This document shows, piece by piece, positions 1 through 64,000 of a DNA stretch of 64,000 bases. The stretch spans positions 439,164 through 503,163 of the forward strand of contig JANVYR010000001.1 of assembly GCA_030059665.1 (NCBI GenBank), in the 5' to 3' direction. The notes under the pieces are model-generated. The model made no database searches and was not told the DNA's origin. It worked only from the letters and a program-made list of their open reading frames with translations. This DNA is from Candidatus Calditenuis fumarioli (lineage in GTDB: Archaea; Thermoproteota; Nitrososphaeria_A; Caldarchaeales; Calditenuaceae). Positions within the stretch are counted from its first letter, which is position 1; each line of letters opens with the position of its first letter. A program made the position numbers and the translations under genes.

Positions 1-1782
1 AAGAAGTTCCCCGGTGCGAGGTGGTTCGTCGGAGCGAAGCTGAACTTCGCGGAGAACCTGATGAGGTACGGCGACGAGCGGACCGCGATCGTCTTCAGGG
101 ACGAGACCGGTGAGAGGAGGGAGTACACCTACCGGGACGCCCACCTCGAGGTCGCCCGCTTCAGGGAGTACCTGAAGGAGATCGGCGTCGGACCAGGAGA
201 CAGGGTTGTGTCCTACATGCCGAACGTGCCCGAGACGGTCTTCGCCATGCTCGCAGCCACAAGCCTCGGGGCCGCTTGGTCCTCCACCGGAACCGAGCTC
301 GGGCCCACAGCGGTGATCGACAGGCTGGGACAGCTGGAGCCGAAGGTCATGATCACCGTGGACCAGTCTGTTTACAAGGGCAGGATAACGGACGTCAGGC
401 AGAACGCGGCGAAGATCGCCGGGTCCATCCCCTCGCTCGAGGCGGTCCTCGTCGTGGAGAGGTTCCGGGAGAGGGCCGACGTCTCATCGATTCCGAAGGC
501 CGTCAGCGCCTCGGACGTCCTCTCCGGCAAGGGCGAGGCCGAGAGCGTCAGATTCGAGCAGGTGGAGGCCAACAGTCCGGTTTACGTCATGTTCTCCTCG
601 GGGACCACCGGGAAGCCCAAGTGCATGGTCCAGAGCGTCGCCGGAGTCCTGGTGAACCACCTGAAGGAGCTCGTCCTGCACACGGATCTGAAAAGGGAGG
701 ACGCGCTGCTTTACATCACATCGCCGAGCTGGATGATGTGGAACTGGATGACCAGCTCGCTGGCCGTGGGCTCCGAGCTCGTGCTCTTCGACGGCAACCC
801 GCTGTACCCTGACTGGAAAACGATCTGGCGCATCGTGGAGGAGGAGGGAGTGACGGTGTTCGGTTGCAGCGCCAGCTACGTCTACGCCATCAAAGGCGCC
901 AACGCGGAGCCCGGAAGGGAGTTCGACCTCTGGAGGTTGAGGGAAATCTCCCAGACCGGGTCGCCCCTCTCGGCGGACGGCTTCGCCTGGGTATACGAGC
1001 ACGTCAAGTCCGACCTCTGGTTCAACTCGATCTCCGGCGGCACCGACATCAACGGCTGCTTCCTCGCGGGTAGCCCGACGCTTCCCGTCTACGCCGGGGA
1101 GCTCCAGGCCCCTGCTCTCGGGATGAAGGTGAAGGCTTACGACGAGATGGGGAACGAGGTCTACGACAGGGAGGGCGAGCTGGTCTGCGAGGCTCCTTCG
1201 CCCTCGATGCCGATCTACTTCTGGAACGACCCTGATTACAGGAGGTACGTGGAGACCTACTTCGAGTTCTACCGCAGGGTGGGGAAGAACGTCTGGAGGC
1301 ACGGCGACTGGATAACGATCTACTCGGACACGAGGAGCGCGGTCATCCACGGGAGGTCGGACGCCACCCTGAAGGTCTCGGGCGTCAGGATCGGTACCGC
1401 TGAGATCTACCGGGTGGTGGAGAGGTTCCCCGAGGTCGCTGACAGCCTGGTAGCATCGCTCGACCTGGAAGGCGAAACGGTCGTCGTACTCTTCGTCAAG
1501 ATGCGGGAGGGTAAGGAGCTGACGGAGGACCTCGCGGATCGGATCAGGAGGGCTCTGAGGGAGGAGGCTTCGCCGAGGCACGTGCCGCACTACGTCGTCG
1601 CAGCACCCGACATACCGTACACCTTCAACCTGAAGAAGGTCGAGATTGCGGTTACGAACCTCCTCAACGGCAGGCCCGTAACGAACAGGGAGGCTATCGT
1701 GAACGCGGAGGTCCTGGAGTTCTACGAGAGGTTCGCGCAGGATTTGAGGAGGAAGCTGACGGAGTCCGGGAAGAGAGGTTAG
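1..1782 (+). CDS. Acetoacetyl-CoA synthetase-like acyl-CoA ligase (5' truncated)
   Basis: The reading frame is open from base 1, and the first codons (KKFPGARWFVGAKLNFAENL) already match the conserved start region of acetoacetyl-CoA synthetases. The true start is therefore left of the window and roughly 50-60 residues are missing. The family activates acetoacetate or a related short acid with ATP and CoA in the cytosol. The AMP-binding signature VMFSSGTTGKPK is coded near 587-622, the hinge region GRSDATLKVSGVRIG near 1351-1400, and the C-terminal catalytic-lysine region FNLKKVEIAVTNLLNG near 1624-1675. It converges on a cluster of thiolase-like and DUF35 genes, which suggests a shared acyl-CoA pathway. 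A substrate other than acetoacetate is possible. Confidence 0.85.
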   Translation, partial: KKFPGARWFVGAKLNFAENLMRYGDERTAIVFRDETGERREYTYRDAHLEVARFREYLKEIGVGPGDRVVSYMPNVPETVFAMLAATSLGAAWSSTGTELGPTAVIDRLGQLEPKVMITVDQSVYKGRITDVRQNAAKIAGSIPSLEAVLVVERFRERADVSSIPKAVSASDVLSGKGEAESVRFEQVEANSPVYVMFSSGTTGKPKCMVQSVAGVLVNHLKELVLHTDLKREDALLYITSPSWMMWNWMTSSLAVGSELVLFDGNPLYPDWKTIWRIVEEEGVTVFGCSASYVYAIKGANAEPGREFDLWRLREISQTGSPLSADGFAWVYEHVKSDLWFNSISGGTDINGCFLAGSPTLPVYAGELQAPALGMKVKAYDEMGNEVYDREGELVCEAPSPSMPIYFWNDPDYRRYVETYFEFYRRVGKNVWRHGDWITIYSDTRSAVIHGRSDATLKVSGVRIGTAEIYRVVERFPEVADSLVASLDLEGETVVVLFVKMREGKELTEDLADRIRRALREEASPRHVPHYVVAAPDIPYTFNLKKVEIAVTNLLNGRPVTNREAIVNAEVLEFYERFAQDLRRKLTESGKRG

Positions 1783-2180
1783 GGGGCCGGCTCGAAGCCC
1801 TCTATATCCAATATCGAACCGACCCTCTTCTGCCTGAACCTCACCCTGACCCTCATACCTTCCCTCGGATCGCCCTCGCCGAGATACCGGTGCAGAAGGC
1901 CGCCGCCGAAACCGTCGAAGGACACGAAGGCCAGCACCTCACCGCCTCCGTACCTGGTCCAGGTGACGACCCTGCCCTCATTGGTGACCTCGACGTGCTC
2001 GACCTTGCCGTCTATGCAGTGGGGACAGAACGCGAAGGGCGGGACGTACGACCTCGAGCAGGCCCTGCACCTCGACCCCCTCAGCACGCCGTTTCGGAGG
2101 CCCTCGAGGAAGACCGAGAGCGCGAAGCCCGCAGGGTACTCGTAGGGGTTCTCTATCGAGTGCCTGAACTCCCCTGCCAT
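1779..2180 (-). CDS. DUF35 OB-fold/zinc-ribbon protein (acyl-CoA-binding thiolase partner)
   Basis: A 133-residue protein with the DUF35 layout: an N-terminal helix (about 20-33), a rubredoxin-like zinc ribbon with CRAC at 38-41 and CPHC at 52-55, then an OB-fold ending in RQKRVGSILDIEGFEP. Such proteins bind the CoA or acyl part of the substrate for thiolase-fold partners. The chosen ATG follows a GAGGGG ribosome-binding motif that overlaps the upstream stop codon. Extending further upstream would read through the neighbouring gene out of frame. It is the last gene of a four-gene minus-strand operon, and its 3' end overlaps the convergent ligase gene by four bases. Confidence 0.85.
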   Translation of the reverse strand: MAGEFRHSIENPYEYPAGFALSVFLEGLRNGVLRGSRCRACSRSYVPPFAFCPHCIDGKVEHVEVTNEGRVVTWTRYGGGEVLAFVSFDGFGGGLLHRYLGEGDPREGMRVRVRFRQKRVGSILDIEGFEPAP

Positions 2181-2185
2181 CCCCC

Positions 2186-2845
2186 TCACCCCCGCAAAGG
2201 TGCGAAGTAGAGCACGTCGGTGATGCTCCCCGTCCTCTCCTCCTTCGGTTTCCAGACCGGCCTCACCTTCATCCCGATCTCGATCTCGGAGGGTTCGACC
2301 TCGCCGAGCCTGTGGAGGATGCCTGCGGCGTGGGCCACCGTTGAGCTGTTGGGCCTGATGACCTTCGTGCCCTCGAACCAGATCACCGCTATGGGCTCCG
2401 GTCTCGGCAGCCTCACCTTGGGGTTCGTGCCGATGTGGGCGATCGAGTAGGTGGCGACCTCGCCCTCGCCGCTGTGCTCGATCCACTCGTCGACCCTCCT
2501 GAAGCACCACTCGCAGAAGGTCCTGGGAGGTATCAGGACCCTGCCGCAGCCGGTGCACCTCGTCCCCACGAACTTGCCCTCCCTCAGCCCCTGGAGGAAC
2601 CTCGTCATGGCAATACCGGTGCTCCTCCTGTACCGGTAGTCGAGCAGGTATGGCGTGACCAGCAGCTCCGCAGGGAGCTCGAACTCGGTCCTGCCCCTCA
2701 CCTCCTGCAACGCCTTCGTCCAGGCCCCCTCCCTGCCGTCGCCCACCTCGGCGACCGCTCTGGAGAGGAGCTCCGCGAGCGGCCCATCGAGCCCGGACAG
2801 GGTTTCCGGAGCGAACCTGACGAGCCTGGCCCTCATCTCCTGCAC
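2186..2845 (-). CDS. DUF35 OB-fold/zinc-ribbon protein, long form
   Basis: A 219-residue DUF35 protein with an extra N-terminal helical part of about 75 residues, followed by the zinc ribbon (CTGCGR and CEWC in residues about 95-112) and an OB-fold that ends ERTGSITDVLYFAP. It overlaps the upstream thiolase-like gene. I used the GTG at 2845, which is preceded by AGGTGGG; an ATG at 2836 forming an ATGA overlap is equally possible. Two different DUF35 proteins paired with two different thiolase-fold proteins suggest two heteromeric enzymes, or one four-component complex. This is inferred from gene order. Confidence 0.82.
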   Translation of the reverse strand: MQEMRARLVRFAPETLSGLDGPLAELLSRAVAEVGDGREGAWTKALQEVRGRTEFELPAELLVTPYLLDYRYRRSTGIAMTRFLQGLREGKFVGTRCTGCGRVLIPPRTFCEWCFRRVDEWIEHSGEGEVATYSIAHIGTNPKVRLPRPEPIAVIWFEGTKVIRPNSSTVAHAAGILHRLGEVEPSEIEIGMKVRPVWKPKEERTGSITDVLYFAPLRG

Positions 2846-3987
2846 ACCACCACCGTGCCCACCTGCATCAGGTCACCCCACGCCTGAGCCACGCCCACAT
2901 ATGCGTTCGGGACCTGCCTCTTCCCCGCACGCCCGGAGAGCTGCCAGTAAAGCTCGGCGACCTTCATCAGCCCCGCTGCCGCGATGGGGTTGCCGACGCC
3001 GAGTAGGCCTCCGGAGGGCGATGCCGGATGGTCGCCGTCCCTGTGGAGCTGGCCCTCTTTCAGCAGCTTCGGTGCCAGCCCTGGCCTCCCGAGAAGCCCG
3101 TCCAGGTGATGGAGCTCCTTGTACGTGAACGGGTCGTAGGGCTCCCAGACGTCGACCTCCTTCAGCGGATTGACTATCCCCGCCATCCGGTAGGCCCTCT
3201 GCGCCGCGAGATAGACGTAGTACGGGAAGGCGAGGTCCCTGTTCGTCCAGTACTGGGAATCGAGGCACGTTGCCACACCGTCGATCCAGACCGGCGTGTC
3301 GGTGAGCTTCCTCGCCTCCTGCTCCGACGCGAGAAGGATTGCGACCGCTCCGTCCGATGTGGGGCTGATGTCGAGCCTGTTCACAGGCCAGACCATCACC
3401 TCCGAGTTGAGCACGTCCTGGACGGTTATCCTCGCACCGAGCTGGGCATGGGGGTGGTCGAGGGCGTTCGCCTTGTTCTTCACGGCCACCTCCGCGATGA
3501 GCTCCTTCGTCAGGTTGTGGGCCTCCATGTACCTCCTCATCTCGAGCGCGAAAATCCAGATCAGGTTCGGTCCGAGGGGTTGCTCGATCACCGGCTCGAA
3601 GATCGTCTGGAAGAGCTTCTGGGCGTGCGGGTACGGAGGGCTCATCTTCTCCCAAGCCACCACCAGGAGCGTGTCGAAGAGGCCTGAGGCGACGTGGTAC
3701 CAGCCAGCGACCGCTGCGGCCACACCGCTCCCTCCTCCGACGAAGACGCGGGTGATGGGCTTGCCGATGGCCCCAGCCGCCTCGTTCGCGATCGAGACCT
3801 TGTCGTGGTAGCCGTCGAAGGCGTCGGGCGCCGAGGCGCACAGGACCCCGTCGACGTACCTGATCGAGAGGGATCCCACGTCGTCGAGGCACCTCTTCAC
3901 GGCCTCCCTGATCATCTCCGGCGACGAGTGGGGGAGCATCGACCTGAAGTCGGTCATCCCAGCACCGACTATCGCGACCCTCCTCAC
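2833..3987 (-). CDS. Thiolase-fold protein lacking the nucleophilic cysteine (copy A)
   Basis: A 384-residue SCP-x/archaeal-type thiolase homologue, full length for the family. Where active thiolases carry the acyl-accepting cysteine (ACASG-type motif) this protein has GGGSG at residues 84-88. The C-terminal NPSGG..GHP motif reads SPSGGLLGVGNP, so the usual histidine is also replaced. Thiolase-fold proteins without this cysteine that work with a DUF35 partner include the Ltp2-type retro-aldolases of sterol side-chain degradation. A C-C lyase or substrate-binding role is therefore more likely than acetyl transfer. The start is a GTG overlapping the upstream stop (GTGA), preceded by AGGTGAT. 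Confidence 0.85.
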   Translation of the reverse strand: MRRVAIVGAGMTDFRSMLPHSSPEMIREAVKRCLDDVGSLSIRYVDGVLCASAPDAFDGYHDKVSIANEAAGAIGKPITRVFVGGGSGVAAAVAGWYHVASGLFDTLLVVAWEKMSPPYPHAQKLFQTIFEPVIEQPLGPNLIWIFALEMRRYMEAHNLTKELIAEVAVKNKANALDHPHAQLGARITVQDVLNSEVMVWPVNRLDISPTSDGAVAILLASEQEARKLTDTPVWIDGVATCLDSQYWTNRDLAFPYYVYLAAQRAYRMAGIVNPLKEVDVWEPYDPFTYKELHHLDGLLGRPGLAPKLLKEGQLHRDGDHPASPSGGLLGVGNPIAAAGLMKVAELYWQLSGRAGKRQVPNAYVGVAQAWGDLMQVGTVVVCRR

Positions 3988-5141
3988 GCCGCATCACCTG
4001 TCCTGAGGAAGGCGAGCGTCCCCGAATCGGATATCTCCGAGTGGAGGGACCCCACTATCGCGGCCCTCGCTCCCCTCACCTGGACCCTGCCGGCCTCGCC
4101 CCTGAGCTGCCTGACCGCGCCGACGAAGGCCCTCGCGCCGGAGGAGTTGAGGGAGTTCCCGTTCCCGATGCACCCACCCGAGGGATTGAGGGGGAGGGTC
4201 GATCCGGGATCGAGCTCGCCGGCCCTAAGCATCCTGACGGCCTCTCCATCCGAGCCGAGCATGGCGGAGAGGAACTGGAGCTCCTGGTGCGCGGAGAACT
4301 CGGTGAACTCGATGAGGTCCACGGCCCTGATCGGGTTGGTGCCGATCGCGCTCCTCACCCGGTCCAGCGCAGCTCCGACCCACTCCATCTTGCCCCAGCT
4401 CCTCATCCACTGATGCGCCGCAGAGGTGGTTCCCGAGCTCCAGACCATGGCGAGCTCCACCGCCCGGTCAGAGCGTCTCCCCCACTTCTCGGTTCCGAGC
4501 ACGACCACCGCGACGTAGTCCGAGAAACGGGCGACGTGCCTCCGCCTAAGCGGCTCGTAAAGGAACGGGTCCTCCTCCAGCTGCTCTGCGGTCACCTCCT
4601 CACCGTAGGGGCCTCCGGAGAGCGCCGCGTTCCTCGAGTTCTTCGCCGCGACGGAGGAGAGGTCGTGGGTTGTGCATCCGGAAGACCTAAGGAAGGCCCT
4701 CGCGTCAAGTCCCAACAGGACGTAGGGGTCGGCGAGGAGGGGCCTGAGGCAGTGCGGGTCGAGTGAAGACCTCAGCACGTCGTTGTAGTTCTCGATCTCT
4801 GATGGCCTGGCGTGGGACTCGACCACCGCGAGCTCCATCATCCCCGACCTCAGGGCCATGTACGCGTGGAAGAGGGCCTCGAGGAAGTCGCCAGCCACGA
4901 GCATGTTGAACTTCAGCCTCGTCCCTACCTGATCGGGAGTGTATTCATCCGCAATCGATATCCCTTCGACGAAGTCCTGCTCGGCGGAGAAGAGGCCCTC
5001 GACCTCATCCGGCTCGACGCCCGCGTCAGCGTAGGCCCTGACCGCAGCCTCGAAGGTCGCCTCCCTGAAGTCGAGCTCCCTCATCGAAGTCGAGGGAGGA
5101 AGTCCCCCCACCCCGAGAACGTATACCTTGTTGAACCCCAT
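3984..5141 (-). CDS. Thiolase-fold protein lacking the nucleophilic cysteine (copy B)
   Basis: A 385-residue thiolase-superfamily protein, first gene of the thiolase/DUF35 operon. The region that should hold the nucleophilic cysteine reads KFNMLVAGDFLEAL, with no cysteine. The C-terminal motif is NPSGGCIGNGNS instead of NPSGGAIALGHP. The N-terminal and C-terminal thiolase halves are otherwise recognisable (GVGGLPPS start, FTEFSAHQ region). It is diverged from copy A, so this is not a recent duplication. The ATG start sits about 25 nt downstream of a TATA-like box, giving an almost leaderless mRNA. Function inferred: subunit of a heteromeric CoA-dependent aldolase or ligase-like enzyme with its neighbours. 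Confidence 0.8.
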   Translation of the reverse strand: MGFNKVYVLGVGGLPPSTSMRELDFREATFEAAVRAYADAGVEPDEVEGLFSAEQDFVEGISIADEYTPDQVGTRLKFNMLVAGDFLEALFHAYMALRSGMMELAVVESHARPSEIENYNDVLRSSLDPHCLRPLLADPYVLLGLDARAFLRSSGCTTHDLSSVAAKNSRNAALSGGPYGEEVTAEQLEEDPFLYEPLRRRHVARFSDYVAVVVLGTEKWGRRSDRAVELAMVWSSGTTSAAHQWMRSWGKMEWVGAALDRVRSAIGTNPIRAVDLIEFTEFSAHQELQFLSAMLGSDGEAVRMLRAGELDPGSTLPLNPSGGCIGNGNSLNSSGARAFVGAVRQLRGEAGRVQVRGARAAIVGSLHSEISDSGTLAFLRTGDAA

Positions 5142-5163
5142 TGCAACTTCTCTTAGCGTCTAT

Positions 5164-5176
5164 CGATTAAAAGTTT
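5164..5176 (-). promoter_or_regulatory. TATA-like promoter of the thiolase/DUF35 operon
   Basis: On the minus strand the sequence AACTTTTAATCG is centred about 28 nt upstream of the ATG at 5141. That distance fits an archaeal TATA box for a leaderless or nearly leaderless transcript. The rest of the gap 5142-5319 shows no gene. Confidence 0.5.
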
Positions 5177-5319
5177 GTGCGGTGTCCGCGTGCTGTAACG
5201 CGTCTCATCTCACGGCGTTCCGCTCTCCTCCGAAACCCCATTCCAGTAGGTGAGGGTTGACGGCCCGATTTCCATCGGACGGTTTTCGAGGGACACAAGG
5301 TGATGCAAGGAATCGTCGC

Positions 5320-6489
5320 TCAGTAGGACTTCGGCAGACCCAGGACGTGGGTCCCGATGTAGCCGAGGATGAGCTCGTTGGTGACCGGCGCGGTCTTGAA
5401 GAGGCGCAGGATCGGGTAGAGCGTGATCAGGTCGGTCCCGAGCTCGAAGGCGTAGCCCCCGAACGCCTGCATGGCGACGTCCAGAGCCTCAAGCCCTGCC
5501 TCCGACGCGAGCAGCTTGGCAGCGTTGGCCAGCTCCAGTCCCTTGCCTGACCGGTCGTGGAGCGCCGCGGCGGCGTAGACCATCGAACGGGCCGCCTCGA
5601 GGTGGGCGAAGGCCCTCGCCATCGGGAACTGCAGGCCCTGGTGCGAGCCGATCGGGACGTCGAAGACCCTCCTAGTCTTCGCGTACTCGACGGCCTTGCT
5701 CAGGGCGAAATCGCCCAGACCAACGGAGATCGCGGCGATCATCAGCCTCTCGACGTTCAACCCCTCGAACAACGTCCTGTAACCCTCCCCCTCCCTCCCT
5801 ATCAGCTGGTCGCTCGATGCCCTGACCGAGTCGAGGTAGACCGCGTACTGCCACTCGGGCCCTTTCATGTCTATGTCGAGGGGCTCCATCCTGATGCCGG
5901 GGTCCGAGGTCTCAAGGACGAAAAGGGAGATCCCGTACCTCTTGTCGCCCACCTCGTCGTACCTCTTCGTCCTCGCCACGAGCAGCATGTAGTCCGACTC
6001 CCTCGCGCCGCTGATGAAGACCTTCTGGCCGGTGATGACGTAGCCGTCGCCGTCCCTCCTCGCCAGCGTCGAGATCCGCCAGGTGTTCGAGCCGGCCTCA
6101 GGCTCTGTCAGGGCGAAGCTCATGCGCCTCCCCTCCGTGCACGTCGGCGTGACGAAACGCCTGATCTGCTCCTCCGTCCCAGCGGAGAGGACGATGTGCC
6201 TGCTGAAGTGGGTGACGAGGAACTGCAGCACCGGCAAACCCTCCAGCGCCAGCGCCTCCTGCGTCAGCACCGCGCCCCTCAGCCCGAACCCCGATCCGCC
6301 GTACCTCTCCGGGACGCCAACCCCTGTCAGGCCCTGCCTCCTCATCTCCTCCCAGAGCTCATCCGGCGGCTCCCTCCTCCTCCACTTCTCGAGCCAGTAG
6401 GACCTCCCGAAAACCCTCGCGACCGACCTGGCGGTCTTCAGCAGAAGGCCCTCCTCATCGGTGAGCGTCTCGTGCAGCGGTATCCGCAA
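5320..6489 (-). CDS. Acyl-CoA dehydrogenase
   Basis: A 389-residue FAD flavoprotein with the usual length and three-part fold. The FAD-binding segment FALTEPEAGSN is followed by ITGQKVFISGA, and the C-terminal domain carries QAFGGYAFE and then RLFKTAPVTNELIL, where the family has its catalytic or substrate-proximal glutamate. It oxidises an acyl-CoA to the 2,3-enoyl-CoA and passes electrons to an electron-transfer flavoprotein. The start is a TTG with a strong GGGGGAG motif eight bases upstream; no ATG lies nearby. It follows the 2-oxoacid dehydrogenase E1 genes by 19 bases, so it probably acts on the acyl-CoA made by that complex (for example from branched-chain 2-oxoacids). The substrate is inferred. 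Confidence 0.9.
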   Translation of the reverse strand: MRIPLHETLTDEEGLLLKTARSVARVFGRSYWLEKWRRREPPDELWEEMRRQGLTGVGVPERYGGSGFGLRGAVLTQEALALEGLPVLQFLVTHFSRHIVLSAGTEEQIRRFVTPTCTEGRRMSFALTEPEAGSNTWRISTLARRDGDGYVITGQKVFISGARESDYMLLVARTKRYDEVGDKRYGISLFVLETSDPGIRMEPLDIDMKGPEWQYAVYLDSVRASSDQLIGREGEGYRTLFEGLNVERLMIAAISVGLGDFALSKAVEYAKTRRVFDVPIGSHQGLQFPMARAFAHLEAARSMVYAAAALHDRSGKGLELANAAKLLASEAGLEALDVAMQAFGGYAFELGTDLITLYPILRLFKTAPVTNELILGYIGTHVLGLPKSY

Positions 6490-6508
6490 ACTTCGACTCC
6501 CCCTTTGA

Positions 6509-7483
6509 TCAGTGGGCGGCCGACTTCCTTATCGCGTTTGCTATCCGGTCCTTGTTGGGGAGGTACAGGTGCTCGTGGACCAGAGGGTAGGGCGTGTCGT
6601 AACCGGTCACCCTCAGTATGGGCGCCTCGAGGCTGTAGATCTCCCGTTCCGCGATGGTGGCGGCGATCTCCGCGCCGAACCCTGACGTCTTCTGGGCCTC
6701 GTGGACGATCACCGGCCTCCCGGTCTTCCTGACCGACCTCGAGATCGCCTCCCAGTCGTAGGGTATCAGGCTCCTCAGGTCTATCACCTCAACGGATATC
6801 CCCTCCTTCTCGACCTCCTCCGCGGCAGCGACCGCGTCGTAGACCGTGGCCCCGTAGGTGATCACCGTGACGTCACTGCCCTCCCTGACCAGCCTCGCCT
6901 TCCCTATCGGGACGGTGTATTCCCCATCCGGTACGTCCTCCTTCAGCGAGTGGTAGAGCCTCTTCGGCTCGAAGAAGATCACGGGGTCGTCGTCGCGTAT
7001 CGCGGAGATCAGCAGCCCCTTTGCGTCGGAGGGGGTGGAGGGAACGACGACCTTCAGCCCTGCCGTGTTGGTGAAGTAGGACTCCGGGCTCTGGGAGTGG
7101 TACATCCCTCCCCTGACGCCTCCACCGACGGGAGCCCTGATCACGAGAGGTGCAGCGTAGTGGCCCGCGTTCCGGTACCTGAACTTGGCGACGTTCGAGA
7201 CCAGCTGCTCGAAGCCCCCGAAGATGAAGTCGGAGAACTGGATCTCGGCCACCGGCCTCATCCCGTTCGCAGCCAACCCGAGGGCGACGCCGATTATCGC
7301 GGACTCCGAGAGGGGAGTGTCCATGACGCGCTTGGGCCCGAACTCGACGAGGAGGCCCTCCGTGCAACGGAAGACGCCGCCGTTGACGCCCACGTCCTCG
7401 CCCAGCACAACGACCCTCTCGTCCCGCCTCATCTCGTATCTGAGGGCCTCGTTTATCGCCTTCGCGAAGGTCAGGACCGTCAT
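6509..7483 (-). CDS. 2-oxoacid dehydrogenase E1 component, beta subunit
   Basis: A 324-residue protein matching pyruvate/branched-chain 2-oxoacid dehydrogenase E1-beta over its whole length: an N-terminal [21 protein letters not shown] segment, [11 protein letters not shown], the [14 protein letters not shown] helix and a C-terminal transketolase-like domain ([15 protein letters not shown]). It pairs with E1-alpha to decarboxylate a 2-oxoacid with thiamine diphosphate and acylate the lipoyl group of E2. Its ATG overlaps the stop of the alpha gene (ATGA), so the subunits are translationally coupled. E2 and E3 are not in this window. Confidence 0.92.
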
Positions 7484-8574
7484 CCGCGCATCACCCTCTC
7501 CATCCTGAGCTGCTGCCGAAACTCCTCCATCTGCTCCCTCAGCTGCGGCGTCGGCTCCGCGTAGACGTCCTCGAAGATCACCATCGGGTCGAGTCCGGGC
7601 TTGGCGAGCGCCTTCTCTACCTCCGCGGAGACAAGCGCCTCCACCTCCGCCCAGAGCGCCTTGTCTTCCTCCTCCCCCATCACGTTCTTGGAGATCAGGT
7701 AGGACCTCATCCTCTCGATCGGATCCCTCTCCATCCAGTACCTGACCTCCTCCTCGGACCTGTACCTCTTCGGGTCGTCGCTGGTGGTGTGGGCACCGAG
7801 CCTGTACGTCACCGCCTCTATCAGCACCGGATCGCCGCCTTCCCTGACCTCCTCGAAGACGGACCTCGAGACGAGGTACATCGCGATCGCGTCGTTGCCG
7901 TCAACCCGGTATCCGCTGAGGCCGTAGGCTATCGCCTTCTGAGCTATGGTCGCTGCGCCCGTCTGCCTGCTGACGTGCGTCGAGATCGCGTACTGGTTGT
8001 TCAGGCAGATGAAGACGATGGGAGGCTTGTAGACGCTGGCGAAGTTGATCCCCTCGTGGAAGTCTCCCTTCGAGGTCGCACCGTCGCCGAAGTAGGTGAC
8101 CGCGAGCCTCCGCTCTCCCCTGATCTTGAAGGCAAGCGCGTATCCCACCGCTACGGGTATCTGCGTAGCGACGGGCGTCGGAGCGGGGACGATGTTGAAC
8201 CTGCTGTCGCCGAAGACGGCGAACTCGTGGCCCTTCAGCGGATCGTCGACCGTGTTCAGCTGCCTGTCCAGTATCTCCGAGATCGGTACTCCCCTGGTCA
8301 GGTAAACTCCCAGCTCCCTGTAGGACGGGAAGACCACGTCCTCGGGCCGCAGCGCCAGAGCGGAACCGACCATCGCCGCCTCCTCGCCCAACGACTCGGC
8401 GTAGAGGGCAACCTTTCCCATCCTCTGTAATCGGAGGAGGTACCTGTCGAGGGCCCTCGTGAGCACGAGCAACCTGTACATCCTCATCAGGAGCTCCCTC
8501 TCGAGTCCGAGGTCCTCCGGGTCCGGGGGCCTTCTCTTACCCAGAATTGTAATGAATTCCCACCACCCCCTCAA
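7480..8574 (-). CDS. 2-oxoacid dehydrogenase E1 component, alpha subunit
   Basis: E1-alpha with the thiamine-diphosphate motif [13 protein letters not shown] ending in NNQYAIS, and the phosphorylation-loop-like segment [15 protein letters not shown]. Homology to the family begins at about [14 protein letters not shown], so the long open frame running to 8886 is mostly not coding. I chose the TTG at 8574, giving 364 residues (normal length) with TTATCT about 28 nt upstream as a possible TATA box. The start remains uncertain because no ATG or GTG lies between there and residue 30. It is the first gene of the E1alpha-E1beta-acyl-CoA dehydrogenase operon. Confidence 0.85.
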
Positions 8575-8773
8575 TCCGTAAAATGCGAATTCCCAGAGAT
8601 AACCCTTCTCCCGTGAACAGTTGTCGTGTAAGGAAATGGTGGCTGGTACGATCGTACAAGCGTTTTCCTTCGGGCTGAAATCCGCGTAACGGGAATACGG
8701 GGATATTGCGCGAAGCTGGCCGGATCCGGTGCACCGGCAGACGCTAATAGCCGTCGGACGGGCCCGGGGTGCG

Positions 8774-9514
8774 ATGCTGCTCGACAGGCTGAGACCCGGG
8801 AGGGGGGACAGGAAGATAGCGTCGCTTGAGGTCAAGCTCAACCGCTCCCTCACCGCGGTCAGCGCCAGCATCACTCGGCTGAGCAAGAAGTACTCCGAGC
8901 TGGAGCTGAAGGGGAAGGAGCTGTTCGATCGGTGCGTCGAGGCCCTCTCGTCCGGTGACGAGGAGCACGCCAGGATCTACGCCGACGAGATCATCGCGTT
9001 GAGGAGGCTCGCGAAGATCATCATGAGCAAGCTGATACTGCTGGAGCAGGTCAAGGTCCGGCTTGAGACCGTGATGGAGCTGACGGAGGTGCTGGGCCTC
9101 CTCTCGTCCCTGAGGGGGGTGGTTCAGGTCGTCGCGAGGGAGCTCAGCTCGGTTACCCCTGAGGTCTCGGTGGCTCTGAACCAGCTCTCCGAGGACCTCG
9201 AGTCGCTGGTCACCACTACGTCCGCCGCGGTCCCCTCGCCCGCGCCCCAGCAGATGACGCTCGACGGCGAGGCGGAGGAGGTGCTGGAGATGGCCAAAAA
9301 GCTCGCGGCGGAGAGGGTGAGGATGTCGTTCCCGGAGGTTCCGGTGATGTCCGACAGGGAGAGGGCCGTTTACGAGCTGGTGACCTCTGCAGGTGACTCC
9401 CAGGCGCTGGACATAGAGGAGCTCTCGAAGGTCCTCGGTCTCAGCGTTGAGGAGGTCGAGGAGGTCCTGGAATCTCTTGCGAACAAGGGGTTGATCGAGG
9501 TCTCCTATGCGTGA
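8774..9514 (+). CDS. cdvB: ESCRT-III-like cell division protein CdvB
   Basis: A 246-residue Snf7/ESCRT-III family protein: a long basic helical hairpin (residues about 8-150, LNRSLTAVSASITRLSKKYSELELKGKELF), an acidic second half, a linker near 160-175, and a C-terminal winged-helix-like domain from about 190 (SDRERAVYELVTSAGDSQALDIEELSKVLGLS). This tail matches crenarchaeal CdvB, which uses it to bind CdvA. It would polymerise on the membrane during division. The ATG at 8774 was chosen over an upstream GTG because homology starts with the basic helix. The next gene is CdvC, in convergent orientation, three bases away. No cdvA lies in the window. Confidence 0.87.
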   Translation: MLLDRLRPGRGDRKIASLEVKLNRSLTAVSASITRLSKKYSELELKGKELFDRCVEALSSGDEEHARIYADEIIALRRLAKIIMSKLILLEQVKVRLETVMELTEVLGLLSSLRGVVQVVARELSSVTPEVSVALNQLSEDLESLVTTTSAAVPSPAPQQMTLDGEAEEVLEMAKKLAAERVRMSFPEVPVMSDRERAVYELVTSAGDSQALDIEELSKVLGLSVEEVEEVLESLANKGLIEVSYA

Positions 9515-9517
9515 ACG

Positions 9518-10633
9518 TCAGGGCGCGCCGAATCGGGCGTTCCACTCCTCGAACATCCTCACGCTCTCCCTGCTGATGGAGGGTCTCCTTCTACCCATTG
9601 CCCTCCTGATGTCGGCCATCGTTATCTCCGGCGGCTCCTCCAGCCCCTCCTCGAACATCTTCTTCACCGCCTCAAGTTGGGCGTCGAGGCAGACCGAGAA
9701 GATGTCGTGCGGCGAGTAGCCCTCCATCTCCTCCGCCAGACGATTGAGGTCCAGGTCCCTCGAGGTCCTCAGCTTCGAGAGGTAGTGCTCCAGGATCCTG
9801 CGCCGCTCCTCGAGGCCCGGCGGCGGTATGTAGATCCGCTTCTGGAACCTCCGTATGAAGGGCTCGTCCAGGAGCCACGGTTTGTTGGTCGCAGCCATCA
9901 GGAAGAGGAAGGACCTGTTGAACTTCGTGAGGATTCCGTCCATCTCCGAGAGGAGCTGGTTCCTCACCCTCGCCTCTCCCCCCACCTCGACCTGGCGGTG
10001 GACCGTCAGCCAATCGACCTCGTCGATGAAGACTATCACCGGCTTCCCCGACACGGCCTCGCTCCTGGCGGTGCTGAAGACGCGCTGGAGGTTCTTCTCG
10101 CTCTCGCCGAGCCACTTGGACATGATCTTCGCAGCATCGATCACGTGGAGCTTCGCGTCCGCCTCGTTGGCCGTCGCAGCCACCATCAGCGTCTTCCCGC
10201 AACCCGGAGGCCCGAACAGGAGTATCCCGGTCGGCCATCCGAGGGGGTAGAGGTCCGGCCTTTTCGAGGGATAGATTATGCTCTGACGGAGGGATTCCTT
10301 GACCGACTCGAGCCCGACGACGTCGTCCCAGCGAACCGGTGGTCTCGAGTCGAGAAACGCCGGCAACGCGTTCGATTTCTCCTTGGCCTCTGGCTCTTCC
10401 TGCGTAGCTCGGGCCTCGCCGTCCTCCTGGAGCTCCTTCAGGCGTCTGGTGTAGGCCGCTATCCGCTCCCTGTAGACCTCCCGGTTGACGGGGCTGTCGC
10501 TCAGCTCCACCAGCTTGACCAGGAGACCGATCACCTCCCTGTACGCCTTTATGGCCTCGGCCTTGGACCCTGCCTTGTCCAGCATGATGGCCCTCCTGGC
10601 CTTGCTTGCTGCGAGCCGCTCGAGCTCGTTCAT
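9518..10633 (-). CDS. cdvC: Vps4-like AAA ATPase CdvC
   Basis: A 371-residue protein with an N-terminal MIT domain (residues 1-70, three helices), a charged linker (70-95) and one AAA+ module with Walker A GPPGCGKT at 141-148 and Walker B FIDEVD at 202-207. The family remodels and disassembles ESCRT-III filaments through MIT binding to CdvB. In Sulfolobus cdvB and cdvC are co-directional in one operon; here they are convergent with a 3-nt gap, so they need separate promoters. The ATG start gives a complete MIT domain. Confidence 0.92.
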   Translation of the reverse strand: MNELERLAASKARRAIMLDKAGSKAEAIKAYREVIGLLVKLVELSDSPVNREVYRERIAAYTRRLKELQEDGEARATQEEPEAKEKSNALPAFLDSRPPVRWDDVVGLESVKESLRQSIIYPSKRPDLYPLGWPTGILLFGPPGCGKTLMVAATANEADAKLHVIDAAKIMSKWLGESEKNLQRVFSTARSEAVSGKPVIVFIDEVDWLTVHRQVEVGGEARVRNQLLSEMDGILTKFNRSFLFLMAATNKPWLLDEPFIRRFQKRIYIPPPGLEERRRILEHYLSKLRTSRDLDLNRLAEEMEGYSPHDIFSVCLDAQLEAVKKMFEEGLEEPPEITMADIRRAMGRRRPSISRESVRMFEEWNARFGAP

Positions 10634-10742
10634 CGGTCTGGGATCTGAGAGGCCTCAAATGATCAGTGTGTCAACGCAGGCGCGTTCTGTAATGAGCAGG
10701 GTATTACCAAGAACCTCGTGAGGGATCACCGCTGCGCTCTCC

Positions 10743-11138
10743 TCAGGTCTCCTGCTCCTCGAACTGTTTGCCCATGTGGGCGTAGATCGCCAGCTTGAGG
10801 ACCTTGAGGCTGAGCGTGGCGCACTTGACCCTGACTGGACTCAGCTGAACTCCGAGCATCTCGATGACGTCGTCCCTCCCCAGCTTCCTCGCGTCCTCCA
10901 AGCTCATCCCCTTGATCCGCTCGGTCAGCATCGAAGCGGATGCCTGGCTGATCGCACACCCCTTTCCCTTGAACCGGACGTCGACGATCCGGTCGCCCTC
11001 GATCTTCAGGTGCATCTCCACCACGTCGCCGCAAAGGGGGTTCGAGTCCTTCGCCCTGACCGTAGCGTCCGGGAGGTCGCCGTAGTTCCTGGGGTTCCTG
11101 TAGTGATCGAGGATGATCTCGATCTCCGGTGACGTCAC
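10743..11138 (-). CDS. IscU/SufU-type iron-sulfur cluster scaffold
   Basis: A 131-residue IscU/SufU family protein with all three cysteine motifs: NPLCGD, GKGCAISQAS and VRVKCATLS. The spacing after the second cysteine is of SufU type. It assembles Fe-S clusters transiently in the cytosol for delivery to apoproteins. The GTG start (GTGACGTCACCGGAG) gives the conserved N-terminus EIILDHYRNPRNYG at residue 7. No cysteine desulfurase is adjacent, so the sulfur donor is elsewhere. Confidence 0.92.
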   Translation of the reverse strand: MTSPEIEIILDHYRNPRNYGDLPDATVRAKDSNPLCGDVVEMHLKIEGDRIVDVRFKGKGCAISQASASMLTERIKGMSLEDARKLGRDDVIEMLGVQLSPVRVKCATLSLKVLKLAIYAHMGKQFEEQET

Positions 11139-11202
11139 GTGATCACTGTGACCGGCCCGTCGATAAAGCTGTTTCCCGGGAACGCGGCTGGTTGGGGAAG
11201 GC

Positions 11203-12759
11203 TCACCTCTTCGGCGAGACCTCGAGCTCGAGATCGAACTGCTGGCAGATCTTGTGGACCCTCCTCTGCAGCTTCTTCACGTAAACCCTCATCTGCTCCG
11301 GAGGTATCTCGAGCCTCACCGTGCCACCCGAGACCCTCAGGTCGTAGCCCTCGATGTACCTCCCTATGACCCGGTCGAGCAGCGCCCTGACCCTGCTGTC
11401 GCCGTGGTCCTCGTGCTCCTCGCCCCCCACCGGAACGATGAACGTCCTCTCGCCGAAGACGTACATCTCGTACTCGACCTCTCCGGTGAAGAGGTTCCTG
11501 ACCTGAATCGTGGGCCTCGCGAGGTCGGCCCTCTTCATCCCCCTAGGAACCCGTACCGAGACCTCGAGGACGTAGACCTTCGCCACCTCGCCGGCCTTCA
11601 TGAAGATGACCGTGTCCACGATCGAGGGGACGACGCCTATGTCGACCCTGTTCGCAATCCGCTGGATCGCGTCTATCGGCGACGTCGCGTGCACCACTCC
11701 CACCATCCCTATGCCCGCGAGCCTCAGATCGATGAAGAGCTGGAAGTCCTCGTCGTCCCTCATCTCGTCGAAGACCGTGTAGTCGGGCCTGCTGAGTAGC
11801 AGGACGTCGTGGAGCTCGCCCTCGCCGGATGCGCTCTTCGAGTACTGCGTGATCTCGTCTGAGAGCATCAGGTCCCTCGGGCTCTCGATCGTCTTGACCA
11901 CCTTCCCCAGCGACCTGTAGTGCTCGGCCAGCGCCTGCGCGAAGGTGGACTTGCCCATGCCTGGACCGCCGGCGATGAGGATGCCCTCGGCCCTGCTGAC
12001 GAGCCTCTCCCTCAACACGTCGGGCAGCTCGTACTCCTCCAATCTCTTCCTGACGATCGGCCTGACCACGGTCACCTCGAGCCCGTCGCTCAGCGGCGGC
12101 CTGGTAACCACGACCCTGTACTCGCCGTACTGGAGGATGAGGGTGTTCTCCCTCTGGACCTCTATGAAGGACGTCCGGGAGAGGTCGTCGTGAACCCTCT
12201 GGAGGAGGTCCAGGACGAACAGCTCCAGGCTCTCCCTCCTCACCGGTTCCTCCGAGATCTCGACGAAGCTCCAATTGCCAGGCGTGCCGACCTTCACTCG
12301 CGGCCTGACGCCCTCCTTCAGGTGGAGCGACATCACGTTCCCCGTGAAGATCCTGTCCAGCTCCCACTCGCCCCTGATCCTCACCCTGATCACGTCCGCA
12401 CCCAACGCCTCGCAGACCTTCTGCGCAAATGGGTCCGCGGTGAGGACCGAGGCGCCAGTCCTCAGCGCCAGCTCCGCGAGCGCCTCGAACTGGTCGCCAG
12501 CTGACTCATCGCCAATGAGCTCCACCGGTATTCCCCTCTCGGCGCAGATCCTTCTCAGCCTCGCGAGCTCCCGGACCGCTACGTCGTCGCCCCTCCTCAA
12601 CCGCTCCCTGATGTCCCTCATGATCCTCCGGTGGATGAGTATCCTTCCGGAGACCCCGCCTGACTCGACGAATTCGGCTGCCGCACCCGTTATCAGGGAC
12701 AGCTCGTCCACGATTACGTCCGGCACTTCCTCTCTCTTCGCGTACTTCGTGCGTTGCAT
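11203..12759 (-). CDS. PIN-domain/PilT-like ATPase with KH-like C-terminus
   Basis: A 518-residue archaeal PINc-ATPase. Residues 1-135 form a PIN domain with scattered acidic residues (VIVDELSLI, LTADPFAQ), 180-420 a type II/IV secretion (PilT/VirB11-like) ATPase with Walker A GGPGMGKST at 264-272 and an FDEMRDDEDF box, and the C-terminal 100 residues resemble a KH/R3H nucleic-acid-binding module (RVYVKKLQRRVHK). The family is universal in archaea and suspected to act in RNA metabolism; no reaction is established that I know of. It stands alone on the minus strand. Confidence 0.88.
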   Translation of the reverse strand: MQRTKYAKREEVPDVIVDELSLITGAAAEFVESGGVSGRILIHRRIMRDIRERLRRGDDVAVRELARLRRICAERGIPVELIGDESAGDQFEALAELALRTGASVLTADPFAQKVCEALGADVIRVRIRGEWELDRIFTGNVMSLHLKEGVRPRVKVGTPGNWSFVEISEEPVRRESLELFVLDLLQRVHDDLSRTSFIEVQRENTLILQYGEYRVVVTRPPLSDGLEVTVVRPIVRKRLEEYELPDVLRERLVSRAEGILIAGGPGMGKSTFAQALAEHYRSLGKVVKTIESPRDLMLSDEITQYSKSASGEGELHDVLLLSRPDYTVFDEMRDDEDFQLFIDLRLAGIGMVGVVHATSPIDAIQRIANRVDIGVVPSIVDTVIFMKAGEVAKVYVLEVSVRVPRGMKRADLARPTIQVRNLFTGEVEYEMYVFGERTFIVPVGGEEHEDHGDSRVRALLDRVIGRYIEGYDLRVSGGTVRLEIPPEQMRVYVKKLQRRVHKICQQFDLELEVSPKR

Positions 12760-12810
12760 CTATTCAACATGCGCCCGGCAGGGGTTCCCGGCCCCGGTCT
12801 GGCCAAGAAG

Positions 12811-12819
12811 ACTTATAGG
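12811..12819 (+). promoter_or_regulatory. TATA-like box before the zinc-ribbon miniprotein
   Basis: ACTTATAGG lies about 37 nt upstream of the ATG at 12852. This fits an archaeal TATA box with a short leader of about 10 nt. Confidence 0.45.
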
Positions 12820-12851
12820 TCAACGCCGAGCAGGTCTTGTCAGGATTGGCC

Positions 12852-12965
12852 ATGATTTCGGTCGCGTCGGTCGACAACGAGTGTCCCCGTTGCCATGCGG
12901 ACCTCCCCGAGAAGGCACACCGGTGCCCGAGGTGCGGGCTCTGCGTCACCTGCTCAAGCCAGTGA
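12852..12965 (+). CDS. 37-residue zinc-ribbon miniprotein
   Basis: A short ORF codes for 37 residues with three CxxC knuckles: CPRC at 11-14, CPRC at 25-28, and CVTC after CGL at 31-34. Seven cysteines in 37 residues, with high G/C third positions, argue for a real zinc-binding protein. A TATA-like box precedes it. Very small single-domain zinc ribbons are common in archaea and usually have no known function. Its last 12 bases overlap the end of sfsA on the other strand. Confidence 0.6.
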   Translation: MISVASVDNECPRCHADLPEKAHRCPRCGLCVTCSSQ

Positions 12966-13670
12966 GACCGGCAGGTCGTCCGAGAGGAGCACGACCGCTC
13001 CGTCCCTCCTCAGCCCTATGCTGACCGCCCTGACCTCAACTCCCCTCTCAGCGGACCTCCTCAGAAGCCCAGCCAGCTCCGGGTCGCACGGCTCGCATGG
13101 TCTGAAGCGCCTGCACAATGGATGTGCCGCGACGAACGCGACGATCGACCGCACGCCTTTCGCCGCGAGCCGCTCCAGCGCCATCAGGTGCCTCCTACCC
13201 CTAACGCTGGGTACGTCGGGGTACATGCAGGTGCCAGAACCGTCGTGGAAGACCGCGGATTTCAGCTCCAAGTATCCCCTCCCGTCGGAGGCCGAGGCGA
13301 TCTCGTAGTCGAGCCGGACGCCCATGACGCTGACCTCCCTCCTCGCCAGCTTCCACCCGGAGAGCCAACGTATCAGGTCGGACTCCCAGGCGACCTCGAA
13401 GGACCTCGCCTGCAAGTACGGGTCGGTCAGGGCCGCATCGCCTTCGGTCACCGCGACGCCAACCAGCACCCCGGAAGTCCTCCTGCGCTCCCAGCCTCTA
13501 CGCTCGACGTACAGGACCTCCGCACCGGGGACCAGCAGGTCACCCAATTTCCCCGTGTTCCTGTTGTGCAGCAGGACCTCCCTCCCGGCCGTCGAAACCC
13601 TGACCGCGAACCTGTTCACCCTCTCGATGAGGACGCCGTTCTTCAGCTCGAGCTCGAGGAGTCGTCTCAA
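12954..13670 (-). CDS. sfsA: SfsA family protein (sugar fermentation stimulation homologue)
   Basis: The 238-residue product matches SfsA: an N-terminal OB-like part with NRFAVRV..GREVLLHNRNTGKLGDLLVPGAEV, then a nuclease-like fold with LKSAVFHDGSGTCMYPDVPS and GRRHLMALERLAAKG. SfsA proteins are DNA-binding, nuclease-fold proteins of unclear role. Upstream of the TTG at 13670 the frame stays open but does not resemble the family. That TTG gives the normal length and follows a TATA box by about 40 nt. Confidence 0.87.
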   Translation of the reverse strand: MRRLLELELKNGVLIERVNRFAVRVSTAGREVLLHNRNTGKLGDLLVPGAEVLYVERRGWERRRTSGVLVGVAVTEGDAALTDPYLQARSFEVAWESDLIRWLSGWKLARREVSVMGVRLDYEIASASDGRGYLELKSAVFHDGSGTCMYPDVPSVRGRRHLMALERLAAKGVRSIVAFVAAHPLCRRFRPCEPCDPELAGLLRRSAERGVEVRAVSIGLRRDGAVVLLSDDLPVSLA

Positions 13671-13703
13671 CCCACGTCCCTTACACCTTCGCTGTTGGGC
13701 CCG

Positions 13704-13714
13704 TAAGTATAACG
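13704..13714 (-). promoter_or_regulatory. TATA-like promoter of sfsA
   Basis: On the minus strand CGTTATACTTA is centred about 38 nt upstream of the TTG start. This allows a short leader containing AAGGGACGTGGG. Confidence 0.5.
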
Positions 13715-13767
13715 GTGACCGAGGCGCCCTACGCCTCCCCGCGAAACACCGGGATGACCCTCCGCGG

Positions 13768-14694
13768 TCAGAGGAGCGAGGCCCCAATTAGCAGGTAGAG
13801 CGCGTATCCTGCGATCCCAACGACGAGGAGCCTGGCCGAGTGACGCCGGAGCAGAACGGCGTACAGCGCACCGAACGCGGAGTAGAGCGCAACTGCCCAG
13901 AGCTCTTCAGCGGGAACGGCTGATCCCGTTGCGACGAGACCCAGGCCGATCACGAGCGACGACTGGAGGACGTTCTCTCCGGAGAGGAGCGAGAGCCCCA
14001 TCGACGCGTTCCCCCTGGCCGTCCAGAGGAAGGCGACCAGGACCTCCACCAGGCACGTCGCCAACGGCGATAGCAGAAGCCCGTAGGCCAGCGGGTTGCC
14101 GGTGACGACGACGGAGTCGAGGAAGGCATCGGCCGCCCAGACCATCAGGAGTGAAGAGGAGGCGGTTTGAAGTGCGACCAGCGCCGTGCTCCTGCGACCA
14201 GCCAACCTCTTGAGGTATGAGGCCTCGGCTTCCATCAGCTCCCCCGGCTCCCTCAATATACTGCGTCCCACCAGCACGAAGGCCAGCAAATAGAAGGATC
14301 CCAAGGCGAAGAGGAAAGCGGGGCTGCTGAGGAAGGGAGTCAGGAGCGCAGGCAGCATCAGAACCGAGAACCGGAGATAGGTCCTCGATACCTTCCTCGG
14401 GGTTTCTGGGTCCTTCAGGAAGAGCCCGACGATGGGTGCGCCGATCAGGAGCGTGATCGAGGGCGCTGCCACTACGCTCGTGATACCGACCTCCCGCGCG
14501 GCCGCTGCCTCATGGAACGGGCTAACGACGGCTATGATCAGCTCAGGTAGCGCCGTTAGAGCTGCTGCGAGGAGCGAACCGGTCGCAAACCTGGTCAGCC
14601 CCAACCTCTCGCCGAGTGCCTCGACGCCGTTCACGAAGGCGAGGGCCGATGCCAGGAGCATCGCTATCGAAGCTCCCAGCTCTGATGGGATCAC
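13768..14694 (-). CDS. Sodium/calcium exchanger-like membrane protein (CaCA superfamily)
   Basis: A 308-residue polytopic protein with about ten hydrophobic segments arranged as two inverted halves. Each half has an alpha-repeat-like motif: GSLLAAALTALPELIIAVVS near residue 40 and LLSPLATCLVEVLVAFLWTA near 210, where the acidic residue sits in the ion-binding position. The family exchanges Na+ or H+ for Ca2+ or other cations. The substrate cannot be read from the sequence. The start is a GTG; no close partner gene is seen. Confidence 0.78.
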   Translation of the reverse strand: MIPSELGASIAMLLASALAFVNGVEALGERLGLTRFATGSLLAAALTALPELIIAVVSPFHEAAAAREVGITSVVAAPSITLLIGAPIVGLFLKDPETPRKVSRTYLRFSVLMLPALLTPFLSSPAFLFALGSFYLLAFVLVGRSILREPGELMEAEASYLKRLAGRRSTALVALQTASSSLLMVWAADAFLDSVVVTGNPLAYGLLLSPLATCLVEVLVAFLWTARGNASMGLSLLSGENVLQSSLVIGLGLVATGSAVPAEELWAVALYSAFGALYAVLLRRHSARLLVVGIAGYALYLLIGASLL

Positions 14695-14732
14695 GCTGGC
14701 ATGTTAGCCGCGAAAAATCGTAATAAACCTAT

Positions 14733-15638
14733 TCAGACCAGCCAGGCTGCGGTGAAGCCGAGCAGCGAGGTCGCTGCGCTCCAAAGGACCACCCGTGCCA
14801 CGGACCTCCAGCCCACGAGGTGGGGCGTTAACAGCGGTAGCAGCGCGGCCGAAGCCAGGACGTAGTGCGAGACGCTCGTCGGCACCGAAAGCAGGAGGAA
14901 GATCCACATGGTCAGCGACGACCCAACGGCTGCCGACGCGATTCCCTGGGGAGGCATCCGGGCGACCCTCTCAGCGATGAAGTCCCACATGGCCTTGCCG
15001 GGTAACAGGACGCCGAGCGTCCAGAAGATTGCCACGACCGCGTGCGCCACCGGCCAACCCCACCCGCTCACGAGCGATGCGAGGAAGCCCATGTTGTTCC
15101 CCGCGACGGAATAGGTAAGCGCGAAGGAGGCGACGTAGATCGATGCGCGGTTGATGGCGTCAACGGTCAGGACGTCGAGCCTCCTGAAGAGCTGTTTGAC
15201 GAGGGCGTAGAGGGAGATCGAGATCGAGGCAGCGATGAAGGGCCCCGCCACCCAGCCCATCAGCAGGTATGCGACACCCGATGGGTTGATCGGAGCCCCC
15301 GACCTCAGGACCCAGCCCATCATCGTCATGACGAGAACGTGCGAGTAGCTCACTGGAGTCGAGGTCAGGCTCCCCGCGATGAGCAGCAGGAGTGTTATCA
15401 GGAGCACGGTTGTCAGGTCGAGGCGCGATGCCCCCTCCGAGAAGATGGCCGTGTGGGTGACCCCTCTCCCGCCGATCACGGTTCCCAAGAGACCTCCCAG
15501 CAGCACCGCGGCCGCTGACCTCCGCGCGCCCATTCCGGAGCGGGTGAGGCTGACGATCAGGGAGCCTGTGCTCCACCCGTGCGTGAAGGCCACCGAGGCC
15601 GCGAGGACCGCCTCCAGGAGGGTTTGGTCTGAGAACAT
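14733..15638 (-). CDS. PiT-family inorganic phosphate permease
   Basis: A 301-residue membrane protein with about nine transmembrane segments. The two duplicated PiT signatures are recognisable but altered: VAFTHGWSTGS near residue 20 in place of GANDVANA, and SVAGNNMGFLASLVSG near 185. Phosphate uptake by cation symport is the family role. The gene directly upstream (one base away) encodes the DUF47/PhoU-like partner usually paired with PiT, which supports the assignment. Confidence 0.82.
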   Translation of the reverse strand: MFSDQTLLEAVLAASVAFTHGWSTGSLIVSLTRSGMGARRSAAAVLLGGLLGTVIGGRGVTHTAIFSEGASRLDLTTVLLITLLLLIAGSLTSTPVSYSHVLVMTMMGWVLRSGAPINPSGVAYLLMGWVAGPFIAASISISLYALVKQLFRRLDVLTVDAINRASIYVASFALTYSVAGNNMGFLASLVSGWGWPVAHAVVAIFWTLGVLLPGKAMWDFIAERVARMPPQGIASAAVGSSLTMWIFLLLSVPTSVSHYVLASAALLPLLTPHLVGWRSVARVVLWSAATSLLGFTAAWLV

Positions 15639-15639
15639 G

Positions 15640-16317
15640 TCAGCCGTAGCTCACCGCGATGACGTTCAGCAGCACGTCGCTCGAGTCCTCGGCCGCGTCG
15701 CAGACGCTGTCCAGGAGCAGAACGAACTCCCGCATGAGCACGAAGTCCGCAGGGTTCATGCTCCCCTTCCTCTCGAAGAGGCCCCTGATGGCGTCGTCCT
15801 TGTGCTCGTCCGCCTCCTCCTCCCACTCCTCGACGACGTGCAGCTCCTCCAGCGCTATCTTCCTGCCAGCGGCCATGTTCCTCAGCACCGAGAGGAGCGA
15901 GTCGATGCACTGGGACTGACAGTGAAGGAGCTTCTGCAGCGGCTCTGACCTGAGGAGCGGGACGAAGTCGACTCCCGAAACGGCAGCCAGGTAGAGGAGC
16001 CTCCCTGCGTCCTTCGAGTAGTCAGCTATCTTGTCCATCCTCTCCACGAGCTCGAGGAGCAGCTCTCTGACGTTCGCGAGGAAGCTGCCCCGCGAGATCT
16101 CCTCCGACAGCCTCCTCCGCGTGAAGTCGGCCCGCGCCTCGCGCTCCATCAGCTCCCTGTAGGCCTCCGAGATCTCCGACTCGCGACCTTCGACCAGGCC
16201 CTCGATCAGATCCCTCAGCGCCGCAGCTGTTAGGGCCACCTCCTGGCCGTAGCTCAGGATTCCGGAGAGGACCTCGTTCTCGCGCCTCGTGAACGATCCC
16301 AGCAGCCGCCGGATCAA
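15640..16317 (-). CDS. DUF47/PhoU-like phosphate transport accessory protein
   Basis: A 225-residue all-helical protein with the PhoU-like DUF47 pattern: ERMDKIADYSKDAGRLL near residue 93, and LMREFVLLLDSVCDAAEDSSDVLL at the C-terminus, both metal-site-like D/E-rich helices. DUF47 proteins are encoded with PiT transporters and are thought to control them. The start is TTG (16317) with no better in-frame codon nearby. It is the first gene of a two-gene operon with the permease. Confidence 0.87.
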   Translation of the reverse strand: MIRRLLGSFTRRENEVLSGILSYGQEVALTAAALRDLIEGLVEGRESEISEAYRELMEREARADFTRRRLSEEISRGSFLANVRELLLELVERMDKIADYSKDAGRLLYLAAVSGVDFVPLLRSEPLQKLLHCQSQCIDSLLSVLRNMAAGRKIALEELHVVEEWEEEADEHKDDAIRGLFERKGSMNPADFVLMREFVLLLDSVCDAAEDSSDVLLNVIAVSYG

Positions 16318-16466
16318 CTCCGTCTGTCGGGTGACCTTGATCGAGTCCGGTTAATAGGCGAGAGTCCGTCAACGGAGGGCTCGTCGACTTGCGGCGGTAA
16401 AACTCGGTGAGCTCGTCCCGTGGCGCAGAGCTTAACGTTTTCAACGGACGCCGAGGGGGTGGTCGC

Positions 16467-16907
16467 GTGCCCAGAAGGCCCAGGGATTTCTTCAGCAGGC
16501 GTTACAGGCACCGCATCGGTTACGAGGGAGAGTACTACCTGATCCGGAAGCTCAACGACCTGAAAAGGCCCGGTTACTGCGCGGTCAGGACGCCCGGCAG
16601 CGGTACCGGAAAGCTGAGCGTGAAGCCGGACATACTCGCCGTGGACGGAGGCGAGCTCTGCGCGATCGAGGTCAAGTCCACCAACAAGAGGGAGGTCTAC
16701 ATAGGCAGGGAGCAGCTGGAGCGGTTGCTGGCCTTCACCTGTCTCTTCGTGGTCCGGTGTCCGTCCTGCGGTCACGAGATACGCCCGAAACCTTTGGTCG
16801 CGGTCCGGTTCCTCAACAGGGGCTGGGTCATCCGGGAGGTGGAGGAAGTAAGGGAGGGAATCACGGTCAGGGCGGAGGAGGTGGGCGATGGTGATCGCTC
16901 AGGGTAA
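16467..16907 (+). CDS. hjc: Holliday junction resolvase Hjc
   Basis: A 146-residue archaeal Hjc-type nuclease: GYEGEYYLIRKL (catalytic Glu), RTPGSGTGK, then KPDILAVDGGELCAIEVKSTN, the D-x(n)-ExK active site. It resolves four-way DNA junctions as a dimer. An unusual CPSCGHEIRPKP insertion follows the core, with an additional Cys nearby, and could bind zinc. The GTG start follows GAGGGGGT by nine bases and gives the usual basic N-terminus. It overlaps the downstream SDR gene by 20 bases. Confidence 0.9.
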   Translation: MPRRPRDFFSRRYRHRIGYEGEYYLIRKLNDLKRPGYCAVRTPGSGTGKLSVKPDILAVDGGELCAIEVKSTNKREVYIGREQLERLLAFTCLFVVRCPSCGHEIRPKPLVAVRFLNRGWVIREVEEVREGITVRAEEVGDGDRSG

Positions 16908-17646
16908 GAGGGTCCTGATAGCGGGAGCGACCTCGGAGATAGGAGCCGAGACGGCCAGGCTGCTCGCGAGGGAGGGCGCCGACCTCATGCTCGTCTCCCG
17001 GCGCAGGGAGGTGCTCGAGAGGCTCTCGTCGGAGTGTGCTGAAGCCGGACGAAAAGTGATCTCGCTGCCGTTGGACCTCACCCACCCCTCTTCCGTCTCG
17101 AGGCTGAGGTCGGAGGTCGAAGGGAGGTTCGGGAAACTCGACGCGCTGGTCAGCTACGTCGGTTACCCCTTCGATCCCAACCTGTGGTACAGGAGCGTGG
17201 AGGAGCTGACGGAGGAGGAGCTCAGAACGGTCTTCGAGGTGGACTTCTTCGCCAACTTCAGGCTGGTCAGAGCTCTTCTCCCCCTCCTCCGCGGAGGCGT
17301 TTTGATCCTCACGTCCTCCACGCCGGCCCTCTCCTGGTACAGGTACGGTTCGGCCTACTCGATGGCGAAGATCGCGGTTGTGGGTCTGGTCAGGGCGGTC
17401 GCAGCGGAGTACCGACGGCTCGGCGTGAGGGCCTACGCCTTGGCCCTCGGCAACATCAGGACGGGCCCCACCTACGGCGGCATGAGCGAGGAGGAGCGGC
17501 GGGCTTTAGCAGAAGAGTCACCGATGGGGAGATGGGGTGAGCCGGTCGAGGTGGCGCGGGTCGTCCTCGCCCTGATCTCCGACCTCTTCAGCTTCGTCAA
17601 CGGGCAGGTCATCGTCGTCGACGGCGGCACCTTAATGCTCGGCTGA
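16888..17646 (+). CDS. Short-chain dehydrogenase/reductase
   Basis: A 252-residue SDR oxidoreductase. The cofactor loop GATSEIG (13-19) is followed by LVSRR, where the basic residues favour NADP(H). The catalytic Ser lies in ILTSSTPA and the YxxxK motif is YSMAK. The C-terminal VNGQVIVVDGGTLMLG is typical of the classical family. The ATG is preceded by GGAGGAGGTGGG inside the end of hjc, so the two are translationally coupled. The substrate is unknown. Confidence 0.9.
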   Translation: MVIAQGKRVLIAGATSEIGAETARLLAREGADLMLVSRRREVLERLSSECAEAGRKVISLPLDLTHPSSVSRLRSEVEGRFGKLDALVSYVGYPFDPNLWYRSVEELTEEELRTVFEVDFFANFRLVRALLPLLRGGVLILTSSTPALSWYRYGSAYSMAKIAVVGLVRAVAAEYRRLGVRAYALALGNIRTGPTYGGMSEEERRALAEESPMGRWGEPVEVARVVLALISDLFSFVNGQVIVVDGGTLMLG

Positions 17647-17701
17647 GCCAGCCGCAAAGAAACTAAAAACTTGGTCGTCGCGAGGGGTCGGTGGATAGGT
17701 C

Positions 17702-18166
17702 TTGATCGAGAAGAAGTCGGCTGGTGCGGTGATCTTCAACGAGACGCTCGGCGAGCGGTACTACCTGCTACTGCTGTACGACGCAGGTCACTGGGACTTC
17801 CCCAAAGGAGGGATAGAGGAGGGCGAGACCGAGCTGGACGCCGTGAGGAGGGAGGTCAGGGAGGAGACAGGGATAACGGACCTGAAGCTGATAGAGGGCT
17901 TCCGTCAGACGATATCGTACCAGTTCAGGAGTCAGGAGGGCGAGATCAACAAGACCGTCGTCTTCTACCTCGCCAGCACCTCCACCTTCAAGGTGAGGCT
18001 CAGTCATGAGCACAAGGCCTACGCCTGGCTGAAGTACGAGGACGCGCTGGAGCAGCTGACCTACGACACGGCCAGGTCCGTGCTGAGGGTCGCCCACAAA
18101 TTCCTCGAGGGCCTGTCCAGGACAAAGGTCAATGAGGGGCAGAAGACCAGCACCGCGAAGTGGTGA
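17702..18166 (+). CDS. Nudix hydrolase (diadenosine tetraphosphatase-like)
   Basis: A 154-residue protein with a complete Nudix box at residues 36-58 (G-x5-E-x7-REVREETGI), preceded by HWDFPKG as in archaeal and eukaryotic Ap4A hydrolases. It hydrolyses nucleoside diphosphate-linked compounds with Mg2+. Clearing Ap4A is the likely role but is inferred. The TTG start at 17702 is preceded by GGTGGATAGG. It lies nine bases before the next gene. Confidence 0.88.
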   Translation: MIEKKSAGAVIFNETLGERYYLLLLYDAGHWDFPKGGIEEGETELDAVRREVREETGITDLKLIEGFRQTISYQFRSQEGEINKTVVFYLASTSTFKVRLSHEHKAYAWLKYEDALEQLTYDTARSVLRVAHKFLEGLSRTKVNEGQKTSTAKW

Positions 18167-18175
18167 GGTGCGGAG

Positions 18176-19906
18176 ATGAGCAGGCGTGCGGAGATGCGGG
18201 CCTTAGCGACCTTCACGATCGCGGCGATGCTCCTGACCGCGCTCCTAATGGTCCAGCTCGGATACGCCCAGACGACTGACCTGCAGCTCAAGGTGGTCGA
18301 TTACAACGGCAACCCAGTCGGCAACGTCGAGGTCGTCCTGACCAACTCCACGCTCAGGAGGACCTTCAGGTCGACCAGCGCCGGCATCGCCACCTTCAGG
18401 GGCCTCTCACCCGGAGAGTACAACGTTCAGGTCTCGATCGATGGGGTTCTGGTCGCGAACGAGACCGTCCGGGTCCCGCATGAGGGCGAGAGGATCGTGA
18501 GGCTTGCGGTTGCGTCCCTGGCGGTGAAGGTGCTCGACGCAGAAGGGCGTGGAGCGAAGGGGGTGACCGTTCAGGTCAGGTCGTCCACCGGAAAGATCGA
18601 GCGCTCAGCGACCACCTCCGACGAGGGATCCTCAAGCTTCAGCAATTTGCCGCTCTCGACGCTGCGAGATGTTGGATCCTACAACGTCACCGTAAGGGTG
18701 ATGAACGCGACGGTGCTGAGCGTCAACGTCGATCACGCTCCCCTCAACAGGACGCTGGAGCTGATAGCGCCGCTCGTGAGGTTGGGGTTCGAGGTGCTCG
18801 ACCTCGGAGGGGAACCGGTAAACGACGTCGAGCTGAGGATCTCCGCCAGCGGGGTCCTCTTCTCCTCAACCGTCAGGGATGGCAAGGCGGCCTTCTCGGG
18901 CGTCCCCACGTCCTCTGTTGTCGGCTCCTATCAGGTCGTCGCTTCCAAGACTTACAGCGGCAGGAAGCTGACCGTTCTCTCCTCCACACTGAGCGTCTCG
19001 GAGTCGGTCAACACCACCCTTGTGGCGAACGTCGCCGACCTCCAGGCGCTTCTCCTCGCGGACGGTGAAGACCCTGTCAGGGGAGCTGCGGTCACGGTCG
19101 TCTCGACCTCGGGTGTCAGGATTGCCACCGGGACCACCGATGCGTCGGGAAGGGTCGTCTTCGAGGACCTCCCGGTAAGCTCGCTTACCGAGGTCGGGCC
19201 GCTCGAAGTCAGGGTCTCCCTCCAGGGCAAATCGTTGCTGAACAGCACCGTGCAGCTAACGGGCCCGATCGAGGACCTGAAGCTGGAACTCCGGAGAAGG
19301 GACGTCTCCATCAGGCTGGTCAAGCCCGACGGCTCGCCCCTCGAGGGAGCGACGATGGAGCTCACGGAACCCGGGACCAACAGGAAGGTCTCCGTCGGCA
19401 CCGGCGCTGACGGGGTAGCGAGGTTCCGCGTCCTTCCGGTAAGGGCCCAGGTCAGCGTGCTCTACAAGGGCATCTTGGTCCACTCGGAAACCCTCGACTT
19501 CTCCTCCGCACCAGAGGCGTTGAGGGTCAACGGCGTCTCGATGCCAGTGAACCTCGAGTACCGGGACTGGACCGGTGCCCCGCTCAGGGGCCTCCGTGCG
19601 AGGGTCTGGTACGAGGGCCAGGAGCTTCCGGTCGAGGTCAGGGACGGCACCGTGAGCTTCGTGATGCCTGTGCGGGGAACGGCTATCGTTGAGGTCTCCC
19701 TCGGAGGACAGTTCCTGGAGCGGCGCGAGCTCAAGATCGACGAACCCACGAACCTGACCATCTACGTCAGGGGCCTCCAGGTCGGCGGAGACGTCGTGCC
19801 TCCAGAGGTCATCGGAACCGCAGGGGCCGTCGCCCTCTCCGCGGTTCTCCTGGCGCTCGGCGTTCTGATCTACGTCAGGACCGTCAAGTCCCTGCGGAGG
19901 AGTTGA
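18176..19906 (+). CDS. Secreted surface protein with Ig-like repeats and C-terminal membrane anchor
   Basis: A 576-residue protein with a Sec signal peptide (residues about 8-31, ending GYAQ) and a C-terminal transmembrane helix (about 545-567) followed by KSLRRS, so the bulk faces outside. In between lie about six beta-sandwich repeats of roughly 85-90 residues with the recurring pattern LxVxDxxGxPVxxVxVxxxx...TxxxGxAxFxxLP. This pattern is like carboxypeptidase-regulatory or Cna-B domains. Many NxS/T sequons would permit N-glycosylation. A structural or adhesive envelope role is likely. Its 3' end overlaps the convergent glycosyltransferase gene by 23 bases. Confidence 0.75.
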   Translation: MSRRAEMRALATFTIAAMLLTALLMVQLGYAQTTDLQLKVVDYNGNPVGNVEVVLTNSTLRRTFRSTSAGIATFRGLSPGEYNVQVSIDGVLVANETVRVPHEGERIVRLAVASLAVKVLDAEGRGAKGVTVQVRSSTGKIERSATTSDEGSSSFSNLPLSTLRDVGSYNVTVRVMNATVLSVNVDHAPLNRTLELIAPLVRLGFEVLDLGGEPVNDVELRISASGVLFSSTVRDGKAAFSGVPTSSVVGSYQVVASKTYSGRKLTVLSSTLSVSESVNTTLVANVADLQALLLADGEDPVRGAAVTVVSTSGVRIATGTTDASGRVVFEDLPVSSLTEVGPLEVRVSLQGKSLLNSTVQLTGPIEDLKLELRRRDVSIRLVKPDGSPLEGATMELTEPGTNRKVSVGTGADGVARFRVLPVRAQVSVLYKGILVHSETLDFSSAPEALRVNGVSMPVNLEYRDWTGAPLRGLRARVWYEGQELPVEVRDGTVSFVMPVRGTAIVEVSLGGQFLERRELKIDEPTNLTIYVRGLQVGGDVVPPEVIGTAGAVALSAVLLALGVLIYVRTVKSLRRS

Positions 19907-20804
19907 GGACCTTCTCGTACAGCTCAAGGTACATTTTGCTAACGACGCGGTAATCGAACCGTCTCACCAGCTCCTTCCCCCTCCTCACCAACCTCTCCCT
20001 CTCGTCCTCGAGCCTCCTGAAGGCCTCCACCCAGCTTTCGACTGTGGGTTCGGTCAGAAGTAGCGCGTCCCTGAAGGGCGTGAAGGCGGGGAGCTCGTTC
20101 GCGATGACAGGGCAGCCGGAGGCCCAGGCTTCGAGCATCACGCTCGGCATCCCCTCCCACACCGATGTTATCATGAGGCAAGTGGCCGACTTCATGTGGG
20201 ATATCACGACCTCCCACGGAGCCAGCTCCTCCACCCCGAAGGCCTTGTACCTGACCCCGAGCCTCCTAACCACCGCTGAGAACAACCTGTAGTTCTTGAT
20301 GGGATCGTTCCGGCCGACGAAGAGGACGTAGCTCTCGCCCGAGGGCCTGATCCGCTCGATCGCGCTCAGGTCCGTCATGTTGGGTATCCAGAGCCACCCG
20401 CGCCTCTCGGCCTCGAGCTTCATCACCGAGGTGTAAGCGGCCGTCTTCGACCTGAAGGCCCTGAGGCCGAGGTCCATCAGGTCCGTCAGCCGACCGTACT
20501 TCCGCCTGAACTCGGCCTCGCCGCCGTGAACAGTGACGACCCCGCGCTCCGCGCCGAGGAGAGCCGGGAATAGCTTCGGCGAGTGCAGGTGGACTAGGTC
20601 GTATTTCCTCAGGAGAGGTGCCGAGAAAAGGGCGAGGGAGAGCGAGCCCGTCTTCGGGAGGCGGAGGTGTGGGACGTTGCCGGAGTGGAGCACCGAGACC
20701 TCGACCCCCAGCTCCCTCAGACCACGCTCCAGCAGCATCACGTGCCGGCCCGATCCGCTGCCGCCGCCGTAGGTGTAGTTCACCAATGCGACCCTCAACC
20801 CCAA
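19884..20804 (-). CDS. Glycosyltransferase family 4-like protein
   Basis: A 306-residue GT-B glycosyltransferase: an N-terminal Rossmann half ([21 protein letters not shown], then [11 protein letters not shown]), and a C-terminal half with [14 protein letters not shown] and the donor-binding [19 protein letters not shown] motif (E-x7-E). It transfers a sugar from a nucleotide donor, perhaps to a glycolipid or to surface protein glycans; the glycoprotein-like gene is adjacent. The TTG start at 20804 follows GGAGGG by six bases. Confidence 0.87.
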
Positions 20805-20916
20805 CCTCTGCCCTCCGTTGCGTTCATGCCTCTACCCCTGGCATTGTGCCGTCGCCTGACATACCTGTGGTTCCACGGGCACGTAAACCGGTGTTTTCGG
20901 AGCGCCCGACGTCAAA

Positions 20917-20927
20917 CGGTTTATCAC
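20917..20927 (+). promoter_or_regulatory. TATA-like promoter of the uS11 gene
   Basis: CGGTTTATCAC is centred about 28 nt upstream of the ATG at 20951. This is the spacing of a leaderless archaeal transcript. Confidence 0.5.
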
Positions 20928-20950
20928 TAAGGAAGAGAGCGGAGATCAGG

Positions 20951-21367
20951 ATGTCGGCGGAGGGAGGGACGCAGCAGGGGCAGAAGACGGTGTGGGGGAT
21001 AGTCCACATCTACTCGTCCTACAACAACATACTGATCACGGTCACCGACATCACCGGCAGCGAGACGATCGCGAAGGCCAGCGGGGGCATGTTCGTCACC
21101 GGAGGGAGGATGGAGGCCTCTCCGTACGCGGCGATGAGGGTGGCCAGCTACGTGATGGAGATAGCCAAGGCAAAGGGCATCAATGCGGTCCACATCCGGG
21201 TCAGGGCTCCAGGCGGTGTGAAGTCGAAGACTCCAGGGCCCGGAACGCAGGCTGCCATCAGGACCATCGCGAGGTCCGGTGTGATGATCGGCAGGATCGA
21301 GGACGTTACCCCGATACCGCACGACAGCGTCAGGAAGAAGGGAGGAAGGCGGGGAAGGAGGGTCTGA
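20951..21367 (+). CDS. rps11: 30S ribosomal protein uS11
   Basis: A 138-residue uS11: [29 protein letters not shown], the [10 protein letters not shown] helix, [18 protein letters not shown] and a basic C-terminus ending [10 protein letters not shown]. It sits on the platform of the small subunit near the mRNA exit. In most archaea the gene lies in an rps13-rps4-rps11-rpoD cluster. Here both neighbours are unrelated, and the gene has its own TATA box. The ATG follows GGAGATCAGG. Confidence 0.96.
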
Positions 21368-21383
21368 CGAACTGGTTCTGTGC

Positions 21384-21396
21384 AAGCTAATATTGT
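21384..21396 (+). promoter_or_regulatory. TATA-like promoter of the copper chaperone-like gene
   Basis: AAGCTAATATTGT is centred about 28 nt upstream of the ATG at 21419. This supports that internal ATG as a leaderless start. Confidence 0.5.
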
Positions 21397-21418
21397 CAGA
21401 GCCGGAAGTTCAAATGCG

Positions 21419-21913
21419 ATGGTACGGACTTTGCGATTGGTGCTGATAGCGGTGGTTGTGATCGTCGTCGCGGCGGTCGGAGGGGCCCTTGCGATCGGTT
21501 CGCAGCCCGTCGCGGAGGACGTGGCGGTACGGGTCGGGTCCAAGACCGCCGGGATCTTCCTCAACCTCAGGAACAACGGCCTGCTACCCGACTGCGTAGT
21601 GGGAGTCGATGTGTACGGTGAGGGAAAGGAGGGCCGGGTCCAGCTGACGGCGGAGCTCCACACCACGGTGATGGAGGGGAACGTGATGAGGATGGTCAAG
21701 GTGGATCGCGTCTGCGTCGGCCCCCTATCGGTCGTCAAGATGAGGGGCGCTGAGGGCGAGGGCTACCACGTGATGGTCTTCGGCGACGTCGAGAAGGTTT
21801 CGGTCTTCCACGTCTACCTGAAGCTCGAGAGCGGGAAGGTCGTGCACTTCCACGTCATGGCCACTGAGGGCTCTCAGATGGGGGGCATGCACGAATCCCA
21901 TAGCCACGGCTGA
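21419..21913 (+). CDS. PCu(A)C-like copper chaperone, membrane anchored
   Basis: A 164-residue protein with one N-terminal hydrophobic helix (residues 3-25), an external domain of about 130 residues and a Met/His-rich end (GGMHESHSHG). The domain resembles PCu(A)C proteins: an early His, Met residues, then GYHVMVFGDV followed by an LKLESGKVVHFHV strand. Such periplasmic or extracytoplasmic proteins hand Cu(I) to cytochrome oxidase or handle copper stress. No oxidase genes are nearby. The start is set by the promoter 28 nt upstream rather than by the longest open frame. Confidence 0.7.
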   Translation: MVRTLRLVLIAVVVIVVAAVGGALAIGSQPVAEDVAVRVGSKTAGIFLNLRNNGLLPDCVVGVDVYGEGKEGRVQLTAELHTTVMEGNVMRMVKVDRVCVGPLSVVKMRGAEGEGYHVMVFGDVEKVSVFHVYLKLESGKVVHFHVMATEGSQMGGMHESHSHG

Positions 21914-22082
21914 TACCCGCCAGACCCTTTCATTTTTCCACCGATACGTTTGTCATCAGATCTCCGTCAGGCTAAGAGCGCGCAACAGGCACCAAGATCC
22001 CACCAGAATTGTTACCATCGCAAGAGGAGATAGAGATGTGGTCCCGGGAGGGGGAGTGAGGGTTGTCACACAGGCAGTTTTA

Positions 22083-22187
22083 ATGAGCCAAAGTGAAGCG
22101 GAACTGATCTCAGAGATAAAGGGTTTCGTCTTCCATCCCGACTTCTATCCTGAGTTCACCCGGATCTTAGCGGGTGTGGAGCCTTAA
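22083..22187 (+). CDS. Possible 34-residue ORF upstream of metG
   Basis: An ATG ORF with 34 codons (start MSQSEAELISEIKGFVFH) lies in the otherwise empty 304-base gap between the copper chaperone-like gene and metG. It has no recognised domain, a weak upstream signal and less biased codon usage than its neighbours. It could be a small protein, a leader peptide or chance. The remainder of the gap 21914-22217 shows nothing else. Confidence 0.2.
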   Translation: MSQSEAELISEIKGFVFHPDFYPEFTRILAGVEP

Positions 22188-22217
22188 ATCTCGGCGGCAC
22201 CAGTGGGCTCGAGGGTG

Positions 22218-23901
22218 ATGTGCCCTCGCGAAGTGGATAGTCTGCGGGGCCTGGCCGTACATCAACGCCGTGCCGCACCTCGGTACGCTTATAGGGTGTG
22301 AGCTTTCAGCGGACGTCTTCGCGAGGTACATGAGGTCGAAGGGCGACAAGGTCCTCTTCGTCAGCGGATCGGACGAGCACGGAACGCCGCTGGAGCTCCA
22401 GGCCATCAAGGAGGGCGTCAGGCCTGAGGAGCTGACCGACAGGATGCACGCGATCGTCAAGGAACTCTTCAACAGGTTCGACATATCATTCGACAACTAC
22501 ACAAGGACCCACTCCAGGACGCACATCGAGTTCGTCCAGCGCTTCTTCCTCGAGCTCTACCGGAAGGGATACGTCTTCAGGAGGACGATCGAGCAGCTCT
22601 ACTGCGAACGCGACCGGATCTTCCTGCCGGACAGGTTCGTCGTCGGCGTCTGCCCCTACTGCGGCTACGAGAGGGCCAGGGGTGACCAGTGCGAGAACTG
22701 CGGAAGGGTCCTGGACCCGCTCGATCTGAGGATGCCGAGGTGCGCGGTCTGCGGCTCCGAGCCCGTCGTCCGGTCGACGGACCACTACTTCTTCGACCTG
22801 CCCGCATTCGAGGAGAGGATAAGGTCGTGGATCGCTTCCAACGACAGGTTCCCCGAGTCGGTGAGGAACTTCTCGATCGGGTGGATCGGCGAGGGCCTCA
22901 GGCCCAGGTCCATCACGAGGGACAACAGGTGGGGGATACCTGCGCCCTTCCCAGGTGCGGAGGGGAAGACGATATACGTCTGGTTCGAGGCGGTCCTGGG
23001 CTACATCACCGCGAGCATCGAGTGGGCCGAGCTCAAGGGCGAGCCCGAGCTGTGGAGGGAGTTCTGGTACGACAAGGAGGCGCGGAGCGTCTACTTCATC
23101 GGCAAGGACAACATCCCGTTCCACACCGTCATCCTCCCGGCGCTGCTGATGGCCTACGACGAGGAGCTGGTACTGCCCTGGAACGTGCTGGCGACGGAGT
23201 ACCTCACCTTCGAGGGGAAGAAGTTCTCGAAGAGCGCTGGAGTCGGCATCTGGCTCGACGAGGCGCTGGAGATCCTCGGACCAGACTACTGGAGGTTCTA
23301 TTTGGTGAAGATCAGGCCCGAGACCGCGGACTCCAACTTCACGGCCGCCCACTTCAGGGACGTCATCAACGACGAGCTCAACGACATCCTCGGGAACTTC
23401 GTCCACAGGGTCCTGACCTTCGTTCACAGGCACTTCGAGGGCAAGGTCCCTGAGCCCGGAGAGCTGGATCCGCAGGACCTCGAGCTGCTGGAGGCGGTGA
23501 GGGGAACGGCGGAGGAGTTCGAGAGGGGCCTCGTCACCAACAGGTTCAGGAGCTCGGTGAACGCCCTGCTTGAGCTGGCCAGGAGAGGGAACGTGTACCT
23601 GAACTCGAGGGAGCCCTGGAGGGTGGTGCGGTTAGATCGGGCCTCTGCGTCGAGGACGATGTACGTCTCCACCCAGGTGGCCTACGCCGTCTCGGTCCTG
23701 CTGGAGCCCATCACCCCGAGGGCTTCGGAGGCTCTCAGGAGGACCTTCAACCTCCCACCGGAGATGTGGACGGTCAGGGCGTTACTCGAGGGAAAGCGCG
23801 TGGAGCCGGGTCATGCGATCACCCAGCCGTCCCCACCGTTCTCCCGCATGCCGGATCAGGTTTACGAGCTGATCAGGTCCAAGGGAGGACCCGCGGGCTG
23901 A
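22218..23901 (+). CDS. metG: Methionyl-tRNA synthetase (5' end irregular)
   Basis: Class I MetRS of about 557 residues: the HIGH-like PYINAVPHLG, a zinc insertion with two knuckle pairs (CPYC..CENC, then CAVC), WFEAVLGY, and the KMSKS-like KKFSKS. The C-terminal anticodon-binding helical domain ends at 23901. There is no EMAP-like extension. The conserved N-terminus KWIVCGAWPYINA is coded from 22231, but in that frame a TGA at 22216-22218 is followed by no ATG, GTG or TTG before it. An ATG at 22218 is one base out of frame, and losing one C from the CCC at 22223-22225 would repair it. This is a sequence error, a frameshift or a non-standard start. An annotated start at GTG 22270 would cut off the HIGH region. 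Confidence 0.85.
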
Positions 23902-23911
23902 GTCGTCTCAT

Positions 23912-23922
23912 TACGTTTAAGT
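23912..23922 (+). promoter_or_regulatory. TATA-like promoter of the superoxide dismutase gene
   Basis: TTACGTTTAAG lies about 29 nt upstream of the GTG start at 23946. This matches a near-leaderless mRNA. Confidence 0.45.
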
Positions 23923-23945
23923 TCAGTCGCAATGCAGGTGGCCGC

Positions 23946-24551
23946 GTGAAGCGGTACGAGCTTCCCCAGCTTCCGTATGCCTACAACGCGCTGGAGCCCT
24001 ACATCATCGAGGAGATAATGAGGCTGCACCACACGAAGCACCACCAGGCCTACGTCAACGGCGCCAACGCGGCCCTCGAGAAGATCGAGAAGGCCTCCAG
24101 GGGCGAGCTCCAGATCGACGTAAGGGCCGTGCTGAGGGACCTGAGCTTCAACCTCGACGGACACAAGCTCCACTCGATCTTCTGGCCCAACATGGCTCCC
24201 CCCGGAAAGGGAGGTGGTAAGCCCGGCGGTGCGATAGCCGACAAGATCAACGCTGAGTTCGGGAGCTTCGAGAACTTCAAGAAGCTCTTCAGCGACGCAG
24301 CGAAGACCGTCGAGGGCGTCGGCTGGGCCCTGCTGCTCTACGACCCGGAGGTGGACAGGCTCGTGCTGACGCAGATCGAGAAGCAGAACCTGATGCACCT
24401 GGCCGAGCTGCCGATATTGCTGGCGGTCGACGTCTGGGAGCACGCCTATTACCTCCAGTACAAGAACGACAGGGCGAGCTACGTCGACAACTGGTGGAAC
24501 GTGGTCAACTGGGACGACGTCGAGAAGAGGTTCAGCAAGGTCAGGCGGTGA
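23946..24551 (+). CDS. sod: Fe/Mn superoxide dismutase
   Basis: A 201-residue Fe/Mn-SOD of normal length with all four metal ligands visible: H28 (LHHTKHHQAYV), H76 (HSIFWPNM), D162 and H166 (DVWEHAYYLQY). It dismutates superoxide in the cytosol. Fe versus Mn preference cannot be told reliably. The GTG start, preceded by CAGGTGG, gives the standard N-terminus KRYELPQLPYAYNALEP; the open frame extends upstream without homology. Confidence 0.95.
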   Translation: MKRYELPQLPYAYNALEPYIIEEIMRLHHTKHHQAYVNGANAALEKIEKASRGELQIDVRAVLRDLSFNLDGHKLHSIFWPNMAPPGKGGGKPGGAIADKINAEFGSFENFKKLFSDAAKTVEGVGWALLLYDPEVDRLVLTQIEKQNLMHLAELPILLAVDVWEHAYYLQYKNDRASYVDNWWNVVNWDDVEKRFSKVRR

Positions 24552-24557
24552 ATCGGC

Positions 24558-25052
24558 TCAGCCGTACATCGACTTCGCGGCCGTCTCGTCCCTCGTCTTG
24601 ACCGCTTTTATCAGCATCTCCAGGACCTCTGAAATGGCTTTCTGGTAGGCCAGCAGGGCCTTCGCTGCCTCGCTGAGCGTCACCATCCCCAGCAACCTGC
24701 CATCTAGGTCCACCACCGGAAGCCTCCTGAAGCCGTGACTCAGCATCAGCGCCACCGCCTCCTCGATCGGCGAGTCCGGGCTGACCGCGATCACCGGGTA
24801 GCTCATCACCTCACCGACCTTCGTCTTAGAGTGGTCCAGTCCCGTCGCGAGCACCCTCACCACGAAGTCCCTCTCGGTCACTATCCCCACGAGCTTCCCG
24901 TCGCGCTCCACGAGGAGGCTTCCCACGCCCAACCGGTCCATCATGATGCATGCCTCCCGCACGGTCCTGTCGGCGCCGATCACGTTAATCGCCGGTATCA
25001 TCACGTCCCTCACCCTTATCTTGGGGACCTCCTCCACGCCTCCCAACCCCAT
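24558..25052 (-). CDS. Tandem CBS-domain protein
   Basis: A 164-residue protein with two CBS domains: residues about 10-65 (VRDVMIPAINVI...GIVTERDFV) and 75-130 (VGEVMSYPVIAV...LLGMVTLSEAA), then a helical tail. CBS pairs bind adenine nucleotides or SAM and usually sense energy state. The partner is unknown. The ATG overlaps the moaA stop codon (TGATG), so the genes are co-translated. Confidence 0.88.
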   Translation of the reverse strand: MGLGGVEEVPKIRVRDVMIPAINVIGADRTVREACIMMDRLGVGSLLVERDGKLVGIVTERDFVVRVLATGLDHSKTKVGEVMSYPVIAVSPDSPIEEAVALMLSHGFRRLPVVDLDGRLLGMVTLSEAAKALLAYQKAISEVLEMLIKAVKTRDETAAKSMYG

Positions 25053-26065
25053 CACCCTCCGAAGGTGTACATCGGCCTGACGTGGGAAGGAACCCGATGC
25101 CGACGGAGGAGCGACTCCACGCCCTCGAACTTGTTCCAGAAGGCAGACCTGATGAAGGCCTCGATCTCCTCGTCCGTTGCCCCTCCCCTCAGCAGGGGCT
25201 TGAGGTCGTACTCGGCGGTGCTGAACATGCACGGAACGAGCTTCCCGTCGGCCTTCAGCCTCACCCTGTCGCAGTCGGAGCAGAAGGGCCTTGTCATCGA
25301 GGTGATCACGCCTATCGTGCCGGGTGCGCCGTCAGCGAAGCGGTAGTTCACCGATGTTGACCCCGGCTCCCTCTCCAGCGGCACCAGCGCGTACCGCTCC
25401 TGAATGGTCCTGACGATCTCGTCGCCGCTCACGACAAGATCGGGCCTCCAGAGGCGCTCGCCGTCGAAGGGCATGTACTCGATGAACCGGACGCTGATCC
25501 CGGTCCTGCGGGCCAGTTCAGCGAAGTCGAGGACCTCGTCGTCGTTGCACCCACGGGTGATGACGACGTTCACCTTCACTGGCGAGAGCCCCACCTCAAT
25601 GGCCCTCCTGATGCCCCTGACCACCTTCTCGAAGACGCCTGGAACCCCGACGATCTGCTCGTACCTCTCGGGCTTCAGGCTGTGAAGGCTCACCGTGACG
25701 CCGCTCAGCCCGGCCCGCTTGAGGCGCTCAGCCATCTCCTCGAGCAGGTAGCCGTTTGTCGTCATCGAGACGCTCTCGATCCCCTCGATCGACGAGAGGA
25801 TCTCCACCAGCCTCTCTATCCCCCTCCTCATCAGCGGCTCGCCGCCGGTGAGCCGGACCTTGCTCACGCCCATCCTCGCGAAGATCCTCGCAACCCTCCC
25901 TATCTCCTCGAAGGTGAGGAGCTCGCTCCTGTCCAGCCACACGGGGTTCCTCGGCATGCAGAAGCTGCACCGGAAGTTGCAGCGATCGGTGACGGAGATC
26001 CTCAGCTTCCGCGCCACCCTCCCGAACCGGTCGATCAGCGGCGCCAGCTCACCCAGCCCGGACAC
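25052..26065 (-). CDS. moaA: GTP 3',8-cyclase MoaA
   Basis: A 337-residue radical-SAM enzyme with the SAM cluster motif CNFRCSFC, LTGGEPLMR, the C-terminal second cluster (CSDCDRVRLKADGKLVPC) and the C-terminal GG required for catalysis (YTFGG). It starts molybdopterin synthesis by converting GTP to 3',8-cyclo-GTP. The GTG start lies about 31 nt downstream of a GATTTATCAC box. No other molybdopterin genes are adjacent. Confidence 0.95.
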   Translation of the reverse strand: MSGLGELAPLIDRFGRVARKLRISVTDRCNFRCSFCMPRNPVWLDRSELLTFEEIGRVARIFARMGVSKVRLTGGEPLMRRGIERLVEILSSIEGIESVSMTTNGYLLEEMAERLKRAGLSGVTVSLHSLKPERYEQIVGVPGVFEKVVRGIRRAIEVGLSPVKVNVVITRGCNDDEVLDFAELARRTGISVRFIEYMPFDGERLWRPDLVVSGDEIVRTIQERYALVPLEREPGSTSVNYRFADGAPGTIGVITSMTRPFCSDCDRVRLKADGKLVPCMFSTAEYDLKPLLRGGATDEEIEAFIRSAFWNKFEGVESLLRRHRVPSHVRPMYTFGG

Positions 26066-26089
26066 CTCTGGCGTGAAACTCTCACAACA

Positions 26090-26100
26090 TGTGATAAATC
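26090..26100 (-). promoter_or_regulatory. TATA-like promoter of moaA
   Basis: On the minus strand GATTTATCAC is centred about 30 nt before the GTG start at 26065. Confidence 0.45.
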
Positions 26101-26107
26101 TGTGCTG

Positions 26108-26713
26108 TCAACGCTTCATGACGTCTATGCCGAGCCTCTCCCTCAACGCCTTCGCGATCTCGGCCCTGACCTCCCGCAGCTCGCCGTCCGCAGCTATCCT
26201 GATCATCTTGCCCTCACCGCAGAGCTCGAGGTAGACCGATCTGACCCGCTGGAGGACGTCGACGTCCTCGAAGGCCCGGAGCCTCGATGCCTTCTTCCTC
26301 CTGAGACCGGTGCTCGGGTCGACGTCGAGGTAGAGGGTCAGGTCCGGCATCGGACAGTGCCTGTTCAGGAGCTCGACCCAGGTCCTGTCGCCGGTGAGCG
26401 CACCCTGATACGCTATCGACGAGAAGAGGTAGCGGTCAGAGACGACGACGTACCCCGACCTCAGCTTGGGCTCCAGGAACCTCCTCACGTGGTAGAGCCT
26501 GTCGGCGGCGAAGAGCAGCGCGTCCATCTCTGGGCCAACGCTCCCTCGCTCGATCATCCTCCTCAGCAGCCTCCCGACCGGCCCGTCCGTCGGCTCCCTA
26601 GTGTAGACCGCCCTGTAGCCTCGGCTCCTGAGCCTCCTCACCAGCCAGAGGGCGTTGACCGTCTTACCCGCGCCGTCGATCCCCTCGATTGCGATCAGGT
26701 AGCCCCGAGTCAT
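26108..26713 (-). CDS. tmk: Thymidylate kinase
   Basis: A 201-residue TMP kinase: P-loop EGIDGAGKT near residue 10, TREPTDGPVG, the DRY motif SDRYLFSSIAYQG and an arginine-rich LID (RRKKASRLRAFED). It phosphorylates dTMP to dTDP. I used the ATG at 26713, which has GGGGA upstream; a TTG at 26728 would add five residues. The 199-base gap to csl4 is a divergent promoter region with a small hairpin (GAGCT-AGCTC) near 26835 and no recognisable gene. Confidence 0.93.
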   Translation of the reverse strand: MTRGYLIAIEGIDGAGKTVNALWLVRRLRSRGYRAVYTREPTDGPVGRLLRRMIERGSVGPEMDALLFAADRLYHVRRFLEPKLRSGYVVVSDRYLFSSIAYQGALTGDRTWVELLNRHCPMPDLTLYLDVDPSTGLRRKKASRLRAFEDVDVLQRVRSVYLELCGEGKMIRIAADGELREVRAEIAKALRERLGIDVMKR

Positions 26714-26884
26714 CAGCGACTTCCCCAACCGGTTCTGACGACCTCAACAATAAGGTGAGCTGCGGGTCGATCGCTCCGGTGGACGGGGTGCCGAGCAGGT
26801 AAGCCCAAGCGAGCGTCCGAGACCGTCGGCCTTCGAGCTCAAGGAGCTCCAGGTCGTGACGAACTGATGCGATGAAGCCCCTCT

Positions 26885-26895
26885 CAGTTTAAGAG
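26885..26895 (+). promoter_or_regulatory. TATA-like promoter of csl4-rpoL
   Basis: CAGTTTAAGAG is centred about 24 nt upstream of the ATG at 26913. This fits a leaderless transcript. Confidence 0.5.
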
Positions 26896-26912
26896 CCTCC
26901 GATCAGAGGAAG

Positions 26913-27506
26913 ATGCGGATGGCGAGCATCCGCTTCGGTAAATTCGTGCTGCCCGGACAGAGGCTCGGGGTCGTCGAGGAGTACCTGCCCGGCTCGGGAG
27001 TGAAGGCGCTGAAGTCCGGCCACCTGATAGCGACCTTCGCAGGATACGCCGAGTTCGACGCGAGGAACCACGTGGTCTCCGTCAGGCCCATCAGGAGCGT
27101 CAGGAAGCCGGCGGTAGGAGACACGGTCCTCGCGATGGTGAGGGAGATACAGGAGAAGGTGATCTGGTCGGACATACTGACCATCGTCGGGTCCAAGCTG
27201 ACCACCTCCTACAGCGGAGCCCTCCTCAGGAAGGGCCAGGGACTTGACTACGTTCCGGGAGACCTCTACCTCGCCAAGGTCGTGGACGACCTCAACGGGA
27301 TATACACGCTCTCCGTCGAGGGGAAGGAGCTGGGTCTGGTCCAGGCCTTCTGCGACCTCTGCGGTCGGCCCCTCACGCTCAAGCTGAACCACCTGGAGTG
27401 CAGGGAGTGCAGGCGCGCCTACCGGAAGAAGATCTCTGTCCACTACCAGCGCCAGGATTGGCTTAAAAGCGTCCCGCTGGAGACGTGGGCGATGAGGGGG
27501 TCGTGA
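26913..27506 (+). CDS. csl4: Exosome complex RNA-binding subunit Csl4
   Basis: A 197-residue Csl4: an N-terminal beta domain (VLPGQRLGVVEEYLPGSGV), a central S1 domain (VGDTVLAMVREIQEK...GDLYLAKVVDD) and a C-terminal zinc ribbon (CDLCGRP...CRECRR). It forms the RNA-entry cap of the archaeal exosome. ATG 26913 or ATG 26919 are both possible. The adjacency with rpoL eight bases downstream is a common archaeal arrangement. Confidence 0.94.
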   Translation: MRMASIRFGKFVLPGQRLGVVEEYLPGSGVKALKSGHLIATFAGYAEFDARNHVVSVRPIRSVRKPAVGDTVLAMVREIQEKVIWSDILTIVGSKLTTSYSGALLRKGQGLDYVPGDLYLAKVVDDLNGIYTLSVEGKELGLVQAFCDLCGRPLTLKLNHLECRECRRAYRKKISVHYQRQDWLKSVPLETWAMRGS

Positions 27507-27513
27507 TACGCCG

Positions 27514-27813
27514 ATGAGGGCCACAGTGATCGAGCGGTCGCGAAATCACCTCGTTCTAGAGGTGGAGGGCTTCGACTTCAGCGTCCTCGACTCGCTGCAG
27601 GAGGTCCTGAACTCCATGGAGGAGGTCGAGTATGCCGGGACCTCGGTCGTCCATCCTCTGTTCCCTAAGCTGAGGTTCGTGCTGAGGGTGAAGGAGGGGC
27701 GCGATGTGACCGAGGTGCTCTTCGAGGGGATCCGCAGGCTGAAATCGACCGCGTCCGAGATGGTCGGCATCCTCTCCCAGGCGCTGTCCAAGACGCAGAC
27801 CGCAAAGAGCTGA
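27514..27813 (+). CDS. rpoL: RNA polymerase subunit L
   Basis: A 99-residue Rpb11/RpoL homologue: ERSRNHLVLEVEGFDFSVLDSLQEVLNSMEEVEYAGTSVVHPL followed by a C-terminal helix. With RpoD it forms the alpha-like assembly platform of RNA polymerase. The ATG follows the csl4 stop by seven bases. The sequence is somewhat diverged (HPLF in place of HPLV), but length and gene context support it. Confidence 0.9.
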   Translation: MRATVIERSRNHLVLEVEGFDFSVLDSLQEVLNSMEEVEYAGTSVVHPLFPKLRFVLRVKEGRDVTEVLFEGIRRLKSTASEMVGILSQALSKTQTAKS

Positions 27814-27817
27814 GGAT

Positions 27818-28777
27818 TCATCTGCCGAAGTGGGACCACCCGAGCTCCGGTACCTGGACGACCGCTCCGTCCTGAACCCTCCAGACGCCGCGGCCCTCAA
27901 CCACCCTGCCGATCACTATGAGCTCGCAGCCCACTGATGCCAGCTCCTCCCTCAGCTGCCGTTCGTTCGAGGGATCGAACGTGATGATCAGCTCGTACTC
28001 CTCCCCTCCTCCGAGGACGAGCCTCTCCGGGTCGAGGCCGTGGGCAAGGGCGTAGCGCGTCACCTCATCGTCGACCGGTAGCCTTTCGATCAGGTAGCCG
28101 AGGCCGCTATTCCTCGACATGTCGTACAGAGACCTCGCCAGGCCGTCGCTCGAGTCGATCATCGCCGTCGCGTACCGGGACGCAACCGCACCGGCCTCGA
28201 TCCTCGCTACGGGCCAAAGGAAGGACCTCCTCAGGGCCTCCCACGAATGGTCCAAGTCTCGGGTCAAGATCGAGTGGAGCCCCGCAGCGGCCCTCCCGAA
28301 GGTCCCCGTCACGCCGATCAGGTCGCCCGGTCTCGATCCACCGCGGGGGACCGGCCTCTCGGCCTCCCCGAGCGCGAAGACCCCCAACACCAGGTCCCTG
28401 CAGGAGTTGGTGTCGCCGCCCGCGACCATCACCGAGTACCTGTCGCGCGCCATCTCGATGCCGCTCCAGATCCGCTTGAGCTCGTCGAGCTCCATCTCCG
28501 GGGGCAGGCCCATCTCCACAAACACGAGGACCGGCCTCGCACCGGTCGCTGCCAGGTCGCTGAGCGATGCGGTCACCGCCTTCCACCCTACGCTCTCCAT
28601 CGGAGCCCCAGGCGGGACGTCGGTGCTGCCGACGAGCATGTCTCCCGTGACCACGACCCTTCCCCGTGGCAGGTAGTCGACGCCGTCGTCGCCCGGCCTC
28701 AGGTGACCTCCGGCGAAGGAGAGCCGCGGGATCAGGTAGTCCAGGATCGCCCGCTCGCCGACCTCGGACAGCCTCAA
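27818..28777 (-). CDS. thiL: Thiamine-monophosphate kinase
   Basis: A 319-residue ThiL of the AIR-synthase fold: GDDGVDYL, VTGDMLVGSTDVPPGA, VGWKAVTASLSDLAATGARP, VAGGDTNSC, MIDSSDGLARSLYDM and LGGGEEYEL. It phosphorylates thiamine monophosphate to the cofactor needed by the E1 dehydrogenase. The start is TTG (28777); an overlapping ATG at 28787 is in another frame. It ends convergently five bases from rpoL. Confidence 0.95.
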   Translation of the reverse strand: MRLSEVGERAILDYLIPRLSFAGGHLRPGDDGVDYLPRGRVVVTGDMLVGSTDVPPGAPMESVGWKAVTASLSDLAATGARPVLVFVEMGLPPEMELDELKRIWSGIEMARDRYSVMVAGGDTNSCRDLVLGVFALGEAERPVPRGGSRPGDLIGVTGTFGRAAAGLHSILTRDLDHSWEALRRSFLWPVARIEAGAVASRYATAMIDSSDGLARSLYDMSRNSGLGYLIERLPVDDEVTRYALAHGLDPERLVLGGGEEYELIITFDPSNERQLREELASVGCELIVIGRVVEGRGVWRVQDGAVVQVPELGWSHFGR

Positions 28778-28835
28778 CGACCATCACGTCCCATCAGCAT
28801 GTGTTAAGGGTGATATCGCCAACCACGGAGATTGT

Positions 28836-28852
28836 TACGTAACATACGTAAG
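28836..28852. promoter_or_regulatory. Operator-like inverted repeat upstream of the CoA operon
   Basis: A perfect 7-bp inverted repeat, TTACGTA-ACA-TACGTAA, lies in the divergent thiL/pantoate kinase gap, just before an AT-rich TATA region. A further TACGTA core is found at 28876-28881. The symmetry and position suggest a binding site for a dimeric repressor or activator. Confidence 0.45.
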
Positions 28853-28868
28853 ATATTTAAGCGGTAAA

Positions 28869-28880
28869 CGGTTAAATACG
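28869..28880 (+). promoter_or_regulatory. TATA-like promoter of the CoA biosynthesis operon
   Basis: ACGGTTAAATAC lies about 24 nt upstream of the GTG at 28897, so the mRNA is probably leaderless. A second AT-rich element (AGATATTTAAG) at 28852-28862 could be an alternative box. Confidence 0.5.
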
Positions 28881-28896
28881 TACCACTATATACTGG

Positions 28897-29781
28897 GTGA
28901 GGTTGCGCCTGAAAAGGCAGGAGGAGCTGGCGATCCCCTCGCACGTCACCGGCTTCTTCGTCCCGAGGTGGGCGAGCGATCCGCTTGAGACCGGTTCGGT
29001 GGGCGCGGGGCTGGTACTGGAACCCGGGATCTCCTTCGGCTACAGGCGCTCCGGGAGGAGCTCGGTCAGGCTGAACGGTCAGGAGTTCCGGTCCGTGGCC
29101 TTGATGGGGCTCCTGCCTCAGGGGATCGAGGTCCGGGTCAGGTCCGAGCTCCCGGTCGGTGCGGGGTACGCGATGAGCGCATCGCTCGCTCTGGCGTGCT
29201 CCATCTCAGCGGAGCTTGCGGCCGGAGGGCTCGACCTGCTCGGGGCCTTCAGGAGGGCCCACGTCGCGGAGGTACGGGCGATGACGGGCCTGGGCGACGT
29301 GCTCGCGCTGCACGGAGGCCGTGGGCTAGTGGTCCGCCTGAAGCCCGGCGCTCCGGGGATCGGTGAGGTCCAGGTGATAGACGTGCCGGAGGACGTGGTC
29401 GTCGTGAGCGCGGTCCTCGGAAGCATGTCGACGACGGAGATGCTGACGAGGTACGCTGACAGGATCAGGCACCACGGCTCGGAGGCCTTCAGACGGTTCC
29501 TCTCCGACCCATCCCTCGAGAGGTTCCTGGAGTGCTCGCGGGACTTCGCCAGGGGCGTCGGCTTCCTCACGCCGGATCTGGAGGAGCGCGTCCTGCCCAT
29601 CCGTGACCTGCTCCTCGGTTACTCGGTGAAGAAGCGCGTCCTCTTCGCGGTAACGCCTCTCAAGCACCTGGAAGAGGTCGCATCGCACCTCTCCTCCGAG
29701 TTCGGCCAGGTTAGGGTCCAGAGGGTGGGTGACGGGACTTGGTTGAGATACCTCGAAGCCATCCTCGCTATCGCTCGCTGA
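28897..29781 (+). CDS. Pantoate kinase
   Basis: A 294-residue GHMP kinase of the archaeal pantoate kinase type: IPSHVTGFFVP near the N-terminus, the ATP loop LPVGAGYAMSASLALA and a late GLGDVLALHGG. It phosphorylates pantoate in the archaeal CoA pathway. The next two genes supply the following and preceding steps, which confirms the role. Its stop overlaps the next ATG (TGATG). Confidence 0.93.
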   Translation: MRLRLKRQEELAIPSHVTGFFVPRWASDPLETGSVGAGLVLEPGISFGYRRSGRSSVRLNGQEFRSVALMGLLPQGIEVRVRSELPVGAGYAMSASLALACSISAELAAGGLDLLGAFRRAHVAEVRAMTGLGDVLALHGGRGLVVRLKPGAPGIGEVQVIDVPEDVVVVSAVLGSMSTTEMLTRYADRIRHHGSEAFRRFLSDPSLERFLECSRDFARGVGFLTPDLEERVLPIRDLLLGYSVKKRVLFAVTPLKHLEEVASHLSSEFGQVRVQRVGDGTWLRYLEAILAIAR

Positions 29782-30515
29782 TGGAGAGGGAGCGGATCGT
29801 CAAGGGTCTGACCTCGGGGATCGTGGTCCCTGAGGGGTTGCTGGCCCACGGCAGGGGCGAGGCACTCGACTACCTTCTGGGGGAGGAGACGACGCCGGTC
29901 GCGATGGAGGCGATCAAGGCCGCGGCGGCCCTTCTGCTTCTCTCCCGGAGACCCGTGATATCCGTCAACGGAAACGCTGCAGCGCTGGTGGGAGAGGAGC
30001 TGGTGAGGCTATCGAGGGAGCTGGGCGCACCGCTCGAGGTCAACCTGTTCTACCGATCGGCCGATCGAATCCGGAGGATAAAGGAGCACCTGCTCTCCCT
30101 CGGCGCGGAGGAGGTCCTGACCGCCGAGGAGGACCTGGTAGAGGTCCCCGGACTCGAGAGCGCCCGGCGCCTGGTCAGCAGGAGGGGCATCTACTCGGCC
30201 GACACGGTGCTCGTCATGATGGAGGACGGCGACCGGACCGAGAAGCTCGTGGCCATGGGAAAGAAGGTGATCGCGGTGGACCTGAACCCGCTCTCGAGGA
30301 CGGCGAGGGCCGCGACCATCACGATCGTCGACAACGTCACCAGGTGCATACCTCTGCTGAGGGAGCGCGTTGCCGAGATGAGGCGGCTCAGCAGGGAGGA
30401 GCTGGATTCGATCGTCCGGGGCTTCGACAACCAGCGGAACCTGAGGGAGTCGATCGCCCTGATCTCGAAAAGGCTGGCACGCCTCTCGGGTTATGAGGAG
30501 CCGCTCTCGGACTGA
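29781..30515 (+). CDS. 4-phosphopantoate--beta-alanine ligase (phosphopantothenate synthetase)
   Basis: A 244-residue DUF137 protein, the archaeal phosphopantothenate synthetase. Recognisable segments are GLTSGIVVPEGLLAHGRGEALDYLLGE, the nucleotide-proximal SVNGNAAALVGEELV, VNLFYR and VDLNPLSRTARAATITIVDN. It joins 4-phosphopantoate and beta-alanine with ATP. The ATG overlaps the pantoate kinase stop by one base. Confidence 0.94.
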   Translation: MERERIVKGLTSGIVVPEGLLAHGRGEALDYLLGEETTPVAMEAIKAAAALLLLSRRPVISVNGNAAALVGEELVRLSRELGAPLEVNLFYRSADRIRRIKEHLLSLGAEEVLTAEEDLVEVPGLESARRLVSRRGIYSADTVLVMMEDGDRTEKLVAMGKKVIAVDLNPLSRTARAATITIVDNVTRCIPLLRERVAEMRRLSREELDSIVRGFDNQRNLRESIALISKRLARLSGYEEPLSD

Positions 30516-30518
30516 GGT

Positions 30519-31391
30519 GTGTCGGGCCTGACGGAGAAGCTTACCGCTCGGGACGTGATCCGGATGAAGGCGAAGGGCAGGCGCATCGCGATGATCACCG
30601 CCTACGACTACCCCACCGCGAGGCTCGCGGACGAAGCAGGCGTTGACGTGATACTGGTGGGAGACTCGGCGGCCATGGTCGTGCTCGGCATGAAAGACAC
30701 GAGGTTCATCGGGATGGAGGAGATGCTGGTCTTCTGCAGGGCCGTCAGCCGAGCGGTGAGCAGGGCCCTCGTGGTGGGAGACATGCCGTTCATGAGCTAC
30801 CAGGCCTCCACCGAGCAGGCGGTCCTGAACGCGGGTCGGATGGTGAGGGAGGGAGGCGTCGACGCGGTGAAGATCGAGGGCGGCCGGGAGTACGCGGACG
30901 TCGTGAGGGCCATCGTGAGGGCCGGGATTCCCGTGATGGGCCACGTCGGGATGACCCCGCAGTCGGCAGCTTCCTCAACCGGCTTCAGGCTTCGTGGCAA
31001 GACCGCTGAGGAGGCCGAAGCGATAGTGCGCGATGCGGAGGAGATCGCCAGAGCGGGGGCCTTCTCGATCGTGCTGGAGTTCACCACCGCGGAGGTGGCA
31101 GAGTACCTCTCCGAGACCCTCGAGATACCGGTTATAGGCGTCGGAGCGGGGCCTCGATGCGACGGCCAGGTCCTGGTGCTGCACGACGTGCTCGGCCTCT
31201 ACGAGAACTCTCCACCCTTCGCGAAGAGGTACGCCGACCTGAGGTCAGAGGTCCTCGGCGCGATCAGACGGTACGTCGAGGAGGTCCGGAGCGGCGCCTT
31301 CCCTGACGAAGGTAGGTTCTGGAGGATGGGAGACGAGGAGAGGGAGGAGCTGAGGAGGAGGCTGGCGCGGAGAGAGGGCGGCGCCGGTTGA
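30519..31391 (+). CDS. panB: 3-methyl-2-oxobutanoate hydroxymethyltransferase
   Basis: A 290-residue PanB: ITAYDYPTARLADEAGVDVILVGDSAAMV (metal-binding Asp), DMPFMSY, VKIEGG, MGHVGMTPQ and GVGAGPRCDGQVLVLHDVLGL. It makes ketopantoate from 2-oxoisovalerate. The GTG start follows GAGGT after the previous stop. Together with the two upstream genes it provides most of pantothenate synthesis; ketopantoate reductase is missing from the cluster. Confidence 0.95.
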   Translation: MSGLTEKLTARDVIRMKAKGRRIAMITAYDYPTARLADEAGVDVILVGDSAAMVVLGMKDTRFIGMEEMLVFCRAVSRAVSRALVVGDMPFMSYQASTEQAVLNAGRMVREGGVDAVKIEGGREYADVVRAIVRAGIPVMGHVGMTPQSAASSTGFRLRGKTAEEAEAIVRDAEEIARAGAFSIVLEFTTAEVAEYLSETLEIPVIGVGAGPRCDGQVLVLHDVLGLYENSPPFAKRYADLRSEVLGAIRRYVEEVRSGAFPDEGRFWRMGDEEREELRRRLARREGGAG

Positions 31392-32278
31392 GCGTCACGC
31401 GGATCGCGAGGGGCGTCTACCTGATCGACACCGCGCCCCAGGTCCTACCAAGGGCCGTCGCATGCTACCTGGTCCGGGGTGAGAGGGGGGCTGCGCTCAT
31501 CGATGTGGGTTACAGGTCGACCCACCCCCAGGTCCTCTCGGCCCTCAGACAACTCGGAGTCGGCTCGCGGGATCTCAAATGGGTCGTTCTGACGCACGTT
31601 CACCTCGACCACTGCGGCGCCGTCGCGGAGGTCCTCGAGAGGCATCCCGGAGCGAACGTCCTCGTCCACCAGAGGGGCAGGAGGCACCTCGTCTCACCGG
31701 AGAAGTTGATCGAGTCTGCCAGGTCCCTCTTCGGCGACGAGGCCCTGCGCAGAATGGGAGGCCTTGGGTCGGTTCCCGAGGAGCGGGTGTGGATAGCGGA
31801 GGAGGACGGCGAGCTCGACCTCGGAGGCGTCTTCCTGAGGACCTTTGGGACACCTGGTCACGCTCCGCATCACGTCTCGGTCCTGATAGAGCCACACCGA
31901 TACGTCGTCACCGGCGATGCGGTCTCCAGCAGGGGACCGAGGTTTCCCGAGCCTTTACCCGACACGGCCCCTCCTCAGTTCAGCTACGACGACGCGGTCA
32001 ACAGCGTCAAGAGGATCTACGAGCACGGGCCGCGCCTTCTGCTCCTCTCCCACTACGGCCCTTACCTGGCCCATGAGGGAGGTGCCGATGAGGAGCTGGA
32101 GCTCCTGAGGGGGTGGGTGGAGAGGGTTAGGGCCCTCAAGGCCAGCGGACTGGATCCGTTCGCGATGACAGAGTTGATCGCCAAAGAGATTGAGACGAGG
32201 AGCCGGTCCACGCTGGACACGGTCGCGAGAGGCGCGGTGCTGATGTCGGTTCTGGGCGTCTACCTCGCGCTCCCCTGA
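31388..32278 (+). CDS. Metallo-beta-lactamase-fold hydrolase
   Basis: A 296-residue MBL-fold protein with the zinc motif THVHLDHCG (H70, H72, D74, H75), then TPGHAPHH, TGDAVSS and LLLSHYGP as the other ligands. The extended C-terminal helices resemble the DUF-type glyoxalase II/lactonase-like family. Its TTG start overlaps the panB stop (TTGA), so it is part of the CoA operon. A thioesterase role in CoA metabolism is plausible but not shown. Confidence 0.85.
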   Translation: MSVTRIARGVYLIDTAPQVLPRAVACYLVRGERGAALIDVGYRSTHPQVLSALRQLGVGSRDLKWVVLTHVHLDHCGAVAEVLERHPGANVLVHQRGRRHLVSPEKLIESARSLFGDEALRRMGGLGSVPEERVWIAEEDGELDLGGVFLRTFGTPGHAPHHVSVLIEPHRYVVTGDAVSSRGPRFPEPLPDTAPPQFSYDDAVNSVKRIYEHGPRLLLLSHYGPYLAHEGGADEELELLRGWVERVRALKASGLDPFAMTELIAKEIETRSRSTLDTVARGAVLMSVLGVYLALP

Positions 32279-32415
32279 ACCGCTCTCCTCTTCAGCTCCT
32301 CCGCCCTGCTCGTCAGTTTCTCCTTGAGCTGCTGAATCCTCTCCTCCACGAACCTCGACAGCTCCTCGAAGGCCCTGCTCAGCTCGGCCTCGGCGCTCAC
32401 GACCTCCCCTTGCAT
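32260..32415 (-). CDS. 51-residue coiled-coil miniprotein
   Basis: The ORF encodes a single predicted amphipathic helix (residues about 5-46) rich in Glu, Arg and Leu with heptad spacing, for example FEELSRFVEERIQQLKEKL. Its G/C-rich third positions match genuine genes here. It lies 10 bases downstream of the DUF131 genes and may end that operon. Its last 19 bases overlap the end of the MBL gene on the other strand. No family recognised. Confidence 0.5.
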   Translation of the reverse strand: MQGEVVSAEAELSRAFEELSRFVEERIQQLKEKLTSRAEELKRRAVQGSAR

Positions 32416-32425
32416 CGGGTTTGAT

Positions 32426-32671
32426 TTAATCCTGCTGATCTCGGGGTAGCATGCGCCTCAGCGCCAGCAGCACAAAGAGCAGGAGGGGCAGGGCGAGGAG
32501 GAGGATCAGAGGAAGATGCTGGCCGTCGGTGACGATGATCGGAACCGGCCCGATCAGTATGATCCCGAATCCCCTCACCTCGGCGCCGCTGGCAGCGAGG
32601 AGCGCGATCAGCGCGATGACCCCCGAAAGGATCAGAACGAATCCCAGAGCGACTAAAACTCCAGCCCTCAT
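32426..32671 (-). CDS. DUF131-like small membrane protein (copy 1)
   Basis: An 81-residue protein with two hydrophobic helices (residues 4-26 and 54-70) separated by a loop with GFGIILIGPVPIIV, the signature of the archaeal DUF131/TIGR00304 family. Function unknown. It starts one base after the stop of a related gene, so the two form a tandem pair. Confidence 0.75.
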   Translation of the reverse strand: MRAGVLVALGFVLILSGVIALIALLAASGAEVRGFGIILIGPVPIIVTDGQHLPLILLLALPLLLFVLLALRRMLPRDQQD

Positions 32672-32672
32672 C

Positions 32673-32927
32673 TCAACTCAGCAACGCGTAAAGGAAGAGG
32701 AGCAGGGCAGCGGCCGCCAGGAGGAACGCCACCAGCGCAACCCTCGCACCTCCCCTCACCACCAGCGGTATCGGCCCCAGCAGCAGAACGACGATCCCCC
32801 GAGACCTCCGGTCGCCGGCTCCAGCGGTCGAAAGGGCCCCCAGGAGCACCAGCAAGAAACCCGTCGCTATCAGGACTAGCGCGGCAACGAGGATCGCGGC
32901 GAACTCGAGCGGGTTGAGGGGCGTCAT
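32673..32927 (-). CDS. DUF131-like small membrane protein (copy 2)
   Basis: An 84-residue protein with an N-terminal helix (residues 8-32), a central RGIVVLLLGPIPLVV segment and a C-terminal helix (62-82), homologous in layout to the next gene. The ATG at 32927 overlaps the upstream methyltransferase-like gene by four bases. Longer frames upstream do not look coding. A diverged tandem duplication is likely. Confidence 0.72.
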   Translation of the reverse strand: MTPLNPLEFAAILVAALVLIATGFLLVLLGALSTAGAGDRRSRGIVVLLLGPIPLVVRGGARVALVAFLLAAAALLLFLYALLS

Positions 32928-33403
32928 GCCTTCTCGAGCACCGCGAACGTCCCCAGCAACCCGATCTTCAGGTCCAGCACCTTGAAGGGAACCCTTTCGG
33001 TCAAAGCCTTCCTGATCCTGCGCCTGAGCCCTATCGAGAGAGGGCCTGTCCGCTGGAAGACGACGCACCTCCCTCCATGCCTCAGCAAACGGTAGGCCTC
33101 GTTGATCAGCTCCTTCTTCCCCAGCACCTCTCCCAGAGCATTCAGGATCAACGCTGCGTCGAACGTCGAAGGCGCGAGCTCCGGGTTGTGTTCTATGACG
33201 GGCGAGTAGACGACCTCAACGTTCGCGAACCCCGATAGCGCTCTCCGGGCGGTCTCGGCCTTCGCCTCGGAGTTGGTCAGTATCAGCAGCCGGCCGCGCT
33301 TTCCGATGCTGGTGAGTAGCCTCCGCGGAACTTCCGGACCGTCGAACCCGAATTGGACCACCCTCGTCCCTTCGCTGAGGTTGAGGGTGGCGAGGAGGTC
33401 CAC
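32924..33403 (-). CDS. Rossmann-fold (SAM methyltransferase-like) protein
   Basis: A 159-residue protein with a class I methyltransferase-like core: GTRVVQFGFDGPEVPRRLL at motif I, LLILTNSEAKAETARRAL at motif II, and FDAALILNALGEVLGKKELINEAYRLLRHGG at motifs IV-V. The glycine loop is poor (QFGFDG in place of GxGxG), so SAM binding is uncertain. The GTG start lies four bases after spt5, suggesting co-transcription with transcription and translation genes. Substrate unknown. Confidence 0.65.
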   Translation of the reverse strand: MDLLATLNLSEGTRVVQFGFDGPEVPRRLLTSIGKRGRLLILTNSEAKAETARRALSGFANVEVVYSPVIEHNPELAPSTFDAALILNALGEVLGKKELINEAYRLLRHGGRCVVFQRTGPLSIGLRRRIRKALTERVPFKVLDLKIGLLGTFAVLEKA

Positions 33404-33407
33404 GCTC

Positions 33408-33845
33408 TCACCCCATCGGCCTCACCTGGTTGACGGGGACCGAGATCGGGAACGGGTAGGAGCTCTCGAGGAGCTCGAGCGTCACCTCCTTCCTCATCCG
33501 GTCAACCCTCGTCACCTTGCCCGTGAAGCCCTTGAAGGGCCCCGCGATCACCTCGACCGTCATCCCCTCGGAGATCGTCTCGATCAGCGGCCTCTCCACC
33601 AGGTGCTTCGAGACCTCGCTGACGTCCACCTGAACGGGCGCCCTGGACTTGACGTGTCTGACGTCCCGGACCAGCTCCGCAACTACCTCCCTCTCCGTCC
33701 CCTCGACGAAGACGAAGCCCCTCAGCGTCGGCAGAACGACTATCGCGTGGACGTTCCTCGATGACTCAGGTATCCTCCCCTCGATCATGACGGCCACGTT
33801 CCTCTCGTGACCCGCGGTGGTCCTGATCGCGAACAGCTTGCCCAT
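33408..33845 (-). CDS. spt5: Transcription elongation factor Spt5
   Basis: A 145-residue archaeal Spt5/NusG: an NGN domain (residues 1-85, LFAIRTTAGHERNVAVMIEGRI...RGFVFVEG) and a KOW domain (GMTVEVIAGPFKGFTGKVTRVD). It binds the RNA polymerase clamp with Spt4 and raises processivity. I chose the ATG at 33845 because the TATA box at 33872-33880 lies about 30 nt upstream and GGGAGAGG precedes it; a GTG at 33872 would fall inside that box. SecE is just upstream, the usual archaeal order. Confidence 0.95.
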   Translation of the reverse strand: MGKLFAIRTTAGHERNVAVMIEGRIPESSRNVHAIVVLPTLRGFVFVEGTEREVVAELVRDVRHVKSRAPVQVDVSEVSKHLVERPLIETISEGMTVEVIAGPFKGFTGKVTRVDRMRKEVTLELLESSYPFPISVPVNQVRPMG

Positions 33846-33871
33846 TCCCCTCTCCCTGACCCTAACCCTCA

Positions 33872-33881
33872 CTCTTAAATT
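33872..33881 (-). promoter_or_regulatory. TATA-like promoter of spt5
   Basis: On the minus strand AATTTAAGAG is centred about 30 nt before the ATG of spt5. A second box, TTTTAAGAG, follows at 33882-33890. Confidence 0.45.
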
Positions 33882-33935
33882 CTCTTAAAAGGGAAGCGGT
33901 TGGAACAGCCAAGCTGGACCTGTTGTGTGGCGGCG

Positions 33936-34103
33936 TCACCCGAGAACCGCGAGGAAGACGAACCTCACGATCATGGAGATCAGGCCCAGAACGGCTATCC
34001 CGATCAGCACTATCCTACCGAGGACGGAGTACTCCTCCCAGGTCGGCTTCCTGGAGACCCTGAAGAGGACGACGACCGACCTCGCGAACTCCCTGATGCC
34101 CAT
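33936..34103 (-). CDS. secE: Preprotein translocase subunit SecE
   Basis: A 55-residue SecE/Sec61-gamma: a short amphipathic helix (REFARSVVVLFRVSRKPTWEEY) followed by one transmembrane helix (residues about 29-52). This is the standard archaeal form, and the position directly upstream of spt5 is conserved. It stabilises SecY in the membrane. The ATG lies about 30 nt downstream of a TATA box. Confidence 0.88.
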   Translation of the reverse strand: MGIREFARSVVVLFRVSRKPTWEEYSVLGRIVLIGIAVLGLISMIVRFVFLAVLG

Positions 34104-34127
34104 TCCCGGCTTCAGCTCACAGATCTG

Positions 34128-34140
34128 CGGTATATTTGGT
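34128..34140 (-). promoter_or_regulatory. TATA-like promoter of secE
   Basis: On the minus strand CCAAATATACCGC is centred about 31 nt upstream of the secE ATG, so the transcript has at most a few leader bases. Confidence 0.5.
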
Positions 34141-34152
34141 TGAGGTGCGGTG

Positions 34153-35130
34153 TCAGTAGACGGCGTACGGCGCCACGAACCTGTCCAGGTGCCGAATCCT
34201 CTTCGCGGGGTGCGGGTGCGTGCTGAAGAGGTCCGCCAGCGCGCTGACCTTCATCCTCCTGAAGCTCTCCACGGCCTGGTCGAGGTCGATCGACGGGTCG
34301 ATAGCGGCCTCGGGGTCCGAGATGAAGAACATCTTCAGCGTCTCGTGCTTGACCCTCGCGGACGGCGGGAGCCTGCCGCTCAGCGCCATTATCCTGACGA
34401 GGGCCCGCTGGAGCTTCCGCGCGCCATCGGGGACCACCATTGCGGCGTGCGAATCTGCGTAGTACTCCCGGAGCCTGCTCATCAGGAAGACGAAGATGTT
34501 GAAGACGAAGCTCAGCACCATCAGCGCTATCCCGGTCAGGACGGCGTAGGCGGGTCCGCCGTTGCGCCTGCCTCCTGCACCGAAGAGGCCGGAGAGGTAG
34601 AGGCTGTAGCCGATGTAGTAGATCACCGCAGGTATCAGGCTGATCATCAGCATCACCATCACGTCCCTGTGCTTCAGGTGACCCACCTCGTGCGCAAGGA
34701 CCGCCTCGAGCTCGTCCCTCGGCATCCTCCGGAGAATCCCCCGCGTAACGGCGACCATCGGGCCGGTGAGCGGGCTACCGTAGGCGAAGGCGTTCGGGAG
34801 ATCGATCTCGGCCACCATCACCTTCGGCTCCCTGCTTAGGCCGCTCCTCCTCGCCAGCTCCCTAACCGACTCGTAGAGCCAGGACTCGGACACAGGGTCT
34901 GCAGGCCGCACGTGATAGACCGCGTTGATCATGTACGGTCCGAAGAGCCACTGGAGGACGTTGATGGCCACCACCGTCGCGAACATCAGGTAGACGTACG
35001 ATACCGGGAGGCCCAGGTAGAGCATGATGGCCGTGAGGATCAGCGTCGCGAGCCCCACCACTGCGAACCATACCCCGACCATCGTGAACCTCAGCTTAGC
35101 CAGCGAGACCCTGGCAACCTCGGTCGCCAA
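34153..35130 (-). CDS. htpX: HtpX-like membrane zinc metalloprotease (M48)
   Basis: A 325-residue M48 protease with two N-terminal transmembrane helices (about 16-37 and 42-66), the zinc motif HEVGHLKHRD near residue 145, two further membrane segments, and REYYADSHAAM supplying the third ligand. It degrades damaged membrane proteins from the cytosolic side. The TTG start has GGTGAT upstream, and an AT-rich box (CTTAATTCTAATA) lies about 40 nt before it. Confidence 0.92.
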   Translation of the reverse strand: MATEVARVSLAKLRFTMVGVWFAVVGLATLILTAIMLYLGLPVSYVYLMFATVVAINVLQWLFGPYMINAVYHVRPADPVSESWLYESVRELARRSGLSREPKVMVAEIDLPNAFAYGSPLTGPMVAVTRGILRRMPRDELEAVLAHEVGHLKHRDVMVMLMISLIPAVIYYIGYSLYLSGLFGAGGRRNGGPAYAVLTGIALMVLSFVFNIFVFLMSRLREYYADSHAAMVVPDGARKLQRALVRIMALSGRLPPSARVKHETLKMFFISDPEAAIDPSIDLDQAVESFRRMKVSALADLFSTHPHPAKRIRHLDRFVAPYAVY

Positions 35131-35286
35131 CCGGCATCACCGTCCTCGTAGTCCCCGAGCCTGCGTATTAGAATTAAGCGTGCCACCGAGCTCCGGTTAT
35201 GAAATCCTAAATTAGTGGGTCTCAGCATAACAGTCATTCCCGCGGATAGCTGGACTGGCACGGGCTTCGGCGGACCTATTGAAGAG

Positions 35287-35358
35287 AGCCCGGGGCGGGA
35301 CTCGAACCCGCGTGAAGCGGCTCTGCAGGCCGCCGCCTCGCCGCTCGGCCACCCGGGC
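35287..35358 (-). tRNA. tRNA-Cys (anticodon GCA)
   Basis: A 72-nt cloverleaf on the minus strand: a 7-bp acceptor stem GCCCGGG/CCCGGGC, a D-stem GCC/GGC, an anticodon loop CTGCAGA giving GCA, a T-arm GCGGG-TTCGAGT-CCCGC, and discriminator U, the identity base for cysteine. No intron and no encoded CCA. A TATA-like ACGTTTTTATCG lies about 28 nt upstream. Confidence 0.93.
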
Positions 35359-35506
35359 CCCTCACCACACCTCAGACACTCGATAAAAACGTGAGGTTGA
35401 CGGATTGGCGTCCCAAAGCCCTCCCTCCACAGGCCTCGGGTCCGAAGGTGACGATTTCGCGTCCATGCCCACGGAATATAGCCGTGAGATGGACGAGCCC
35501 GACACG

Positions 35507-35517
35507 TTGATATACTG
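35507..35517 (+). promoter_or_regulatory. TATA-like promoter of the trp operon
   Basis: TTGATATACTG is centred about 35 nt upstream of the first GTG of trpE. No clear operator palindrome is visible next to it. Confidence 0.5.
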
Positions 35518-35546
35518 TTCCGATGACGGCGTAGCCGCAATGGTCG

Positions 35547-36950
35547 GTGGTCGTCTTTGGGCTCGTGCGCGATGAAACCGCCTTCTCGGTGAGCCGACTC
35601 GAGCGCTCCCCGGATCTGCTGTCGCTTCTGAAGGCCCTTCGTGAAGAACACGAGGACGTGGTTCTGCTGGAGTCGGCCGAAGGGCCCAGGCCGCTGGCGG
35701 AGTACAGCTTCCTCGCCTTCGATCCGAGAGCGGTGATCGAGGTCGGTCATGACTCCGTCACGAGGGTCTACGTTGAGGGCCAGCTGGTGGAGGAGCTCGA
35801 GGGCGATCCGCTGGAGCACCTCAAGGCGCTCACGAAGCCCGTGCTGCCCCAGCAGGTGACCCCGAGGCTCGCGGGAGGCGCGATAGGCTTCGTCTCATAC
35901 GATGCGGCGTTCGTCTGGAACGAGTGCGAGGTCTCCCGACGGGACTCAGGGTTCCCGCTGATGAGGTTCGGGATCTTCGAGAAGGTCGTGGTCGTGGACC
36001 ACGTAACGGGGACGGCTTACCTCTGCAATTTGGGTGACAGTGGCCGCGTTGACGGGCTGGAGAGGGCTCTCAGGGAGGCCGCGAACAGCGACGGTCTGGA
36101 GCTCGGAGACCCGGGCTGCGAGGTCGTGGGTCACGGATCCGACAGGGACCGCTTTTTGCGCGCCGTCGAGGAGGCTAAGGACCACATAGCTCGTGGCGAC
36201 GTCTTCCAGGTGGTGATCTCCAGGAGGGTGGAGCTGCGGGTCACCGGTGACCTGCTCGGTTTCTACGCCGCCCTCAGGAGGATCAACCCTTCTCCGTACA
36301 TGTACCTACTGAGGTTGGGAGATGTGGAACTTGCCGGTTCGAGCCCGGAGATGCTTGTGCGCGTCGAGGGCAGGAGGGTGACGACCTTCCCGATCGCGGG
36401 GACGAGGAGGAGGGAGAGGGATCCCGTGGCGGAGGAGATCTCGGACGCTCAGCTTCTCTCGGACGAGAAGGAGCTGGCGGAGCACGTGATGCTCGTGGAC
36501 CTCGCCCGGAACGACCTGGGGAGGGTCTCGGTACCAGGGAGCGTCAACGTGGCGGAGCTGATGAGGCTCATGAAGTACAGCCACGTTAAGCACCTCGTCT
36601 CACGCGTTGAGGGGACGCTCAGGGAGGGGCTGGGGCCGCTGGACGCCTTCGTCTCCGTCTTCCCCGCGGGGACCGTGACGGGCGCACCGAAGCTGAGGGC
36701 GATGGAGATCATCGACGAGCTGGAGCCTGATCCCCGGGGCCCGTATGCCGGTGCGGTGGGATACATCTCGTTCAACGGATGCGCGGACTTCGCGATCGCG
36801 ATCAGGACGCTCTTCAGGAAGGGCGATATCGCGTTCGTTCAGGCAGGCGCTGGGATCGTGTGGGACTCGGATCCCGAGCGGGAGTACCTCGAGACGGAGG
36901 CGAAGCTCATGGCCCTGCTGGAGGCCGCGAAGGGGGTGATGCGCGGTTGA
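35547..36950 (+). CDS. trpE: Anthranilate synthase component I
   Basis: A 467-residue TrpE. The N-terminal domain holds LLESAEGPRPLAEYSF, the segment that in other TrpE proteins includes the tryptophan-feedback site. The chorismate-binding domain holds DVFQVVISRR, INPSPYMYLL, ELAGSSPEMLVR, PIAGTRRRERD, LLSDEKELAEHVMLVDLARNDLGRV and AGTVTGAPKLRAMEII. It makes anthranilate from chorismate with TrpG. The start is GTG at 35547 or GTG at 35565. It is the first gene of a seven-gene operon. Confidence 0.96.
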   Translation: MVVFGLVRDETAFSVSRLERSPDLLSLLKALREEHEDVVLLESAEGPRPLAEYSFLAFDPRAVIEVGHDSVTRVYVEGQLVEELEGDPLEHLKALTKPVLPQQVTPRLAGGAIGFVSYDAAFVWNECEVSRRDSGFPLMRFGIFEKVVVVDHVTGTAYLCNLGDSGRVDGLERALREAANSDGLELGDPGCEVVGHGSDRDRFLRAVEEAKDHIARGDVFQVVISRRVELRVTGDLLGFYAALRRINPSPYMYLLRLGDVELAGSSPEMLVRVEGRRVTTFPIAGTRRRERDPVAEEISDAQLLSDEKELAEHVMLVDLARNDLGRVSVPGSVNVAELMRLMKYSHVKHLVSRVEGTLREGLGPLDAFVSVFPAGTVTGAPKLRAMEIIDELEPDPRGPYAGAVGYISFNGCADFAIAIRTLFRKGDIAFVQAGAGIVWDSDPEREYLETEAKLMALLEAAKGVMRG

Positions 36951-37531
36951 GGGTCCTGATTCTGGACAACTACGACTCCTTCGTCTGGAACGTCGCCGAT
37001 TACCTCGGCAAGCTGGGTGCCGAGCCGGTCGTGGTGAGGAGCACGAAGGTAACGATCGAGCAGATCCGCGCGATGCGTCCCGACAGGATCGTTCTCTCGC
37101 CGGGTCCTGGGCACCCCTCGGAGAGGAGGTTCACCGGCGTCTCGGAGGAGGTCGTGAGGGAACTGGCGAGAGAGGTTCCGACGCTCGGGATCTGCCTCGG
37201 GATGCAGCTGATCGCTTACGCGCTGGGAGGCGAGGTCGTGAGGGCCAGGAGGGTCGTCCACGGGAAGGCCTCGCTCGTCTCCCACGACGGCAGGGGAATC
37301 TTCAGGGGCCTCGAGAACCCGATCGTCGTCGGCAGGTACCACTCCCTGGTCGTTAGGGAAGAGACGGTTCCGGGGGAGCTGGAGGTCTGCGCGAGGGACC
37401 TGCAGGACGGCGAGGTGATGGCGATCAGGCACAGGAGCTGGCCGCTCGTCGGCGTCCAGTTCCACCCCGAGTCGATCCTGACGCGGAGCGGGCTCGAGCT
37501 TCTCAGGAACTTCCTGAGGGGTGAGACCTGA
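36947..37531 (+). CDS. trpG: Anthranilate synthase component II (glutamine amidotransferase)
   Basis: A 194-residue class I amidotransferase: ILDNYDSFVWNVADYL, SPGPGHPS, the nucleophile C83 in GICLGMQ, and QFHPES with the catalytic His-Glu pair. It supplies ammonia to TrpE. The TTG start overlaps the trpE stop (TTGA), with GGGGGTGAT upstream. Confidence 0.95.
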   Translation: MRVLILDNYDSFVWNVADYLGKLGAEPVVVRSTKVTIEQIRAMRPDRIVLSPGPGHPSERRFTGVSEEVVRELAREVPTLGICLGMQLIAYALGGEVVRARRVVHGKASLVSHDGRGIFRGLENPIVVGRYHSLVVREETVPGELEVCARDLQDGEVMAIRHRSWPLVGVQFHPESILTRSGLELLRNFLRGET

Positions 37532-38569
37532 GTGATCGTCAGGGCGATCGACAAGCTGGTGAACGGGTTGGAGCTGACGCCTGAGGAGGCGTTCGCCTGC
37601 GCTGCGGAGATGGCCGACGGTGTGGCCACACCCGCGCAAACGGCGGCGTTCCTGACGGCCCTCAGGATCAGAGGGGAGAGCCCTGAGGTCCTCGCGGCCA
37701 TGGCGAAGGCGATGAGGGAGAGGGCGATTCGGGTGAGAGCTGGGGACGAGGCGATAGACACGTGCGGAACCGGAGGCGATGCCGTGAAGACCCTCAACGC
37801 CAGCACGCTCGCGGGGATCGTGGTGGCTGCTGCCGGCGGAAGGGTCGCGAAGCACGGCAACAGGTCCTACACCGGTCACACGGGGAGCGCAGACCTGCTG
37901 GAGGAGCTCGGGGTCAGAATAGACGTGGGACCTGAGGTGGTGGAGAAGTGCATCGTCTCAACCGGGTTCGGCTTCATGCTGGCCACGGTCTACCATCCAT
38001 CGATGAGGAACGTCTCCGGAGTCAGGCGCGAGATAGGCATCAGGACCGCCTTCAACCTGCTCGGCCCCCTCACGAATCCAGCGATGGTGAGGAGGCAGGC
38101 GGTCGGCGTCCCGAGCGCTGATCTGGTCCTGAAGATCTGCAGAGCCCTCATGCACCTCGGCCACGAGCGCGCCGCGGTCTACCATGGGCTCGCGGGGATA
38201 GACGAGGTGTCGCCGTGCTCTCCCACGGAGGTCGCTTGGCTCGAAGAGGGAGAGGTCAGGAGGGAGGTCCTCAGACCCGAGGACTTCGGCATCGAGCGGG
38301 AGAGCCCCGAGAGGCTGATCGTCCGGAGCAGGGAGGAGGCCGTGAGGAGGGCGAAGGGCGTCCTTTCGGGCTCGGTCAAGAGGGACGATCCGGACGTCAA
38401 GCTGGTGGTCTGCAACGCAGCCATGGCGCTCGTCGTGGCCGGCCTCGCTGACGACCTGAAGTACGGTGCGGAGACGGCGTGGGAGGTGCTCTCTTCGGGT
38501 CGGGCCCTTTCGCTCACGAGGGAGATCGTGCGGGTGACGGGCGGTGACCCATCGCGGCTCGAGTCCTGA
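37532..38569 (+). CDS. trpD: Anthranilate phosphoribosyltransferase
   Basis: A 345-residue TrpD: DTCGTGGDAVKTLNAST (PRPP-binding), KHGNRSYTGHTGSADLLEELGV, and FNLLGPLTNPA. It joins anthranilate to PRPP. The GTG follows the trpG stop immediately, and the 3' end overlaps trpC by 26 bases. Confidence 0.96.
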   Translation: MIVRAIDKLVNGLELTPEEAFACAAEMADGVATPAQTAAFLTALRIRGESPEVLAAMAKAMRERAIRVRAGDEAIDTCGTGGDAVKTLNASTLAGIVVAAAGGRVAKHGNRSYTGHTGSADLLEELGVRIDVGPEVVEKCIVSTGFGFMLATVYHPSMRNVSGVRREIGIRTAFNLLGPLTNPAMVRRQAVGVPSADLVLKICRALMHLGHERAAVYHGLAGIDEVSPCSPTEVAWLEEGEVRREVLRPEDFGIERESPERLIVRSREEAVRRAKGVLSGSVKRDDPDVKLVVCNAAMALVVAGLADDLKYGAETAWEVLSSGRALSLTREIVRVTGGDPSRLES

Positions 38570-39353
38570 CCGGGTCTCGTTCCTGGAGAAGGCCTGCGCC
38601 GACGCGATGAGGAGGGTCTCGTCTGGTTACTACCGAGCGGACGGCGACAACCCACCATCACGCGGTAGGTCCGGGAGGAGCCTCCTGAGGTCTCTCGTCA
38701 GTCCCGTCTCGGTCATCGCCGAGATCAAGCCCAGATCACCGGTTGCTGGCAAGCTCAGGGAGGTGGAGGACGTGGTGTCGCTGGTCAGGGAGATGGTCTC
38801 GGGTGGTGCGGATGCGTTCTCAGTTCTGACGGATCCCGACAACTTCGGCGGACGCGCCGAGCACCTCAGGGAGGTCTCGTCTCTGGGAGTGTCGACGCTG
38901 ATGAAGGACTTCGTGGTCTCCGCGGAGCAGCTGGAGTTCGCCGCGGCCTCGGGAGCCAGCGCGGTGCTGCTGATTCTCAGGGCCTTCAAACTGGGACTCA
39001 CAAGCTTCGAACTCCGTGACGCGGTGCGGGCTGCCCACGACCTCGGTTTGGAGGTGCTCCTGGAGGTTTACAGGCCCGAGGACGTGAGAGAGGTGTTGGC
39101 GTACGACGCTGACGTGATAGGCGTCAACTCGAGGGACCTCGAGGACCTGAGCCTGAGCCTCGGAAGGGCGAGGAACCTGCTCGCGATGATACCCGAGGGC
39201 GAGAGGTGGAGGGTGGTGGTCGAGAGCGGGATAAGGTCGCACGAGGACGTCAAACCCTTCCTCGAGATGGGGGTGAACAAGTTCCTCGTCGGGACGGCCA
39301 TCATGTCGTCAGGCGACGTGGCATCCGCGATCAGGAGGATAAAGGGTGGTTGA
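38544..39353 (+). CDS. trpC: Indole-3-glycerol-phosphate synthase
   Basis: A 269-residue (beta/alpha)8 enzyme: VIAEIKPRSPV (catalytic Glu and Lys), SVLTDPDNFGG, LMKDFVV, AVLLILRAF, LEVLLEVY, IGVNSRDL and VVESGI. It closes the indole ring from CdRP. I kept the GTG at 38544, preceded by GGGTGACGGGC inside trpD, because no ATG occurs before the conserved helix FLEKACADAMRR. Confidence 0.95.
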   Translation: MTHRGSSPDRVSFLEKACADAMRRVSSGYYRADGDNPPSRGRSGRSLLRSLVSPVSVIAEIKPRSPVAGKLREVEDVVSLVREMVSGGADAFSVLTDPDNFGGRAEHLREVSSLGVSTLMKDFVVSAEQLEFAAASGASAVLLILRAFKLGLTSFELRDAVRAAHDLGLEVLLEVYRPEDVREVLAYDADVIGVNSRDLEDLSLSLGRARNLLAMIPEGERWRVVVESGIRSHEDVKPFLEMGVNKFLVGTAIMSSGDVASAIRRIKGG

Positions 39354-39354
39354 G

Positions 39355-39960
39355 GTGCGGCTCTTCGTGAAGGTCTGCGGCGTCACCAGGCCCGAGGACG
39401 TCATCACGGCCGCCAGGGCTGGTGCTGATGCCTTCGGGATCGTCGTCGGCTTCCCCAACTCTCCGAGGAACCTCCCGGTGGCCGCTGCGAGGGACCTCGT
39501 GAGGAAAGCTCCGGAGGACATCTCGCCGATACTCGTGCTGAACGGCTCCGACCTGCGGTTCGCTGAGGAGGCGTGCTCCATCATCGAGCCCTACGGCGTC
39601 CAGCTCTACGGGACGAACGATCCGGATCCCGTGAGGGCCATCGGCGTGAAGATGGTCATCAGGCCCGTGACCCCGGACGAGCTCTCCGTTCCCGACGGCT
39701 TCGATGCGGTGCTGCTGGACCAGAGCAGGGGAACTGGGAGGGCGCTGGACGTTGAGGTCTGCGCGAGATATGTCAGGAGCTCGAGGCTGCCGGTGATCGT
39801 CGCCGGCGGGCTCAACCCGACGAACGTCGCTGACGTCGTCAGAAGGATGAGACCTTTCGGCGTAGACGCGTCCTCTGGGCTCGAGTCGTCGCCGGGCGTG
39901 AAGGACCCCCTGAAGGTCACGGAGTTCGTGAGGAGGGCTCGGGAGGCCCATGAAGGCTAA
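39355..39960 (+). CDS. trpF: Phosphoribosylanthranilate isomerase
   Basis: A 201-residue Trp[14 protein letters not shown] (catalytic Cys), [33 protein letters not shown] (catalytic Asp) and [13 protein letters not shown]. Homology begins at the second codon of the GTG at 39355; a GTG at 39346 would add three residues. It overlaps trpB by 11 bases. Confidence 0.95.
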
Positions 39961-41143
39961 GGGCTGGTTCGGGCGTTTCGGAGGCCGCTTCGTCCCGGAG
40001 ACGCTGATGGAGGCACTGGAGGAGCTGGAGCAGAGCTACCTGCGGCTGAAGGAGAGCGAGGAGTTCAGGAGGGAGCTCGACCACCTCCTCAGGACCTACG
40101 CCGGTAGGCCGACGCCGCTCTACTTCGCCCGGAATTTGACGAGGATGCTCGGCGGCGCGAAGATCTACCTCAAGCGCGAGGACCTCCTCCACGGCGGTGC
40201 CCACAAGATCAACAACGCCCTCGGGCAGGCGCTGCTCGCACGGCACATGGGGAGGCGGAGGGTGATTGCGGAGACAGGTGCGGGACAGCACGGAGTCGCA
40301 ACGGCGATGGCCTGCGCGGCCCTCGGTCTCGAGTGCAGGGTCTACATGGGCGAGCTGGACGCTAGAAGGCAGGCAGCGAACGTGATGCGGATGAGGCTCC
40401 TCGGAGCAGAGGTCGTCGAGGTCAGGTCTGGAACGAGGACGCTGAAGGACGCGATAAACGAGGCGATCAGGGACTGGGTGACCAACGTCCAGACGACCTA
40501 CTACCTCCTCGGGTCCTGCGTCGGCCCACACCCATACCCGACGATCGTGAGGGACTTCCAGTCGGTGATAGGGAGGGAGTGCAGGGAGCAGGTGCTGGAG
40601 GCGGAGGGGAGGCTGCCGGACTACGTGATCGCCTGCGTCGGCGGAGGCAGCAACGCCATCGGGATCTTCCATCCCTTCCTGGACGACCCCGTCAGGCTCA
40701 TCGGCGTCGAGGCGGGAGGTAGGGGAGAATCGCTCGGGGAGCACGCGGCGTCCCTCGTCAGGGGCTCGGAGGGCGTCCTCCACGGGGCTTACACCTACGT
40801 CCTCCAGGACGAGCACGGTCAGATCGCTGACACCTGGAGCATCGCTCCCGGACTCGATTACCCGGCCGTCGGCCCGGAGCACGCGTACCTTAAGGAGACA
40901 GGGAGGGCCCAGTACGTCGCGGTGAGCGACGAGGCTGCGCTGAGGGCCTACGTGACCCTCGCACGGACCGAGGGGATACTGCCAGCGCTGGAGCCTGCCC
41001 ACGCGCTAGCCTACGCCATGGAGCTGGCACCGACCCTGAGGCCCGACGACGTCATAGTGGTGAACCTGAGCGGCCGGGGAGACAAGGACCTCGAGACCGT
41101 TCTCGGGTGGTTGCGGGATGAGGGAGCTGGAGGAGGCATTTGA
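39950..41143 (+). CDS. trpB: Tryptophan synthase beta chain
   Basis: A 397-residue TrpB1-type protein: [18 protein letters not shown], the PLP lysine K86 in [22 protein letters not shown] and the phosphate-binding [10 protein letters not shown]. It condenses indole and serine. The short N-terminal region and the adjacency to trpA mark it as the classical, alpha-dependent form rather than TrpB2. Confidence 0.96.
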
Positions 41144-41918
41144 TCGGGCGAGGTCAAGGAGGGCTGCCGCGTTCGTCGCCTACATGACCGGCGGCTTCCC
41201 GGACAGGGAGACCTCTCTGCAGGTCCTGACGGCGCTGGCCGAGGAGGGCGCGGACGTCATAGAGGTGGGCGTCCCCTTCTCCGACCCGATCGCCGACGGC
41301 GTGACGATTCAGGAGGCCTCGCAGATAGCCCTGAGCAAGGGCGCGACCCCGAGGAACGTGCTCGAGACGGTGGCTCGTTTGCGTAGAAAGGTCGACGTGC
41401 CCGTGGTGCTGATGTCGTACCTCAACGTCGCGTTCAGGTACGGCCTCCAGAGGTTCGCCGAGGACGCGCGTTCCTGCGGCGTCTCAGCCGTCATCTTCCC
41501 CGACCTTCCGCTCGAGGAATTGGGACCCATCGCGGAGGTGATGAGGGGGAGGGGGCTGGGCGTTGTTCTTCTGGGATCGCCGGTGACTAGGGACGAGAGG
41601 CTCGTGAGGATCCTCGATGCCAGCGACTGCTTCACCTACCTCGTCTCGGTTACCGGTGTCACCGGAGAGAGAAGCGAGGTCCCCAGGAGCGCGATCGACC
41701 TGCTCAGGAGGGCGAAGTCCTTGAGGCCCAAGTCGAGGGTTGCCGTGGGGTTCGGGGTCTCCTCACCCGAGCACGGAGCGCTGCTCTCCAGAGAGGGCGC
41801 CGACGGCGTTGTGGTCGGCAGCAAGCTCGTCTCAATCGTCAGGAGGGGAACGCTTGACGAGCTGAGGGACTTCGTGAGGGAGTTCCGGAATTCTCTCGTT
41901 AGATCCCACACACCCTAG
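41118..41918 (+). CDS. trpA: Tryptophan synthase alpha chain
   Basis: A 266-residue Trp[36 protein letters not shown] (catalytic Glu and Asp), [20 protein letters not shown] and [11 protein letters not shown]. It cleaves indole-3-glycerol phosphate and channels indole to TrpB. It overlaps trpB by 26 bases and closes the operon. Confidence 0.95.
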
Positions 41919-41972
41919 AAGGTCCGAGGTATCGCAGAAGCCTGCGGACGCTCGGCTGTTCTCGGACTGTTT

Positions 41973-42872
41973 TCACAGCTGGACTCGTCCCGGTGAGAAC
42001 GCCTCGAGGAAGACGTCCAGGTCCACGTCGATGAGGCCACCCGACTCCACGCCGCTCAGCAGCGCACGCCTCATCCGCACCCGCATCCTGTGCTCGTGGA
42101 GAAGGACCTCCGCCGACTCTCCTCCCGAGAGGACCGATTCCAGGACCTTCAGGCCCACAGTAGCCGACTCGAGTGCGTAATCGCCGGCCCATGGGGGCAA
42201 TACGTCACCGGATGCCTCGCCAAGCTCGAGGACGCCCTCGGTCCTGCGATCCTGACCTGCCAGGAGCGGGGTCCTGGAGAACGTCCTGCGATGGCTCTGG
42301 GGGTTTCCTACCTCCACCACGGCCCTCGGAGAGAGGGGTGCTTTGAGCGTCAGGGAGCGCCTGCCCACCTCGAGCGAACACTCGATCGAGGAGTCGATGA
42401 CGGACGCCCTGACCTCGCCGACCCCAACCGGGTTGAGGGGTTGGGTGCTGACGAAGTGCTCCGCGGTCCCGGAGACCTCGCCGTGGGGCGTCTGGGCCCT
42501 GAAGGTGAACTCGCCCTGATCGGTACGGTGGAAGAGGGGCCTGCACCACGTGTGTACCTCGCAGCCTCCGAGCGTCAGGTGCTCCGCGAGCCTCCTCACG
42601 CCAATGACCCAGACCCTCTCGGAGGACCCCCTCACCATCACCCGCTCGCCGAGACGGAGCTTCAGCGTCAGCTTGAAGGGACCGTGCAATAACGCCTCCT
42701 TCGGGACCCCTTCGGCCCTTATGGTCCCCTCCAGAACCGGCAGGTAAGGGTGCCTGCCGCCGAGCCGGGGGCCCTCCTCCAAGACCAGAACCCTGAACCC
42801 CTTGGAGTGGAGGCGGTTTGCGAGCCAAACTGCAGTCAGATCAGATCCGTGCACAACCGCGTCGTACCTCAA
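41973..42872 (-). CDS. Flavoprotein/NAD(P)-binding-like oxidoreductase, atypical
   Basis: A 299-residue protein whose N-terminus resembles a Rossmann dinucleotide-binding fold of the FAD oxidoreductase superfamily (YDAVVHGSDLTAVWLANRLHSKGFRVLVLEEGPRLGGR). The usual GxGxxG is broken (HGSDLTAV). The remaining body shows mainly beta-rich substrate-domain-like sequence and a late LGEASGDVLPPWAGDYALESA segment that resembles the second FAD-contact motif (GDA). The TTG start is three bases after the Trm112-like gene. Function unknown; it may no longer bind FAD. Confidence 0.55.
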   Translation of the reverse strand: MRYDAVVHGSDLTAVWLANRLHSKGFRVLVLEEGPRLGGRHPYLPVLEGTIRAEGVPKEALLHGPFKLTLKLRLGERVMVRGSSERVWVIGVRRLAEHLTLGGCEVHTWCRPLFHRTDQGEFTFRAQTPHGEVSGTAEHFVSTQPLNPVGVGEVRASVIDSSIECSLEVGRRSLTLKAPLSPRAVVEVGNPQSHRRTFSRTPLLAGQDRRTEGVLELGEASGDVLPPWAGDYALESATVGLKVLESVLSGGESAEVLLHEHRMRVRMRRALLSGVESGGLIDVDLDVFLEAFSPGRVQL

Positions 42873-42875
42873 GAT

Positions 42876-43238
42876 TCACCTGACCTGATCCCTCACGCTC
42901 GCGGGTATCCTGTCTCGCCAACGTTCCACGAACTCGCGCTCCTTCCTCCTGTCCCTCAGGTCGTCCGGGAGCATCACGGGCACCTCGTCTATGACCGGGT
43001 ACCAGCGGCCGCAACGCCTGCACGTGAGCAGCGCGTCGACTATCTCGAACCTCCAGCAGCTCCTGCAGTCCGGCTCCCTCCCGAGCTCGTTCAGCGCGGA
43101 TCCGTGGTAGCCGCAGTAGAGCTCGCATTTCCTCACCTCCTTCGGAGAGTACCGCTCCTCGACTGAGTAGACTTCGAGGTCGAGGGGGAAGTGCTTGCAC
43201 ATCGGGCACGCGAGCAGGTCCATGAGCCGGTACTTCAC
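42876..43238 (-). CDS. Trm112-like zinc-ribbon protein
   Basis: A 120-residue protein beginning MKYRLMDLLACPMCKHFPLDLEV, the Trm112/UPF0434 zinc-knuckle pattern, with a later CRRCGRWYPVIDEVPVMLPDDLR motif that completes the metal site and ends the family fold. It contains a central insertion with CELYCGYHG and CRSC. Trm112 proteins activate SAM-dependent tRNA, rRNA and release-factor methyltransferases. I used the GTG at 43238, where homology starts. Confidence 0.8.
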   Translation of the reverse strand: MKYRLMDLLACPMCKHFPLDLEVYSVEERYSPKEVRKCELYCGYHGSALNELGREPDCRSCWRFEIVDALLTCRRCGRWYPVIDEVPVMLPDDLRDRRKEREFVERWRDRIPASVRDQVR

Positions 43239-43281
43239 GCCGCCACACGCCCGCACCAGTAGAAGAGCGTATTGCCCCAGC

Positions 43282-43755
43282 TCAGGCCACTGCGAGGTCC
43301 GGTATGCTCGAGAACTCCACGATGGCGTCGCAGTAGTAGCACTGGATGTAGCCGTCCTCCTTCAGGACCCTGAACCTCCTCACGACCGGGTCGCGCTTCG
43401 AGTTGGAGATGCACGTCACCTCCGGACACCTCACCCTCCCCTCGATCACGTCGGGGAGCTCGGGCTGGTACTTCTCGACCTTCCAGTCGCGGATGTAGTT
43501 CACGGTCACCGTGGGATAGATCAGCTTGACCAGCGCCGCGTCGGTCCTCGACATGTGGTGATGGTAGAGCTTGATGACGTCCTTCCTGCCGTACTTCCTG
43601 CTGGGAACGTTCTTCAGGACGATCACCGAGACCTCTGGGTCCTTCGCCAGCTGCTCGGCGTCGATCAAGCGGAGTACCCTGTCGGCCCTCCACGCCGGTA
43701 TGTGATCTATCACGGTGCCCCAGTCGATCTTCCTGACCAGCAGGCCCTCCTCCAT
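43282..43755 (-). CDS. pyrI: Aspartate carbamoyltransferase regulatory chain
   Basis: A 157-residue PyrI: an allosteric nucleotide-binding half (GTVIDHIPAWRADRVLRLI) and a C-terminal zinc domain with four cysteines (CPEVTC and CYYC). It binds ATP, CTP or UTP and links the catalytic trimers. The ATG at 43755 lies directly downstream of pyrB with GGGTGGGTGAG as ribosome-binding site. Confidence 0.95.
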   Translation of the reverse strand: MEEGLLVRKIDWGTVIDHIPAWRADRVLRLIDAEQLAKDPEVSVIVLKNVPSRKYGRKDVIKLYHHHMSRTDAALVKLIYPTVTVNYIRDWKVEKYQPELPDVIEGRVRCPEVTCISNSKRDPVVRRFRVLKEDGYIQCYYCDAIVEFSSIPDLAVA

Positions 43756-43756
43756 C

Positions 43757-44704
43757 TCACCCACCCAGTATCAGGTGATACAGGGCCATCCTCACCGGCA
43801 GCCCGTACGAAGCCTGCTCGAAGTACCAGGCGTGCGGGGTTCCGTCCACCTCGGGGTCCAGCTCGTCCACCCTCGGGAGCGGGTGCATCACGCCCAGCGT
43901 GGGCCTCGCGTTGGAGAGCAGCTCCATGTCGACCCTGTAGCTCCCCTTCAGCCTCTCGTACTCCGAGGGGTCCGGGAACCTCTCCTTCTGGAGCCTGGTC
44001 ACGTACAGCACGTCGAGCTCTCCGACCACCCTCGGGATCTCCGACTGCTTCTCGACCTTATCGTAGCTGACGCCTCGCTTCCGCAGGTGCAGCTCCACCT
44101 CTGGCCTCACCTGGAGAGCCGGGGGAGCGATGAAGTGCATCGTGACGTCCTTGAACAGCGAGAGCGTGTAGACCAGCGAGGGAACGGTCCTCGAGAACCT
44201 CAGGTCTCCGAGAAAACCTATCCTGAGCCCGTCGATCGAGCCCCTCTTCCTCCTTATCGTGTAGGCGTCGAGCAGCGACTGGGTTGGGTGCTCCTGGCTT
44301 CCGCTTCCGGCGTTGATCACCGGGACCCTCACCACGTCAGCCGCGTACCGGGCCGCCCCCCTCGCAGGGTGCCTCATGACGATGCAGTCGACACCGTAGC
44401 CCTCGATCATCTTCAGCGTGTCGTAGAGCGATTCGCCCTTCGTGAGCGAGGTCATCTCCGGGTCCACAAGGGGCAGCACGTCGGCGCCCATCTTCCTGGC
44501 GGCAACGTGGAAGCTCGAGTAGGTCCTGGTGGAGGGCTCCACGAAGAGCAGGGCCACCCTCTTCCCCGAGAGCGAGCCGCTGAACCTCTCCGGAGACCTC
44601 AGGGCCTCGTCCGCGACCTCGAAGACCCTCTCTACCATGGGCCTGGTGAAGTCCTTGGAGCTGACCACATCCGCACCTTTCAGAGAGACTAGGACCTCTC
44701 CCAC
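43757..44704 (-). CDS. pyrB: Aspartate carbamoyltransferase catalytic chain
   Basis: A 315-residue PyrB: carbamoyl-phosphate site EPSTRTYSSF near residue 56, TKGES on the 80s loop, GSQEHPTQSLLDAYTI, and HPLPRVDELDPEVDGTPHAWYF. It forms carbamoyl-aspartate, the committed pyrimidine step. The GTG start at 44704 gives a slightly long N-terminus; a later GTG (DVVSSKDF) is possible. Confidence 0.95.
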   Translation of the reverse strand: MGEVLVSLKGADVVSSKDFTRPMVERVFEVADEALRSPERFSGSLSGKRVALLFVEPSTRTYSSFHVAARKMGADVLPLVDPEMTSLTKGESLYDTLKMIEGYGVDCIVMRHPARGAARYAADVVRVPVINAGSGSQEHPTQSLLDAYTIRRKRGSIDGLRIGFLGDLRFSRTVPSLVYTLSLFKDVTMHFIAPPALQVRPEVELHLRKRGVSYDKVEKQSEIPRVVGELDVLYVTRLQKERFPDPSEYERLKGSYRVDMELLSNARPTLGVMHPLPRVDELDPEVDGTPHAWYFEQASYGLPVRMALYHLILGG

Positions 44705-44920
44705 CTGAACCCGCCCGTGGCCTCAGCCTCCGTCGATATCAAGGTTGAGCCGCTTTGCGGGCGGCCACGTCGTCCGATGATACGGAGGCCCTTTTTCGGT
44801 TCATTAGCCCGAAGCACGCGGAGGACGGAGTGTGCCTCAGCCCCCTGCGCTCCATGAGCAGCCTTGACCCATCACCTGATGCTCAACCGAGACCCCTTTT
44901 ATCGTTCGGCCCCAGAGACG

Positions 44921-44934
44921 GGATACACTTATGA
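44921..44934 (+). promoter_or_regulatory. TATA-like promoter of tRNA-Gly
   Basis: GATACACTTATGAA is centred about 35 nt before the tRNA 5' end. The remaining gap 44705-44920 shows no gene, only an AT-rich CCCCTTTTATCG element near 44890. Confidence 0.4.
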
Positions 44935-44962
44935 AAACGCAGCGGATTAGCGAATGAGGGCT

Positions 44963-45036
44963 GCGGCCGTAGTCTAGCCTGGTAGGACGTGGGCCTGCCA
45001 CGCCCAAGGTCCCGGGTTCAAATCCCGGCGGCCGCA
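44963..45036 (+). tRNA. tRNA-Gly (anticodon GCC)
   Basis: A 74-nt cloverleaf: acceptor GCGGCCG/CGGCCGC, D-arm GTC-TAGCCTGGTAG-GAC, an anticodon stem TGGGC/GCCCA around CTGCCAC (GCC), a T-arm CCGGG-TTCAAAT-CCCGG and discriminator A. No intron, no encoded CCA. Confidence 0.94.
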
Positions 45037-45060
45037 CCGAACGGACGTCTCCGGATGGCT

Positions 45061-45627
45061 TCAGATCTCATCGGCCATCTTCCTGAACCTCTCGTGGACG
45101 CCGTGACCCACCTCGACCTCCTCGACGTTCTCGTAGCAGCGCCCGACCTCAGATGCGTCTCCCACCCGCGCAACCGACTCGCCCATCGGGAAGAGAACCA
45201 GGTTCTCCTTCCGGATGTGGTCCCTGAGCAGGTTGACGTACTCCTCGCAGGTCGCCAACACGCCCGCAGCGGCCCCACTATCCCCGGACTCCAGCGCCCG
45301 CAGCAGCCCCTCGAGCCGTGCCACAAGCTCCCTCCCAACCTGGTGCTCGTAGAGCATCACGCCTATCGGGCCGCCCTCCCTAGGTATCCCCCTCCTCTCG
45401 AGGCAGGGGAAGAGGCAGCGCTCCTCCTTTCCGTGGTGGCAGCGGTCGATGAAGGTTCTCGCGAAGCTGACGAACCTCCTCAGGGGTTCGGGGTCGACCC
45501 TTCCCGAGGCCCGCCACTCCCTCATCCTCTCCTCGAGGCGCTCAAGGGCCCTCAGGATCACCTCGTGGTCCTCCATCAGGGAACCAGTGAGCGGGTGCTC
45601 CTCACCGTGCATCGCGGTCATCGACAC
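45061..45627 (-). CDS. Hemerythrin HHE-domain protein
   Basis: A 188-residue four-helix protein with the di-iron ligand pattern: MEDHEVILRALE, DRCHHGKEERCLFP, LYEHQVGREL and LRDHIRKENLVLFPMGE. The carboxylates needed for an oxo-bridged di-iron site are present. It may bind O2 or NO or act in iron homeostasis. The start could be GTG 45627 or ATG 45621. Confidence 0.9.
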   Translation of the reverse strand: MSMTAMHGEEHPLTGSLMEDHEVILRALERLEERMREWRASGRVDPEPLRRFVSFARTFIDRCHHGKEERCLFPCLERRGIPREGGPIGVMLYEHQVGRELVARLEGLLRALESGDSGAAAGVLATCEEYVNLLRDHIRKENLVLFPMGESVARVGDASEVGRCYENVEEVEVGHGVHERFRKMADEI

Positions 45628-45690
45628 CGCTCAACGGACGTTTCTGAAAAGCAGTCGTCTAACCCGTTCGCTTCGGGGAGGTGCGGATCC

Positions 45691-45701
45691 TCTTAAATCG
45701 T
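45691..45701 (+). promoter_or_regulatory. TATA-like promoter of the GcvH/TusA-like gene
   Basis: TCTTAAATCGT is centred about 28 nt upstream of the ATG at 45723. This supports that start over the upstream GTG at 45681. Confidence 0.5.
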
Positions 45702-45722
45702 GCTGGACGGATCTGCACCCGG

Positions 45723-46400
45723 ATGGCGCTGGAGGAGGTCGCGAACAGGTGCAGGTTCCCGAGGGAGGCGCTCTACGACCTCCAGAGGCTGACCTGGTAC
45801 CTCCCGATGGACGGCGGGGCGCTAAAGGTCGGGACGCTCCCGATCACCGTCAAGGGCTGGGGGAAGGTGAGGAAGGTCGAGGTGAAGCAGGTGGGGACGA
45901 CGGTGGAGAGGGACAGGTCCCTGGCCTACGTCGAGGCCCAGAGGTACGTCGGCCACGTCCGGGCTTCCTTCGCCTGCAGGGTAGTGGAGGTCAACGACCA
46001 GCTGGCCGCTGAGCCCCACCTGATCCAGTCGGACCCCTACGGAAGGGGATGGCTGGCGACGGTGGTGCCGTTGAACGCTGGCGACGTCTCGGCGCTGAAG
46101 GGGTTCGAGGAGGTCAGGGACGAGCTGAGGAGGGAGATCACGGAGAGGGGGATCGTGTGCTTCAGGGAGGTGCCGGACCTCACGATACCGGCGATCGGGG
46201 TGGAGTGCAGCATGGCCCTGATGGTCCTGAAGGACCAGATCGATCAGGTCCCAGTGGGCACGCTGATACACCTCGTCGCGGAGGGGGACGAGTCGTCGGA
46301 GCAGGAGGTGATGAAGTGGTCCTCCATAACCGGACACGAGGTCGTCGACCTCTTCAGGGAGGGGAGGTTGGTGCACGTCCTCGTCAGGAGAACGAGGTGA
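45723..46400 (+). CDS. GcvH-like lipoyl-domain protein fused to a TusA-like domain
   Basis: A 225-residue two-domain protein. Residues about 28-128 align with glycine-cleavage H proteins (LKVGTLPITVKGWGKVRKVEV...VVEVNDQLAAEPHLIQSDPYGRGWLATV), but the position of the lipoyl lysine is Arg (R74 in VEAQRYVGH). Residues about 143-223 look TusA/SirA-like: Cys146 in GIVCFREVP, a helix ECSMALMVLKDQI, then VGTLIHLVAEG and SSITGHEVVDL. TusA carries persulfide sulfur, and GcvH-like LbpA proteins work in the sHdr sulfur-oxidation system. A sulfur-carrier role is therefore conceivable; catalysis of glycine cleavage is not. The ABC transporter follows six bases later. Confidence 0.7.
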   Translation: MALEEVANRCRFPREALYDLQRLTWYLPMDGGALKVGTLPITVKGWGKVRKVEVKQVGTTVERDRSLAYVEAQRYVGHVRASFACRVVEVNDQLAAEPHLIQSDPYGRGWLATVVPLNAGDVSALKGFEEVRDELRREITERGIVCFREVPDLTIPAIGVECSMALMVLKDQIDQVPVGTLIHLVAEGDESSEQEVMKWSSITGHEVVDLFREGRLVHVLVRRTR

Positions 46401-46406
46401 TGTCCG

Positions 46407-47318
46407 GTGTATGTGATAGAGTCGGAGGACCTCTGGAAGACCTACGACGGCCGGCGCTGGGCCCTCTCGGGCGTTGACCTGAGGGTCCGTGAGGGGGAGG
46501 TGCTCGCCCTCCTCGGGAGAAACGGCGCAGGGAAGACCACCTTCATCCGGATAGCCTGCAGCCTCCTCAAGCCCACCAGGGGATCGGTGAGGGTGCTGGG
46601 CATGGACGTCACCCAGGAGTCCTCGAGGGTGAGGGAGAGGATAGCGCTGGTGCCACAGGAGGGGAGGCCATCGAACCTGAACACGCCCTGGTCCCACGTC
46701 TACTACTACCTGATCGCGAGGGGCCTTCCGAGGTCCGAGGCCCGCGTCAGGGCGAGGAGGTACCTCCAGTCGCTGGAGCTCTGGGATGTCAGGGACGTGA
46801 TCTGCGGCAACCTCTCAGGCGGGATGCGGCAGAGGGTGCTGGTGGCCATGGCGCTCGCGACCGAGGCGGACGTGCTCTTCCTCGACGAGCCGACGATAGG
46901 GCTCGACCCGCTCAGCAAGCAGACCGTCTGGGAGCAGATAAGGGACAGCGCCGCTGAGGGGAGGACTGTTGTGGTGACCACGCACAACATGGAGGAGGCT
47001 GAGACGATCGCGGACAGGGTGGCGATCATCGACGAGGGCCGCATCGTGGCCTCCGGCACGCCCGAGGAGGTGAAAGCGAGGGTGGGTTACGAATACCGGG
47101 TTGACCTGAGGGGTGACGGGATCGAGGCGTCCGAGCTCAGCTCTTACGGGCTTGTCAGGAGGATAGGTGACCGGTACCGCGTCTACCTCTCCGATTCGAC
47201 CGCACGGGAGCTGCTGGATCTGGCGATAGCAAGGGGATGGACGGCCTCGCTCTCGAGGACCACGCTCGAGGACGCCTTCGTCCTGCTGGTGGGCGAGGTG
47301 GAGGAGCATGCGGGTTAG
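46407..47318 (+). CDS. ABC transporter ATP-binding protein
   Basis: A 303-residue ABC ATPase of the drug/daunorubicin (ABC-2) type: Walker A GRNGAGKTT at 37-45, Q-loop VPQE, signature LSGGMRQ at 136-142, Walker B VLFLDEP and H-loop TTHNMEEAE, then a C-terminal extension. The GTG start follows the previous gene by six bases, and its end overlaps the permease gene. Confidence 0.93.
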   Translation: MYVIESEDLWKTYDGRRWALSGVDLRVREGEVLALLGRNGAGKTTFIRIACSLLKPTRGSVRVLGMDVTQESSRVRERIALVPQEGRPSNLNTPWSHVYYYLIARGLPRSEARVRARRYLQSLELWDVRDVICGNLSGGMRQRVLVAMALATEADVLFLDEPTIGLDPLSKQTVWEQIRDSAAEGRTVVVTTHNMEEAETIADRVAIIDEGRIVASGTPEEVKARVGYEYRVDLRGDGIEASELSSYGLVRRIGDRYRVYLSDSTARELLDLAIARGWTASLSRTTLEDAFVLLVGEVEEHAG

Positions 47319-48069
47319 AGGCGCGCTCTCCGGTTTCCTCAGGTCCCTGTACGCCTCGACGATGCTCTTCGGCGTCCTGCCGTTCAAGCAGAACCCGTTC
47401 TGGGCCCTCTCGCCGGCCCTCGCGCCGTTCGCCTTCCTCCTCTTCCTCTCGATCTACAGGTTCCAGCAGGTCGTGCCGTTCGCCCTCATCGGCGGCCTCA
47501 TCTCGATCGTCGTCGCCAACTCGATATCGATGGAGAGCGATGCGGCGTTCAACAGGATCGTCCTAAGGCTCGACTCGATGTTCGCCCTGACGAAAGGAGG
47601 CCTGATCCCGTACGCAATTGGGCTGGCGCTCGGCAACCTGATCAACGCGGTTCCGGGCGTGGCCGTCTTCGCCGTGCTGCTCTGGACCATGGCAGGCATC
47701 ACGTCACCGCAGGCATGGGCAACGATGCTCGGGGCCCTCACGCTGATCTGGGCTGTCGTCTCCCTCCTCGGCTACCTCATCAGCACCTACGCGAGGGACA
47801 TAAGGGACCTCTGGGTCTACTCGCCGCTGATGACCGCGCTCCTCGGCTACCTGCCGCCGGTCTACTACCCGCTCGAGCTGCTGCCGGACCCGTTCCTCAG
47901 GGCCATCGCGTTCATCTCTCCCACTACCTCCGCAGCGAGGCTGATGCACAGCGCCGCCGGCCTCGTCAAGCTCGGCCCGGGGGAGTTCGCCGTCCTCTGG
48001 GCGATCCCTGCGGCCCACGCGGTCGTCTTCGCAGCGCTTCTGTACAGGAGGGTCAGGCGGCCCATCTGA
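47308..48069 (+). CDS. ABC-2 type transporter permease
   Basis: A 253-residue membrane protein with about six transmembrane helices and the ABC-2 layout, including the C-terminal SPLMTALLGYLPPVYYPLELLPDPFLRAIAFISPTTSAARLM motif region. It pairs with the upstream ATPase (11-base overlap) as an exporter. The substrate is unknown; drug, lipid or sugar export are all possible. Confidence 0.9.
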   Translation: MRVRGALSGFLRSLYASTMLFGVLPFKQNPFWALSPALAPFAFLLFLSIYRFQQVVPFALIGGLISIVVANSISMESDAAFNRIVLRLDSMFALTKGGLIPYAIGLALGNLINAVPGVAVFAVLLWTMAGITSPQAWATMLGALTLIWAVVSLLGYLISTYARDIRDLWVYSPLMTALLGYLPPVYYPLELLPDPFLRAIAFISPTTSAARLMHSAAGLVKLGPGEFAVLWAIPAAHAVVFAALLYRRVRRPI

Positions 48070-48174
48070 CGTGCTCTTTAGCAACCGAGATGGGATCGTC
48101 GTAGGTTCCATGTCCAGGCGGTCGGTGGCAGGGTTATCACTTCGAGCACATCGCGTAAAACGGGAGGATCGCTT

Positions 48175-48645
48175 TTGGAGGTGAGGCTCAAACAGATAGG
48201 CGTCGTCAGGGTGAACGCGTCGGACGATGAGGTCAGGGAGAAGTCCGGGCAGCTGGAGGGCTACATCGAGGTCTTCGAGGAGTTCGCGGAGGGCCTCGAT
48301 GGCATCGAGGAGTACTCCCACCTCTTCGTGATCGCGTACCTCCACAGGTCCGAGTGGAGGGGGCTCCTGAAGGTCAGGCCGAGGAGGCTGCTCAAGAAGG
48401 GGTTCAGGGAGGACGAGCTTCCGGTGCTCGGGGTCTTCGCTACCGACTCCCCCGTCAGGCCCAACCCGATCGCGCTGACCCTCGTCAGACTGATCGGCAG
48501 GGAGGGGAACAGGCTACGCGTCAGGGGCCTCGACCTCTTCGACGGGACCCCGGTGCTGGACATAAAACCGTACCGACCGGATTATAGGGCGGAGGACTTC
48601 AAGATACCTGCGTGGGTGCTGCACGACACGCGGGAAGGGGTTTAG
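48175..48645 (+). CDS. tRNA (adenine-N6)-methyltransferase TrmO/TsaA-like
   Basis: A 156-residue TsaA/VirR-fold protein: KQIGVVRVN, EEYSHLFVIAYLHRSE, LGVFATDSPVRPNPIALTLVRLIGREGNRLRVRGLDLFDGTPVLDIKPYRP. Members methylate t6A37 of tRNA using SAM. The TTG start at 48175 has GGAGGATCG eight bases upstream; a GTG at 48181 is possible. Confidence 0.92.
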   Translation: MEVRLKQIGVVRVNASDDEVREKSGQLEGYIEVFEEFAEGLDGIEEYSHLFVIAYLHRSEWRGLLKVRPRRLLKKGFREDELPVLGVFATDSPVRPNPIALTLVRLIGREGNRLRVRGLDLFDGTPVLDIKPYRPDYRAEDFKIPAWVLHDTREGV

Positions 48646-48664
48646 AGTCCACCGGGTTCAGGGA

Positions 48665-49282
48665 TCAACGGTTGCTTGACGTGAGGTGACGGACCACAAT
48701 GGTCCTGAGCTGGTCCGAGAGCCTGCTCAACCTGTAATCGATGGTGGCGTCGTAGATCATGCTGCCGTCGGCCCTGCTGACCCGAACGCCGCCGATGACG
48801 TCGATCGTCTTGCTCGAGACCTTCACCTTCACGCCCTTCTCCTTCGCGAGCTCCGAGGCCACGGACTTGACGGCCTTCAGGTCCTCCTCGCAGGTCTCCA
48901 CCACGACCTCCTCCGAGCCGAGCGACTCGATGGCCTCCGTCAGCGAACTCCTGAGGAATTCCCTGTAGAGCTCGGAATCTCGGGTGGACTTGATCCGCTC
49001 TATCGCGTTCGTGACCGCCTTCCTCACGAGCTCCTCCAGAGTGTCGAGGTACTCGCGCCTCGCCTCGGCCTCCACCTGGCTGATCCTCCGCCTCCTCTCG
49101 GCGTCGACCTCCCTCCTGACGGTCTCGAGGCCCCTCCTGAGCTCCTGGAGCAGCTCCTCCCTGCTCCGCTCCAGCTCCTGACCGATCCTCTTCCGCGCCT
49201 CCTCGAGCCTCACCTCGTACTCGGCGATCGCCTCCTGGACCACCTCGTCTATCAGGGACTCGAGCGTGACCGACAAATCCAC
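48665..49282 (-). CDS. atpE: V-type ATP synthase subunit E
   Basis: A 205-residue peripheral-stalk subunit: a long N-terminal charged helix (residues about 10-105, rich in Glu and Arg) and a C-terminal globular domain with VIGGVRVSRADGSMIYDATIDYRLSRLSDQLR, the conserved end of archaeal subunit E. It links A1 and A0 sectors at the membrane. The other ATP synthase genes are not downstream, so the gene appears separated from the main operon at least on this side. Confidence 0.92.
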   Translation of the reverse strand: MDLSVTLESLIDEVVQEAIAEYEVRLEEARKRIGQELERSREELLQELRRGLETVRREVDAERRRRISQVEAEARREYLDTLEELVRKAVTNAIERIKSTRDSELYREFLRSSLTEAIESLGSEEVVVETCEEDLKAVKSVASELAKEKGVKVKVSSKTIDVIGGVRVSRADGSMIYDATIDYRLSRLSDQLRTIVVRHLTSSNR

Positions 49283-49310
49283 GCCGATCCGTCATGAGCG
49301 ATATTTCAAT

Positions 49311-49625
49311 TCATCCGCATCCGGCCTCGAGGCTGATGAGGTAGGTCCTCCCCGAGTACCTTACCCTGATCGGCAGACCGTTTGAGCGGAGGAGCGCGGT
49401 GACCGCTTCCCCTCCCACCTCGACCACCACCGGGTCGGGGAAGACGTGGGGATACTCCCGCCCGAACCTCCGGATCAGCTCCTTCCGCTCCGAGTACCTC
49501 CTGCTCGCTTCCGCGAAGGCCCTGGAGAGTCCCAACCCATCGGCGGAACGCTCGTCCAATTCCAGATCGGGCTCGACCCCCTCCACCTCCACGACCTTCA
49601 GCCTGTAGGTCCTCGCGATGTCCAC
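49311..49625 (-). CDS. Conserved-looking hypothetical protein
   Basis: A 104-residue protein without a recognised domain. The middle is a charged helix (AFAEASRRYSERKELIRRFGREYPHVFPDP) and the end is beta-rich (VVVEVGGEAVTALLRSNGLPIRVRYSGRTYLISLEAGCG). G/C-rich third positions and tight spacing (24 bases after the peptidase-like gene, 28 before atpE) support a real gene in the same operon. The GTG start is provisional. Confidence 0.55.
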   Translation of the reverse strand: MDIARTYRLKVVEVEGVEPDLELDERSADGLGLSRAFAEASRRYSERKELIRRFGREYPHVFPDPVVVEVGGEAVTALLRSNGLPIRVRYSGRTYLISLEAGCG

Positions 49626-49649
49626 GAGCTCCCCACCGAGACTGACGCC

Positions 49650-50609
49650 TCACCGCCTCCTCAAAGCCCTGAAGGCCTTGGCAACGCAACCGACCCTCGA
49701 GCTGAGGGGGAGGGAGAAGGCGACGTTGGCGATAGAGAGGGCCAGCATCAGGAACGCGAAGAGGCCGGTCCTCCCCGTTGCGAGCAGGTACAAGGGCACC
49801 GCGAAGGGAGAGATCATGGAAGCCAGCGGACCCGCGAGGTACATCGCGAAGTACCCCAGCCTGCCGGCTTTGCTCCTCTCCCGGTCTATCTTGATCCCGA
49901 GGGCGACGACGAAGGGCCTTATCGATTTGGGGAACCACCCCGCCCGGACCATGTTGGAGAGGCCGACGTAGTAGTGGCTGAACCTGAGACCCGCGATCGC
50001 GCCGACGACGAGGTGGGCGAGGTCGTGCGTGAAGAACCAGAGGACGAACCAAGCGATCAGCTTCGCGATGTAATCGATGGGCCTCTCGAAGGTCCAGACG
50101 GTGAGGAAGAAGGCCGCCAGCAAAGCCAGGAGGCTGAGCGCGGTTCCGCGTGGAACCGATAGCTTGAGAGGGTCCCTGTAGACCGGCTTTCTTCCTCCTT
50201 CAAGGAGCGCCTTGATCGCCTCGACCCTGTACTCCAATGCTCGTTTGAGGACGAGCCTCGCTGCGGGCATGAGCAGAGGGTTAGCGCTGAGCACGAACTC
50301 CTCGACGACGCGCGTTCCACCACCGCTCGACTCCAACTTCTGGCTGTGTTCGAGCCTCGCCCCGAGGACGTCCTCGAGCACGTGAAGGCTCGTCGTATCG
50401 GTCTCCTCAAGCACCTTGAACCTGAGCGTCACAGGCTGCCCGAGCAATCTGCCTCCCACGGAGTACTCGGCACCCGCCTCGACCCTCTTGGGCCCCTCGA
50501 CGACCCTCAGCGCGAACTCCTTGGGCCAGACCCGCTCGAGGTTGGAGACGTCCCTGAAGAACTCCTTGACCTTGCCTATTGGGACACCGACCTCGTACTC
50601 GAACCTCAA
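49650..50609 (-). CDS. SRPBCC-domain fused to a membrane zinc-peptidase-like region
   Basis: A 319-residue protein. Residues 1-145 form a START/SRPBCC-like lipid- or polyketide-binding fold (RFEYEVGVPIGKVKEFFRDVSNLERVWPKEFALRVVEGP). The rest has five to six hydrophobic segments with FFTHDLAHLVVGAIAGL, a HExxH variant (HDLAH) in a membrane helix, as in M50/DUF3267 proteins. I cannot confirm catalysis. The TTG at 50609 fits the start of the SRPBCC fold and lies about 45 nt from a TATA box. Confidence 0.65.
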   Translation of the reverse strand: MRFEYEVGVPIGKVKEFFRDVSNLERVWPKEFALRVVEGPKRVEAGAEYSVGGRLLGQPVTLRFKVLEETDTTSLHVLEDVLGARLEHSQKLESSGGGTRVVEEFVLSANPLLMPAARLVLKRALEYRVEAIKALLEGGRKPVYRDPLKLSVPRGTALSLLALLAAFFLTVWTFERPIDYIAKLIAWFVLWFFTHDLAHLVVGAIAGLRFSHYYVGLSNMVRAGWFPKSIRPFVVALGIKIDRERSKAGRLGYFAMYLAGPLASMISPFAVPLYLLATGRTGLFAFLMLALSIANVAFSLPLSSRVGCVAKAFRALRRR

Positions 50610-50648
50610 CCTGCTCTGCAAGTCACAGAGCGTTGCGGAATAACGCTG

Positions 50649-50661
50649 AGGATATAATAAG
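50649..50661 (-). promoter_or_regulatory. TATA-like promoter of the SRPBCC-peptidase gene
   Basis: On the minus strand CCTTATTATATCC lies about 46 nt before the TTG at 50609. Transcription would begin near 50630. Confidence 0.45.
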
Positions 50662-50675
50662 GATGAGACGTTCAC

Positions 50676-51167
50676 GCTACTTCATCCATGGGTAGCCTCC
50701 AAGCCTCTGTCGTGTTGCGGAACCGGTCAACAGCAGCTTCACAACGTCTTTGTGGACTTCAAGGCCACCGACCGAATTGCTTGTACCATGTCCCGAGCTG
50801 ACTTTGGAATTAGGCCTGTCCCCACATCGCATCGGTACCGACGGGTCGACGGAAAGGGGCGTCGCCATGGTATCCGCAAATTTCCAATCGCCCCCGCTTC
50901 GGTCTTCAAGCGCTCGTTAGTGCGAGGTTAGTGATGTCAAAAGGCAACTAAGGTAATACCATTTTTCAGCAACTGATAAGTGCTCTGAATTGAGTTGATA
51001 TTGAGATTCAATTTTTCGCGCAACGAGCAGCATATATAAATCATCTATATGAAATTTTCTGAAGACTACCCCCATCATCTTAAAATAGAGGTCAAAAGAT
51101 TCATCCGTGCGAAGGGGTGGCGCGGCGGGAAGTCGCGCAGAGCCCGAAAATCCCGGAATCGGGAACG
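50676..51167 (+). other. Gene-free region and CRISPR leader
   Basis: No convincing gene lies here. The part from about 50880 is strikingly AT-rich for this genome and acts as the probable leader of the array: it carries CATATATAAATC at 51031-51042, a good TATA box. Between the AT-rich part and the first repeat are two GC-rich hairpins, GCGCG...CGCGC at 51120-51138 and ATCCCG-GAAT-CGGGA at 51150-51164. The second resembles the hairpin of the repeat itself. Confidence 0.6.
51031..51042 (+). promoter_or_regulatory. TATA box in the CRISPR leader
   Basis: CATATATAAATC is the strongest TATA-like element of the window. It points toward the array and predicts a transcript beginning near 51065, about 100 nt before the first repeat. 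Confidence 0.55.
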
Positions 51168-51471
51168 GTGATCCCGAGAGAGGGAGTTGAAAGCTGCTAC
51201 CGGGATCGGCACGTCAATCTCCTCTACCCATGCCCACGTGATCCCGAGAGAGGGAGTTGAAAGGACGCGGAGCAGAAGATCAGAAGTGGTGCGGTCAAGA
51301 AAGTATGTGATCCCGAGAGAGGGAGTTGAAAGGATATCATTCGTGGCCATGGCCCAGATCCTTAACCTGTCCCGGGTTCTTGTGATCCCGAGAGAGGGAG
51401 TTGAAAGCGTCAGTCTGGAGGTGTCAAAAAATACGTTACCAAAAAGTGATCCCGAGAGAGGGAGTTGAAAG
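51168..51471 (+). CRISPR. CRISPR array, five identical 26-nt repeats, four spacers
   Basis: Repeats at 51168-51193, 51238-51263, 51307-51332, 51382-51407 and 51446-51471 are identical. They begin GTGATCCCGAG and end GGGAGTTGAAAG. A TCCC/GGGA stem can fold inside. The four spacers are 44, 43, 49 and 38 nt, unusually variable. The 3' end GTTGAAAG would become the 8-nt crRNA 5' handle typical of type III systems. The leader lies on the left, so the newest spacer is the first. The array is separated from the cas operon by about 3.2 kb. Confidence 0.97.
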
Positions 51472-51560
51472 TCATGGGTGGCGGCCGCGTCATCCACAGC
51501 GCTCGCTGAGTCGAACGGGCCCGTTGCATCCGTAAATACTCGGACCGCAGGCCAGATCCG

Positions 51561-51722
51561 ATGAGCCCGCAGGATTCCGACCTCCGTTCGAGGGTCGAGA
51601 GGCTCGAGGCGGAGTTGTCCAGGTTAGCATCGAGGATGGAGCGGATCGAGTCCGAGCTCAGGGAGGTGAGGCTCGAGCTGGAGGACCTCATCTCGAAGGT
51701 CGAGGAGCTGGAGCGGAGATGA
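51561..51722 (+). CDS. 53-residue coiled-coil miniprotein coupled to an iron transporter
   Basis: The ORF codes for one long heptad-patterned helix (residues about 8-52: LRSRVERLEAELSRLASRM and a similar second half). A TATA-like GTAAATACT lies about 27 nt upstream, and its stop overlaps the start of the erythrin-VIT gene (ATGA). It may be a small oligomerisation or regulatory partner of that protein. No family recognised. Confidence 0.6.
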   Translation: MSPQDSDLRSRVERLEAELSRLASRMERIESELREVRLELEDLISKVEELERR

Positions 51723-52624
51723 GCCGCGCCAGCGAGGCCTACGACATCGAAACCGATGCGATGTTCTTCTGCGACGACGAGCACTTCGACCACAGGGTCT
51801 ACAGGGAGCTCGCGAAAAGGGAGAGGAACGGACAGCGAAGGGAGCTGCTCGAGCGTTTGGCGGAGATGGAGCGGAGGCACTACGAGTTCTGGCAGTCACT
51901 TGTCCCCTCCCACAGGCCGAAATCCAGGTCGCTCAGGTTCAGAACGATACTCCTGTTACGGGCCCTGCTGGGGTTGACGTTCGTGACGAAGCTCCTCGAG
52001 CGACACGAGTCCGAGGTCGTGAGGAGGTACAGGAGCGTGCTGGATAAGGTCGACGGTCAGGTCCGGGAGAAGGTCGAGGAGTTCCTGAGGGACGAGGAGG
52101 AGCACGAGAGGGCGCTGCTCTCGCAGATCGATGAGCCGCTGCTCAGGTACATCGGCTTCGTAGCTCTCGGCCTCTCCGACTCGATGATCGAGGTCACAGG
52201 CGTCCATGCCGGGTTCCTCGGCGTCACGGCGTCCACCGTTGTCGCTGGAGTCGCCGGCCTCATCGTCGGCTTCGCGGCTTCGATCTCGATGGGCGTCGCT
52301 GCCTACCTCAAGGCGAAGAGCGAGCTCAGGCAGAACCCAATTGCCTCCGGCCTCGTAACGGGCCTCGTTTACCTGCTCTCGACCGTTCTCCTCGCGCTGC
52401 CCTACTTCGCCACGCACGACATGCTCCTGGCCTTCTCGAGCTCCGTTGCGCTGGCGATCGCGATGGCGTCCTTCTTCACCTTCTACGTCGCGGTCGTCAA
52501 CGACTCCAGCTTCGGGAGGGAGGTGCTGGAGAACGTGGCCCTGATAATGGGCACGGCGGCTGCGACCTTCTTCTTCGGCGAGTTCCTCGGCAACCTCTTC
52601 GGCATCCACGGATACTTCAGGTGA
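51719..52624 (+). CDS. Erythrin-VIT1 fusion: ferritin-like domain plus CCC1/VIT iron transporter
   Basis: A 301-residue protein. Residues 1-140 are a rubrerythrin/ferritin-like four-helix domain (DDEHFDHRVYRELAKRERNGQ, LAEMERRHYEFW, FLRDEEEHERALL) carrying ExxH-type di-metal ligands. Residues about 145-300 are a VIT1/CCC1 membrane domain of five helices (GFVALGLSDSMIEVTGVHAGFLG, FAASISMGVAAYLKAKSE). The family moves Fe2+ or Mn2+ out of the cytosol, with the N-terminal domain as a metal or redox sensor. Codon usage matches housekeeping genes. Confidence 0.85.
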   Translation: MSRASEAYDIETDAMFFCDDEHFDHRVYRELAKRERNGQRRELLERLAEMERRHYEFWQSLVPSHRPKSRSLRFRTILLLRALLGLTFVTKLLERHESEVVRRYRSVLDKVDGQVREKVEEFLRDEEEHERALLSQIDEPLLRYIGFVALGLSDSMIEVTGVHAGFLGVTASTVVAGVAGLIVGFAASISMGVAAYLKAKSELRQNPIASGLVTGLVYLLSTVLLALPYFATHDMLLAFSSSVALAIAMASFFTFYVAVVNDSSFGREVLENVALIMGTAAATFFFGEFLGNLFGIHGYFR

Positions 52625-54092
52625 GGCCGAGTCTTTCGTTGGCTTCTTTCAGCTCCCGGAGCAGCTGCGCCCGCCACCTCGGGAAGTCTGCGCTCCTCTC
52701 CGGGTAGTTCAGGTAGTGTTTGATCAGCCTCCTGCTCTTGTTGGCGACGTAGGCCAGGGACCTGGCGAGCTTCGGCCTCTCCCTCACCCTCCTCCTCAGC
52801 TCAGCGTCCAGCAGCACCCTCAGGAAGTTCGTCAGCAGCGGGAACCTCGGGTGCTCCCGGCGCTTGATGCTCTCGATGTCGTCCTCGCTCAGGAAGTGCT
52901 TCATCCCGAAGGAGATGTCGTCGTTCGGCAGCGTCTGCAGGTACCTCCTCAGCACCTCGAACCCAGCCATCTGGTAACCGTAAACCCTCACGTACTCGAC
53001 GTTGTAACCCCACAGACCGTCTTGGCTAACGTCGTTCTCCTCGATGGCCCTCACCACGTTCCTCCCGAGGATCACCGAGCCGTAAAGGGATGGACCGAGC
53101 CCACCGGCGTCGATCGGCCTCGGCATCCACGCGGCGTCGCCGACGACGACGTACCCGTTCGCGACCATGCAGTCGTTCTGCCTCCTGACGGGGACCTGCC
53201 ATGTGCTGTAGGTGTTCCCCTGGTCCGGGTAACCCTCGGGCTCCCTCGGGTTCACGATCGCCCTGTTGGCCCTGACGTACTGGTCTATCAGCGAGGTCAG
53301 GTTGTCCCTCAGCCCGTATGCGGCGTTCCTCCGGTCCAGCGCGGTCTTCTGGACGCCGAGGCCTATGTTCACCTTGCTCTCCCCTTTTGGGAAGGTCCAG
53401 CAGTACCCGCCCGGCGCTAGAAACTGGTCGAGGTGGATGATGCAGTACCTCGGGTCGAACCAGGTCTCGTCCTCCACGACCCTGTCGAACTCCAAGATGT
53501 ACCTGCCCGTCGCCTCCATGTCGTTCTCCTTGTCGATCTCCCTCTCCACGTAGCTCTCTATCGGGAGGTTCGACCTCAGGACGGAGGCCGAGCCCGAGGC
53601 GTCCACGACGACCTTCGCCCTCACCTCGACCGGTTCGCCGTCCCTGCTGGTCCCCTTGACGCCGACGATCCTGTTGTCCTCCGCGATGAGCTGCCTCGCG
53701 TCAACCCCGAAGAGAACCTCCACCCCGAACTTCTCCAGGTACTGGAGCTGCTTCTGAGGCCAGAGCTTCCTGTTCAGGAGGTACCCCTCTCCGTCGAAGA
53801 GGACCTTCGTCTCGTGGTCCGGCGATATCACGAGGACCCCGTCGACCTCGTGCTCGATCTCCGGCCGCTCGTACATGATCCCCAGGTTCTCCATGACGAA
53901 CTCGAGGCTCCTCTTGCTCACCGCGTCGCCGCACGTCCATCCCCTTCTGGTCTTCTTCCCGAACTCCGACCGCTCGTTCCTGTCGATCAGGACCACCCTA
54001 ATGTTCTGCTTTGAGAACCTCGCGACCGCCATCGCGGTGTGCGATCCCGCTGGACCTCCTCCGACCACGACGACGTCGCAGTCGATCCGCAT
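52617..54092 (-). CDS. Geranylgeranyl reductase-family FAD oxidoreductase
   Basis: A 491-residue flavoprotein: GGGPAGSHTAMAVARF near residue 11, RGWTCGDAVSKRSLEF with the conserved Cys motif, WTFPKGESKVNIGLG, and the second FAD motif GDAAWMPRPIDAGGLGPSLYGSVILG. These mark the archaeal geranylgeranyl reductase family that saturates isoprenoid chains of membrane lipids. The long C-terminal helical part is larger than in the Thermoplasma enzyme. A TATA-like AGTTATTTCC lies about 30 nt before the ATG. The 3' end overlaps the iron-transport gene by eight bases. Confidence 0.88.
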   Translation of the reverse strand: MRIDCDVVVVGGGPAGSHTAMAVARFSKQNIRVVLIDRNERSEFGKKTRRGWTCGDAVSKRSLEFVMENLGIMYERPEIEHEVDGVLVISPDHETKVLFDGEGYLLNRKLWPQKQLQYLEKFGVEVLFGVDARQLIAEDNRIVGVKGTSRDGEPVEVRAKVVVDASGSASVLRSNLPIESYVEREIDKENDMEATGRYILEFDRVVEDETWFDPRYCIIHLDQFLAPGGYCWTFPKGESKVNIGLGVQKTALDRRNAAYGLRDNLTSLIDQYVRANRAIVNPREPEGYPDQGNTYSTWQVPVRRQNDCMVANGYVVVGDAAWMPRPIDAGGLGPSLYGSVILGRNVVRAIEENDVSQDGLWGYNVEYVRVYGYQMAGFEVLRRYLQTLPNDDISFGMKHFLSEDDIESIKRREHPRFPLLTNFLRVLLDAELRRRVRERPKLARSLAYVANKSRRLIKHYLNYPERSADFPRWRAQLLRELKEANERLGLT

Positions 54093-54337
54093 CGTTCGCC
54101 CCTCGTCCTCGCATGGGAAATAACTTTTCCTCGATGCATGGGTGAGCGCGCTGCTATTCGTGCCTTCGTGAGAACAGAGGTAGATTCAGAAGGCGTACGT
54201 GCAATCCGATCGAGAACGCTGTCCGTGTCTGGAACGCGCGGTCTGGATGCCGACGACGTTTCCCTCGAACCTCACGCCAAGTTGATATCGAGGACCGAGG
54301 CACTCCTGTTGCCGGCGGACCGTCCACCTCGGCGGTA

Positions 54338-54411
54338 GGGCCCGTAGCTCAGCCAGGTAGAGCGGCCGGCTCTTAACCGGTAGGTCGCGGGTTCGAATCC
54401 CGCCGGGCCCG
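54338..54411 (+). tRNA. tRNA-Lys (anticodon CTT)
   Basis: A 74-nt cloverleaf: acceptor GGGCCCG/CGGGCCC, D-arm GCTC...GAGC, an anticodon stem GCCGG/CCGGT around CTCTTAA (CTT), a T-arm GCGGG-TTCGAAT-CCCGC, and discriminator G. No intron, no encoded CCA. Confidence 0.94.
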
Positions 54412-54480
54412 CAATTATACCTGACTAAAGGACGGATTGACGCGTTCGAGCCCGCCAACTAGAACCAACGTGTGTCGCAC

Positions 54481-54557
54481 AGGGAGTTGAAAGTTCTCAT
54501 CGACGCCCGTCGTGACTGCCTGACCAAGAATTCGGTATCTCGGAAACGGATTGAAAC
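54481..54557 (+). CRISPR. Degenerate CRISPR remnant (two repeat-like ends) upstream of the cas operon
   Basis: Bases 54481-54493 match exactly the last 13 bases of the 26-nt repeat (AGGGAGTTGAAAG). A second repeat-like end, GGATTGAAAC, finishes at 54557. The end-to-end distance is 64 nt, the same as the last repeat-spacer unit of the main array (26 + 38). The 5' halves have decayed. This looks like an eroded array directly before the type III operon. Confidence 0.5.
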
Positions 54558-54647
54558 TTGGGGAACGGCAGCGTGTGTTTCGACAGGCAGACTGGTTCGA
54601 CCGGTATACTCCGATATGAGCTGTTGAGGGAATCACCAGATCCTATT

Positions 54648-55139
54648 ATGAAATTGATGGCTAAACGACAAAAACCGCATCCCCTCACTGTCAACGGTTA
54701 TCTATTGGATGGGAAATTCTTTGATGCCGTGACTCAGGTGAGACCTGGGTCTGGAGGCCCCACTCTGGACGTGGACGAAACTATGCTGGATTATGCGGTA
54801 AGGATCGGCACAACCGCGCAAATTAGAGGGATCAAAGGTCATCAAATGGAGCAGCTGATGGTTTCGCTCGACTCGATCCCAGACAAAAGACTAGCTCTGC
54901 TCGTCACCGCGATCTTTGCCATGAGGCAGGCGGAGAGGAAGCAATTCAACGCAGAAGCCGCTAGGATAGTGTCGGAGGCGATGAAATACCTGTACGAGAC
55001 CAATAGGGACGTTGATTCAGCGAGGGTGCTCCTCGGCTTAGCCAAGTGGGTGTACGAGGCGTCAGAGGGCCTTCAACTGAACAGGCCCGTAGGATCCGCC
55101 AAGGAATTCGTGAACCTTCTCACGGGGACGAGGCGTTGA
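54648..55139 (+). CDS. Cas11-like small subunit of the type III effector
   Basis: A helical protein of 163 residues, first gene of the type III operon. The last 90 residues are three to four amphipathic helices (LALLVTAIFAMRQAERKQFNAEAARIVSEAMKYLYET...ARVLLGLAKWVYEA), the layout of Csm2/Cmr5-type Cas11 subunits. The N-terminal 60 residues are unusual for the family. ATG 54648 or 54657 are likely starts; a GGTATACTCC box lies at about 54602-54611. The stop overlaps the next TTG. The gene is less GC-rich than its neighbours. Assignment rests on position and helical pattern. Confidence 0.55.
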   Translation: MKLMAKRQKPHPLTVNGYLLDGKFFDAVTQVRPGSGGPTLDVDETMLDYAVRIGTTAQIRGIKGHQMEQLMVSLDSIPDKRLALLVTAIFAMRQAERKQFNAEAARIVSEAMKYLYETNRDVDSARVLLGLAKWVYEASEGLQLNRPVGSAKEFVNLLTGTRR

Positions 55140-55858
55140 CGACCAACCTACGGCCTGAGGAGGTGCTCGACCTCGACGTGCTGAAGAGGCTGACGGTCAT
55201 CAGGGGAAGGCTCAGGAACGAGACGCCGCTCAGGGTAGGGATTGGTCGCGAAGGTAGGCTCGGGTCGACGTCGGACATAACCGTCATTAGAACCAAAAGT
55301 CTGTGGGGCGAGGAGGTCCCCTACATACCAGGGTCGAGCCTGAAGGGGGTCTTCAGGTCCTTCGTCGAGCAGCTCGCGAGGTCCGGGGGTTTGCAGGTTC
55401 ACGACCCATGGGACTTCGAAGCGATGGAGCGGGAGGAGCGCGGGGGCTTCTGCGTCGTCTGTGCGCTGTTCGGCAGCACAAGAGTCGCCTCGCACGTCAG
55501 GATCTACGACGCCTTTCCGCCGGAGGGCAAAGTGCCAACTATCGTTTACAAGACCGGCGTGGGCATAGACAGAGACTTCCTCGGTGCCAAGCCGAACATC
55601 CTATACACGGAGGAGTTCGTGGAGCCGGGTAACGAATGGGAGTTCAGGATGGACGTGATCAACGTTCCCTTCCCTGACGGCGAAGATCCGCGGACGAGGT
55701 ACCTGAAGGAGCTCCTAGACTCTCTGAAAACGATGGGGCTCCAGGTTGGTGCCAGGAAGAGCGTCGGAATGGGCCTGGTCAAACTGGTCGGGGGTACCTA
55801 CGAAGTGTACGCGGTCGAGGGAGGGTCCGTCAGTAAGGTCTCGGAGGGGACGATCTGA
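55136..55858 (+). CDS. Type III Cas7-family protein (Csm3/Csx7-like) 1
   Basis: A 240-residue RAMP: LRVGIGREG glycine loop, Asp47 in STSDITVIRT at the place of the Csm3 RNA-cleaving Asp, then PYIPGSSLKGVFRSFVEQL, the zinc-like CVVCALFGS, and a C-terminal GARKSVGMGLVKL glycine-rich loop. As a backbone subunit it would bind crRNA and cut target RNA every 6 nt. The TTG start overlaps the previous stop, with GGGGACGAGG before it. Confidence 0.88.
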   Translation: MTTNLRPEEVLDLDVLKRLTVIRGRLRNETPLRVGIGREGRLGSTSDITVIRTKSLWGEEVPYIPGSSLKGVFRSFVEQLARSGGLQVHDPWDFEAMEREERGGFCVVCALFGSTRVASHVRIYDAFPPEGKVPTIVYKTGVGIDRDFLGAKPNILYTEEFVEPGNEWEFRMDVINVPFPDGEDPRTRYLKELLDSLKTMGLQVGARKSVGMGLVKLVGGTYEVYAVEGGSVSKVSEGTI

Positions 55859-55859
55859 G

Positions 55860-56753
55860 TTGAACGTCTACTGGACATCAGGAAGGCTGCTTCTGCGCGA
55901 GGTCGTCTTCGAGGCCGAGATGGTCAACACGGCCCCGCTCAGGGTCGGCGTCGGAAGAACTGCACCCCTCAAAGCACCCGTTGACCTCGCGGTCATCCGG
56001 ATCAGACGAAACGGAAATGCTGAGGAGCCCTACGTCCCAGGATCTTCGCTCAAGGGGGTCTTCAGGACCAACGCCGAATTACTACTTCGCTTCAAGCGTC
56101 CCCGCGTCGCGCCCTGCAGCGGCCTCTCTAAGAACACATGCATGAACGTCAAGACCATAGGCGACAAGAAATTAATGGACGCGGTACAGGATTTGCAGCA
56201 AGAGGGGAAGAGCGAGGATGCGATGAAGCTCTTCTTCGAGAACGCCTGCCTACTCTGCAAGGTCTTCGGTGCTCCCTCCTACGCGGGCAGGGTCGTCTTC
56301 CAAGACGCTTATGTCAAGGGCCCCTTCAGGCTGGGGTTCCGGACGGGCATCGCGATAGACCGGAGGACGGGTGCCGTCTTCGAAAGACAGCTCTACCAAG
56401 TGGAGTACGTCGAGCCAGGTGCCAGGTTCGGGCTCGTAGTCTCGGCGAGGAACCTCCCGAACTACGCCATAGGCCTGCTGGCGAGGGTGCTTTTCATGCT
56501 GCACCAGGGCGAGATCCGGATCGGCGGCTTCAAGACGAGGGGCTTCGGCACCGTCAGGCTGGAGAGCCCCATCTTGAGGGTGAAGAACTACGCCGGCGGA
56601 CAGGACCTCGAGCCGCTGGAGGACGTCGACGCTCCCGTGAGGCTGGGCGACATCTTCTCGGTAGAGGACGGACAGCACGTCGCCCGCGGTGACCGGGCGT
56701 GGGAGGCCCTCCGGAGGTTCGCGGAGGTGTGGGACGCTGTCAAGCTCAGTTAG
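55860..56753 (+). CDS. Type III Cas7-family protein (Csm3/Csx7-like) 2
   Basis: A 297-residue RAMP: LRVGVGRTAPLKAPVDLAVIR with Asp42 at the Csm3 catalytic position, PYVPGSSLKGVFRTNAELLLR, CLLCKVFGAPSYAGR and the glycine loop IGGFKTRGFGTVRL. An insertion between residues about 75-120 contains two additional cysteines. The TTG start lies one base after the previous stop. It is clearly diverged from its neighbour despite the same fold. Confidence 0.88.
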   Translation: MNVYWTSGRLLLREVVFEAEMVNTAPLRVGVGRTAPLKAPVDLAVIRIRRNGNAEEPYVPGSSLKGVFRTNAELLLRFKRPRVAPCSGLSKNTCMNVKTIGDKKLMDAVQDLQQEGKSEDAMKLFFENACLLCKVFGAPSYAGRVVFQDAYVKGPFRLGFRTGIAIDRRTGAVFERQLYQVEYVEPGARFGLVVSARNLPNYAIGLLARVLFMLHQGEIRIGGFKTRGFGTVRLESPILRVKNYAGGQDLEPLEDVDAPVRLGDIFSVEDGQHVARGDRAWEALRRFAEVWDAVKLS

Positions 56754-56754
56754 A

Positions 56755-57687
56755 ATGATGGTCAGAAGGGATAGGCCGCGGGACAGGAGCCAGCTTTCTG
56801 GCGTACGGGGACTCCTCCGAATGAGGATCAGGACGGAGGGCTACCTCCACGTCGGAAGCGGGCTAGAGCGGCTTGAGATCCCTCCCGCGGACAGGTTGAA
56901 GGAAGAGCTGAGGAGGTACGGATGGAACGCTGCGGTCGAGCGATTGTCCCGTGAGATCTCGAGGGGCTTCATGGAGATGGTCCTCGTGAACGGGAGGCCG
57001 TGCGTTCCTGGCTCGAGCGTGAAGGGGAACGTCAGGTCCCGGATAGAGCTCAGCATCGTTGCGAGGAACGGCGCGGTCAGGTCCTGCTACGTCAGGGCGT
57101 CGCCACCGCAGCTCGCGTCTGACAGGAGGGCGTGGCGTCACAGGGCGATCTGGGGCAATGAGGTGCTGAGGGAGGACAGGGGACCACCATGCGACCTGAC
57201 GAGAGGGAGCAGCGTCTGCCTGGTATGTGACCTCTTCGGAACCGCAGGGTTGAAGGGGCTGATCGAGTTCGGCGACTTCGTCGGCGAGGACGTCGAGCTG
57301 GAACCCGTCGAGGGACAGTTCGGGCTGAAGCTCATGGCCGCCAAACCGGGCTCTCAGTTCATCGGGAACGTGTCGTTCACCAACCTCAGGCCCTGGGAGC
57401 TGGGCTTGCTTCTCTTCGGCATGGGCATCAGGAACGGGCCTGTGGGCGAGCAGGTCCTTCTTGGTCGGCTCAAGTACGTCGGCGCAATCGGAAACAGGCC
57501 CATCGGCAGGGTGAGGTACGTACTCGACGCCATCGAGCTCTCGCAGTACTCGGAACCGCTCTTCGACCTGAAACCCGGTCAGGTGCGGAGCGGCGAGAGC
57601 CTGAGCGGTGTCATCGTGAAACTGATGGAGGAGCTGAGGAAAGAGATGGGAGAGGAGCTGAGGTGGTCTGTGAAGGAGGTCAGGTGA
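56755..57687 (+). CDS. Type III RAMP protein (Csm5/Csm3-like Cas7) 3
   Basis: A 310-residue RAMP with LHVGSG near residue 31, CVPGSSVKGNVRSRIELS (83-100), CLVCDLFGTAGLKGLIEFGDF and a late KYVGAIGNRPIGRVRY loop. No clear Asp occupies the RNase position, so it may cap the crRNA 3' end like Csm5. It starts at one of two adjacent ATGs (56755, 56758) right after the previous stop. Confidence 0.82.
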   Translation: MMVRRDRPRDRSQLSGVRGLLRMRIRTEGYLHVGSGLERLEIPPADRLKEELRRYGWNAAVERLSREISRGFMEMVLVNGRPCVPGSSVKGNVRSRIELSIVARNGAVRSCYVRASPPQLASDRRAWRHRAIWGNEVLREDRGPPCDLTRGSSVCLVCDLFGTAGLKGLIEFGDFVGEDVELEPVEGQFGLKLMAAKPGSQFIGNVSFTNLRPWELGLLLFGMGIRNGPVGEQVLLGRLKYVGAIGNRPIGRVRYVLDAIELSQYSEPLFDLKPGQVRSGESLSGVIVKLMEELRKEMGEELRWSVKEVR

Positions 57688-57688
57688 G

Positions 57689-60379
57689 ATGCCGCTGGAG
57701 TTCAGGTCCCCCGGCTTCCCGGTGTTCAAGGCACACGTCGTCCCTTTGCGCGGAGGCCACCACTCTGCCGAGATGACGGAGCAGGACGTGCGAGATTGGG
57801 AAAGGGTTCTGTACTTGATGAACCAGTTCCTCCGGTTGCTGACAGGAATCTCCGAGAAGATGAAGGTTGATCGCACCAAGCACGAGAGGTACGAGTTCAT
57901 CGGCGACGCGATAACGTGGTTCCTCAGGATACCTCTGATGAGGGCTCCGCTGATGGGCCTTGTTCCTCACCCCTTCACCTACTACATGGTGTTCAGGCTC
58001 ATGCACCCGAGGACGGGGAAGGAAGTCGAGACCGACACGTTGACCTTCGTTGAGAGGTGCTTTGAGTACAGCGAAACAGCGGAAAGGTTGAGCGAGACAG
58101 TCCACGAAGTTACGAAATTGCTCGGCAGGCTCTGGTTCAGGTTGCCGGCGGACACTAGACCCGTGTACAACACCTCTGGACTCATACCGCACATGCTCCT
58201 GACATCGGCGATAGCCTGGGGTATGGTGGCCGACAGGGGCTTGAGCCGGGAAGACGCTGGGAAGCTGAGGCTCTCGGCCGTCTTCCACGACGCCTCGAAG
58301 CCCTTCGACTTCGAGCGACATTATTGTTTGGCGCCCGACGTCATCCGCATCGCTCTGGACGGTGTACTGGCAGAAAAGGACATCGCTGAGCTTGAGTCAT
58401 TCGTGAGGACTCACCACCTCCAGTCGGAGACCGAGCTGGGCAAGGTGCTGCATCAGGCGGACGTCATCGCAGCGGCATCCGACAGGCTGAGCTCGATCGC
58501 AAGGGAAGTGATCTATCCGAAGATCAGGGAGATGGGGGAAAACCCAGAGGTGGGATATGGCTCCGGGTCCTCAGCCTGGGAGTTCTGGAGGCAGCTGGAG
58601 CGCAAGAGGCCGGGGACGATGCTCGAGCTCACCGAGGAGGGCGCTAGGGCGGTCCTGAGTTCCGGGGTGAAGTCGCTCAGGAGAAGCGCTGCTGCAGAGA
58701 ATCACGAGACCAACCTTGACGTCTGCCTCATCGATGTTGGCTCCATACAGGACTTCGTCATGGGGAGCAGCGATTTAAGGTCGGTTGCAGCCGCGAGCCT
58801 CGCCGTCGACTTCGCGACGCTGGCACACATACCGCTTCTGATCCAGTTCACGCTCTCAGACGAGAACGTCTGGGTACCGCTCGAGGCCTTCATGGTGGTC
58901 TCCGGCGGAACCATAACCGCCCTCCTTCCGCGCCGTGTGGCGGATCGGCTCAGGAGGGAATGGAGGGAGAGGATCGCACGGCACCTGGACGAGATCGAGC
59001 TCCGGACCTACTTCGCATCCTCGCCGTTCACCGGGAACTACGTGAGGGACTCGGCAGAATTGGCAAAAAGGACGTACATCGAGAAGCTGGTTTCGGAGCC
59101 AGCGTCGATCAAGGTCCAGGTTCCCGAGGTGAGGGGGTTCGCGCCGAGGCTGTGCGTCAGCTGCCACACGAGGCCAGCCACAGATGAGGAGGGAAGGTGC
59201 CACGTCTGTGCGAAGCTCCGCAGGATCGGGACCGAATTTCACTTCGGTAAAAAGTGGAATTCAGGATTCGAGCTGACGGTCGACGGTCGGACCGAGCAGA
59301 TCGTCCCGCGCAAGTGTTACGAGATGGAGTGGGAAAGGGCGAGGGAGGGCGACGTGATGTACGTGATTGCCGGTCACGATGGCCCGTTCCTCGAACCCGG
59401 CGAGAGGGAGCGGAACTACGCAGTCGTGAAGGTCGACGGTAACCTGATGGGCCCCTTCTTCGCGGAGACAGTCTCGCCAACAGACCTCCTCGAGCGGAGC
59501 GCGAGGGTCGACATCGCCCTGAAGTCCGCGATCGAGATGGCCTTAGCTGAGCTCTTCAGCGAGGTGAGCGGGATCTCGCAGGACGATGCGAGGAAAGCGG
59601 TGGCAGCCTGCTTCCTCGGGACGCTCTACGCAGGCGGTGACGACGCCCTCATCCTGTGTCCGAGCTGGTGCGCCATCCACCTCGCTTCCAGGGTCTCTCA
59701 GCACTTCTCGGAGGAGCTCGGTGGTGTGAGGGCGCTTAGCGCAGGTGTTGCTGCCGCACCTGCGGAGCACAGCGTCTGGGCGCTGATCGAGGCTGCCTCC
59801 TGGCTGCTCGAGGTGGCTAAGAAAAAGGTGGGACGCGAACAGCCATCGGTTGGCGGCATAGCGTTCGACTTCGTCGAGGGTGGAATCCTCTCAGGTTCGT
59901 CGGCCGCGGCGAGACACGCGAAGGCCGAGGAGGCAGGGATCACCCTCCAACCTTACGCGATTTGGGACTCCGGTTCGAGGCCGAACCTCTCAGAGCTGAT
60001 GGGGACGTTGCTGAATGACACAGGTTTCGGTTACGCGTACAAGGCATCCCGCGTCAAAGGAGGAAGTGAATACGAGGAGGTGAGGAAGTACCTCAAGAGG
60101 CTGAGGGAGGCTGCGGTCGAATCGATCGGCGTCTCCCGGAACTTCGCGGGCATCTCGTCCGGATCCGAGGTACTCGTGATACACGTAAGCAGGATGGCTG
60201 CTAGGGAAGGGAGCGAATCGGCTGAGCAGTCCGAACGTCTATCGGCTAAGCGGTACGAACGTCTGATGGAACTCGTGAGGTGGTCGATCTCCCGCGCAAT
60301 GGTCGAAGGTGGCAGGCTGGCGGTCCCGCTCGCAGACGTCCTCACCCTGATCAAGTTCCTGGGAGGTGGAACGATGTGA
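57689..60379 (+). CDS. cas10: Cas10 (type III signature protein) with HD and GGDD motifs
   Basis: An 896-residue Cas10. An N-terminal HD-nuclease domain carries H200-D201 (FHDASKPFD). A first palm domain is followed by a zinc finger with C489, C492, C504 and C507. The second palm starts at about VVKVDGNLMG (579-588) and has an intact GGDD at 649-652 (LYAGGDDALI), the cyclic oligoadenylate synthase site. A C-terminal helical domain follows. Both single-stranded DNase and signalling functions therefore look active. The ATG lies one base after the previous stop; the end overlaps the next GTG (ATGTGAG). Confidence 0.96.
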   Translation: MPLEFRSPGFPVFKAHVVPLRGGHHSAEMTEQDVRDWERVLYLMNQFLRLLTGISEKMKVDRTKHERYEFIGDAITWFLRIPLMRAPLMGLVPHPFTYYMVFRLMHPRTGKEVETDTLTFVERCFEYSETAERLSETVHEVTKLLGRLWFRLPADTRPVYNTSGLIPHMLLTSAIAWGMVADRGLSREDAGKLRLSAVFHDASKPFDFERHYCLAPDVIRIALDGVLAEKDIAELESFVRTHHLQSETELGKVLHQADVIAAASDRLSSIAREVIYPKIREMGENPEVGYGSGSSAWEFWRQLERKRPGTMLELTEEGARAVLSSGVKSLRRSAAAENHETNLDVCLIDVGSIQDFVMGSSDLRSVAAASLAVDFATLAHIPLLIQFTLSDENVWVPLEAFMVVSGGTITALLPRRVADRLRREWRERIARHLDEIELRTYFASSPFTGNYVRDSAELAKRTYIEKLVSEPASIKVQVPEVRGFAPRLCVSCHTRPATDEEGRCHVCAKLRRIGTEFHFGKKWNSGFELTVDGRTEQIVPRKCYEMEWERAREGDVMYVIAGHDGPFLEPGERERNYAVVKVDGNLMGPFFAETVSPTDLLERSARVDIALKSAIEMALAELFSEVSGISQDDARKAVAACFLGTLYAGGDDALILCPSWCAIHLASRVSQHFSEELGGVRALSAGVAAAPAEHSVWALIEAASWLLEVAKKKVGREQPSVGGIAFDFVEGGILSGSSAAARHAKAEEAGITLQPYAIWDSGSRPNLSELMGTLLNDTGFGYAYKASRVKGGSEYEEVRKYLKRLREAAVESIGVSRNFAGISSGSEVLVIHVSRMAAREGSESAEQSERLSAKRYERLMELVRWSISRAMVEGGRLAVPLADVLTLIKFLGGGTM

Positions 60380-61023
60380 GGAGGTTCACCGTGAGGCTAA
60401 GGCCGATCGGGCTCCTGACGGTCGGAGGCTCTCATCCGGAGCTGGCCGGCGCTGACATCGCGTTCGTCACCACATCGGTGGACGGCCGGGAGGTGGTCTA
60501 CGTTCCGGCGTCGAGCTTCAAGGGCGCGCTCAGGTCGTCCGCCAGCAGGGTAGCCGAGAGGTACGGATTCAGGTCGTGCGGCCAGACGAGCCCAGAGCTG
60601 ATGCAGAGGGCCCACGCGGGATCCGGGACGTGCGACGTCTGCAGGCTCTTCGGCGTCCCCTCGAGGAACCCGAGCCAGCACCTGTTCTTCGACGACCTGC
60701 TTCCGGATGGGAGCCTGACGTCTCGTCAGCTGATAACGCGGGTCAGGATAAACGACCGCTCGATGAGGGCCGAGGATGGCGGACTTTACACATCGGAGGC
60801 CGTCTATTCCGGCGAGTTCACAGGTCAGGTGAGGTACAGCGAGGAAGTCGTTGAGCTGCTTCCGCTCCTGCTGCTGGGCCTCGCGGAGCTGAGGATGGAC
60901 CGCTTCGGTCGGAGGTCATCGGTGGACCTGAGGCTGGAGGGGACTGACCAGCTGAGGCAGGACCTCGGGCGTGAGTGGCACCCGCTGCTGGACGCTCTGG
61001 AGGGATGGCTTTGGCAGCCCTGA
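60376..61023 (+). CDS. Type III Cas7-family protein 4
   Basis: A 215-residue RAMP: LLTVGGSHPELAGADIAFV with Asp27 at the putative catalytic position, YVPASSFKGALRSSASR, CDVCRLFGVPSR, and the C-terminal ELRMDRFGRRSSVDL segment. The GTG start overlaps the end of cas10 by four bases. It may be a further Csm3-like backbone subunit. Confidence 0.85.
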   Translation: MRRFTVRLRPIGLLTVGGSHPELAGADIAFVTTSVDGREVVYVPASSFKGALRSSASRVAERYGFRSCGQTSPELMQRAHAGSGTCDVCRLFGVPSRNPSQHLFFDDLLPDGSLTSRQLITRVRINDRSMRAEDGGLYTSEAVYSGEFTGQVRYSEEVVELLPLLLLGLAELRMDRFGRRSSVDLRLEGTDQLRQDLGREWHPLLDALEGWLWQP

Positions 61024-62132
61024 GGGTTTACGAGGTGAGGGTGAGGATCCTGAGCCCGACGATAATCACAAGGCGTAGGACGGAGAACGGCTTCCTCGGG
61101 CCCCTCGACTACATACCGGCCCAGACGTTGAGGGGTGCGGTCGTCAGCTCGCTCTTCATGGAAGGGCTGATGGACCGAAACAGGATGAGGGCAGAGGAGG
61201 AGGTGCCGACGGTCTTCTCGAGCCCAGCCTATCCTGTCATCGGTGGAGCGAGGACCTACCCCGCTCATCCGTTCGCGATGGAGTGCAAGGTCTGCGCTGA
61301 GAAGGGAGAGGCGACGCTCGTTGGCGAGCTGGACCCGACGAAGCTGGAGGATTCCCTTGCGGAGCAGCGCGATCTCGAGCTCGTTCCGGTCGAGTGCGGG
61401 AGCGGCCACAGGGCCCTCAAACCCCTCCACCCGAACAAGTTCCTGGTGCTCGAGGGAGGGAAGTTCTCGGCTCCGAAGGAGAGAAGGGGAGGCGCGAGGG
61501 CTGAGGGTGGGGGCCGTGCCAGCGCGGAGAAATCCCACTCGGTCTCTGTCGCGATCAGCAGGGGCAGGGCCGCGGGCATCAAGGGCATGCTCTACCACTA
61601 CGAGTTCCTGATGCCGGGGAAGGAGTTCTGGGCGACGCTGGTCCTCCCAGCGGAGCTGAGCATTCCGGGAAACGGTCTCCAGCTAATGATCGGACGCGGC
61701 GTCTCGAGGGGCTTCGGGAGGGCGAGGATGCACGTCGTGGGTGAGGTGACCTCCTCCTTCAGCGGAACCGTTAAGGTCCTCTACGCTCTCTCGCCAACGC
61801 TTGGAGCCTCCGACGGTAATTCCACTTATCCTTCCACAATAGAACTGCGTGATGTTGCCCGCAGGTTCGGGCTTGAGGCGGAAAGGACCGTTCGCGTATC
61901 GAGGGCCTACGGCAGGACGGTTTGGGTCAGCGCGGGCTGGAGCATGGTCCGAGGGGAGCCGAGGCCCAGAGTCCTTTGCAGGGCGCAGGGATCGCTACTG
62001 GTTTTGGAAGAACAGGTGGAGGGCGAGGCGTCGAAAGCGTTATCGCTGCTGAGGTACACGGGAACGGTGACCGAACTGAATGGCCGGAAGGTCTTCGGCT
62101 TCAATCACCTGGTGCCCCTGGGGTGTATGTGA
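61005..62132 (+). CDS. Csx10/Cas5-like RAMP protein
   Basis: A 375-residue RAMP resembling Csx10 of subtype III-D: an N-terminal VRILSPTIITRRRTENGFLGPLDYIPAQTLRGAV, a zinc-like CKVC near residue 95 with further cysteines, a flexible R/G-rich insertion (about 160-180), and the glycine loop LMIGRGVSRGFGRARM. It would hold the crRNA 5' handle. ATG 61005 lies in the end of the preceding gene with GGAGGG before it. Confidence 0.82.
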   Translation: MALAALRVYEVRVRILSPTIITRRRTENGFLGPLDYIPAQTLRGAVVSSLFMEGLMDRNRMRAEEEVPTVFSSPAYPVIGGARTYPAHPFAMECKVCAEKGEATLVGELDPTKLEDSLAEQRDLELVPVECGSGHRALKPLHPNKFLVLEGGKFSAPKERRGGARAEGGGRASAEKSHSVSVAISRGRAAGIKGMLYHYEFLMPGKEFWATLVLPAELSIPGNGLQLMIGRGVSRGFGRARMHVVGEVTSSFSGTVKVLYALSPTLGASDGNSTYPSTIELRDVARRFGLEAERTVRVSRAYGRTVWVSAGWSMVRGEPRPRVLCRAQGSLLVLEEQVEGEASKALSLLRYTGTVTELNGRKVFGFNHLVPLGCM

Positions 62133-63109
62133 TGCACCTCAACTCCCTCCGGTACAAGACCGTGGCGGTCTTCACCTTCCGCGTCAGGAACCCCCTCCAC
62201 ATCGGGACAGGCGAGTTCGGAGCCGTCAAGAGGATACTGAGGATCGGCGACGGAGTCCTGATTCCCTCCTCAACGTGGAAGGGCGCCATCAGGAACGTGG
62301 CTGAGAAATTGGCTCGAGGCATGATAGCTCAGCTCGGTGGCCTCGAGAGGTTGGCGCTCGCATGCTACCGGGAGGAGTCCGGGGAAATCCGTTACGAACT
62401 CGACAGAGGACACCTGGAGCGGCTCTTCGGGCATGAGCGGGCCGCGCTGATCGAGGAGGAGTACAGGAGGGCGAGGGAGGAGTTCAAGAGGATTCTGAGA
62501 GAGCAGCTGGAGATCTACTTTAGAGGGGACGGGCTGGACGGTATCGGGAATGAGCTGAGGACGCTTCTCGACATCGGTTACAGGCCGGAGGATCTGACCG
62601 ACCACAGGAGGTTCCAGCTCGACGAGGCGTTCGCCGAGTACCTCGCCTACCACTGCCCGATCGGCCGCTTATTCGGCAATAGAGTGCTTTCGGGAAAGGT
62701 GAGACCCCAGGACACTCTCCTGATGCCCGAACGGATAGAGCTCAAGCCGGGCGTCGGGATCGATCGGAGGTCCGGAAAGGTCAGCGAGGGGCATCTGAGG
62801 TTCCTCGAGACGATACCGCCTGGAACAGAGGTGAAACTCACGCTCGTCGCGGACAACCTCTTCCCGGGCGATGCGGACTCGAGGCTGATGGCAGGGGTTC
62901 TCGAGTGGATCAAGGATTTGGGGCTTCAGATCGGCACTGGGAAGAGCACCGGACTGGGTCTGCTCGAGCTGGAGAGCGGCGAGGTCTGGCACTGGGAGCT
63001 CGGCGGGGACGCTGACTCAAGGGGAGCTGTCCTCGCGAACCCGTTCAGATCCGGCCTCAGGCCCATGGACGTCAAAGCCTTCGTCTCCCTGCTCAGGTCG
63101 GTAGGGTGA
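62132..63109 (+). CDS. Type III Cas7-family protein 5
   Basis: A 325-residue RAMP: LHIGTGEFGAVKRILRIGDG, LIPSSTWKGAIRNVAEKL, a long charged helical insertion (residues about 80-165), GRLFGNRVLSGKV, and a C-terminal LQIGTGKSTGLGLLEL. The expected Asp is missing (Glu28 at best). The ATG overlaps the previous stop (TGATG). The helical insertion is unusual among Csm3-like proteins. Confidence 0.83.
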   Translation: MHLNSLRYKTVAVFTFRVRNPLHIGTGEFGAVKRILRIGDGVLIPSSTWKGAIRNVAEKLARGMIAQLGGLERLALACYREESGEIRYELDRGHLERLFGHERAALIEEEYRRAREEFKRILREQLEIYFRGDGLDGIGNELRTLLDIGYRPEDLTDHRRFQLDEAFAEYLAYHCPIGRLFGNRVLSGKVRPQDTLLMPERIELKPGVGIDRRSGKVSEGHLRFLETIPPGTEVKLTLVADNLFPGDADSRLMAGVLEWIKDLGLQIGTGKSTGLGLLELESGEVWHWELGGDADSRGAVLANPFRSGLRPMDVKAFVSLLRSVG

Positions 63110-64000
63110 TGACAGCGGCCCAGGCGTCGGGCGTCCGACCCAAGAGGCTCATCGTCTATCAGCTCCTGGGGAAACTAGAGACCTACAGGGTGACCCGGTA
63201 CAGAGTGGGGGGCAGTGGTCGTGAGGTGGAGAGCTGTTTCTCCTCCGTCGCGATAGCAGATCACTACGCATTTGATCAGGGGATATCCGAATGCGAGATC
63301 AGGTTCTTCGCGCCCATAAGCCTCATCTCCCCGCGGACGGACTCGAACGGCTTCCTGGACCTGGAGGTCTTCAGGGAAAAGATAGATGCATGGATCAGGC
63401 GGGTTGAGAAGGACGTTCGCTGGAGAGCTGAGATCGTCCCGCTACCCGCCTTCGGGAGCTACAAACCTGAGGACGGCGATCAGACCGTCTGGACCTACAA
63501 CGCGACTCTCGGTTCCGTCGCAGCTGCTGCGCTGGTGGACATGTTGCGGTCGACGCACCTCATCAGGGAAAGGGACCAGGAGGTGCATCTGGTGCTAAAC
63601 GTCTCGACCGGTCACAACTCCTACATACCGTCGCTGATCGAGGCCCTCAAGGCTTTGCTGGTGCTTGACGGCGCTCTGTCGCTCGGAAAGGGGGGCGTCG
63701 TGGTCGATGCCTGCTATGCAGCGGTGGACGCGATGCGGCAAGAACCCGGATCGGTGCTGAACGTCTACCTGCTCAAGACCTCGGCGAAGTTCTTCATCGA
63801 CTATCCCTTCGAATGGAAGGACATTGGGGGGAAGAACTATACGCTCAAAGAGCTTTGCCGTGAGTCGGCAAATGTTCTACCCGAGACTCTTAAGATCGAG
63901 GCCAGACCTGTTCTGAAGCGAACGAATAAAGTCCTAGTCAAGGGGTTAAAGGCCTTTAACGCGTTCAGGTACGGAGCTCCTCTGGCGCTGCTGGACCGGA
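63109..64000 (+). CDS. CARF-type accessory protein of the type III system (3' truncated by the window)
   Basis: An open frame of 297 codons to the window edge, beginning ATG in a TGATG overlap with the last RAMP gene. The fold looks like a Rossmann CARF domain: strands at IVYQLLGK and VHLVLNVSTGHNSYIPSLIEALKALL, where the TGHN segment corresponds to the ligand-binding loop of Csx1/Csm6-family proteins. Such proteins bind cyclic oligoadenylate made by Cas10 and then activate an effector, often a HEPN RNase. The effector domain would be beyond 64000, so its type is unknown. Confidence 0.7.
   Translation, partial: MTAAQASGVRPKRLIVYQLLGKLETYRVTRYRVGGSGREVESCFSSVAIADHYAFDQGISECEIRFFAPISLISPRTDSNGFLDLEVFREKIDAWIRRVEKDVRWRAEIVPLPAFGSYKPEDGDQTVWTYNATLGSVAAAALVDMLRSTHLIRERDQEVHLVLNVSTGHNSYIPSLIEALKALLVLDGALSLGKGGVVVDACYAAVDAMRQEPGSVLNVYLLKTSAKFFIDYPFEWKDIGGKNYTLKELCRESANVLPETLKIEARPVLKRTNKVLVKGLKAFNAFRYGAPLALLDR

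Follow-up and report, generated by a model that had tools for sequence, protein, structure and literature searches.

An archaeal LbpA–TusA fusion family with invariant cysteines, a dispensable lipoyl site and a probable rhodanese partner

A two-domain gene and its neighbors

We analyzed a 64,000-nucleotide stretch of DNA from Candidatus Calditenuis fumarioli (the window; its genome, G000, is 91% complete). A gene for a 225-residue protein lies on the plus strand at 45723..46400, in a frame that runs unbroken from an ATG at 45723 to a stop codon ending at 46400. An in-frame GTG at 45681 is a possible alternative start upstream; the starts of homologues fall near the ATG at 45723. Six base pairs 3′ of the gene, on the same strand, is a gene for a DrrA-like ABC exporter ATPase (46407..47318, assigned by a domain match), followed by a plus-strand gene for an ABC-2 type permease (47308..48069, Pfam ABC2_membrane). 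The ATPase gene is a probable operon neighbor. In our neighborhood survey, direct linkage of the two exporter genes to the fusion gene was confined to all four genomes of the g1 lineage and to G005. A divergent hemerythrin gene (45061-45627) was rejected as a partner because none of the other neighborhoods that we read has it next to the fusion. Elsewhere in the window, positions 51168-51473 hold a small CRISPR-like array with a 28-nt repeat in five copies, spaced at 64-75 nt and with the core GTGATCCCGAGAGAGGGAGTTGAAAG.

Both domains proposed in the preliminary description were borne out. In the N-terminal half (C10 to C146, 45750..46160, plus strand), Pfam GCV_H matched residues 25-135 with E = 1.1e-19, above the gathering cut-off, and this half aligned to H proteins and LbpA. 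In the C-terminal half (about residues 150-225, 46170..46397, plus strand), Pfam TusA (PF01206) matched residues 157-223 with E = 8.8e-7 and 29.1 bits against a cut-off of 28.6. AlphaFold2, supplied with a 17-member alignment, modeled two confident domains (pLDDT 93.7, pTM 0.86), the second of which has the strand-helix-strand-helix-strand-strand order of TusA. Foldseek searches of the PDB with the model returned the H-protein 1onl (target TM 0.89, E 5e-13) and TusA 3lvj_C (target TM 0.81, E 2e-5), and a distant Thermoplasmata member was modeled with the same layout (pLDDT 92.3). Together, the Pfam domains, the modeled layout and the Foldseek matches support the two-domain reading as correct. 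Pfam and NCBIfam profile searches found no DNA-binding or signaling domain in the protein. The NCBIfam GcvH models scored below their cut-offs (68.5 against 117, and 46.7 against 115.85), and the fusion also missed the NCBIfam TusA cut-off. Genes of this kind are therefore easily misnamed, because curated models match them just as sub-threshold GcvH or TusA.

Invariant cysteines and a drifting lipoyl position

Of 398 sampled genomes of the phylum, 32, from six families, carry the fusion. It is also present in named records of Caldarchaeum, Pelearchaeum, soil archaea and Thermoplasmatota, which were matched with a 7-row subset of the alignment as the query; the window protein alone gave no match against the named genomes. 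We then built a tree from the N-terminal half with the lipoyl column left out, using 36 fusions (from Caldarchaeales, soil archaea, ammonia oxidizers and Thermoplasmatota), 19 LbpA proteins and GcvH. All 36 fusions formed one clade (88/78; 92% of bootstrap trees), and LbpA and the fusions grouped together (97/90), separate from GcvH. The inner branching order is unsure because some branches are long. Tested members of two fusion-bearing families carry amoA of the archaeal type, and we take those families to be ammonia oxidizers on that account. In amoA-bearing genomes from the two families (L192, L193 and L194), the fusion lies ~16-23 kb from amoA. The intervening genes differ between the families (f41 and f45), so we do not claim a functional link with amoA.

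The fusion family is conserved and appears to be undescribed. A GcvH– or LbpA–TusA fusion was not described in the literature searched, which missed most subscription journals, and the main text of a survey of archaeal fusions mentions neither TusA nor GcvH (PMC11237513). Bacterial sHdr loci have lbpA directly followed by a separate tusA, an adjacency that suggests a route by which the fusion arose. Three near full-length tblastn matches (L048, L089 and L072) proved to be such adjoining lbpA and tusA genes and were rejected as fusions.

Three cysteines are invariant in the family. C10 (45750..45752, plus strand) was unchanged in the 35/35 fusions covering the position and in 19/19 LbpA of the tree set. 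C146 (46158..46160, plus strand), unchanged in 36/36 fusions, corresponds to the C-terminal cysteine of LbpA (PMC6067878). C162 (46206..46208, plus strand), also unchanged in 36/36, sits at the TusA active-site position, where it opens helix 1 of the TusA half (H162-168) in the AlphaFold2 model, within C-S-M-A rather than C-P-x-P. LbpA has C10 and C146 and lacks C162; in a survey of 95 proteins, sHdr LbpA was set apart from GcvH by two cysteines, one near each terminus (PMC6067878). C10 and C146 are the pair that marks sHdr-type LbpA, and C162 is the TusA cysteine. The preliminary description had named C146 as the sole candidate TusA cysteine in a changed CPxP motif; that assignment has to be replaced, since C146 is of the LbpA type and C162 is the TusA cysteine. 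Across the fusions CPxP has become C[SEAN]xx, the cysteine being kept in 36/36 and the prolines gone except for a CPET in L165, and their loss may weaken TusA-type chemistry. The CPET, which keeps the first proline of the motif, belongs to a second, divergent fusion paralogue of genome G299 (L165:6947-7612); the stretch around that gene has no rhodanese.

The lipoyl position behaves differently from the cysteines. Residue 74 (codon AGG, 45942..45944, plus strand) is Arg in the window protein, as had been claimed, and the 36 fusions carry Arg in 18, Lys in 14, Asn in two, and Ile and Val in one each. Lys was found in 19/19 LbpA of the tree set and in 44/44 standalone relatives, 43 of which are LbpA-like and retain both cysteines. 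On the tree we counted at least 11 switches between Lys and other residues at the fusion lipoyl site, and no cysteine changes. Pairwise dN/dS among the fusions was about 0.07-0.21, mostly lower in the TusA half, and by this measure the family, including its non-Lys members, is under purifying selection. With 36 intact homologues and low dN/dS, we ruled out a sequencing variant or pseudogene, and the survey thus removes the concern that homologues would share a conserved Lys from which the window protein had departed by error.

A rhodanese partner and the wider genomic context

We observed that a two-domain rhodanese is the conserved partner of the fusion family. Of 35 fusion genes, 25 adjoin the rhodanese gene, which in 13 cases lies upstream in the same orientation and in 12 is convergent with the fusion; four more have it within 4.4 kb. 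In two genomes of the f4 lineage the fusion and rhodanese genes overlap by 4 bp. The rhodanese was present in 31/32 fusion genomes, the exception being a genome 57% complete, versus 89/366 of the other sampled genomes (Fisher p 8e-17, a value that ignores kinship). The dependence is one-way, given the many fusion-free genomes that have the rhodanese. The protein is of the thiosulfate/3-mercaptopyruvate sulfurtransferase type, and we read its active-site loop from the sequence as CRIGERS. The window genus retains the rhodanese, although its gene is not linked to that of the fusion; the copy in the window genome, on contig C2:437033-437881, is 85% identical to that of G003.

The remaining neighbors depend on the lineage. 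ETF genes accompany the fusion in f4, and an ABC exporter does so in g1 and g3; g3 and g4 have a SIS-domain protein, and a single f47 locus has complex I genes. Among the neighbors surveyed, no acceptor gene was shared across lineages. At five f4 loci (L126, L128, L038, L040 and L041), etfA and/or an ETF-quinone oxidoreductase-like gene is followed by the rhodanese and the fusion on one strand. In two f4 genomes (L038 and L037), a gene for a ~100-residue protein stands beside the rhodanese, upstream; the L038 copy has no Pfam match. At L163:2914-10398 (G228), the fusion and the rhodanese lie within an apparent complex I (nuo-like) run, directly after what reads as a ferredoxin-like subunit.

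We also searched for the pathway in which LbpA and TusA are known. At the thresholds used, the window genome gave no match for sHdrB, for a lipoate ligase (neither PF03099 nor the sLpl type) or for GcvP, which was likewise unmatched across the window genus, and no further TusA was detected, so that the fusion holds the sole TusA domain found. Lacking matches for sHdrB, a lipoate ligase or another TusA, the fusion in this genome stands outside any sHdr pathway. The genome search raised by the preliminary description thus came back empty for sHdr components and yielded the two-domain rhodanese as the conserved partner instead. G003, of the window genus, and G025, of f4, have sHdr with a Lys-bearing LbpA, a ligase and a CPxP TusA in addition to the fusion, and the fusion is therefore a separate paralogue that has not replaced LbpA. 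One Caldarchaeales genome from the window genus has a complete-looking sHdr locus (lbpA, a ligase, two dsrE, tusA and sHdr subunits) at L116:3040-13907. In that genus the ordinary H protein (G000:C2:8189-8548; L002:1444-1860; L122, L176 and L177) lacks the lipoyl Lys, with Arg at the position in G000 and Gly in G001-G003; the other Caldarchaeales examined have Lys.

A proposed cysteine relay, its alternatives and known systems

We are confident that the gene encodes an LbpA–TusA fusion with a dispensable lipoyl site and a rhodanese partner. For the full mechanism, a lipoate-independent, cysteine-based relay of sulfane sulfur fed by the rhodanese, we put the chances at roughly even. The three cysteines are kept, the lipoate site is not, and the rhodanese travels with the gene, which suggests that the fusion is probably a lipoate-free sulfur relay. 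An sHdr-type LbpA domain, fused to a TusA domain, would have grown independent of lipoate. C162 would receive sulfane sulfur from the rhodanese in persulfide form; the LbpA-like domain would then take the sulfur over on C146 and/or C10 and offer it to an acceptor. Such a relay would run via the cysteines and would make a lipoyl arm unnecessary. Loading of C162 is proposed because TusA proteins and rhodaneses act in this way elsewhere: TusA proteins carry sulfur on their active-site cysteine, and the TusA-like TsuB splits thiosulfate to give a persulfide (PMC4175335, PMC11582611). We infer the onward step from C162 to C146 or C10 from conservation. The merged carrier suggested at the outset accordingly survives as the leading idea, favored by the grouping of the N-terminal half with sHdr LbpA and by the lbpA-tusA gene pairs of bacterial sHdr operons, and its placement in the sHdr pathway does not hold for the window genome.

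The main alternative is that Lys-bearing fusions might still be lipoylated, a possibility left by the 14 of 36 that retain Lys. In its fuller form, Lys lineages would remain lipoyl carriers, and Arg members such as the window protein would be relics decaying after the loss of lipoate metabolism. The window genus fits this in part, with an ordinary H protein that also lacks the lipoyl Lys, no GcvP match and, in G000, no lipoate ligase match. However, Arg fusions occur in genomes that have PF03099 ligases (G019 and G023) and a Lys fusion in one that has none (G005). The repeated switching at the lipoyl site, with Ile, Val and Asn also found there, and the purifying selection and full retention of cysteines in non-Lys fusions also speak against decay, and we consider this account unlikely.

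A conserved cysteine set, and tight coupling in f4 to the rhodanese and in g1 and g3 to the ABC exporter, could also befit a sensor of persulfides or thiols, one that regulates the rhodanese or a transporter rather than carrying flux. We found nothing to support the related suggestion of a regulator of sulfur transfer. The protein lacks a domain for DNA binding or signaling, and published work treats the TusA-family proteins of sulfur oxidation as carriers (PMC4175335, PMC6067878), which makes a sensor rather improbable. The f4 gene order of etfA, ETF-QO-like flavoprotein, rhodanese and fusion on one strand would suit a step of sulfane-sulfur oxidation that passes electrons to quinone via ETF and ETF-quinone oxidoreductase; this is very unlikely, for we saw the order in f4 alone and not in f1, soil archaea or amoA-bearing archaea. 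Nor do we favor a scaffold role, with a metal site or a structural disulfide made by the three cysteines and H218. The cysteines are conserved and H218 is kept in Caldarchaeales, but other fusions have Gln, Asn, Phe or Tyr in place of the histidine, and a metal site with H218 was rejected because the residue is not retained outside that order. C162 moreover occupies the TusA catalytic position, and C10 and C146 occur in LbpA, which has no C162; a scaffold is thus highly improbable.

More tentatively, and with slightly less than even confidence, we propose that in Nitrososphaeria-like archaea, ammonia oxidizers included, the fusion moves sulfur from the rhodanese to an acceptor on cysteines alone, as a class-wide principle of lipoate-independent LbpA. 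In LbpA, lipoate is put to an unusual use, outside central carbon metabolism, and the protein has two extra conserved cysteines. A family with fixed cysteines, a drifting lipoyl Lys and a fused TusA is a natural experiment on which part handles sulfur; if the proposal is right, what evolution retains of LbpA for this purpose is its pair of cysteines rather than lipoate. Ammonia-oxidizing and hot-spring archaea would gain a conserved, predicted sulfur-transfer pair of rhodanese and fusion, which the literature searched does not describe in them.

Compared with known systems, the fusion shares the H-protein fold and the N- and C-terminal cysteine pair with sHdr LbpA, such as Hyphomicrobium denitrificans LbpA2 (PMC6067878), and falls into one tree group with it, apart from GcvH. 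LbpA has a strict lipoyl Lys, its own ligase and an sHdr operon, whereas the window protein has Arg74 in a genome without a ligase or sHdrB match. GcvH shares the fold and the Pfam domain, but it has the lipoyl Lys, lacks the two cysteines and is separated in the tree (97/90); the window genus has no GcvP match. With E. coli TusA (3lvj) and Metallosphaera cuprina TusA (PMC4175335), the fusion has in common the fold and a catalytic cysteine at the start of helix 1; it differs in having C[SEAN]xx for CPxP and an attached LbpA domain, and in missing the NCBIfam TusA cut-off. The closest parallel in modules is the Rhd442–DsrE3C–TusA–LbpA route of H. denitrificans (PMC11582611), where rhodanese, TusA and LbpA-type modules likewise handle sulfane sulfur. 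There the proteins are separate, LbpA is lipoylated and the route feeds sHdr, whereas in the window protein TusA and LbpA are fused and the lipoyl Lys is missing, in a genome without sHdr.
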